Shown here: one piece after another, positions 1 through 32,877 of the stretch | Layout of the letters: every line of letters starts with the position of its first letter | How positions within the stretch are numbered: position 1 is the stretch's first letter | Source of the DNA: Anaerolineae bacterium | GTDB taxonomy: Bacteria; Chloroflexota; Anaerolineae; Aggregatilineales; Phototrophicaceae | Assembly: GCA_026645945.1 (NCBI GenBank) | Contig: JAPKMO010000043.1 | Coordinates: 1-32,877, forward strand | Direction of reading: 5' to 3' | DNA: 32,877 bases | Notes under the pieces: generated by a model | Seen by the model: the letters and a program-made list of their open reading frames with translations, nothing else | What the model was told of the DNA's origin: nothing | Databases searched by the model: none | Made by a program: the position numbers and the translations under genes

Positions 1-343
1 CCAGCAGCGCCTCCAGAATGATGCTGATGATGCCCATGACGATGCCGCCCAGGATAGCCGGCCCCAGGCCGTCCACCGACAGGCGCGCCGGGATCAGGCT
101 GGCGGTCAGCAGCAGCAGCAGGCCGTTAATCACCAGGATGAACAAACCCAGGCTAAGGATGACCGCCGGGCAGGTTAAAATCATCAGGATCGGTTTAACC
201 AGCGCATTGACGATGCCGAACACCAGCCCGATGATAAGCAGCGTGCCGATGTCATTATCCGCGACAGTGATGCCAGGCAGCAGTTGAGCAGTGATAGCGA
301 TGCCGATGGCGTTGATGATGACTCGGATCAAAAAGTTACGCAT
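1..343 (-). CDS. Phage holin family / YvlD-like membrane protein (partial, 3' end outside window)
   Basis: Reading the minus strand from an ATG at 343 gives an uninterrupted frame of about 114 codons that runs off the left edge, so the C-terminus is missing. The product begins MRNFLIRVIINAIGI and is almost entirely hydrophobic. It has about four membrane segments and the motif GLVFGIVNALVKPIL, typical of the small PF04020 family (named 'phage holin family' or YvlD-like). Members are usually 110-130 residues, so little is lost. Their function is not established; despite the name they usually sit in chromosomes and are not lysis genes. A weak GAGAG element lies upstream of the start. A strong hairpin at 366-396 separates it from the VWA gene upstream on the same strand. 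Confidence 0.85.
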   Translation of the reverse strand, partial: MRNFLIRVIINAIGIAITAQLLPGITVADNDIGTLLIIGLVFGIVNALVKPILMILTCPAVILSLGLFILVINGLLLLLTASLIPARLSVDGLGPAILGGIVMGIISIILEALL

Positions 344-365
344 AGATCGCTCTCATTCAGTTTCA

Positions 366-396
366 GCCGGGACACACGCCGCAGCGGTGTCCCGGC
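366..396 (-). terminator. Long hairpin between the VWA gene and the holin-family gene
   Basis: A perfect 10-bp stem, GCCGGGACAC paired with GTGTCCCGGC, encloses an 11-base loop that itself contains a small CGC/GCG pairing. It lies 14 bases downstream of the stop of the VWA gene (minus strand). There is no clear T-run after it, so it may be a factor-assisted terminator or an mRNA 3'-end stabiliser. Confidence 0.5.
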
Positions 397-409
397 ATAT
401 TTTCAGGAA

Positions 410-3400
410 CTACGCGCCGGTCTGATTTCGCCGCCGCCGCAAAAGGGCGAAGATAATAACCAGCACGATGATGACCACCACAACAATCAGCAGAATCGGC
501 AGCAGGTCAGGGCTGCCGGCAGTCTCGCCGGGTACGGTTTCGATGGTCAGCGTCCCGATGGGCGTCAGGGTCGGGTTCGGCGTCCGGTCTGTCCGCTCTG
601 GGGTCGAAGTTGGGCTGGCGACCACCTGGGCAACTTCGGTCGGCTGCGCCGTCGGCGCGGCTTCAGTCGCTTCTTCGGTCGGCTCTGCCGTTGTTTCAAC
701 CTGGGCGCTGGCGGTCAGCTCGGCTGCGAGAGCCGCCTGAGCGTCCCGCGTCGCCTGGGCATCCAGCGTGCCTTGAGCATCCAGCGTGCCTTGAGCATCC
801 AGCGTGCCTTGAGCATCCAGCGTCGCCTGCGCGTCCAGTGTCGCCTGCGCGTCCCGCGTCGCCTGAGCATCCAGCGTGCCTTGAGCGTCCAGTGTCGCCT
901 GCGCGTCCAGTGTCGCCTGCGCGTCCAGTGCGGCCTGCGCGTCCCGCGTCGCCTGCGCGTCCAGTGCGGCCTGCGCGTCCAGTGTCGCCTGGGCATCCAG
1001 TGCGGCCTGGGCGGCCAGCGCCTCGGCAGTTGCGGTCGCGTCGGCCTCGCTCAGGGCGGCTGCCGTCAGTTCTGCCGCCAGGGTTTGCGTGGCGGCGGCC
1101 TGCTGTGCCGCCAGGGCATCACGGGTAGCCTGTGCACTCCGCGTGGCCTGCGCGTTAGCGGTGGCGCGCGCGTCGGCGGTGGCGCTGGCAGCCGCTTCCA
1201 GGGCCGCGTTGGTAGCCGCATTTTCGATGATAACCGCCTGCGCGGTCAGGTTAATGGACTCGGCCTCGGCGGTCAGCCCTACCCCGGCGGTAGCGCGCGC
1301 ATCGGCGGTCGCCTGGGCATCCAGGGCGGCCTGGGTGTCCAGTGTCGCCTGCCGTTCCTGGGTCGCCAGCGCATCCTGAGCGTCCCGCGTGGCCTGTTCG
1401 CTCAGGGCAATCAGGGCGTCAGCCGTGCCGGTGGCCTGCTGTGCCAGCAGCGCGACCTGCGCGGCGGTCGCCGCCGCGTCTACCGTCGCGGTGAAGGTAG
1501 CTATAGGAGCAGGCGTATCGGTCGGAACGGGCGTATCGGTATCGGGCGGGGTCGGGGTGGCGCTCGGCATAGCCGAAGCTGTCGCCGTCAGCGAAGGCGC
1601 TTCCGACACCAGGAAGGCGGCATCTGCCGCTGCCGTCTGGCCGCCGGCGTTACCCACCACAACGGTCAGGATATGCGCGCCCGGCCCCAGCGCCAGCACG
1701 TCGAGTTCGGCGGTGTAAGGCGCAGCGGTCACAGCGGCGATTTCCACACCGTCTACCGCAAACGTCACGCCGGTGATGGCGGTCTGGCCGCCGGCTTCAA
1801 CCGTGACCACGCGGTTAGCTTCCAGCGTTTCGCCCGGTTGAATGCCGATGATGGTGATGTCCGGCGGCAGCGCCGCCACTTCAAAATCAACAGCGGCAGC
1901 GGCGGACTGGCCGCTTTCCAGCGTCACGGTGGCCGTAAAACGGTTTGCGCCGGGCGGAAGTTCCGCCGCATTAAGCGTGATTGTCGCCGGCGCGGCGATG
2001 GCCGTAATGCTGTAGTGGTCGCCAACCGCCAGCACGATGCGCGTCACAGGCGTTTGCCCGGCGGCATCCACCGTCACAGTCACGCTGTCGCTGACGAACT
2101 GGCCGCTTTCCAGGCCGCTGATGGTGATCTGCGGCGGCAGCGCGGCTACCCGGAAATCCTGCCGGGCGGTTACGGTCACGCCGCCGGCGTTGGTGACATC
2201 CACGAACAGGATGTGTTCGCCGGGGGACAGGCTGGCCGGGTCGACCGTGAACAGGAACGGCGCGGCGGTGACAAGCGCCGGTTCGCCGCCGTCAATGTTA
2301 AAGGCCGCTTCGGTTGGCGGTGTCTGGCCGGTGATTTCCAGCAGGATGGTCTGCGGTTCGGCCAGTTCCCCCGCGCCCAGACCAACGATGGTGACGTTAG
2401 AAGGCAGGGCGGCCACTTCAAACGTGCCGGTGAACTGGCCGACTTTGCCCGTTACGGAATCCAGCGCGCTGAAGGACAGGCTGTGTTCGCCGGGCTGCAG
2501 CCGCTCCGGGTCTATCTCCAGGCTGTAGGGCGGCTCGTTGAAACTGGCGGCGACCACGCCATCCAGCCGGAACTGCGCCAGCGCAATCGGGTTATCGGCC
2601 CGAACGTCCGCCGTCACCATCACCGGCGCGCCGATTGGTTCGGTCGGCAAATCCGGCAGCGAGATGAGCGGCACTAAAATCGGCACGCGAACGACTGTAT
2701 CGGCGCTGGCGCTGCCATCTGGCGTTTCCACATCCACCGTCAAGCCGTACTCCGTCCCATCGCCCGGCACGTCGGCGTTCAGCGTGATGATATACTGGCT
2801 GCGAAGCCGGGCGGCCAGACCATCGTAAACGGCAATTAACTCATCCGGCGTGGGCGACTCGACAAACTGGGCGTTGGTTCCCGTCGAAATTTCCTGCAAA
2901 TACGTGCGATCAATGCCGTAACCCAGGCCGATGGTATAAACCGGCACACCCCGGATGATCGCTTCGTTAAGCGCAACGCCGCGCTCCACATTGCTGAGGT
3001 CGCCATATTCCGCGCCATCGCTCAAAACAATCACCGCGCGGCGCGACGAAGGCGAACCGGAAGCCTGGATAACAGCCTCCAGCGCGCCTTTATAAAGTGC
3101 CGTCTTGCCGCCGGCTTGCAGCCCATCAATGGCATTCAGCAGCGCGGTTTTGTCGGTCGTATAATCCTGAACTAGCTTTACATCACTGTCGAAGGTTATA
3201 ACCGCGACGGGATCGTTCGGCCCGATGGCGTTGATAAACTGTTTGGCGGCTTCGCGTGCGCGGTCTATCGGCGCGCCGGTCATGCTGCTGCTGGTATCAA
3301 TCGCCAGCACGACGGCAAAAGCCAGCTGGTCATCGGTGACATTTTCCACCTGAACCAGGGTCCCCCGCTCCGCCAGGTCGCCGCGAATGTTAAAATCTTC

Positions 3401-3586
3401 AGTCGTCAGGCCAAAAACCGGCTGGCCGAGCTGGTCGAATACGGCGGCGTTGATGACGATGGTCGGCAGGTCGGTGGTGTTCACCCCCGTGATTTCGATT
3501 CGCACGCCGGGCGTCTCCTGCGTGGCCCATAGGGCGACCGGAGCCAGTAACAATGAAAAGATCAGTAAAAAGAGTACCCGTTTCAA
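410..3586 (-). CDS. Secreted, membrane-anchored von Willebrand factor A protein with Ig-like modules and hexapeptide-repeat stalk
   Basis: 1058 residues from a TTG start at 3586. This start places a signal peptide (LKRVLFLLIFSLLL then APVALWA) at the N-terminus and has GGGGG just upstream. An ATG at 3643 would add 19 residues in front of the signal peptide. The VWA domain is at about 90-265, with the MIDAS motif DTSSS at 97-101, a later Thr (GGKTALYKGA) and LSDGAE. Four Ig-like modules, each starting near AALPP and about 95 residues long, follow to about residue 650. Then comes a Thr/Pro linker and a long Ala/Gln/Thr/Asp-rich region ending in 16 near-identical hexapeptides. A final membrane helix (about 1028-1049) precedes RRRR. 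The layout suggests an adhesin-like or ligand-binding domain held away from the cell on a stalk. The ligand is unknown. Confidence 0.88.
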   Translation of the reverse strand: MKRVLFLLIFSLLLAPVALWATQETPGVRIEITGVNTTDLPTIVINAAVFDQLGQPVFGLTTEDFNIRGDLAERGTLVQVENVTDDQLAFAVVLAIDTSSSMTGAPIDRAREAAKQFINAIGPNDPVAVITFDSDVKLVQDYTTDKTALLNAIDGLQAGGKTALYKGALEAVIQASGSPSSRRAVIVLSDGAEYGDLSNVERGVALNEAIIRGVPVYTIGLGYGIDRTYLQEISTGTNAQFVESPTPDELIAVYDGLAARLRSQYIITLNADVPGDGTEYGLTVDVETPDGSASADTVVRVPILVPLISLPDLPTEPIGAPVMVTADVRADNPIALAQFRLDGVVAASFNEPPYSLEIDPERLQPGEHSLSFSALDSVTGKVGQFTGTFEVAALPSNVTIVGLGAGELAEPQTILLEITGQTPPTEAAFNIDGGEPALVTAAPFLFTVDPASLSPGEHILFVDVTNAGGVTVTARQDFRVAALPPQITISGLESGQFVSDSVTVTVDAAGQTPVTRIVLAVGDHYSITAIAAPATITLNAAELPPGANRFTATVTLESGQSAAAAVDFEVAALPPDITIIGIQPGETLEANRVVTVEAGGQTAITGVTFAVDGVEIAAVTAAPYTAELDVLALGPGAHILTVVVGNAGGQTAAADAAFLVSEAPSLTATASAMPSATPTPPDTDTPVPTDTPAPIATFTATVDAAATAAQVALLAQQATGTADALIALSEQATRDAQDALATQERQATLDTQAALDAQATADARATAGVGLTAEAESINLTAQAVIIENAATNAALEAAASATADARATANAQATRSAQATRDALAAQQAAATQTLAAELTAAALSEADATATAEALAAQAALDAQATLDAQAALDAQATRDAQAALDAQATLDAQATLDAQGTLDAQATRDAQATLDAQATLDAQGTLDAQGTLDAQGTLDAQATRDAQAALAAELTASAQVETTAEPTEEATEAAPTAQPTEVAQVVASPTSTPERTDRTPNPTLTPIGTLTIETVPGETAGSPDLLPILLIVVVVIIVLVIIFALLRRRRNQTGA
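725..1012 (-). repeat. 18-bp tandem repeat, 16 copies, inside the VWA gene
   Basis: An 18-bp unit is repeated about 16 times in frame and encodes the hexapeptides AQATLD, AQAALD, AQATRD and AQGTLD (last copy AQAALA). Copies differ mostly at one or two codons, and the run of three identical AQGTLD units suggests recent slippage or unequal exchange. Similar but more diverged A/Q/T/D-rich sequence continues upstream in the gene to about 1480. The unit is coding and has no spacers, so it is not CRISPR. Confidence 0.9.
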
Positions 3587-3668
3587 GGTTGCCCCCGATA
3601 TTGATGAAAGTAAGACCCCGCGCGGCAAAATGCCGTAGCACATGAACCAGCTTTATCTGCATACTACT

Positions 3669-3692
3669 GACAGTGGGCTTAAGCCCACTGTC
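3669..3692. repeat. Perfect 24-bp palindrome, copy 1 of a dispersed intergenic repeat
   Basis: The sequence is a perfect inverted repeat with half-site GACAGTGGGCTT and no loop, centred between 3680 and 3681. It lies in the 184-bp gap upstream of the VWA gene. Related copies occur at 6654-6675 and 28998-29019, also between genes. Confidence 0.85.
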
Positions 3693-3770
3693 GGAAGTAG
3701 ACATTATCATCTTGTCCATGCCGTAGTTTCTATGTTAACCTAATTTTCATTTCCCGCAACTGTATGGTTT

Positions 3771-4301
3771 TTAGGGGTGGGGCGGAAGTTGGCCGATGTT
3801 ATAACCCAGGCTGATGAGGGCCTTGGTAGCGGCCTCGGCAACCGTTGAATCGGCGTCAAACCGGCGGCGCTGGTCATTGCTCACCGCCAGCAAAGGGGGA
3901 ATGGCGCGTTTATCACCCAACTGCTGCATGGCTAAAATGGCACTGCGCCGCACGTCCACCTCGTCGTTTTGCAGCGCCTTTTCGATGGCGTCGAAATGGT
4001 CATGCCCCAACCGGGTGAGCGCAAAAGCCGCCCACACCACCAACTGTGGGTTGCGATGTTTGAGCAGCGGCTTGAGGTATGGGACGGCGCTGGTATCACC
4101 CAGCGTGCCAAGCGCGTTGGCGGCAGCACCCCGGACGCCAACGTGTTCATCCTGGAGCGCGTCAATCAGCGGCTCGATGGCGCGCGCGTCCCCGGTCTGC
4201 CCCAGCAGATAGGCCACAAACTGCCGTATTTGTACGTCCGGGCTGCGCAGCAGTTGAATCGCGCCCTCGATGTCAGGGGTATTGCTCGGATGTTCGGTCA
4301 T
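3771..4301 (-). CDS. HEAT-repeat protein (PBS-lyase HEAT-like)
   Basis: 176 residues, almost entirely HEAT-like repeats of about 31 residues: IRQFVAYLLGQTGDARAIEPL, VRGAAANALGTLGDTSAVPYL, a third with LVVWAAFALTRLG, and VRRSAILAMQQLGDKRAIPPL. These alpha-alpha repeats form protein-binding solenoids; no catalytic residues are expected. There is no signal peptide, so it is cytoplasmic. Its ATG overlaps the stop of the upstream TrpC-like gene by four bases (ATGA), which implies translational coupling and a shared function. A phycobilin-lyase role is very unlikely here, since nothing photosynthetic is nearby. It is best seen as an adaptor for the TrpC-like protein, which is an inference. Confidence 0.88.
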   Translation of the reverse strand: MTEHPSNTPDIEGAIQLLRSPDVQIRQFVAYLLGQTGDARAIEPLIDALQDEHVGVRGAAANALGTLGDTSAVPYLKPLLKHRNPQLVVWAAFALTRLGHDHFDAIEKALQNDEVDVRRSAILAMQQLGDKRAIPPLLAVSNDQRRRFDADSTVAEAATKALISLGYNIGQLPPHP

Positions 4302-5119
4302 AACAGATCGGCAGGGGTATTTGAACGATTCAGCACCGTATTTAAGTCCGCGATCTGTGCCGGGGTGCGGGTGAGGCTTTCCTGAACGATCACCGCATGG
4401 ACTCCCAGTTCGGCCACTGCCGCCACTTCATCCAGCGAACGCAGGCCGTCGGTGAACATCACCCGCATGTTGGACGGAATCTGCCGCCGCAGATGAAGGG
4501 CATTTTCCATATCCAGCCGGTGCGTGGCGGCATCCCGGCTGCGAATACCGATCACATACGGGCTTAAGCTCAGGGCGTAATCCAGCTCGTGCTGGTCGCT
4601 CACCTGCACAATCGCCGTCATGCGGTTGCGATGCGTGGCGGAAACCAGCGCCCGCAGCGTCGGCGGGTCTACCACGCCGGAGTGTAACACCAGCGCCGAA
4701 GCCCCGGCAGCGCGGGTTTCGACCACCTGATACTCATCCAGGATATAATCCTGGCTGATGATCGGCAGGGGTACGGCGCGCGAAACCAGCACCAGGTCAT
4801 CCAGGCCGCGCTGGTACATCACTTCGTCCGTGAACAGCGCCGCCGCGTCCAGACCGGCATGAGCGTAACGCAGCGCGGTGGCTACCGGGTCGTAGGTATC
4901 CCCCAGGATGCCGGTCTGCGGCAGGGTATACCTAATCTGGCCGATAAGCATCACGGATGAGTTATCCGCGACGCTGCTTAACACCGGCTGCGGTCGTTTT
5001 TGCATACTTGCCAGCGCCCGAACGGCTTCAATCGGCGTTTTGGCTTTGCGCTCGATCAGATAGCGCCGTTTAGCGGCAATGATAACATTCAGATGAGGCA
5101 CAAGTTCTTCTGTCGCCAT
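4298..5119 (-). CDS. Indole-3-glycerol-phosphate synthase-like protein lacking the catalytic residues
   Basis: 273 residues with the length and motif order of the TrpC (beta/alpha)8 barrel. Recognisable blocks are IGQIRYTLPQTG (normally AEIKRASPSKG), LPIISQDYILDEYQV (normally LPVLRKDFIIDEYQV), AIVQVSDQHELDYAL (normally LVEVH...EL..AL), VIGIRSRDA (normally IGINNRDL), VMFTDGLRSLDEV (normally VSESGI) and VIVQESLT (normally LVGESLM). The usual Glu, Lys, catalytic Lys, Glu, Asn, Glu and phosphate-binding Gly are replaced by Q61, R63, Q123, Q172, R193, T223 and Q246. The fold is well kept, so this looks like a constrained pseudoenzyme and not a decaying gene. No other trp genes are visible. An AAGGAGG sequence lies about 35 bases before the ATG with no closer in-frame start. 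Confidence 0.85.
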   Translation of the reverse strand: MATEELVPHLNVIIAAKRRYLIERKAKTPIEAVRALASMQKRPQPVLSSVADNSSVMLIGQIRYTLPQTGILGDTYDPVATALRYAHAGLDAAALFTDEVMYQRGLDDLVLVSRAVPLPIISQDYILDEYQVVETRAAGASALVLHSGVVDPPTLRALVSATHRNRMTAIVQVSDQHELDYALSLSPYVIGIRSRDAATHRLDMENALHLRRQIPSNMRVMFTDGLRSLDEVAAVAELGVHAVIVQESLTRTPAQIADLNTVLNRSNTPADLL

Positions 5120-5324
5120 GCGAAATTCTGGGCCGCCCCGGTGAGGGGAACGCCTCCTTATGACCGAAATAGACGGACTTATTTGCTAATTTCCTATTTT
5201 AATGGTTTTTTTCGATTTTGTGGGGCGTGAATTGCTGTAAAATGGGTTTGTGTTTGGTTTGCAAATCGGTGTTATCATACGATCAACTTACGCGACAGAC
5301 CATCATCACTTAAGGATCGGCGTT

Positions 5325-5615
5325 ATGGAACTCTCACACGATCAAGTCCGGTGGATTGCCGAACTGGCAAAACTTGACCTGACCGACCAGGAAGTGACCC
5401 TGTATGCCGGGCAACTTTCCCACATTTTGCAGTATTTCGAGCGCCTCCAGGCGTTGGATACCTCCGCTATCGAACCAACGGCCTCCGTGCTGCCATTAAA
5501 AAACGTCCTGCGCCCGGATGTGGTCACGCCGCCGCTGACACCGGAGCAGGTGATCGCCAATGCGCCGGATTCGGACGACAGCCAGTTTCGTGTAAGCGCC
5601 GTGTTGGACGAATAA
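5325..5615 (+). CDS. gatC: Aspartyl/glutamyl-tRNA(Asn/Gln) amidotransferase subunit C
   Basis: 96 residues from ATG 5325, with AAGGA about nine bases upstream; the open frame extends 25 codons further up but without a better ribosome site. The product matches GatC: MELSHDQVRWIAELAKLDLTD at the N-terminus, a helix with ILQYFERLQALDTSAIEPTA, then PLKNVLRPDVV and the C-terminal FRVSAVLDE. GatC is the small wrapping subunit that stabilises GatA in the GatCAB complex, which converts Glu-tRNA(Gln) or Asp-tRNA(Asn) to the amidated forms. gatA and gatB are not in the window. The next gene, a response regulator, starts 25 bases downstream and is probably co-transcribed. Confidence 0.93.
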   Translation: MELSHDQVRWIAELAKLDLTDQEVTLYAGQLSHILQYFERLQALDTSAIEPTASVLPLKNVLRPDVVTPPLTPEQVIANAPDSDDSQFRVSAVLDE

Positions 5616-5640
5616 CGCCCATCTGATCGAGAGCGAAACC

Positions 5641-6459
5641 ATGCCAAGCCAACGATTACTCGTGATCGAAGATGACTATGATGTGGCCGAAATGCTGGTG
5701 ATGTATTTCACATCCTACCAGTACGAGGTTTTTCATGCCGATTCGGGATTGGCGGGCGTCGAAATGGCACGCGCCAAATATCCCCAGTTGATTTTGCTGG
5801 ATGTGATGATGCCGGACATAGACGGCTACGAAACCTGCCGCCGCATCCGCCAGATGACGCTGACCAAATATATCCCGATCATTTTTCTCACCCAGCGCGA
5901 CGAACGCGCCAACAAGGTCAAAGGGCTGGAATTGGGCGCGGACGATTATATCACCAAACCGTTCGATATTGATGAACTTCGGCTTCGCGTGCAGGGTGCC
6001 ATTCGTCGTGCCACCCGCGAAAGCCTGCACGAATCCCGCACCGGCCTGCCGACTGGGACGCTGGTAGAGGAGGAAATTCAGCGCCGCCGCTACCTCGACC
6101 GGAACTACGTCAGCCTTCAGTTCGGGCTGGACGGCTTCAAACTCTACTGCGATGTTTACGGTTTTATGGCCGGGAACGAAGTATTTGGTTTCGCGGCACG
6201 GGCCATCCAGCAGGTAGTGACCGAATGCGGCACGTCGGACGATTTCATCGGCGTGATAGAAGACCACTTCATCGTTTTGACCGACGCCGACAGAGCCGCT
6301 TCTATCGAAGCCGGTATCAAAAGCGCCTTCGCCGAGGGCGTAAAAACCTTCTATACGTTTGCTGATGTGGAACGCGGCGGCCTGCTGGTGGGCGCCGGAA
6401 CGGACGAGGAGCGGCTGGTTTCGTTGATGGATTTAGTTCCGATCAACGCGCCGGTTTAA
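5641..6459 (+). CDS. Response regulator with receiver domain and degenerate GGDEF-like output domain
   Basis: 272 residues. Residues 5-120 are a complete receiver domain: acidic D11/D12, phospho-acceptor D54 (LILLDVMMPD), T84 and K106 (TKPFD). After a linker helix, residues about 128-265 follow the GGDEF pattern, with TGLPTGTLVEEEI where LTGLPNR is usual, LDGFKLYCDVYGFMAGNEVF where D.DFK.iND.yGH..GD.vL is usual, then IGVIEDHFIVL exactly where the RxGGDEFxxL active-site loop should be. The signature is therefore lost, and diguanylate cyclase activity is not expected. The domain may bind GTP or c-di-GMP, or a partner protein. No cognate kinase is adjacent. Confidence 0.9.
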   Translation: MPSQRLLVIEDDYDVAEMLVMYFTSYQYEVFHADSGLAGVEMARAKYPQLILLDVMMPDIDGYETCRRIRQMTLTKYIPIIFLTQRDERANKVKGLELGADDYITKPFDIDELRLRVQGAIRRATRESLHESRTGLPTGTLVEEEIQRRRYLDRNYVSLQFGLDGFKLYCDVYGFMAGNEVFGFAARAIQQVVTECGTSDDFIGVIEDHFIVLTDADRAASIEAGIKSAFAEGVKTFYTFADVERGGLLVGAGTDEERLVSLMDLVPINAPV

Positions 6460-6653
6460 TAAAACGCCGGTCGCCGGGGGTTCGACCGCTGGCTGCTGGC
6501 CGGAAAACCCGCTTAAAGGGGTGTTCTTCAACCCAACGCACCGGGTTTTGACTCAGCACTTATTACTCATGGATAAACCAATCAGACTGTGCCTGATCCT
6601 GGGTAGGCAGCGGGCGCTAGCTTGCTGCCAGTGGGCTAAGAGTTTACCGCCAG

Positions 6654-6675
6654 ACAGTGGGCTTAAGCCCCCTGT
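6654..6675. repeat. 22-bp palindrome with one mismatch, copy 2 of the dispersed repeat
   Basis: Half-site ACAGTGGGCTT faces AAGCCCCCTGT, with a single A-to-C change against the other two copies. It lies between the response regulator and the two small membrane protein genes. Confidence 0.8.
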
Positions 6676-6767
6676 TCTGCTATCAGATCAATCAGTTTAC
6701 GGATAGATACTAAAGCGTTACAGTCTATCAGGCTCATTCTTTTCCGTTTATCGGCACCTGGAACTGT

Positions 6768-6795
6768 TTGCTTTTAACCCGGTTTCTGCTATGGT
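6768..6795 (+). promoter_or_regulatory. Possible sigma-70-type promoter for the membrane-protein pair
   Basis: TTGCTT (6768-6773) and TATGGT (6790-6795) are separated by 16 bases. The implied transcript would start near 6802, just ahead of the AGGAG ribosome site of the gene at 6817. Both hexamers are imperfect. Confidence 0.3.
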
Positions 6796-6816
6796 TGTGT
6801 TACAGGAGCGAAACCG

Positions 6817-7623
6817 ATGGCCGTCCCACGCAAACCCCGTTTGATCTTCCAAACCAGCGTCCGGCGCAAGCCCTTTTTCCGGCGTTTTGCCTGGGCGGCG
6901 CTGGCGACGGTCGCCGCCCTGGCGGCGGCGCTGGCCCTGGACTACAGCGCCGGGCGCGGCCTGCTGGACGCAGTAACGGCGAACGTTGGCCGGGCCGCCG
7001 GCCTGCTGGCTGCCCTTTTGTTCGGCCTGCGCGCGCTGGCGAACCTGTGGCGCGGGCTGCGCCGCCGCGATGAAGACCTGCGGTTTTTCGACAAAGGTTT
7101 CGTCTGGACACGCGGCCAGGATCAATATAAATACGGCTGGTCACAGTTAGTCGTGTACCGGGAAGGCGGCGGCGGTTTTTACGCCGGGCGGCGCCCGTTG
7201 ATTCAGTGGGGCGGCCATACGCTTACCATGCAGGATGGCCGCCGTTTTAAAGTCACCGGCACGCATGGCGACCTGCGCGAATTCGCCCGCGCGGTTCGCC
7301 GTTATGCCGCCAGCGCCACCGGCGCCCGGATGGCGCGTGCGCTGCGCGAGGAAAAACCCGCCCACCTGCATCCCAAACTGACCATCTGGCCGGGCGGAAT
7401 CGAGGCCGGCAGCCAGGAAATACCCTGGGCCGAGGTGGACGTGCGCCTGCGAAACAAGACGCTGGTCATTTCGCGCCGGGCGGAGTCAGGCGCGTTCCGG
7501 GTAGTTCGGCGGTATAATGTCCGTAAGGTCAACAATGTGGGTGGGCTGATGGAACTGGTCACGGCGACTATTCCGAACTATCAGCCGGAGCGCCTTAAAA
7601 AGCGCGGTGAGGTTTATGGATAA
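6817..7623 (+). CDS. Two-helix membrane protein with a soluble C-terminal domain, unknown function
   Basis: 268 residues, ATG with AGGAG eight bases upstream. A basic N-terminus (RRKPFFRR) is followed by two membrane helices (about 24-42 and 54-72). The rest, about 190 residues, is soluble and probably cytoplasmic by the positive-inside rule. It has strand-rich segments (RFFDKGFVWTRGQDQYKYGW, GHTLTMQDGRRFKVTGTHGD, then an amphipathic helix DLREFARAVRRY). A second similar block follows: KLTIWPGGIEAGSQEIPWAEV. This helix-helix-beta layout resembles bacterial PH-like membrane proteins, but I cannot assign a family. The gene overlaps the next one by a few bases, so the two are translationally linked. 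Confidence 0.78.
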   Translation: MAVPRKPRLIFQTSVRRKPFFRRFAWAALATVAALAAALALDYSAGRGLLDAVTANVGRAAGLLAALLFGLRALANLWRGLRRRDEDLRFFDKGFVWTRGQDQYKYGWSQLVVYREGGGGFYAGRRPLIQWGGHTLTMQDGRRFKVTGTHGDLREFARAVRRYAASATGARMARALREEKPAHLHPKLTIWPGGIEAGSQEIPWAEVDVRLRNKTLVISRRAESGAFRVVRRYNVRKVNNVGGLMELVTATIPNYQPERLKKRGEVYG

Positions 7624-8056
7624 ACCGGAGACGAAGGTTGTGTTAAGCCGTCACCGACTGCCGCTGCCCTACCGGGCAGGACTGGCGGTGGCATGGCTGC
7701 TGCCGCCGGTTCTTCTGCTGCTGGCGCTGCTATACGGCGGGCTGCCCCCCTCCGGGTTCGATCTGCGCCTGGGGCTGCTGTTCGGGTTGATGTGCGCGCC
7801 GGCGTTGTATATCTGGCGCGAAGGCGTGGATGTGCTGCCAGGCGGCATCGTCGCGCGCGTGTTCTGGCCGCGCTACCTGCCTTACGAACGGCTGGAGGCC
7901 TGGTATTTTGACGGGCGCGCCGACTGGCGCGTGCTGACGATCTGGTCGCTGTCGGGAGAAAAGGCGCTGGAATGCCGCGCCGGCCACCTGACGAATTTTC
8001 CGGCGCTGCTGGCGGCGCTGAAGGCCAATATCCGCTGCCGCCGCCGGTCTGCATAA
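7616..8056 (+). CDS. Small two-helix membrane protein, partner of the preceding gene
   Basis: 146 residues from ATG 7616, with GGTGAGG close upstream; a GTG at 7607 would add three residues. Two membrane helices (about 20-40 and 48-66) are followed by a soluble beta-rich tail: EGVDVLPGGIVARVFWPRYLPYERLEAWYF, a central WRVLTIWSLSGEKALEC, and an end helix LPALLAALKANI. The order of elements matches the upstream protein at smaller size, so the two may be distant paralogues or subunits of one membrane complex. It starts inside the last codons of its neighbour. I recognise no family; the reading frame and overlap make it a real gene. Confidence 0.75.
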   Translation: MDKPETKVVLSRHRLPLPYRAGLAVAWLLPPVLLLLALLYGGLPPSGFDLRLGLLFGLMCAPALYIWREGVDVLPGGIVARVFWPRYLPYERLEAWYFDGRADWRVLTIWSLSGEKALECRAGHLTNFPALLAALKANIRCRRRSA

Positions 8057-8073
8057 GTTCCCCATAAATACGT

Positions 8074-8079
8074 TACAAT
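8074..8079 (+). promoter_or_regulatory. Possible -10 element for the cyclase-ATPase gene
   Basis: TACAAT lies 40 bases before the ATG at 8119, just after the upstream gene's stop. No convincing -35 hexamer is visible at the right distance. Confidence 0.28.
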
Positions 8080-8118
8080 AAAAGCGAACCGCCGGATAGC
8101 TCTTAGTGCGGAGTTTGT

Positions 8119-11100
8119 ATGACCGAACGCGAACAGCTTGAGCAGGCGATAGCCGCGCAAGAAGCCCTGCGCGGTATCCTGGGGGATGCCGTCGTGGACG
8201 CGACCATCACCGTGCTGCGCGAAAAACTGGCCTCCCTGGAAAGCGCGTCTCAGGTTTTTGACCAGCGCAAACTGGTGACTATCCTCTTTACCGATACCGT
8301 CTCATCCACGCAGATGTTCGAGCATCTCGACCCTGAAGATGTGCTGGAAATCATGGATGGCGCGCTGCGTATTTTCACCGAGGTCGTCGGCAGCATGGGC
8401 GGCATGGTCGCCCGCTTAATGGGTGACGGCGTGCTGGCTTTTTTTGGCGCCCCGGTGGCCCAGGAAGACGACGCTGTGCGCGCTGTGCGCTGCGGCCTGG
8501 GCATCGTCCGGGGCGCGCGCGCTTATGCCGCCGAGGTCGAGTCGCGCTGGGGCGTGAAGGGTTTTAACGTCCGCGTCGGCATCAATACCGGGTTGGTCGC
8601 GCTGGGCGAAGTCGGCAGCGCCGCCGGTTCGGAATATACCGCGATGGGCGACGCCATCAACCTTGCCAGCCGGCTGGAACATGCCGCGCCGCCCGGCTGC
8701 GTGCTGATCTCCCACGATACTTACCGCCACGTGCGCGGCGTGTTTGAAGTCCGCACCCTCGAACCCCTTCAGGTAAAGGGTAAAAGCGACCCTGTTCAGG
8801 TGTACGTTGTCGAGCGCGAAAAACCGCACACCTTCGGCGTGGTCACGCGGGGCGTGGACGGCATCAAAACCCGTATGATCGGGCGCGAGATGGAACTTAA
8901 ACAGCTTCAGGCCGCGCTGGAGTGGGCCATTGAGGAGAGCGAAACTCAGGTCGTCACCATCCTGGGCGAGCCAGGAGTCGGCAAATCGCGCCTGCTGCGC
9001 GAGTTCGACAACTGGATTGACCAGCGGCCAGACGACGTGTTTCATTTCGCCGGGCGGGCGACGATGGAAATATCCAAACTGCCCTACGCCCTCATCCGTA
9101 ACGTGTTCGCCTTCCGGTTTGAAATCCAGGACAGCGACTCCGCCGCCGTCGTGCGGGAGAAGCTGGAGCGCGGCATCGCCGGGTTTATGGGGCCGGACAG
9201 CCACCACAAGGCCCATTACATCGGCCAGACGATCGGCTTCGATTTTTCCCACAGCATCTTCTTGCAACAGGAAGAGCCGCATCAGGTCGTCCAACTGGGT
9301 ATGTATTACCTGACCGAGTTTTTCGCAGCGGCGGCGGCGCACCATCCCGCTGTGCTGTTCCTGGAAGATATTCACTGGGCGGATGATAAATCGCTCGATC
9401 TGGTGAATTATCTGGTGCGGTCACGGCGCGACCTGCGCCTGCTGGTGGTGTGCCTGGCACGCCCGACGCTGCTGGAGCGCCGCCCGCTGATGTGGGATAA
9501 ACGCCACGAGTTCCACACGCTCATCGAACTCTCGCCGCTGTCTAAAGACGATACCGGCCAACTGGTGGACGAAATCCTGCGAAAAGTGGAAACCACGCCG
9601 CCGCATTTGCGCGAACTGATCGTGGATAGTTCCGACGGCAACCCCTTTTACGTCGAAGAACTGATAAAAATGCTAATAGACGACGGAGTGATCGTCATGG
9701 GCGCGGATCGCTGGCGGGTGGAAACCTCGCGGCTGACCGATATGCGGATTCCGCCCACACTGACCGGCGTTTTGCAGGCGCGCCTGGACGCCCTGCCGCC
9801 CAAAGAACGAATCGTTTTGCAGCGGGCGTCGGTGGTGGGGCGCATCTTCTGGGATCGCGCGGTGGCCGAGCTGCACGCCGAGGGCGACGAGCCGGTAGAC
9901 GACATTGGTCAGGTCATCACCTCGCTTCGCAAGCGCGAGTTGATCCGCCTGCGGGAAAAATCGGCCTTTGCCGGGACCGAGGAATACATCTTCAAACACG
10001 CCATTTTGCGCGATGTCACCTACGAAAGCGTGCTGCGGCGGCTGCGGCGGGTTTACCACGCTCAGGTCGCGGACTGGCTGGTGGAACGCAGCGGCGACCG
10101 CATCGGCGAATACACGGGGCTGATCGCCGAACATTACGAGCGCGCCGGCGATACCCACAAGGCAATGGCTTACCTGGGCCGGGCAGCCGAACAGGCGCTT
10201 AACATCAGCGCCTACCGGGAAGCGATCAACCTGCTGGAGCGGTCGCTGGCGCTGTTGAGCGAAGATACCGGGCGCGCGCAGGAAGCCCTGATTAAATGGC
10301 AGTTAGGACAGGCGTATCGCGGCCTGAGCGCCTACGCCAAAGCCAGAGAGCTGTACGAAGACAGCCTGAAGCTGTTTAAAGCCGCCGAAGACCGGGCCGG
10401 CATCGTCAAAGCCCTGTACGAACTGGGCTGGCTGGTCGGTTATATCATGCGTAACCACGACGAAGGCGAGGCTTACTTCCAGGACGCGCTGCGACTCGCC
10501 CGTGAAATCGGGGACTTGCGCGGCATTGCCTGGGCGCTCAACGGCCTGGGCGTCCTGGCGCACTGGCGGCAGCGCCATGCAGAGGCCATCCGGCACTATG
10601 AAGAAAGCCTGGAACTGGCGCGGCAGATCGGCGACCAGACGCGCATCGCCGGCGCGCTAAACAACCTGGGGCTGGTGAAAAAGGAACTGGGCGAATACGA
10701 CGAGGCGCGGCAGCGGCTTGAAGAAAGCCTGGAAATCTTCCGTGCCATCGGCAACCGCGCCGGCATCGCCAGCCCGCTCACCAACCTGGGCGACCTGGCG
10801 GGCAAACTGGGCCAGCATGAAAAAGCCCGCGAATATTACATCGAAGCCCTCAAAATCCATAAGGAAATCGGCAACCGCGCCGGCATCGCCGGTACGCTCT
10901 CCGGCCTGGGCAGCCTGGCGCGTTTGCAGGGCGAATACGAAGAAGCCCGCCAGCGATTCGTGGAGTCCCTGGCGATCAGCAAAGAAATCGAATACCGCAC
11001 CGGCATCGCCATGAGCCTGGAAGACCTGGCGCTGGTGGCGCGCTTCCAGGGCAACTATGCCGAAGCCCGGCAGCGGCTGCACGAAATCCTGCAAATCGCC

Positions 11101-11742
11101 CGCGAACTGGGCGACCGACGGGAAATTGCCGAGGCGCTGCTCAACCTGGGAGCGGTCGAACGCGCCCAGGGCAACTGGGACGAGGCGCGGCGCTACCTGC
11201 AAGAAAGTCTGGCGATGAACGACGCGCAGGATAATCGTAAAGGCGTGGCGGCGGCGCTGGATTTCCTGGGCGACGTGGCCTTCACGCTCCAGGATTACGA
11301 AGAAGCCTGGCGCTGTTACGAAACCAGCCTGGCAATTTACAAAGAGTTTGAAGACCGCAGCGGCATGGTGGTGGCCCTGTGCGGCCTGGGTGATGTGGCG
11401 GTGGCGCTGGAGGAATACGATACCGCGCGCGAATACTTCTACGAAGCCTTCACCGCCGCTTCCACCATCCGGGATACGCCCCTAACGCTGTGGGTGCTGA
11501 CCGGCATCGCCGCGCTGCTGGCGAAAACCGGCGAACAGGAACGCAGTGTGGAAATGCTTGGCCTGGTGCTTGACCACTGCGCCACCCCGCAGGAAGCCCG
11601 CGACCGCGCGCAGGCCATTTTGGCCGGGCTGGATATGCCGGTGCTGGAAATAGACAGCGCCCTGGAGCGCGGCAAGGCGATGGACGGCGTGGAAACAACC
11701 CGCCAGTTGTTCCGCATGGCCGATAATAAGTGGTTAATGTGA
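8119..11742 (+). CDS. Class III adenylate/guanylate cyclase - AAA ATPase - TPR regulatory protein
   Basis: 1207 residues, CGGAG upstream of the ATG. An N-terminal coiled coil (1-45) is followed by a class III cyclase domain (about 50-230). It has metal Asp D59 (LFTDT) and D103 (MGDGVLAFFG), and transition-state N181 and R185 (INLASRLE). The substrate-choosing pair is R99 and T174 (SEYTAMGD) where Lys and Asp are usual; Thr is common in several bacterial subclasses. An AAA/STAND-like ATPase follows, with Walker A GEPGVGKS (283-290) and Walker B VLFLEDIHWAD near 412-422. From about residue 665 to 1130 there are around eleven TPR units of 40 residues. The design is a nucleotide-gated signalling hub: TPRs bind partners, the ATPase switches, and the cyclase may make cAMP. 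Whether the cyclase is active is unproven. Confidence 0.92.
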   Translation: MTEREQLEQAIAAQEALRGILGDAVVDATITVLREKLASLESASQVFDQRKLVTILFTDTVSSTQMFEHLDPEDVLEIMDGALRIFTEVVGSMGGMVARLMGDGVLAFFGAPVAQEDDAVRAVRCGLGIVRGARAYAAEVESRWGVKGFNVRVGINTGLVALGEVGSAAGSEYTAMGDAINLASRLEHAAPPGCVLISHDTYRHVRGVFEVRTLEPLQVKGKSDPVQVYVVEREKPHTFGVVTRGVDGIKTRMIGREMELKQLQAALEWAIEESETQVVTILGEPGVGKSRLLREFDNWIDQRPDDVFHFAGRATMEISKLPYALIRNVFAFRFEIQDSDSAAVVREKLERGIAGFMGPDSHHKAHYIGQTIGFDFSHSIFLQQEEPHQVVQLGMYYLTEFFAAAAAHHPAVLFLEDIHWADDKSLDLVNYLVRSRRDLRLLVVCLARPTLLERRPLMWDKRHEFHTLIELSPLSKDDTGQLVDEILRKVETTPPHLRELIVDSSDGNPFYVEELIKMLIDDGVIVMGADRWRVETSRLTDMRIPPTLTGVLQARLDALPPKERIVLQRASVVGRIFWDRAVAELHAEGDEPVDDIGQVITSLRKRELIRLREKSAFAGTEEYIFKHAILRDVTYESVLRRLRRVYHAQVADWLVERSGDRIGEYTGLIAEHYERAGDTHKAMAYLGRAAEQALNISAYREAINLLERSLALLSEDTGRAQEALIKWQLGQAYRGLSAYAKARELYEDSLKLFKAAEDRAGIVKALYELGWLVGYIMRNHDEGEAYFQDALRLAREIGDLRGIAWALNGLGVLAHWRQRHAEAIRHYEESLELARQIGDQTRIAGALNNLGLVKKELGEYDEARQRLEESLEIFRAIGNRAGIASPLTNLGDLAGKLGQHEKAREYYIEALKIHKEIGNRAGIAGTLSGLGSLARLQGEYEEARQRFVESLAISKEIEYRTGIAMSLEDLALVARFQGNYAEARQRLHEILQIARELGDRREIAEALLNLGAVERAQGNWDEARRYLQESLAMNDAQDNRKGVAAALDFLGDVAFTLQDYEEAWRCYETSLAIYKEFEDRSGMVVALCGLGDVAVALEEYDTAREYFYEAFTAASTIRDTPLTLWVLTGIAALLAKTGEQERSVEMLGLVLDHCATPQEARDRAQAILAGLDMPVLEIDSALERGKAMDGVETTRQLFRMADNKWLM
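10627..11100 (+). repeat. 120-bp coding repeat (TPR units)
   Basis: Consecutive TPR units repeat every 120 bp. For instance a 24-base block encoding IGNRAGIA is identical at 10747 and 10867, and a close variant (IEYRTGIA) sits at 10987. This points to fairly recent internal duplication within the TPR array. Confidence 0.7.
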
Positions 11743-11743
11743 T

Positions 11744-11765
11744 GGGGCGCACCGGCGTGCGCCCC
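11744..11765. terminator. GC-rich hairpin between convergent genes
   Basis: A perfect 9-bp stem GGGGCGCAC / GTGCGCCCC with a CGGC loop starts one base after the cyclase stop codon and faces the end of the cyclophilin gene. It lacks a T-run on either strand, so intrinsic termination is uncertain, but it could serve both genes. Confidence 0.55.
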
Positions 11766-11786
11766 GCCCTCAAATGCTAAACGCCT

Positions 11787-13025
11787 CTAACGAATTTCGG
11801 GCCGGAGGATTTCCGCCAGCACCGGTTCGTAAATGCGGATTCCGACGAACTGGTTCAGCACCAGGTCCATAAACTCGATGTTCGGGTTATCCGCCGGGAT
11901 GGCGATGTGCGCGGTAGCGATGAAGTGTCCCCGCTGCCAGTAGGCTAACCCCCGCACCATCTCCCGCTCGCAGACGGTTTCCGTCCGGGTGAACAGCGGG
12001 TACGGCAGGTTGGGCGAATCCTGGCTGGTAAAACCGTCCGCCGTCAGCCGTTCGGCCAGCGCCGGGTCGGCCAGCGCCGCCGCCGCGTCGGCGCGGGTGG
12101 CGAAGGAGTCCAGCGTATACCCCAACGAGCCGAAAACGATGTTATCCAGATCGCAGCCGATGTTCGTCACCGTATTGGTAATGTGATACTCATGGCCGTA
12201 ACGCTCCAGGAAGTCGGCATACGACTGACGGGCGCTTTCCGGTGCGGCGGCGATCACGTCCTCGGTGCTTAACGTGACGGTTTCCTGGGACAACAGCTCC
12301 TCAAGATCCGGCGTGATGGTATCCTTCATGCCCTCGAAAGCCGTAACAACTTCATCCTGCGTGGCCGTCGCCGGTTCTTCATAGGTCGTTTCAACGCCGG
12401 TCGGGTCGGTGACGATCACCACCGTTTGCAGCGCCGTGCCGGCCTCGGTGGCCGTCGCCGGGTCGCGCAGTTGGAGCGCCTCGACTGTTTCCTGGCCGTC
12501 CAGCACTTCACCAAAAATGGTGTGCTGGTAATCCAGGTGCGGCGTGGGAGCGGTGGTGATGAAAAACTGGCTGCCGTTGGTATCCGCGCCGGCGTTTGCC
12601 ATCGCCAGCCAGCCCGGCACGTCGAAGTTCAGGAAGCCGACCAGCTCATCCTGAAACTGATAACCGGGGCCGCCCGTGCCGGTTCCGGTCGGGTCGCCGC
12701 CCTGCGCCATAAAATCTGCGATGACGCGGTGGAAGGTGGTATTGTTGTAGTAACCCTGTTGGGCTAAAAAGACGAAACTGTTGACGGTGATGGGCGTCAG
12801 CTCCTCAAACAGGTCTACGTAAATCGGCCCGGCCTCCGTACACAGCACCGCGCGGTAGTCCACGCCGGGTTCTAACACCTGCTCCGGCTGCGAAAAAGTG
12901 CGGTTCGTCGGGTCCTGGGCCGGCGCAGCCTCCGCGCATATCTGAGCCGGAGTTAACCCGGCCTGCGCCGAAACCGTCGTCCCAATCAGCAGGATGACCA
13001 GCGCCATCCAATATACTTTTTTCAT
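11787..13025 (-). CDS. Secreted cyclophilin-type peptidyl-prolyl isomerase with extra C-terminal domain
   Basis: 412 residues from ATG 13025, with AGGAG upstream; a TTG immediately before would add one residue. A signal peptide (MKKVYWMALVILLIGTTVSAQA) exports it. Residues about 55-215 are a cyclophilin domain with the catalytic FHRVIADFMAQGGDP, then GGPGYQFQDE, MANAGADTNGSQFFIT and HLDYQHTIFGEV; Arg and Gln of the active site are present. The usual Trp is replaced by His in HLDYQH, as in many bacterial forms. The final 190 residues, including a paired-cysteine region around GCDLDNIVFGSLGY and VCEREMVRGLAYW, match nothing I recognise. It probably assists folding of exported proteins. It shares a strand with a small gene upstream, 115 bases away. 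Confidence 0.9.
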   Translation of the reverse strand: MKKVYWMALVILLIGTTVSAQAGLTPAQICAEAAPAQDPTNRTFSQPEQVLEPGVDYRAVLCTEAGPIYVDLFEELTPITVNSFVFLAQQGYYNNTTFHRVIADFMAQGGDPTGTGTGGPGYQFQDELVGFLNFDVPGWLAMANAGADTNGSQFFITTAPTPHLDYQHTIFGEVLDGQETVEALQLRDPATATEAGTALQTVVIVTDPTGVETTYEEPATATQDEVVTAFEGMKDTITPDLEELLSQETVTLSTEDVIAAAPESARQSYADFLERYGHEYHITNTVTNIGCDLDNIVFGSLGYTLDSFATRADAAAALADPALAERLTADGFTSQDSPNLPYPLFTRTETVCEREMVRGLAYWQRGHFIATAHIAIPADNPNIEFMDLVLNQFVGIRIYEPVLAEILRPEIR

Positions 13026-13140
13026 CAAAAGCTCCTGATGCAGCTAGGTACAGCTAATGGTTGGCGTATTGTACCCGCCGGGGGAAATTCGCGCGAACGT
13101 TCTGGGATGAGAAAGCGATGAGATGCTGCGAGGGGGAATG

Positions 13141-13404
13141 TTACAGGCTGCGGAGTTTTGCCATCAGGCGTTGAATCACGCCCCAGTCGGCGTTCACCAG
13201 CCGGTGTTTTTGCGCCAGTTCGCGCAGCCGGGTGATTTCGCCGAACAGGGTCAGGCGGTGAACGGTTTCGCCGTTGACCTGATACCAATCGTCAAACAGG
13301 TGCGTGACCTGCGGCTCGCGCCGGTGTACCATCTGGTACGCACGCCGGTAGTTTTCGATCACGAATTTAGGTTTGATGGTCGCGTCGTTCACCGTGTACG
13401 TCAT
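13141..13404 (-). CDS. Small conserved-looking protein, unknown function
   Basis: 87 residues beginning MTYTVNDATIKPKFVIENYR and ending MAKLRSL. It is mixed charged and aromatic, without a signal peptide or membrane helix, and contains the amphipathic helices EITRLRELAQKH and VIQRLMAKL. Composition and codon use fit a coding frame better than the opposite-strand frame, which is rich in Arg, His and Pro. A GAGG sits about eleven bases before the ATG. The phrase WYQVNGETVHRLTLFGEI suggests a small beta-hairpin. I do not recognise the family. Confidence 0.6.
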   Translation of the reverse strand: MTYTVNDATIKPKFVIENYRRAYQMVHRREPQVTHLFDDWYQVNGETVHRLTLFGEITRLRELAQKHRLVNADWGVIQRLMAKLRSL

Positions 13405-13577
13405 GCCCCTAACCTCAAGGGATTTTTAAACCGGAAACCGACTCATCCTCTGAAAATGGAGTGTGAGGTAAAAACCTTGCGCCGGACTTAACGGCCTGCA
13501 TTCCAAAATTCCAACGATTGTCAGGCGTTCAGCCCACGCCCACCCTTCGCCGGCATCCAGCTCAGGGTCAACTTTTT

Positions 13578-13583
13578 TATAAT
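13578..13583 (+). promoter_or_regulatory. Perfect -10 hexamer upstream of the first PA14-SH3 gene
   Basis: TATAAT sits 89 bases before the ATG at 13672, inside a T-rich stretch. No good -35 element is found 16-18 bases upstream. A strong TAGGAGGT ribosome site lies just before the start codon. Confidence 0.35.
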
Positions 13584-13671
13584 ATCCTTAGACGAGCCGT
13601 CACGAATCGTCAATAGTCCAATAGTCTGCTTATGAGACGATATTGGGATGTGAGTTAGGAGGTAAACGACG

Positions 13672-15078
13672 ATGCGGCGCAAAATTTGCATTTGGGCGAT
13701 TGTGGTGGCGCTGCTGGCGGTTTTTCAAACGGCAGCGGCGCAAGGCGTGGTTTGGACGGGGCAGTATTACAATAACGCTTTCCTGCTGGGCGAGCCGAAT
13801 CTCGTCCGCCAGGACGCGGCTATCGCTTTTGACTGGGGTACGGGCGCGCCTGCCCCTGGGCTGAACAGCGACGGGTTCACCGTCCGCTGGGCATCAGACC
13901 CGTATTTCCCCGCCGGGACGTACCGCTTTTGGGCGCTGGCCGATGATGAAGTGCGGGTGAACGTCGGCTATGCCGCCGTCCCGCAGATTGATACCTTCGG
14001 CAATCCGAAGGTCGGACAGATCGTGTCGGCGGATGTTACGCTGACGGAAGGCGTGCATCACGTTCAGGTGGATTATCGGGAAAGCACCGGCCAGGCTTAC
14101 ATCTACGTGACGTGGGCGAACCTGGCGACCAACCCCGCCGGGCCGAATTTCCCGGCCCCGCAGTCCGCGCTTAACGTGGGCCTTAGCCCCTGGACGGCGC
14201 AGTATTATGCCAACGCGGCGCTGGCCGGCGAACCGGTGCTGATTCAAAGCGAGGCCAGCATCAATCATGACTGGGGCGCGGGTTCTCCCCTGGCGAGCAT
14301 TCCCGCCGATAACTTCAGCGCCCGCTGGACGAGCCTGCAAACGCTGGAGGCCGGCACGTACCAGATCAGCGCGCGCGTGGACGACGGCGTGCGCGTGTTC
14401 GTGAACGGCGTGGCAGTCATCAACCAGTGGGGGCCGGCCAACGCAGTCACCCATACAGCCGCCATCACGCTGCCCGCCGGGACGCATAACTTTATGGTGG
14501 AATATTTCGAGGCCGGCGGTAACGCTTTGATCGAGTTCAGCTTGCAGCGGTTGGGCGTCGTCAGCCCGCCGGTCATCAGCCCGCCAGCGTCCGCGACCGG
14601 GACGGTCGTCACGGCCTTCCGGCTGAATGTACGCAGCGCGCCGGACGTGCGCGGCGACATCCTGACCAAAATCAACCGGGGCGAAACCTACCCGGTGGTC
14701 GGGCGCAATGCCGACAGCACCTGGTGGCAGATCAACGTGAACGGCACGTTGGGCTGGGCATTCGGGCGTTTTTTGAGCGTCAGCAATCCGAACGCCGTCC
14801 CGGTCACACAGGCCGAGGGCGCAGTCACCGCCCCGCCGCCCACGACCGGTTTTTCCGCCACCCCGGTAGCGACTGTCAATTTCAGGGGCGGCCCCGGCAC
14901 ACAGCACGCCATCCTCGGCCAGATCGCCAGGGGCGTGAGCGTGCCGGTCGTCGGGCGCACCGCCGACAACACCTGGTGGCAGGTCACTTACCAGGGCGTC
15001 ACCGGCTGGATTAGCGCGCGTTTTGCGCCGCTGGACAGCGCGGCCAACCCCGGCGCGATCCCCATCACCGCGCCCTGA
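13672..15078 (+). CDS. Secreted protein with two PA14-like and two bacterial SH3 domains
   Basis: 468 residues. A signal peptide (MRRKICIWAIVVALLAVFQ, cut after TAAA) is followed by two PA14-like modules at about 25-155 and 170-295. Each begins with W..QYY.N..L.GEP and has HDWG/FDWG, a DNF/DGF..RW segment, AGTY and ADDEVRV/VDDGVRV. Then come a Pro-rich linker and two bacterial SH3 domains (about 308-380 and 392-465) with LNVRSAPD..GDIL, YPVVGRNADSTWWQI and GW.....F. PA14 modules bind carbohydrate and SH3b domains usually bind cell-wall or glycan ligands, so this is likely a cell-surface or matrix glycan-binding protein. No hydrolase domain is present. It is followed by a strong terminator and a paralogue. 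Confidence 0.88.
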   Translation: MRRKICIWAIVVALLAVFQTAAAQGVVWTGQYYNNAFLLGEPNLVRQDAAIAFDWGTGAPAPGLNSDGFTVRWASDPYFPAGTYRFWALADDEVRVNVGYAAVPQIDTFGNPKVGQIVSADVTLTEGVHHVQVDYRESTGQAYIYVTWANLATNPAGPNFPAPQSALNVGLSPWTAQYYANAALAGEPVLIQSEASINHDWGAGSPLASIPADNFSARWTSLQTLEAGTYQISARVDDGVRVFVNGVAVINQWGPANAVTHTAAITLPAGTHNFMVEYFEAGGNALIEFSLQRLGVVSPPVISPPASATGTVVTAFRLNVRSAPDVRGDILTKINRGETYPVVGRNADSTWWQINVNGTLGWAFGRFLSVSNPNAVPVTQAEGAVTAPPPTTGFSATPVATVNFRGGPGTQHAILGQIARGVSVPVVGRTADNTWWQVTYQGVTGWISARFAPLDSAANPGAIPITAP

Positions 15079-15088
15079 GCAGCAAGCA

Positions 15089-15118
15089 CGCCCCTCCGGT
15101 CAGAGGGGCGCTTTTTTT
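15089..15118 (+). terminator. Rho-independent terminator after the first PA14-SH3 gene
   Basis: The 8-bp stem CGCCCCTC / GAGGGGCG with a six-base loop is followed by C and seven Ts. It begins ten bases after the stop codon, so the second PA14-SH3 gene needs its own promoter. Confidence 0.9.
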
Positions 15119-15251
15119 CCTGACGCCGGCGTTTGAAATTTATAACACGGGCGTTTATGTTCCGTCCCCCACCCGCCCACCGGCCAGCCAGAGATTCGCC
15201 TACACTGGTTATAGATGTCGTATGTAAAAAATGGCGAGAAAGGTGAAAGCC

Positions 15252-16412
15252 ATGTCGCGGGTTCGTTTTATCTTCATCGGTATGGCGATTCTACTCATCG
15301 GGCTGACGGCGCTGCCCGCCGCCGCGCAGGGGTTATGGACGGCGGAATATTTCAGCAACCCCTACCTGCAAGGCCCGCCAGCGGCCATTTTTTCCGAAGC
15401 CAGCCCATCCCACAACTGGGGCGCGGGGTCGCCCAACCCCAGCCTGCCGGCGGATTATTTTTCGGCACGCTGGACAAGTACGCAAACGCTGGCGGCGGGA
15501 ACATACCAACTGACCGTTCGCGCCGATGACGGCGTGCGAGTGCTGGTGAACGGCCTGCCATATATTGATGAATGGCACGTCGCATCCGGCAGCACCTACA
15601 CGGCCACGCTCAACCTGCCGGCAGGGACGCATACCTTCGTGGTGGAATATTATGAAGCCACCGGCCTGGCCTTCCTGGAGTACAGCTTCGGCGGCGGCGT
15701 CCCCGGCGGCGCGACGGCGACCGTCAATACGGCCATGCTGAACGTGCGCGCCACGCCCAACCCCTTCACCGGCGCGATTTTAACGCGCATCACGCGCGGG
15801 CAGATGTACACGGTGATCGGGCGCAACGCCGACACAAGCTGGCTTCAGCTTGACGTAAACGGTCTCCCCGGCTGGGTGAACGCGCGCTACGTCGTGGCCG
15901 TCAACGTCCAGAACGTGCCGGTAACCGACCCCGGTACGCGGCCCACCGGCGCGACCGCCACCGTCATCACCTATGCGCTGAATGTGCGCGCCGCGCCGAA
16001 TCCTTTCACCGGCGCGATCCTGACGCGCATCCGGTTTGGCGAAACCTACCCGGTCGTCGGGCGCAATGCCGACAGCAGTTGGATTCAACTGAATGTGAGC
16101 GGCGTCATCGGCTGGGTGAATCGTTCCTATACCGCCGTCATCGGGCTGGAAACCGTGCCGGTGACCGACCCCGGCACGCGGCCCACCGGCGCAACCGCCA
16201 CCGTCATCACCGGCCAGTTGAACGTACGTGCCGCACCCAACCCCTTTACTGGCGCGATCCTGACGCGCATCAACCTGGGCGAAACGTACCCGGTCGTCGG
16301 GCGCAACGCCGCTTCAACCTGGCTTCAGCTCAATGTGAACGGCATCATTGGCTGGGTGAACGCCCGTTACGTGGCCGCGTCTAACCTGGCGAATGTGCCG
16401 GTAACCGGGTAG
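15252..16412 (+). CDS. Secreted protein with one PA14-like and three bacterial SH3 domains
   Basis: 386 residues from ATG 15252, chosen because AAAGGTG precedes it and the signal peptide (MSRVRFIFIGMAILLIGL) then starts at once; an ATG at 15231 has no ribosome site. After cleavage near ALPAAA there is one PA14 module (about 25-145) close in sequence to the second PA14 of the upstream gene (AGSPNPSLPADYFSARWTS). Three SH3b domains follow at about 155-225, 235-305 and 315-385. Each contains LNVRA.PNPFTGAILTRI, VVGRNA and GWVN and is joined by VPVTDPGTRPTGATATV linkers. It is probably a glycan or peptidoglycan ligand-binding surface protein. Paralogy with the neighbour indicates local duplication followed by domain gain or loss. 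Confidence 0.88.
   Translation: MSRVRFIFIGMAILLIGLTALPAAAQGLWTAEYFSNPYLQGPPAAIFSEASPSHNWGAGSPNPSLPADYFSARWTSTQTLAAGTYQLTVRADDGVRVLVNGLPYIDEWHVASGSTYTATLNLPAGTHTFVVEYYEATGLAFLEYSFGGGVPGGATATVNTAMLNVRATPNPFTGAILTRITRGQMYTVIGRNADTSWLQLDVNGLPGWVNARYVVAVNVQNVPVTDPGTRPTGATATVITYALNVRAAPNPFTGAILTRIRFGETYPVVGRNADSSWIQLNVSGVIGWVNRSYTAVIGLETVPVTDPGTRPTGATATVITGQLNVRAAPNPFTGAILTRINLGETYPVVGRNAASTWLQLNVNGIIGWVNARYVAASNLANVPVTG
15720..16400 (+). repeat. Three 240-bp in-frame SH3 repeats
   Basis: The SH3 modules repeat at an exact 240-bp period. The GTGCCGGTAACCGACCC linker block at 15915 recurs at 16155, and the PNPFTGAIL block recurs near 15760, 16000 and 16240. Near-identity at the DNA level suggests recent duplication. 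Confidence 0.8.
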
Positions 16413-16434
16413 CGCCGGCGAAAAATCACCGATG

Positions 16435-16523
16435 AAACCTGTAGGGGAGCGCCTGTGTGCGCTCCCCGGCGCAAGCACACAGAACTGCCCGGTGTGCGCT
16501 CCTCTATGCCGCCGCACAGGTTT
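16435..16523. repeat. Nested inverted-repeat element after the PA14-SH3 gene
   Basis: Outer arms AAACCTGT (16435-16442) and ACAGGTTT (16516-16523) enclose a 9-bp stem GGGGAGCGC / GCGCTCCCC (16444-16467, loop six bases), followed by repeats of TGTGCGCTCC. It has the look of a small non-autonomous repeat and may also end transcription of the upstream gene, although no T-run directly follows the inner stem. Confidence 0.5.
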
Positions 16524-16600
16524 TCCCTTGCAATTTTTCCCTGGCTGCGCCGATTATGGGAGCTTTTAACCCGCCCCTACATAACGAATCGTAACTGCGT

Positions 16601-16606
16601 TATAAT
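16601..16606 (+). promoter_or_regulatory. -10 element of the ABC transporter operon
   Basis: A consensus TATAAT lies 107 bases before the ATG at 16713. The best -35 at 17 bases spacing is the poor TACATA (16578-16583), so the assignment rests mainly on the -10. The implied leader is about 100 nt. Confidence 0.4.
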
Positions 16607-16712
16607 CGCGCGGCGATTAAGCCCAGGCTCAGCAAACGCTGATGCATTTCTTACGTGCCGGCGTTAGTCTCTTACCTCGGATTCTCGACCCAATGCAGGG
16701 GAGGGGAAAGAT

Positions 16713-17675
16713 ATGATCGAAGTCCAGAATTTAACCAAACGTTATGGCGCTGTTCCCGCAGTAGATAATATTTCCTTCACCGCCCATCCCGGCCAGGTGA
16801 CCGGCTTTCTGGGGCCGAATGGCGCGGGCAAAACCACTACCATGCGGATGCTGACCGGCTATATGCCGCCCACTTCCGGCAGGGCGCTGGTGGCCGGTTA
16901 CGATGTTTTTGAGCAAAGCCTGGAAGTCCGCAAGCGCGTCGGCTACCTGCCGGAAAACGTGCCGCTGTACCGCGACATGACCGCGCTGGGGTATCTGATG
17001 TATATGGGCGAAATTCGCGGCATCCCCAACCGCCGCGACAAAGCCTATGAGGTGCTGGAACAGGTGAAGCTGGCCGACCGCGCCAACAGCCGCATCCGCA
17101 CCCTGTCCAAAGGGATGCGGCAGCGCGTGGGGCTGGCGCAGGCGCTTTTGCACGACCCCGAAGTGCTGATTCTGGACGAGCCGACCATCGGCCTCGACCC
17201 GCTGCAAGTGCTGGAACTGCGCCAACTGGTGCGCGAACTGGGTAAAAACCATACCGTTCTGTTCAGCACCCACATCCTGTCGGAAGCCGAGCAGGTGTGC
17301 GACAGCGTGGTGATTATCCATCGCGGCACGATTGTGGCCCAGGGGTCGCCGAGCGAACTCCGCAGCACGCTGGAACGCGGCGGGCGTGTGTTCGTGCGGA
17401 CGAACGCCCCGGCGGAAACGGCGCTGCCCCGGCTGCAAGAACTCGCCCAGGTCGCCCAGGCCGAGACCGGTCTGGATGGCGTCATCATCACCCCTGCCGA
17501 CCCGAACGCCGACCCGCGCCCGGCCATCGCCCGCGCGGTGATCGAAAACGGCTGGGATTTAATCGAACTGCGCCCGCTGGCGGTGAACCTGGAAGAAATC
17601 TTCCTGGAGCTGACGCGCGCGCCCGAAACGGCGGCGGAAGCCGAACCAACGCCGGAAAGTGAGGTCGTAGCATGA
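16713..17675 (+). CDS. ABC transporter ATP-binding protein, GldA type
   Basis: 320 residues. Walker A is GPNGAGKTTT (about 34-43), the signature is LSKGMRQRVGLAQAL, Walker B is VLILDEPTIGLDP and the switch His is in LFSTHILSEAEQV. The first 230 residues are the nucleotide-binding domain. The C-terminal 90 residues (RVFVRTNAPAE... LEEIFLELTRA) are the extension seen in ABC-2 drug or polymer exporters. It powers the membrane proteins encoded downstream: the permease gene overlaps its stop codon by four bases (ATGA). The four-gene order matches the gliding-type (GldA/F/G) exporter found in many non-gliding bacteria. The substrate is unknown. Confidence 0.93.
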   Translation: MIEVQNLTKRYGAVPAVDNISFTAHPGQVTGFLGPNGAGKTTTMRMLTGYMPPTSGRALVAGYDVFEQSLEVRKRVGYLPENVPLYRDMTALGYLMYMGEIRGIPNRRDKAYEVLEQVKLADRANSRIRTLSKGMRQRVGLAQALLHDPEVLILDEPTIGLDPLQVLELRQLVRELGKNHTVLFSTHILSEAEQVCDSVVIIHRGTIVAQGSPSELRSTLERGGRVFVRTNAPAETALPRLQELAQVAQAETGLDGVIITPADPNADPRPAIARAVIENGWDLIELRPLAVNLEEIFLELTRAPETAAEAEPTPESEVVA

Positions 17676-18448
17676 GCGCCATTTTCGCCGTCTTTAAACG
17701 CGAACTCGCGCTGTACTTCCGTTCGCCCATCGCCTACGCGGTGGCTTTTGCCATGCTGCTGTTCCTGGGCATTTTGTTTAACGGCAATCTCGCCCAATCG
17801 GTGGCTTTTAACGTCAGCGTCGCCCAGCAGGGCGGCGGCGGCGTCACCGCCAGCGACCTGAACCTGGCCCCGGCGCTGATTACCTTTCTGATGTTTTTGA
17901 TCGGGCCGCTGCTAACCATGCGCCTGCTGGCCGAAGAGTCCCGCGAAGGCACAATTGAAGTACTGATGACGCTGCCGATGAACGAAGCGCAGTTTATCAT
18001 CGGCAAGTTCCTGGCCGTCTGGTCGTATTATACGGTGCTGCTGCTGCTGACGGTCGTTTACCACCTCATTTTAACGCTGGTGGGTGTGCCGGATGCCGGC
18101 GTGGCCTTCGGCGCGTACCTGGGCGCGTGGTTGTACGGCGGCGCGGTGCTGGCCGTCTGCATGGTCTGGTCGGCAGTGACGGAAGACCAGATTGTGGCGG
18201 CCTTCCTGAGCGCGGCGACGGTGCTGGTGCTGTACCTGGCCGAAGTAGCCGCCGTATCCCTGACCAGCAGCCCCACCCTGGCGAACGCAGCCGGCTTTGT
18301 GCGCGAACTGGGCTTGCAGGCGCATTTTGGCGCCACGCTGGCAAACGGCATCATCCGGGCTGAAGACATCGCGTATTTCGTGCTGATGATGATCGGCGCG
18401 CTGTTTATCACCACGCGCATCGTGGAAACTCGGCGCTGGAGGGCGTAA
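17672..18448 (+). CDS. ABC-2 type permease, GldF-like
   Basis: 258 residues with about six membrane helices. It begins MSAIFAVFKRELALYFRSPIAY, the usual cytoplasmic amphipathic start of ABC-2 permeases, then a long helix (AVAFAMLLFLGILF). An external loop with a Gly-rich turn (QQGGGGV) follows. The conserved LLTMRLLAEESREGTIEVLMTLPMNEAQFIIGKFLA segment is the coupling region that contacts the ATPase. Start and stop are tightly packed: a four-base overlap with the ATPase gene and a two-base gap to the next. It forms the translocation pore, probably as a dimer. Confidence 0.92.
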   Translation: MSAIFAVFKRELALYFRSPIAYAVAFAMLLFLGILFNGNLAQSVAFNVSVAQQGGGGVTASDLNLAPALITFLMFLIGPLLTMRLLAEESREGTIEVLMTLPMNEAQFIIGKFLAVWSYYTVLLLLTVVYHLILTLVGVPDAGVAFGAYLGAWLYGGAVLAVCMVWSAVTEDQIVAAFLSAATVLVLYLAEVAAVSLTSSPTLANAAGFVRELGLQAHFGATLANGIIRAEDIAYFVLMMIGALFITTRIVETRRWRA

Positions 18449-18450
18449 CC

Positions 18451-20175
18451 ATGACCGACCAGACTCCCAAAATGAACGAACAGGAAGCTTTTATTCCCCC
18501 CTACTATATGCTGATTCTGGCGCTGGCCGGGCTGGTCGTGGCGCTGGCGGTACTGGTCACACAGCCAACCTTCACGGTTGTCGGCTGGGGCGCGCTGGGC
18601 ATCGGCGCGCTGGCGCTGGTGGCCTGGGTCTTGATGGCCCCCGACCAGGCGAAAGCGGTTATCACCGGGCGCACGGCGCGTTTTGGCGGCACCAGCCTGG
18701 TGGTGACGGCGGTTTTTATCGTGGCGCTGATCGCCGTTTACGTCTTCATTCGCGGCCAGAACTGGCGCGCCGACCTGACCGAACGCGACACCTTCTCGCT
18801 GACGACCGAGTCACGGCAGGCCATCGCCGGCATCGGGGCCGACCCAAATCTGCCACAGGTTAAGCTGCTGGCCTTTTACGGTGCATCCCAGGCCGGGCGG
18901 CGCGACCAGGATACGCTGCTGTTTGACGATTACGCTCAGACCAGCGCCGGCAAAATCAGCTACGAGTTTGTAGACCCGGAGCGCAACCCGCAGCTAACCG
19001 AACTGTACAAAGTCACCAGCAGCGGGCAGATTGTGGTGGTGGCGCTGAACGAAGCCGGCGAACCGGATGTTGAAAACGCCGAACTGGTGAGTTTCTTCAG
19101 CCAGGATGGGCTGACGAACGCCATTTTGCGCGTGGCGGCCCAGGGCGACTTCCGCGCTTATTTCCTGAATGTGGACGGCGGTCTGGGATTGACCGACGGC
19201 AGCGTGTCTGGCATGTCGCTGCTCAACGACTCGCTCACCAACCGCTACGACTGGAAAACTCAGCAGGTATCGCTGTTCGAGATGATGGGCGAACAGAGCG
19301 AAATTAACCTGAACGACCCGACGATAGATGGCCGCGTGCTGGTTATCCCCGGCGGCGACAAACCGTTAAGCGACGACGAAATGGCTTTCATCGCCAGCTA
19401 TGTCGCCCAGGGCGGCAGCCTGGTGATTTTCGCCGCGCCCAGCCTCCGGGTGGCGGCGACCGCCAGCGGCGAGGCCAGCCTGTCCGCCAACCAACCGCTG
19501 GCGCTGGCCGAAAATATGTCCAAATTTCTGTACGAAAACTTCGGCCTGCGTTTTAGCGACGATCTGGTGTTGGACCCCACGCTGTCGCTGCAATCGCTGC
19601 TGCGCCCGGTGGCGGTGGACTTCAGCAGCACGCACTACATCACCCGGAATTTTGCTTCCGGTCAAAGCGGCATCGTCTTCGACCTGCCGCACAGCATCGA
19701 AATCGCCCCCACCTTGCCGGAAAATGTGACGGTTGAGGAGCTGGCGCGCAGCAGCGAAGCCTCCTTCAGCAAGTCCGACATCCAGGCCATCATCAGCAGC
19801 ACCAACATCGAACAGACCGAGGACGACCCGAAGGGGCCGTTCGTGCTGGCGGCGGCGGCGGAAAACAGCGCCACCGGCGCGCGCGTGGTGCTGTTCGGCA
19901 GCGCATCCATCCCGTCCAACAACTTCGCCCTCGGCAGCGGGCTGGTCAATCTGGACGCGGCCTTCAGCAGCCTGGTATGGGCAACGCGCTTTAACGATTT
20001 CTTCAGCACGGTCAACATCCAGAGCGCACCTAATGCCCAGGACGTGCCGGTATTTGCGACCGACCAGGAACTGCGGAACATCAGCCTGCTGACGCTGGTT
20101 TTGCTGCCGTTCGGGGTGCTGGCAGTCGGTTTTATCGTCTGGTGGAACAACCGCGAGCGCGCTCGCGCCCGCTAA
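18451..20175 (+). CDS. GldG-family ABC transporter auxiliary protein
   Basis: 574 residues. Three membrane helices lie in the first 100 residues (YYMLILALAGLVVALAVLV, LGIGALALVAWVLM, LVVTAVFIVALIAVYVFI). A large extracytoplasmic domain of the GldG/ABC_transp_aux type follows (about 105-535) and begins RADLTERDTFSLTTESRQAI. It contains VLVIPGGDKPLSDDEMAFIASYVAQGGSLVIF, the conserved 'flap' block of the family. A last membrane helix is at about 546-566, ending in NNRERARAR inside. Family members act with GldF and the ATPase. Here the length and topology are complete, so the operon is probably functional. The partner DUF4340 gene follows by 22 bases. Confidence 0.9.
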   Translation: MTDQTPKMNEQEAFIPPYYMLILALAGLVVALAVLVTQPTFTVVGWGALGIGALALVAWVLMAPDQAKAVITGRTARFGGTSLVVTAVFIVALIAVYVFIRGQNWRADLTERDTFSLTTESRQAIAGIGADPNLPQVKLLAFYGASQAGRRDQDTLLFDDYAQTSAGKISYEFVDPERNPQLTELYKVTSSGQIVVVALNEAGEPDVENAELVSFFSQDGLTNAILRVAAQGDFRAYFLNVDGGLGLTDGSVSGMSLLNDSLTNRYDWKTQQVSLFEMMGEQSEINLNDPTIDGRVLVIPGGDKPLSDDEMAFIASYVAQGGSLVIFAAPSLRVAATASGEASLSANQPLALAENMSKFLYENFGLRFSDDLVLDPTLSLQSLLRPVAVDFSSTHYITRNFASGQSGIVFDLPHSIEIAPTLPENVTVEELARSSEASFSKSDIQAIISSTNIEQTEDDPKGPFVLAAAAENSATGARVVLFGSASIPSNNFALGSGLVNLDAAFSSLVWATRFNDFFSTVNIQSAPNAQDVPVFATDQELRNISLLTLVLLPFGVLAVGFIVWWNNRERARAR

Positions 20176-20197
20176 AACCCAGGAGGGGGAAAGACTT

Positions 20198-20953
20198 ATG
20201 CGCCTGAATCGTGGAACACTCATCCTGCTGGTGGCGAGCGTCATCGTCATCGCGGCGGTGCTGGTGCTAAACAGCCAGCCCGCCAGCGCCCCCGCACCCA
20301 CCCCCGAAGCCACCGCCGAAGGGGCGGGGCCGCTTTTCCCGGATATAACCGAGGATAAACTCGTTCGTTTTGAAGCCACCAATAACGACAGCAGCGAAAA
20401 AACAGTGCTGACACGGGACGAAGGCGGCGTGTGGACGGTGGCCGAGGCGACCAATATCAGCGACCTGGCGACCGACCAGGACAAAGCCAAAAGCGTCGTC
20501 GGCCTGCTGATCGGGCTGGCTTCGACCGACCGTTTTACGACCGAAAATCCGGCGGATTTCGGCCTGGATACGCCCACCCATACTTACCTGCTGGCCGACC
20601 AGGACGGCGCGACTTATACGCTCAGAATCGGCAACAAAAGCCCGACTTCGCCGCGTTATTATGCCCAGGTGGGCGACGATACCGCGACGGTATATGTGCT
20701 GCCGCAGGATCAGGTGGATAACCTGGCGCGGCAGATGATCGCCGTACCGCCTTACGTGGCCTCCCCCACACCAACGCCCACGCCCAGCCGCACACCGAAC
20801 CCGTACAGCGAGGTCGAACAGACGGCCACCGCCGCCGTTGAACAAACGCTGGCGGCGGAAATGCTGACGGCCACCGCCCAGGCCGCCCTGGAAGCCACAC
20901 CGGAAGCGACCGCCGAAGCAACTTCGGAGGCCGCGCCGACACAAGCGCCATAA
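20198..20953 (+). CDS. DUF4340 protein, partner of the GldG-type transporter
   Basis: 251 residues, with AGGAGGGGG upstream. A single membrane anchor (about 6-25: GTLILLVASVIVIAAVLVL) is followed by a short Pro/Ala linker. The DUF4340 domain (about 45-185) has EDKLVRFEATNNDSSEKTVLTRDEGGVW, a LIGLASTDRFTTENPADFGLDTPTHTYLL block and ATVYVLPQDQVDNLARQ. The last 60 residues are Thr/Ala/Glu/Pro-rich (TATAAVEQTLAAEM...), probably disordered outside the cell. DUF4340 almost always accompanies GldG-type genes and is thought to form the outer part of that exporter. An intrinsic terminator about 40 bases downstream closes the operon. Confidence 0.9.
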   Translation: MRLNRGTLILLVASVIVIAAVLVLNSQPASAPAPTPEATAEGAGPLFPDITEDKLVRFEATNNDSSEKTVLTRDEGGVWTVAEATNISDLATDQDKAKSVVGLLIGLASTDRFTTENPADFGLDTPTHTYLLADQDGATYTLRIGNKSPTSPRYYAQVGDDTATVYVLPQDQVDNLARQMIAVPPYVASPTPTPTPSRTPNPYSEVEQTATAAVEQTLAAEMLTATAQAALEATPEATAEATSEAAPTQAP

Positions 20954-20994
20954 CACGCCGGCCTTGCCGACGCCGCACACCCCGAAAATGTACG

Positions 20995-21031
20995 AAAACC
21001 CTGCTCCTCATCTATGGGAGCGGGGTTTTTT
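20995..21031 (+). terminator. Rho-independent terminator of the ABC transporter operon
   Basis: A nine-pair stem CCCTGCTCC / GGAGCGGGG (one G-T pair) is followed by six Ts and preceded by four As, so it may work on both strands. Confidence 0.88.
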
Positions 21032-21119
21032 GTCGGCCTTTCTTTCGCTGAAAGGAAGGTTCTGTTAAGATGTTATTGAAGAGGTGTGAGCGAATTTCAA
21101 ACCAAACGGCGAAACCAAC

Positions 21120-22316
21120 ATGGCACGATTGATTATGCGGCGCGGCCCTCGTCCCGGCCAGATTTTTGAACTTAAGGAAGATGTCGTCACCATCGGCAGC
21201 GGCAGTAAAAATGACATTGTGATTCTGGATAACGATGTCAGCCGCGAACACTGCCGGCTCGTCCGTGTGATGACCGACTACGAGCTGGAGGACTTAAAAT
21301 CAGGCCGGGGAACGTTCGTCAGCGGCCAGCGCGTGGAAAGCGGCTGGTTATTAAAACCCGGCAGTTTTATCGAACTGGGGGAAAACATCACCCTGGAATA
21401 CGACCGGGGCGATACCAGCCTGGAAATGCCCAAAGTGCCGTCCCAGGCCCTTAATGCCGAAGCCCCAGACCCGAACGTGCATCCCTACCTGGTGATGACG
21501 GTTGGCCTCAATCCCGGCCAGGTTCACCCCCTCAAAAACCGGACGGTGCGGCTGGGGCGCGACCTGTCTAACGACATCGTGCTGCAAGACCCGGAAGTAA
21601 GCCGTTTTCATCTGCTGCTGCGCTGGACGGACAAAGGCTACCAGATCGAGGATTTAAACTCCACCAACGGCACGCGCATCAACGGCGTGACCATCGCGCC
21701 GGACGAGCCGCATCTCCTGCGCGCCAATGATATGATTCAACTGGCGACGATGGCCGAATTTCGTTATACGTGGCAGCCGGGCGATGTCGCGCCGCTGGAA
21801 TCCTCGACCAAAAGTACGCGGCGCGTGCCGCCCAAACTCGACACCAGCGAGATTAATATCCTGGGGCCTAAACGCCATAAACACCAGACCAGCCGCCTGG
21901 GGACCGGCTTGCAGCCCGGTTCGCTGGTAGACCACCTCTTTATCGCCTACGCGCGCGAAGAATGGGAGGCCATCGTCGCGCCGCTGATGGCGATTTTGCA
22001 GGACGCCGGACTCAAAGTCTGGGTGGATCAATATCTCGTCCAGGGCGGCGACGATTGGATGCTGGCCGTCGAGCAGGCGCTTTCGGAATGCTGGCTGCTG
22101 CTGTTGGTGGTTTCGCCCGCTTCGCTGGAGTCGCGCTACGTGCGGCTGGCGTATCGCTATTTTCTCAACCGTGAAAAACCCATCATCCCGATGCTGTATG
22201 TGGCAGTCGAAAACCTGCCGCTGGAACTGAGCAATTCAAAATCCATCCGGTACGACAGCCACAACCGCCGCCAGAGTTTTGATGCTTTGATCGGCGAGAT
22301 TCGCCAGCGGCGCTGA
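21120..22316 (+). CDS. FHA-FHA-TIR domain protein
   Basis: 398 residues. FHA domain 1 is at about 5-95 (VVTIGSGSKNDIVILDNDVSREHCRL, then DLKSGRGTFVSG). FHA domain 2 is at about 118-222 (VRLGRDLSNDIVLQDPEVSRFHLLL, LNSTNGTRINGV). Both keep the Arg/Ser/His/Asn residues that bind phosphothreonine, although the first has GSGSKN where GR is usual. After a basic linker, a TIR domain spans about 268-395: LVDHLFIAYAREEWEAIV, LKVWVDQYLVQGGDDWMLAVEQAL, LLLLVVSPASLESRYVRLAYRYFL. The catalytic Glu that normally follows the S.WV..E motif is Ala344 here, so NADase activity is doubtful. It likely docks phosphoproteins, perhaps from a Ser/Thr kinase encoded elsewhere. The next gene is a histidine kinase 113 bases away. 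Confidence 0.9.
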   Translation: MARLIMRRGPRPGQIFELKEDVVTIGSGSKNDIVILDNDVSREHCRLVRVMTDYELEDLKSGRGTFVSGQRVESGWLLKPGSFIELGENITLEYDRGDTSLEMPKVPSQALNAEAPDPNVHPYLVMTVGLNPGQVHPLKNRTVRLGRDLSNDIVLQDPEVSRFHLLLRWTDKGYQIEDLNSTNGTRINGVTIAPDEPHLLRANDMIQLATMAEFRYTWQPGDVAPLESSTKSTRRVPPKLDTSEINILGPKRHKHQTSRLGTGLQPGSLVDHLFIAYAREEWEAIVAPLMAILQDAGLKVWVDQYLVQGGDDWMLAVEQALSECWLLLLVVSPASLESRYVRLAYRYFLNREKPIIPMLYVAVENLPLELSNSKSIRYDSHNRRQSFDALIGEIRQRR

Positions 22317-22429
22317 AACGGCCTGATGGGAAAAAATTTACACACTTTTCAGGATTGTCAGAATGCTGTCAAACCTTTTGTTGTGTACACTTGGGTATTA
22401 GGGGCTGTCTATCGAATAAGGATGATGGC

Positions 22430-24013
22430 ATGTTAAGCGAACGCCAGCGCCTGGAAGCCTTGTACAGTATCGCTGCTGCGCTGCGCCGGCAGGACGCCAG
22501 CGCGCCAGCCGTTTTGCAGACCGCCGTATCGCTGACCGCCAGCCTGCTGGGCATCCATCATGGCGGGGTGGTCACGTTCCACAAAGACGACAAAACCAAC
22601 GATATTTTTGTCCTGGGCGAAAACGCCGGCCAGCCGGACACCCGCCGCCAGGTGTGGTATCGGTTGATCGCGCATGGGCTGGTGGGGTACGCACATCACG
22701 CGCGGCGCACCATCGTCGTGCGGGACATCAGCACCGACCCACGCTGGCCGCGCCTGCCGGAAACCCCCTTCATCCCCACCCAGGGGTCGGCGGTGGGCGT
22801 GCCGCTGGAAAAAAACGGCCATATGTACGGCGTGCTGGCGCTCATCCACCCGGAAGTGGATTTTTTCGATGCCGGTACGGTCGAAATGCTGGAAGCCATC
22901 GGCGACATCCTTTCAGCCAACATCGGCAACGCCATCGCGTTTAACACCACCCCCAAAGACGAAAACCGCTACCAGTGGTTGTTTGAAGATGCCGTCGTGC
23001 CGATCATCATCACCGATCTGGACGGGTACATCGTGGACGTGAACCGCAAAGCCTGCGAGTTCCTGCGTTATAAACGCCAGGATTTGCTGCAGCTGCCCAT
23101 CACCGCCATTCACCGGATGGGGACAGGGCCGGTCGGCGTCAACCGCTTCGAATCGCTGCAAATGGGCAAGGAAGTGGAGTTTAAGACGGCGGCCTGGCCG
23201 TCGGAAGGCGCGGACATCCCGGTGATCGTGCGGGCGCGGCGGCTGTTTTTTAACGATCATGATGTGATCGCCTGGGTCGAACAGGATGTCAGCGCCCAGA
23301 TGGAGTTGGACCAGCTTCGCCAAGACCTGGCGGCGATGGTCTACCACGACCTGCGCGGCCCGCTGCACACCATTTACGGCAGCCTCAGCACGCTGTCGCG
23401 GCTGCTGGCGAGCAGCGGCCAGAAAACCATCCTAGACCTGCTGGATGTCGGGGTACGCAGCACGCGGCAGCTTTCGCGCATGGTCGAAAGCCTGCTCGAT
23501 ATTCAGCGGCTCGAAGAAGGCAAAGCCGTCCTCGACCCCAAACCGACCTCGATGCACAGCCTGCTGGCCAATGCGGCGCAGCTCATCCAGCCGATGGCGC
23601 TCGAATCCAACCAGCGCCTGCTGTTCAACCTGGACGGCGAACTGCCGTTCGTCACGGTGGACGCCGATATGATTCTGCGGGTCATCACCAACCTGCTGGA
23701 AAATGCTGTCAAATATACGCCGATGGGCGGCGCGATTAAACTGGGGGCGGAGGCGGTGGAAGGCAGCGTTCGTATCAGCGTCGAGGACTCCGGGCCGGGC
23801 ATCCCCAAACACATGCAGCGGCAGATTTTCGATAAATTCAGCCGGGTGAAATACCGGGACGCGCCAAAAGGGGTCGGCCTGGGGCTGGCCTTCTGCCGCC
23901 TGGCGGTAGAGGCGCACGGCGGGCAAATCTGGGTGGAGAGCGAGCCAGGGCAGGGATCGGTATTTCACTTCACCCTGCCGGCCACACGACAGCTAGAAAC
24001 GGCTTCGGCCTGA
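22430..24013 (+). CDS. GAF-PAS sensor histidine kinase
   Basis: 527 residues from ATG 22430, which has AAGGA seven bases upstream; the open frame extends 25 codons further but without a ribosome site. A GAF domain (about 20-165; SLLGIHHGGVVTFHKDD) is followed by PAS (about 185-295; YIVDVNRKACEFLRYKRQDLLQL). HisKA has phospho-acceptor His306 (MVYHDLRGPLHTIYG). The ATPase domain has an N box (NLLENAVKYTP), G1 (VEDSGPGIP) and G2 (KGVGLGLAF). There is no membrane helix or signal peptide, so the kinase is cytosolic and senses a soluble ligand. No receiver domain is attached. It ends two bases from the stop of the convergent MaoC gene. Confidence 0.92.
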   Translation: MLSERQRLEALYSIAAALRRQDASAPAVLQTAVSLTASLLGIHHGGVVTFHKDDKTNDIFVLGENAGQPDTRRQVWYRLIAHGLVGYAHHARRTIVVRDISTDPRWPRLPETPFIPTQGSAVGVPLEKNGHMYGVLALIHPEVDFFDAGTVEMLEAIGDILSANIGNAIAFNTTPKDENRYQWLFEDAVVPIIITDLDGYIVDVNRKACEFLRYKRQDLLQLPITAIHRMGTGPVGVNRFESLQMGKEVEFKTAAWPSEGADIPVIVRARRLFFNDHDVIAWVEQDVSAQMELDQLRQDLAAMVYHDLRGPLHTIYGSLSTLSRLLASSGQKTILDLLDVGVRSTRQLSRMVESLLDIQRLEEGKAVLDPKPTSMHSLLANAAQLIQPMALESNQRLLFNLDGELPFVTVDADMILRVITNLLENAVKYTPMGGAIKLGAEAVEGSVRISVEDSGPGIPKHMQRQIFDKFSRVKYRDAPKGVGLGLAFCRLAVEAHGGQIWVESEPGQGSVFHFTLPATRQLETASA

Positions 24014-24015
24014 TT

Positions 24016-24486
24016 TTAAGCCGCCGGGCGCGATGCCATCAGCAGTTCCATCGTGCCGGATTGGACAGTTTTGCCATCCTGGTTGACGATTTTCACCTCG
24101 GCGGTAATCACCCCCCCACCCAGGCGTTTCATCTCTTTTTTTTCTTTCACCGTCAGCCGGACGCGCATGGTGTCGCCGATGAACACCGGCAGGCTAAACT
24201 TCATCTCCAGGCCGCGAAAAGCCAGCACCGTGCGCTCCATGAAACCCAACTGGTATAACAGCCCGACTGCGTAACTGAGCGCCAGCATCCCATGTGCAAC
24301 GCGCTGCCCCATCTGGTGCGTTTTCATGTATTCGGCGTCGGTGTGCATGGGGTTGAAGTCGCCGGTGAGGGCGGCAAACTGCACAATATCCGCCTCGGTG
24401 ATGGTGCGCCCGCGCGTGACCATCGTCTGGCCGGTTTCGATGTCCTCGAAATAATAACCAATCGGGCCGTCGTCTTGGTAGTTCAC
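24016..24486 (-). CDS. MaoC-like (R)-specific enoyl-CoA hydratase
   Basis: 156 residues from a GTG at 24486, chosen because GGAGG lies eight bases upstream; the longer open frame runs into the upstream kinase gene and has an unlikely N-terminus rich in Arg and Trp. The hot-dog-fold domain has IETGQTMVTRGRTITEADIV, the catalytic TGDFNPMHTD (D43, N45, H48), GQRVAHGMLALSYAVG, then the strand FSLPVFIGDTMRVRLTV. The enzyme adds water to (R)-enoyl-CoA or acts on related thioesters. Its physiological role here is unclear: no other beta-oxidation or PHA genes are adjacent, although a PHB-depolymerase-like gene lies at the right end. Confidence 0.9.
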   Translation of the reverse strand: MNYQDDGPIGYYFEDIETGQTMVTRGRTITEADIVQFAALTGDFNPMHTDAEYMKTHQMGQRVAHGMLALSYAVGLLYQLGFMERTVLAFRGLEMKFSLPVFIGDTMRVRLTVKEKKEMKRLGGGVITAEVKIVNQDGKTVQSGTMELLMASRPAA

Positions 24487-24553
24487 GTCGTCATCCTCCG
24501 CTGTTGAAAAACGCCAACACGCGGCCAAGTGTAGCGCGTAACCAGATGATTGG

Positions 24554-27500
24554 CTATTGGTGGAGGCGTTTTTGCAGGTTGCGATTAAGGGCGATCCGAA
24601 TCTGCTGAACCAGCGAATTGCCGGATACTTCGCCCTTTTGCAGCACCGGCGTGCGAAGCGCCTCCAGCCGTTCGGCGGGCAGATCAGCCCCGGTGACGAC
24701 GACCACCGGAATATCGGCGGTAGCCGGGTTATCACGCAGGCGGTTTAATACCTCGAAGCCGGACATACCCGGCAGCAGCAGGTCAAGCAGGATGAGCGAG
24801 GCACTTTGCTCCGCCAGCCAGTCCAGCGCCGCCTGGCCGCTGTCCACCTGCGCCGCCGGATAGCCGGCGCGTTCCAGCAGGTCAACCAGGAACGAACGAT
24901 CATCGCTGTTGTCGTCCACCACCAGAATCGGCTTCTGCGGCTCGATGCGTGTCACCCGTTCCAGCGCCTTCAGCAGCGCCTCGCGGTTGATCGGTTTGAC
25001 CAGATAATCGGCAGCGCCCAGGTAAAAACCGACCGTTTTCTGCTCAATAATCGAGAGGATGATAACCGGGATGCCGGCGGTTTCTTTATCGTTTTTGAGG
25101 GCGCGCAGCACTTCCCAGCCGTTGATGGTGGGCATCATGATGTCGGTGATAATGGCCGCCGGCTGCAACCGGCGCGCCATTTCGACCGCCTGAGCCGGGT
25201 TGCCGGTCACAACCACCTGATAAATGTCCTGGGTGAGATAATCCTGCACCAACTGTAAAGCCGCCGGATCATCATCAATCACCAGCACCAGGGGACGTTC
25301 CGGGTCGCGTGGGGCGAGTTCAACGGCAGCAGCAGATATTTCATGCCGCTTGCTCAGGGGCAGCAGTACGGTAAAGGTGCTGCCGACCCCCGGCTGGCTT
25401 TCCGCCCAGATCACCCCCCCGTGCATTTTGACCAACTGCTGCGCGATGGTCAGCCCCAGGCCCGTGCCTTCATATTTCCGCACGCTGGAACTATCCACCT
25501 GGCGGAAGGCCTCAAAGATATACTTCTGATCGGCGGGGCTGATGCCGATTCCTGTATCCGACACGCTGATCGCCAGCCATTCGCCGTCTGGCAGCGCCGC
25601 CTGGGGATGGGCCATGTCCGGCACATCAAATTTTTCGTCCACAGAGACGACCCGCCGCGCCCGGACGGCAATGCTGCCCTTGTCGGTGAACTTGATGGCG
25701 TTATCCATCAGGTTGCTCAAAATCTGGTGAACGCGCAGGGTGTCGGCCTCTACCTGAGGAAGATCAGGGGGCAGCTCCACATTAACCGTCAGCCCTTTGG
25801 CCTGCGCCCTGGGGGTGAGGTCGGTGATAACATCGTAGATGACTTCGGCTATCGAAAGCGGCGCCAGCACCAGGCTCATCTGTCCGGCTTCGATTCTGGA
25901 CAGATCGAGAACATCGTTAATGAGGCTGAGCAGGTGTTTGCCGCCGCTGTGAACGCGCCCCAGGCGATCAAGCTGTTTGGCGTTCAGCTCGCCGTAAACC
26001 TGGCTGAGGAGCATTTCGCTGTAGCCGATAATAGCATTCAGCGGCGTTCGCAGCTCGTGGCTCATGTTCGCCAGCAGTTCGCTTTTCAGGCGGTTGATGG
26101 TGACGGCTTCTTCATAAAGCTGCGCGTTATGAATCGCCAGCGCGACCTGAACCGCGATGGTCATGAAGGTTTCCTGCTCATCCGGCGTAAAAATGCGCCG
26201 TTCTTTGGTCATGTCCAGGCCGATGCTGCCGATCAACTGGTCGCGGGCGAACAGCGGCGCCAGCAGCGAGGAACGCCCGCCCACACGCTCCAGCGGGCCG
26301 CGCACCTGTTCGCCGACTTCCAAGCTAACATCGTAAATCGCCAGCGCGCGGTTGCCCCGCACCAATTTTTCCAGAATCGGGTTGTCGCGCATCGGGATTA
26401 ACATCCCTTCGCTGCCGGTGCTGGGGTATTCCGTAACCAGGTAAGCGTTGCCGTCCTTCGGGTCAATCAAAACAATGCCGCAGTGGTCGGCTTCAAACAG
26501 TTCCGTCAGCAGCCGGGCGGCCATGTTCAGCACCACGTCCCGTTCCAGCGACGAATTCAGCATGGTAGCGATGCTGTGCATCGAGGCCAGGCGGCGCGCG
26601 CGCTGTTCCAGGGATTTTAAATGCGCCTCCGCCTGGGCGTACAGCCGGGCATTTTCGACCGCCACCGCCGCCTGCCGCGCCAGCGCGAATACGGTGCTGG
26701 CGTCGGTTTCGGAATAATAATGCGGGGCAGATTTGTCGAGCGTAATGATGCCGATAACGCGCTCCTGAAAGCGCATCGGCACGCCCAGCCAGGAGCGGGC
26801 GTGTGGCGCGGTGGGCAGGTTGGCGCTCCAGCCGACGAATTCGTGAATATCGCCGATGACCAGCGGCTGCTGCGACAGGTAAACCAGCGCGGTGGGCGTG
26901 CTGCTGCCGAAGTGCATCTCTTCCCCGCGCGAAGCCGGAGAAGCGCCGTTGGTGGCCGAAACTACCAGCCGCGAGCCGTCTTCGCAGCCGGGGGCCGGCA
27001 GCATAATCGCGGCGCTGTCATAATCCACTACCCGCTGCATCTGCACCAGGATGCGCTCCAGCACTTCTTCATAATCCTGGGTGGAGTTGACCATCTGGCC
27101 GACATCCATCAGCGTGCTGGCAACCTTGCGGCGCTCCTGTTCCGCCTGGAGCAGGCGTTTATTTTCGACCGCGAAGGCGATCTGCCCGGCCACAAACATC
27201 AATAAATACAGGTCAGGGTCGCTGTAACAGCCTGGCAGCAGGTTTTGAATGCTGACCAGACCCACCACTTCGTTTCGGTGGTTGCGGAGCGGCACGCCCA
27301 TCCAGCTGCGGGCGCGCGTTTCCGGCTGTTCGCCCTCGGCGCTTACATTCAGTTTGGCGATACGTTCCCCTTCCGCCTCCACGTCGTAAAACAGCAGCGG
27401 CGTGCCATGCCGGATAACGGCTTTGCTGAGGCCGGCCAGCGGCACCGCGCCGTAATAGGCCGGCACGCCATCCCGCGAAAACAGCGGCAGCATAAGCTGG

Positions 27501-28090
27501 CTGGTGTACGGGTTCAGCAGGCCGACAAAAAATGAGGACGCATCGAACAACAGCGAAAGCTGCCGGTGAATGACCTGCCACATGGCCTCGCTGCTAGGTT
27601 CCTGAAGCAGCGCGCGGCTGAAGGCGTTCACGTTCGCCAGCAGGCCGTCCCAACGACTGTGAACCGCCAGATGGTGCAGCCGCGCCGCCAGCAAATGCGC
27701 CGCCAGCACCGGCACCTGGCTGCTTTGGACATCTATTTCCAGCCACAGCAGGCCGTAAACGGTCCCCTCGTAACGCAGGGGCATCAGCACTGCCGGACGG
27801 TCGCTCGACAGTTCGGCCACTTTGTCGCTGCGGCGCGGCTCGTGCCACGATAACCAGGTCAGCCACGCTTCCGGCGACTGCATCCAGGCCAGCACCGCGT
27901 CGTCCGGCTGGCAGCCGGGGCCGCGGACGATTTCCAGGCCGGCGCTGCTGTCCAGCAGGCCGATCATGGCCGGGCAGTCCTGGCGGTCAAGCCAGTTGAC
28001 CAGCGCTTCGGCAGCTTCCCGCGCGGCAGCGGCTCGTTCGATGCGGGCCGCAAACTGATGAAGATCGGTGAACAATTTTTCGGTCGGCAT
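24554..28090 (-). CDS. Multi-GAF hybrid histidine kinase with two receiver domains
   Basis: 1178 residues from ATG 28090 (a TTG just before would add one residue). There is no membrane segment. The N-terminal 140 residues form an unassigned sensor-like region. Three GAF domains follow at about 150-310, 335-490 and 510-660. HisKA has His678 (NMSHELRTPLNAIIGY). The ATPase domain (about 785-920) has LMDNAIKFTDKG, VSDTGIGISP and GTGLGLTIA. Two receiver domains end the protein: REC1 has phospho-acceptor D983 (AAIITDIMMP) and LVKPI, REC2 has D1103 (LILLDLLLPGMSG) and KGEV. It is a cytosolic phosphorelay kinase integrating several small-molecule or redox signals. No phosphotransfer domain is present, so the relay must go to another protein. 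MaoC follows 67 bases downstream. Confidence 0.93.
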   Translation of the reverse strand: MPTEKLFTDLHQFAARIERAAAAREAAEALVNWLDRQDCPAMIGLLDSSAGLEIVRGPGCQPDDAVLAWMQSPEAWLTWLSWHEPRRSDKVAELSSDRPAVLMPLRYEGTVYGLLWLEIDVQSSQVPVLAAHLLAARLHHLAVHSRWDGLLANVNAFSRALLQEPSSEAMWQVIHRQLSLLFDASSFFVGLLNPYTSQLMLPLFSRDGVPAYYGAVPLAGLSKAVIRHGTPLLFYDVEAEGERIAKLNVSAEGEQPETRARSWMGVPLRNHRNEVVGLVSIQNLLPGCYSDPDLYLLMFVAGQIAFAVENKRLLQAEQERRKVASTLMDVGQMVNSTQDYEEVLERILVQMQRVVDYDSAAIMLPAPGCEDGSRLVVSATNGASPASRGEEMHFGSSTPTALVYLSQQPLVIGDIHEFVGWSANLPTAPHARSWLGVPMRFQERVIGIITLDKSAPHYYSETDASTVFALARQAAVAVENARLYAQAEAHLKSLEQRARRLASMHSIATMLNSSLERDVVLNMAARLLTELFEADHCGIVLIDPKDGNAYLVTEYPSTGSEGMLIPMRDNPILEKLVRGNRALAIYDVSLEVGEQVRGPLERVGGRSSLLAPLFARDQLIGSIGLDMTKERRIFTPDEQETFMTIAVQVALAIHNAQLYEEAVTINRLKSELLANMSHELRTPLNAIIGYSEMLLSQVYGELNAKQLDRLGRVHSGGKHLLSLINDVLDLSRIEAGQMSLVLAPLSIAEVIYDVITDLTPRAQAKGLTVNVELPPDLPQVEADTLRVHQILSNLMDNAIKFTDKGSIAVRARRVVSVDEKFDVPDMAHPQAALPDGEWLAISVSDTGIGISPADQKYIFEAFRQVDSSSVRKYEGTGLGLTIAQQLVKMHGGVIWAESQPGVGSTFTVLLPLSKRHEISAAAVELAPRDPERPLVLVIDDDPAALQLVQDYLTQDIYQVVVTGNPAQAVEMARRLQPAAIITDIMMPTINGWEVLRALKNDKETAGIPVIILSIIEQKTVGFYLGAADYLVKPINREALLKALERVTRIEPQKPILVVDDNSDDRSFLVDLLERAGYPAAQVDSGQAALDWLAEQSASLILLDLLLPGMSGFEVLNRLRDNPATADIPVVVVTGADLPAERLEALRTPVLQKGEVSGNSLVQQIRIALNRNLQKRLHQ

Positions 28091-28203
28091 CAACGGTATC
28101 TCTTTGCACGGTTGTTATCATTATGACACAAAATTAACGTGAAAAACGTCCAGCATCGTTTGAATCGCTTGAATTTTCTGAAATATCGGTTTGTTCCCCA
28201 TCC

Positions 28204-28232
28204 GCAACTTTTCAGGCGCGGGCAGCGTACTA
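28204..28232 (+). promoter_or_regulatory. ECF-type promoter-like site before the LiaI-like pair
   Basis: GCAAC (28204-28208), 17 bases, then CGTACTA (28226-28232) approximates the common extracytoplasmic-function sigma promoter form GGAAC-N16/17-CGTC. The transcript would start near 28239, about 33 bases before the ATG at 28272. A stress-induced promoter would fit LiaI-like genes, but this rests on one site. Confidence 0.35.
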
Positions 28233-28271
28233 TGCAGTAGAACGTCGGCATTACAGGTAAGGGAGTATGTA

Positions 28272-28649
28272 ATGGTATCCGAAGAACGCGCCGACCAGAT
28301 CGCCACCGGCGTTTTTCTCGTCGGCCTGGGTCTGCTGTTCACCAATGTCTTGAGCTTCTGGCCTGGCATCCTGTTCGTCATCGGGGCATCGAACATCGCG
28401 CGAGGAATGGCGGAAGGGCGTCCCTGGTACAACGTCTCCGGCGGGCTGTGGTTGATCGGCCTGGGCGCGGTTTTTCTGCTGGGTTTTAGCTGGCCGGTGC
28501 TTTTGATCCTGATCGGCCTTTCAATGTTGTTCGGCCTCAGCGTGAAAAACGAATGGGGGTGCTGCCAGCCGGAAAAAGCTAAAAATGGACGGAAACGCAA
28601 AAACGACGATCCGTATTACAACGACGATATTCGCACAGATGTGATCTGA
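28272..28649 (+). CDS. LiaI/DUF5668-like membrane protein
   Basis: 125 residues from ATG 28272, with AAGGGAG seven bases upstream; the frame upstream to 28191 lacks a better start. After SEERADQIATG there are four membrane helices arranged as two hairpins: VFLVGLGLLFTNVLSFWPGILFVIGASNIARGM, then GLWLIGLGAVFLLGFSWPVLLILIGLSMLFG. The repeated 'GLGLL....FWP....IG' pattern is that of LiaI/LiaF-like transmembrane modules (DUF5668). The C-terminus has a hydrophilic tail with a CC pair (WGCCQPEKAK) followed by Lys/Arg/Asn/Asp. Such proteins are linked to cell-envelope stress sensing in other phyla. The next gene is a paralogue 20 bases away. Confidence 0.85.
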   Translation: MVSEERADQIATGVFLVGLGLLFTNVLSFWPGILFVIGASNIARGMAEGRPWYNVSGGLWLIGLGAVFLLGFSWPVLLILIGLSMLFGLSVKNEWGCCQPEKAKNGRKRKNDDPYYNDDIRTDVI

Positions 28650-28669
28650 GCGCAAGAGGAGCTTCAATA

Positions 28670-28975
28670 ATGGCATCGAAAGAACGCGCCGACCAGGTAA
28701 GCGGCGCCATTTTCCTGATCGGCCTGGGCGTGATCGCCCTGATAAACTACTGGTGGCCGGGCATCATGTTCGTGATCGGCGCGGCGCTGATCGCGCGCGG
28801 CATGGTGATGGGCCAGCAGTGGCAAAACATCACCGGCGCGCTGGTGGTGATCGGCATCGGCCTGATTTTCGCCCTGGAGGACGTGATCGGCGGGGTTAAC
28901 TTCTGGCCGCTGGCGTTAATCGTCCTGGGGCTGGTGCTGCTGTTCGGCAAGGATATTGTCAACCGCACCCGCTGA
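28670..28975 (+). CDS. LiaI/DUF5668-like membrane protein, paralogue
   Basis: 101 residues, with GAGGAG upstream of the ATG. It starts MASKERADQVSGAIFLIGLG, aligns with the previous protein over its whole length, and keeps the two helix-hairpin modules (IALINYWWPGIMFVIGAALIARGM and INFWPLALIVLGLVLLFG-like). It lacks the hydrophilic cysteine-containing tail and ends NRTR. The tandem pair most likely arose by duplication and may form heteromers in the membrane. A copy of the dispersed palindrome lies 22 bases downstream and may help end the transcript. Confidence 0.85.
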   Translation: MASKERADQVSGAIFLIGLGVIALINYWWPGIMFVIGAALIARGMVMGQQWQNITGALVVIGIGLIFALEDVIGGVNFWPLALIVLGLVLLFGKDIVNRTR

Positions 28976-28997
28976 TGCCGCGCGAAACCGCAATCAG

Positions 28998-29019
28998 ACA
29001 GTGGGCTTAAGCCCACTGT
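28998..29019. repeat. Perfect 22-bp palindrome, copy 3 of the dispersed repeat
   Basis: Half-site ACAGTGGGCTT, perfect inverted copy, no loop. It lies between the LiaI-like pair and the PBP gene. The flank after it (GTATGGATAAACT) resembles CATGGATAAACC near 6568 beside copy 2 and AGTATGCAGATAAA on the reverse side of copy 1, hinting that the repeat unit is longer than the palindrome. Confidence 0.85.
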
Positions 29020-29141
29020 TTGGTGTATGGATAAACTCTATGCAGCTTAAGCCAGTTTATATACTACCCCGTCTGGACTCCGGTACGGCGCGGCGCTATA
29101 GTAACACTCTGTTGATTGAAAAAGAGATACAGGCGAAAAAG

Positions 29142-31379
29142 GTGAACCCCTTGCAGCGTTTTTTAACCGGCTTGTGGCTGCTTTTGCTGGCGGCCTGCGG
29201 CGCGGCAGGCAGCGAAGCGCCGGTCATCGCGCCCATCATCCAGATCAGCAAAACGCCGGAACAGGTGGTGACGGACTTTCTGACGGCCTGGCGGCAGAAG
29301 GATTATCCCGCCATGTACGCGCAGCTCAGCCCGCAGAGCCAGAACTTTTACAGCCTGCCGGTATTTCAGCGGCAGTACGAAAATGTCGAAACGACCATGA
29401 ACCTCAGCGACCTGAGCTTTCAGGTCGGCAAGGCGCGTTTGCAAGGCGCAGCGGCGGAAGTCCGGTACGATGTGTCGCTGACCTCACCGGTGTTCGGCAC
29501 GATTGAAGACCGCAACCGGATCATGCGGTTAATCGAACAGCCGGGCGGCTGGGGCATCGTCTGGTCGAGCATGGACATCTTCGACGCGCTGGCTGCCGGC
29601 TCGCGGCTGGAGATACGCGCGCAGCGCCCGGCGCGCGCCAACATCTATGACCGGGATGGCAGCCTGCTGGCCGAGGAAAACGGCACGGTTTTCGCCCTGT
29701 ATGTGGCGCAGCAGGATATGGCGGACGTAGACGCCTGCCTGGATTTGCTCGCGAACGTGCTGCGCCGCCAGCGCCGCACCCTGGTGGCGCTGTTTTCCAA
29801 TTATTTCCCGGAGACGGTCTTTTACGTCGGGACGATAGACCCAGAAACCAACGCCGCGCGCGGCGCGCAGCTTGACCAGACCTGCGCGGTGCGGCGCATT
29901 GAAAGCAGCATTCGCCGTTATGCTGGCCTGGGGGCCGCCGCCCACGTGACCGGCTACATCGGGCAGATTCCCGCCGATCAGGCCGAATCCTACCAGCGGC
30001 AGGGATACAACGCCGGCGACCTGGTGGGGCTGGCCGGTGTTGAGCGCGCGTATGAAAAAGAACTGGCCGGCCAGGCCGAACAGGTGCTGCGGATTGTCTC
30101 GCCCGGCGGCGTGCTGCTGCGCGAACTGGCCGGCACGCAGGGCAGCGACCCGCAGCCGGTGACGCTGACGATTGACCGCGACTTGCAGTTGGCGGTGGCG
30201 CAGGCCCTGGCCGACGCCTATAACTGGGCTGAACCGAACTGGGCGGCGTCGGAACATTCGCCGGGGGCCGGCGCGGTGGTGCTGGACGTGAACACCGGCG
30301 CCGTGCTGGCGCTCGCCAGCTACCCCACTTTTGACCCCAGCGTGTTTAATCCAAAAGCATCCGACTACATGCCCGACCGGGGCGTTTTGTTGAGCGACCT
30401 GAACACCGACCCGCGCCAGCCCTTCAAAAACCGGGTAACGCAGGAGCAGTATTTCCCCGGTTCGACCTTCAAAATTGTCACTACCTTCGCCGCCGCTGCC
30501 GAGCGGCTGATGACCCCGACCGAATTGTTTATGTGCAGCCTGGAATGGACGAACGGCCCGCGCTATGGCGATACACTGCCGGTGCGTTCCGACTGGCGCA
30601 AAACCGACGGCCTGGAGGCGGCCGGCGAAGTCACGATCTCGCTGGCGCTTACGGCCTCCTGCAACCCGTTTTTTTACGAAATGGGCGGGCGTTTGTTCCG
30701 CGAGCGCGGCGATTCGGCGCTGGTGAATTACGCGCGGCAGCTTGGTTTTGGCAGCAAAACCGGCCTGGACCCGGTGCTGCCGGAAGTGGCGGGCAACCTG
30801 CGCCCGCCCACCAGCGTCGAGCAGGCCATTAACAACGCCATCGGCCAGGGCGAGCTTCAGGTGACGATCATCCAGATGGCGCGCATGGTGGCGGCCATCG
30901 CCAACGGCGGCACGGTCTACAAACCTTATCTGGTGCAGCAGATCGGCGGTATGGACGGCGGCGAGGCACTGTTCCAGGCGCAGCCGGAGGTGGTAAATAC
31001 GCTGGATGAATACGATGCTTCGGTCTTTCAGATCGTCCAGGACGGCATGTGCGGCGTGACCACCAATGCCGATCTGGGGACGGCTGTCGCCACCTTCCGG
31101 GATGTGCAGGGGTATACGGTATGCGGCAAAACCGGCACGGCGCAGTCCGGGCGCATTGAACCCCATGCCTGGTTTGTGTCCTATGCCCCGCGTGAAAACC
31201 CGCAGATCGCCGTTGTGGTGATGGCGGAGTTTTCCCGCGAAGGCTCGGAAGTGGCCGCGCCGATCACGCGGCGCATTCTAGATGCCTATTTTGGACAGTC
31301 CGGCTGGCTGTACCCGGACTGGTGGAATGAATCGCCCTACATACCGCTCAATATCCCGGTTGGCGAAACTGGAGGATGA
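29142..31379 (+). CDS. Lipoprotein penicillin-binding protein with NTF2-like (MecA-N type) domain
   Basis: 745 residues from a GTG at 29142. This start gives a lipoprotein signal peptide with LLLLAAC and lipid-bearing Cys19; longer frames (to 28956) run through the palindrome and have no signal. Residues about 40-150 are an NTF2-like domain (EQVVTDFLTAWRQKDYPAMYAQLS) as in MecA/PBP2a. A PBP dimerisation domain follows (about 165-345; RANIYDRDGSLLAEENG). The transpeptidase (about 360-735) has the motifs STFK (S441, K444), SCN (S506, N508) and KTGT (K663). It cross-links peptidoglycan outside the cell. A MecA-like layout outside Firmicutes does not by itself prove beta-lactam resistance. It overlaps the next gene by four bases. 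Confidence 0.92.
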   Translation: MNPLQRFLTGLWLLLLAACGAAGSEAPVIAPIIQISKTPEQVVTDFLTAWRQKDYPAMYAQLSPQSQNFYSLPVFQRQYENVETTMNLSDLSFQVGKARLQGAAAEVRYDVSLTSPVFGTIEDRNRIMRLIEQPGGWGIVWSSMDIFDALAAGSRLEIRAQRPARANIYDRDGSLLAEENGTVFALYVAQQDMADVDACLDLLANVLRRQRRTLVALFSNYFPETVFYVGTIDPETNAARGAQLDQTCAVRRIESSIRRYAGLGAAAHVTGYIGQIPADQAESYQRQGYNAGDLVGLAGVERAYEKELAGQAEQVLRIVSPGGVLLRELAGTQGSDPQPVTLTIDRDLQLAVAQALADAYNWAEPNWAASEHSPGAGAVVLDVNTGAVLALASYPTFDPSVFNPKASDYMPDRGVLLSDLNTDPRQPFKNRVTQEQYFPGSTFKIVTTFAAAAERLMTPTELFMCSLEWTNGPRYGDTLPVRSDWRKTDGLEAAGEVTISLALTASCNPFFYEMGGRLFRERGDSALVNYARQLGFGSKTGLDPVLPEVAGNLRPPTSVEQAINNAIGQGELQVTIIQMARMVAAIANGGTVYKPYLVQQIGGMDGGEALFQAQPEVVNTLDEYDASVFQIVQDGMCGVTTNADLGTAVATFRDVQGYTVCGKTGTAQSGRIEPHAWFVSYAPRENPQIAVVVMAEFSREGSEVAAPITRRILDAYFGQSGWLYPDWWNESPYIPLNIPVGETGG

Positions 31380-31654
31380 TGCCCTTTATGGACATCGTGC
31401 GCTGCATCTCGTGCGACGGTTACGGCTGGTTTGAGGAGGACGGCGAGACGGTCGAATGTGACTGGTGCGGCGGCATCGGCTACGTCTACCGGGGCGCGGA
31501 CGGGGCTGACCGGCACATCCCGGCAGGCGACTACGAAGCAGTAGCCGCGCAGCTTGAACACCTGGAACAGGAGCGGCTACGCGCACTGGGTTATACCGGC
31601 CAGGCCCGCCGCCCCTGGGAGCAGAAAATCCGCCAGCAGCGGCGAGGAACGTAA
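31376..31654 (+). CDS. Small zinc-binding CxxCxGxG protein
   Basis: 92 residues. Two DnaJ-like zinc motifs, CISCDGYG and CDWCGGIG, are separated by 16 residues in MDIVRCISCDGYGWFEEDG..., giving one four-Cys zinc site. The remaining 60 residues are acidic then basic, with the helix EAVAAQLEHLEQERLRALGY. The first ATG (31376) overlaps the PBP stop by four bases. GGAGG lies directly before it, so initiation may be at 31379 or 31388 instead. There is no signal peptide. Co-translation with a cell-wall transpeptidase suggests a role in its expression or assembly, but that is inference. Confidence 0.78.
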   Translation: MMPFMDIVRCISCDGYGWFEEDGETVECDWCGGIGYVYRGADGADRHIPAGDYEAVAAQLEHLEQERLRALGYTGQARRPWEQKIRQQRRGT

Positions 31655-31670
31655 CGGCGAGCCGCACCCG

Positions 31671-31698
31671 TAGGGGGCGGTTTAGAAACCCGCCCCTG
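31671..31698. terminator. Hairpin between convergent genes, resembling a dispersed repeat
   Basis: AGGGGGCGGTTT and AAACCCGCCCCT pair around a short AGA loop with a two-base internal mismatch. It lies 17 bases after the zinc-protein stop and before the convergent esterase gene. An arm of the same type (AACCCGCCCCTAC) occurs near 16568, so it may be both repeat and terminator. Confidence 0.5.
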
Positions 31699-31733
31699 AA
31701 AACAACAGCGCGAACCATGCGTCTGGAACAGCG

Positions 31734-32669
31734 TCACGAATCGTCCCGGTTCAGGCGGTGCGGTTCAAAAAATCGCCAGATGGCCGGGCTGGCATAAACA
31801 TCAAAGCTGGTTTTGCCGAAGCGCGCGGACAGCCGGCTGCCCGGCCAGGTATGCCCGCCGCCGATGACGGCCAGAATTTCCACGCCGGCATCCTGCAAAC
31901 AGCCGGTATAAACCACCTGCCGCACCACCGTGCCGTCATCGGGAACAAGGTCGAGTCCCTGGACAAGCTGCGGTTCGCCGGTACAGCCGTTATGTTCGCC
32001 CCAATAGGTGGCCGTCTGCGCGGTGGAAAGATAAATCGGGATATTGTTCCGCCAGATGCCCTGCCAGGGGATAACATCATCTTCCGTCCCCTGGATGACC
32101 AGCACCGGCACAGGCGCAGAGGGGTTGCAGGCTTCCAGCAGGTAGCCGGGAAAGGTCGAGGCCACCGAAGCGACGGCGGCGATTTTGTCCGGCAGTTCGC
32201 AGCCCAGCCGGAAGGCCATCATGCCGCCCATCGAATAACCGCCGGCGTACACGCGGTCGGTATCCACCCGCAGGCGTTCGGCGATCTGGTCTATCATCAC
32301 CGCGATAAAATCCACGTCGTTCAGGTCGGCAGGCACGCGCTCGTCCCCCACGCGGCCATCCGCCCAGATGCCATAAACGCCGTCCGGGTAGGCGGCGATA
32401 AAACCGTAGGCTTCGGCCAGTTCGCTGAACTGCGTCAGTTCTTCCATCCACGCGCCGCTGCCGCTTGCACCGTGCATGGCGATAACCAGCGGCAGGGGGT
32501 CGCCGGCACGGGCATAGGCTTCCGGCACATAAACGCGAAAACTGCGCTGCCGCCCGCCGTGTTCCAAGCTAAAGTCGTAGCTGCCGGGCGCAGTGATCGC
32601 CTGGGCATTCACCTTCGCGCTCATGTTCACCAGCAGCAGGAGCAAAACCAGATATTTAAAATACGCCAT
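31734..32669 (-). CDS. Secreted PHB-depolymerase/LpqC-like esterase
   Basis: 311 residues, AAAGGA upstream of the ATG. A signal peptide (MAYFKYLVLLLLLVNMSAKVNA) is followed by an alpha/beta hydrolase: oxyanion motif VIAMHGASG, nucleophile Ser146 (GGYSMGGMMAF), acid at Asp197 or Asp198 (QGTEDDVIPW) and His273 (GGGHTWPG). The FRVYVP start and the GVYGIW region match the LpqC/poly(3-hydroxyalkanoate)-depolymerase-like and feruloyl-esterase-like families. Two Cys pairs (C156/C181, C229/C257) may form disulfides outside the cell. It hydrolyses an ester; the substrate, whether polyester, feruloyl ester or another, cannot be read from the sequence. It stands alone in its strand group. Confidence 0.9.
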   Translation of the reverse strand: MAYFKYLVLLLLLVNMSAKVNAQAITAPGSYDFSLEHGGRQRSFRVYVPEAYARAGDPLPLVIAMHGASGSGAWMEELTQFSELAEAYGFIAAYPDGVYGIWADGRVGDERVPADLNDVDFIAVMIDQIAERLRVDTDRVYAGGYSMGGMMAFRLGCELPDKIAAVASVASTFPGYLLEACNPSAPVPVLVIQGTEDDVIPWQGIWRNNIPIYLSTAQTATYWGEHNGCTGEPQLVQGLDLVPDDGTVVRQVVYTGCLQDAGVEILAVIGGGHTWPGSRLSARFGKTSFDVYASPAIWRFFEPHRLNRDDS

Positions 32670-32877
32670 CGAAAGTCATCCTTTCTGAACTGTTTAATGT
32701 ACTGTCCAGGGCGATTGCATATCAAATCTTAACCGGCTCATGGCCCTTTCAGCCCCCTCCCCGGCCCTCCCCGTATACGGGGAGGGGGACGAGTCACGCC
32801 AGCATTCATCCTCCCCTGTATACGGGGGAGGTGTCCCGAAGGGACGGAGGGGGTCGAGAAGCAGATTGAGAACACTT
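32670..32877. other. 208-bp non-coding right edge
   Basis: No gene is visible. The first 50 bases are the upstream region of the esterase. The rest holds the palindromic repeat cluster described separately, and the unit may continue beyond the window. Confidence 0.6.
32765..32845. repeat. Palindromic repeat cluster at the right edge
   Basis: A perfect 22-bp palindrome centred on GTATAC (32765-32786, half-site CCCTCCCCGTA) is followed 23 bases later by a near copy (32810-32831, one G-T pair), then a small hairpin GTCCC-GAA-GGGAC (32833-32845). Together they look like one dispersed non-coding repeat unit with paired hairpins. Confidence 0.7.

Follow-up and report, generated by a model that had tools for sequence, protein, structure and literature searches.

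The window analysed here is the whole stretch of 32,877 nucleotides from an Anaerolineae bacterium, and one reading frame on its minus strand (4298..5119; ATG start at 5119, stop at 4298) raises the question of what a TrpC barrel is kept for when the residues of its chemistry are gone. The 273-amino-acid product is a TrpC-like protein without the catalytic residues of indole-3-glycerol-phosphate synthase (IGPS), as judged from a profile match, alignments and an AlphaFold2 model. It matched the Pfam IGPS model (PF00218) with 132.3 bits, against a curated cut-off of 27, over nearly the whole model (protein residues 11-255, model positions 2-247 of 254), which places it in the IGPS superfamily. 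With NCBIfam, it remained far under the cut-off of all 14 models matched (best 156.4 against 260) and does not qualify as a TrpC equivalog. AlphaFold2, run with ten input sequences, predicted an alpha/beta barrel with a pLDDT of 83.2 and a pTM of 0.84 in the best model, the only good one of five (mean pLDDT 83, 68, 57, 54 and 47). The predicted structure is a TIM barrel with the N-terminal extension of IGPS, and its top Foldseek matches were of the IGPS type: a designed Kemp eliminase came first (TM 0.83), followed by TrpC of M. tuberculosis (TM 0.81), and the 50 matches listed were IGPS enzymes, TrpC-TrpF fusions or designed or engineered proteins (TM to query 0.63-0.83). Fold, length, N-terminal extension and motif order are thus common to this protein and ordinary TrpC/IGPS (structures 3qja and 1igs). 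A previous sequence-only reading had claimed that the motif order and length of TrpC were kept and had suggested structure prediction as a check; the full-length match (132 bits) and the IGPS-type barrel (pLDDT 83) agree with that claim.

The same reading had named seven residues as replaced. In Sulfolobus IGPS, the catalytic residues given in PMC3391178 are E51, K53, K110, E159, N180 and S211, and the ligand contacts given there include E210, G212, G233 and S234. We mapped residues on printed alignments of the TrpC-like protein to two M. tuberculosis TrpC entries, 4fb7 and 3qja, and the Sulfolobus numbering of PMC3391178 was transferred by motif, without a printed alignment to the Sulfolobus protein. 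All seven replacements were found: on the minus strand, Gln61 (4937..4939) stands opposite the catalytic Glu (E51), Arg63 (4931..4933) opposite the catalytic Lys (K53), Gln123 (4751..4753) opposite the general-acid Lys (K110), Gln172 (4604..4606) opposite the catalytic Glu (E159), Arg193 (4541..4543) opposite Asn (N180), Thr223 (4451..4453) opposite Glu (E210) and Gln246 (4382..4384) opposite the phosphate-site Gly (G233). Positions 63, 172, 193 and 246 were also read from an alignment of the class. A shifted alignment was rejected as the explanation, since the printed alignments to solved TrpC structures agree with this 122-row class alignment.

The class alignment contains one sequence per locus, and its rows fall into two groups: 63 rows keep six or seven of the seven residues, 59 keep none to three, and none keeps four or five. 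The terms "ordinary TrpC" and "paralogue" are defined here by this count itself, and the 63 ordinary rows represent 62 genes (L071 and L186 are the same gene). The window protein keeps none of the seven and lacks the catalytic and ligand residues that characterize TrpC. The general-acid Lys (position 123) is present in 62 of the 63 ordinary rows and Glu at position 223 in all 63, whereas each is kept in 0/59 paralogues. The other positions are less uniform between the 43 close paralogues, from the window's family, and the 16 paralogues from other families in the order: Glu61 is kept in 0/43 and 9/16, Lys63 in 12/43 and 10/16, Glu172 in 14/43 and 2/16, Asn193 in 1/43 and 5/16, and Gly246 in 4/43 and 13/16, respectively. 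Because the relatives keep some of the residues to a differing extent, the swaps in the window protein are, by these alignments, one stage in a graded loss. The relatives share the loss of Lys123 and Glu223 completely, that of residues such as Lys63 and Glu172 in part. Loss of the essential catalytic residues, one of the properties expected of a pseudoenzyme, is evident. As a separate observation, the copy L147 (G494:C60:8728-9489), the sole IGPS match in a genome that is 76% complete, keeps six of the seven residues and has Gln for the general-acid Lys; it is possibly an early stage of loss.

All 59 paralogues were found in one order of Anaerolineae (Chloroflexota). Within the window's family, the paralogue is present in at least 43 of 98 genomes, including 16 of the 17 in the window's genus, with its absence from the other 55 judged mostly by score and not by inspection of every match. 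Among other genomes of the order, it is present in at least 16 of 56; the count for the order leaves out matches of G140, G146 and G151 and further matches of G047. Nine named relatives come from metagenome-assembled genomes labelled Chloroflexi, Anaerolineae and, once, Aggregatilineales. A single branch (SH-aLRT 100) separates the 59 paralogues from the 63 ordinary rows in a quick maximum-likelihood tree of the 122 rows; the catalytic columns were kept in this tree, and the branch leading to the paralogue L072 is very long. A five-residue signature (Q40, R42, S160, Q/H163 and R164), picked on the same sequences on which it was scored, is present with at least three of five residues in 59/59 paralogues and in 0/63 ordinary TrpC rows. 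Outside the order, all 20 top-scoring IGPS copies inspected keep six or seven of the seven catalytic and ligand residues, and the signature was found solely inside the order among the copies inspected (outside, these 20 and 17 more). Confinement of the family to the order was not upheld as a conclusion, since members may have been missed beyond those 20 and 17 copies.

Lost residues and a scattered occurrence, in at least 43 of the 98 family genomes, would also be expected of a decaying gene without function. This explanation is hardly credible, however: for five close genomes, dN/dS of the paralogue by the Nei-Gojobori method was 0.11-0.20 in all ten pairs, and the ordinary TrpCs in those genomes gave 0.11-0.28. 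The ratios are rough in several pairs with dS above 1, and the closest paralogue pair gave 0.11. In addition, nearly all copies listed have a full-length reading frame, and the clade has conserved residues that TrpC does not share. We therefore rejected a pseudogene on the dN/dS values, which indicate purifying selection, another property expected of a pseudoenzyme. These sequence comparisons establish descent from TrpC, loss of the essential residues in the 59 relatives of the order and purifying selection in the close relatives.

A normal trpC elsewhere in the genome, the presence of which had been proposed as a check, was found on another contig (C82:4872-5627; row L001). It scores 290 bits with the IGPS model, keeps 7/7 residues and is followed by a TrpF match at C82:5666-6298, whereas the window copy is not beside trp genes. 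As for INDEPENDENCE from tryptophan synthesis, no second IGPS was detected in 10 of the 59 paralogue genomes. In six of them (G039, G040, G041, G043, G046 and G052; drafts with completeness of 98, 89, 89, 97, 96 and 91%, respectively), neither TrpA nor a second IGPS was detected, and a TrpF match was not found in four of these six. TrpF-family matches were observed in the other two, where no ordinary TrpC or TrpA was detected (G039:C47:15213-15833, 78 bits; G046:C55:2946-3569, 85 bits). The other four of the ten (G002, G036, G067 and G078), which are less complete or fragmented assemblies, have TrpA but no second IGPS, and two (G080 and G139) have a second IGPS with no TrpA detected. The genome comparison thus demonstrates that the paralogue persists in genomes with no detected second IGPS or TrpA. 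Because it is kept in such draft genomes, the paralogue appears to need no TrpC and probably no tryptophan pathway. The sole IGPS-family match in the six genomes is the degenerate copy, which exceeds the Pfam cut-off, and annotation that relies on nothing but the family score would name such genes trpC. In four genomes of the window's genus, the normal TrpA is accompanied by a further TrpA-family match of lower score (99-116 bits; G001:C85, G014:C3, G016:C78 and G011:C118), and TrpA may have divergent paralogues there too.

These genomes also bear on the possibility that the protein is a regulatory partner of tryptophan enzymes. The model for such a role is the eudicot TSB-like pseudoenzyme, described in PMC12727527 as a dead TSB paralogue that activates TSA; like the window's family, it is a catalytically dead paralogue from the tryptophan pathway with a retained role. 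However, TSB-like derives from TSB and acts on TSA, whereas the window's family descends from TrpC, and no TrpA was detected in 8/59 paralogue genomes. With the genome's own trpC on another contig, followed by trpF, and with six genomes that keep the paralogue and have neither a second IGPS nor TrpA detected, we disfavour this analogy and regard a role in regulating the pathway as very unlikely. Since selection preserves a copy without the catalytic residues, and some hosts seemingly lack tryptophan synthesis, the TrpC-like protein probably does some job other than that of IGPS.

To locate the remaining constraint, we compared conservation along the protein. The sequence-only reading had supposed that the chemistry was removed and the pocket kept. 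In ordinary TrpC, 14 active-site and ligand-contact positions have a median conservation rank of 27 of 254, and 0 of 10000 random sets were as conserved. In the 43 close paralogues the median rank of the same positions is 133 of 254, a level of conservation equalled or exceeded by 3711 of 10000 random sets, and in the 16 paralogues of other families it is 121 of 254 (3192 of 10000). In contrast to ordinary TrpC, the pocket is under no special constraint in the paralogues, many of which have a shorter loop after strand 1, so that a kept pocket finds little support. The exceptions are Gln61 and Gln123 (37/43 each) and Tyr125 (34/43), which stay the most conserved of the pocket residues in close paralogues while the remaining active-site positions are average.

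Conservation had increased in two other regions, which, together with the segment 123-141 that is conserved alike in ordinary TrpC, close paralogues and other-family paralogues, were selected after viewing the conservation ranks. The first is the N-terminal helix segment of codons 24-45 (4985..5050, minus strand), with R24, T28-P29, A32, L36, A37, M39, Q40 and R42-P43: among 233 windows of the alignment, 226 are at least as conserved in ordinary TrpC and 8 in close paralogues. Because the corresponding number is 164 in the 16 paralogues of other families, this gain appears to be a property of the window's family. The second leads from helix 4 to strand 5 (codons 155-168, 4616..4657, minus strand; helix 152-164 in the model) and contains S160, Q/H163 and R164. 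Here 198 of 241 windows are at least as conserved in ordinary TrpC, 28 in close paralogues and 17 in other families, and R164, which is variable in ordinary TrpC, is present in 59/59 paralogues. By these alignments, constraint has shifted from the active-site pocket to the N-terminal helix segment and helix 4.

We therefore had to consider what kind of protein would be conserved in this way, and we lean slightly towards a non-catalytic, trpC-derived binding or scaffold module that uses the N-terminal segment and helix 4 and is independent of tryptophan synthesis. An ancient duplicate of trpC would have lost its indole-glycerol-phosphate synthase chemistry and been kept as a non-catalytic, folded protein, docking a partner (or itself) via these two surfaces. 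Its pocket would be vestigial or would at most accommodate an uncharged ligand next to Gln61, Gln123 and Tyr125, and its function would not depend on tryptophan synthesis. Several observations count against this scaffold: the conservation of Gln61 and Gln123 would be superfluous in a purely vestigial pocket, the N-terminal gain is unclear in the 16 paralogues of other families, and a TrpF-family match is still present in G039 and G046. The earlier suggestion of a ligand-sensing or scaffold paralogue rather than a trp enzyme accordingly survives as to the missing IGPS residues and the loss common to relatives, and is little supported as to the kept pocket.

The conserved pocket residues could point to a ligand sensor, as the sequence-only reading had also suggested, in which the pocket of the barrel would have been retained and adapted to bind a probably uncharged metabolite without turnover. 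We consider this unlikely. Asp98, present in 43/43 close paralogues, can be added to Gln61, Gln123 and Tyr125, but it is also present in 63/63 ordinary TrpC rows; taken together, the 14 active-site positions are no longer specially constrained, conservation is close to its lowest in the loops that follow strands 1 and 6, the phosphate-site Gly is rarely kept in close paralogues, and different residues occupy positions 61 and 123 among the 16 paralogues from other families.

TIM barrels often change their reaction, and the protein could instead be an enzyme that has acquired new chemistry while keeping the barrel. Judging from the strand ends of the model, the conserved Gln61, Asp98, Gln123 and Tyr130 should lie at or close to the catalytic face. 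However, no invariant acid or base that is new to the paralogues was seen at that face among the most conserved columns, and the newly conserved residues lie mostly in the N-terminal segment and helix 4; we consider new chemistry quite unlikely. A published analogy points the other way. According to PMC6380595, apicomplexans and Vitrella have IGPS-like proteins, PfAMR1 among them, which are IGPS-derived barrels in which key residues are not conserved and which were kept after the loss of tryptophan synthesis; the genes gave no complementation of an E. coli trpC mutant, with the protein undetected in that test, and apicoplast biogenesis requires PfAMR1. For PfAMR1 the authors put forward a new biochemical function and not a scaffold, which by analogy would favour new chemistry over the scaffold that we prefer here.

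If the protein is a scaffold or docking module, its neighbours may include a partner. A HEAT-repeat protein of 176 amino acids (3771..4301, minus strand; profile match) is encoded directly downstream, with its ATG overlapping the TrpC-like stop by 4 bases, and the next downstream gene (410..3643, minus strand; domain search) encodes a VWA-domain protein with bacterial Ig domains, in which an extended low-complexity repeat of Ala, Gln, Asp and Thr and, at the C terminus, a hydrophobic stretch were recognized by eye. Across the divergent intergenic region (5120..5324) lies gatC (5325..5615, plus strand; profile matches), followed by a response regulator with a weak GGDEF match (5641..6459, plus strand; profile match). 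When 3600-5700 was scanned for simple sigma-70 promoters, 2 sites were found, where shuffled sequence would give 1.4, and neither lies in the divergent region. The gene gatC is divergently upstream of the paralogue in 33/43 close loci and in 1/14 other-family loci with enough flank. At loci with enough flank, the HEAT-repeat gene follows the paralogue in 18/41 close and 0/14 other-family cases; a VWA-domain gene occurs within 1.8 kb in 18/41 close-paralogue loci and 0/14 other-family loci. A HEAT orthologue (E 1e-20) was found in 18/43 paralogue genomes compared with 3/55 others in the family (Fisher p = 1.4e-5, ignoring shared ancestry). Because three genomes of the genus g16 have the HEAT-VWA pair without a TrpC-like gene beside it, the HEAT-repeat protein may go with the VWA protein rather than exclusively with the TrpC-like protein. 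As the orthologue at E 1e-20 is also missing from 25/43 paralogue genomes, an obligatory partnership was rejected, and the co-encoded HEAT-repeat protein would be a possible partner and not an obligatory one. In PADLOC the TrpC-like protein had no match and its neighbour had three HEAT-type matches, all weak or generic, on which a link with defence was rejected. Elsewhere in the window, we observed by eye a protein with two FHA-like domains followed by a TIR-like domain (21120-22316, plus strand), and an adenylate/guanylate cyclase domain is fused to an AAA ATPase and TPR repeats (8119-11742, plus strand).

The earlier statement that the protein has no described function holds for the window's family in the literature searched, and needs amending in that diverged IGPS-like proteins are in print for eukaryotes. 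The PfAMR1-type proteins and the window's family share an IGPS-derived TIM barrel, key active-site residues that are not conserved, and persistence beyond tryptophan synthesis. The former are eukaryotic, with a plastid role and large terminal extensions, whereas the latter is bacterial with its own signature; we regard this as a similarity of kind, by description, and claim no common origin. The TrpF-TrpC fusion of Leucomyxa plasmidifera was judged a pseudoenzyme (PMC11528492). As in the window's family, an essential Lys is lost in its TrpC region and the host was judged a tryptophan auxotroph; unlike the window's family, the fused TrpF region has also lost a residue, and the case concerns one eukaryote. 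No bacterial TrpC-derived pseudoenzyme was found described in a limited set of open-access literature, for which several result lists were covered in part. To a kind already known in eukaryotes, our comparisons add what appears to be a new family of bacterial pseudoenzymes, derived from TrpC and marked by a signature of its own. TrpC itself is known from textbooks and often serves as a scaffold in protein design, and a bacterial family under selection that has kept the fold and dropped the catalytic residues offers a natural test of the barrel's other capacities. Its hosts are unrelated to the malaria-parasite case, and it persists where tryptophan synthesis seems lost.

We also surveyed the class (396 genomes) for other degenerate copies. 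Twenty-eight genomes outside the order were picked, 25 with two or more IGPS matches and three with one unusually weak match, and 17 IGPS copies from them were inspected; several other second matches were short pieces and were left out. Fourteen of the 17 are degenerate, with 12 keeping 0-2 of the seven residues, one keeping four and one five, and the remaining three are ordinary. The degenerate copies (L187-L200) come from G297, G281, G498, G338, G289, G216, G271, G252, G198, G321, G163, G229, G306 and G343. The Lys is lost in 14/14 and Glu at position 223 in 13/14; as in the window's family, the copies, from the families f18, f42, f22, f56 and f39, have all lost the catalytic Lys and at least one further residue. 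They have 0-1 of the five signature residues, however, and the window's family differs from them by its signature, its separate place in the tree and its neighbours. In a quick tree of 69 rows, in which two long-branch rows make the count of changes approximate, the degenerate copies including the window's family need five changes, at least four of them forced by well supported branches. The degenerate G343 copy is paired with the TrpC from the same genome, and the f42 copies cluster with TrpCs of their own family. This quick tree suggests that degenerate TrpC copies without the window's signature arose separately elsewhere in the class, and there are signs of several separate losses within one class, which would permit comparison. 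A broader proposal can be put forward tentatively, and we hold it to be rather doubtful: Anaerolineae would repeatedly turn TrpC into a non-catalytic docking protein, with the window's family as an ancient, selected case with its own interaction surface (N-terminal helix and helix 4) and at least three further events; together with PfAMR1 and Leucomyxa, IGPS would then repeatedly have supplied the raw material for a role outside tryptophan synthesis that outlasts the pathway, seen here for the first time in bacteria.

In ten degenerate loci viewed, some with short flanks, no neighbour matched the gatC, response regulator, HEAT or VWA genes of the window. The copies L192 (G216:C29) and L196 (G321:C201) are each the sole IGPS match of their genome. 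By eye, the degenerate copy adjoins a metallo-hydrolase-like gene in the f18 loci L212 and L213, and lies near a protease-like gene of roughly 990 amino acids in the f42 loci L205-L207.
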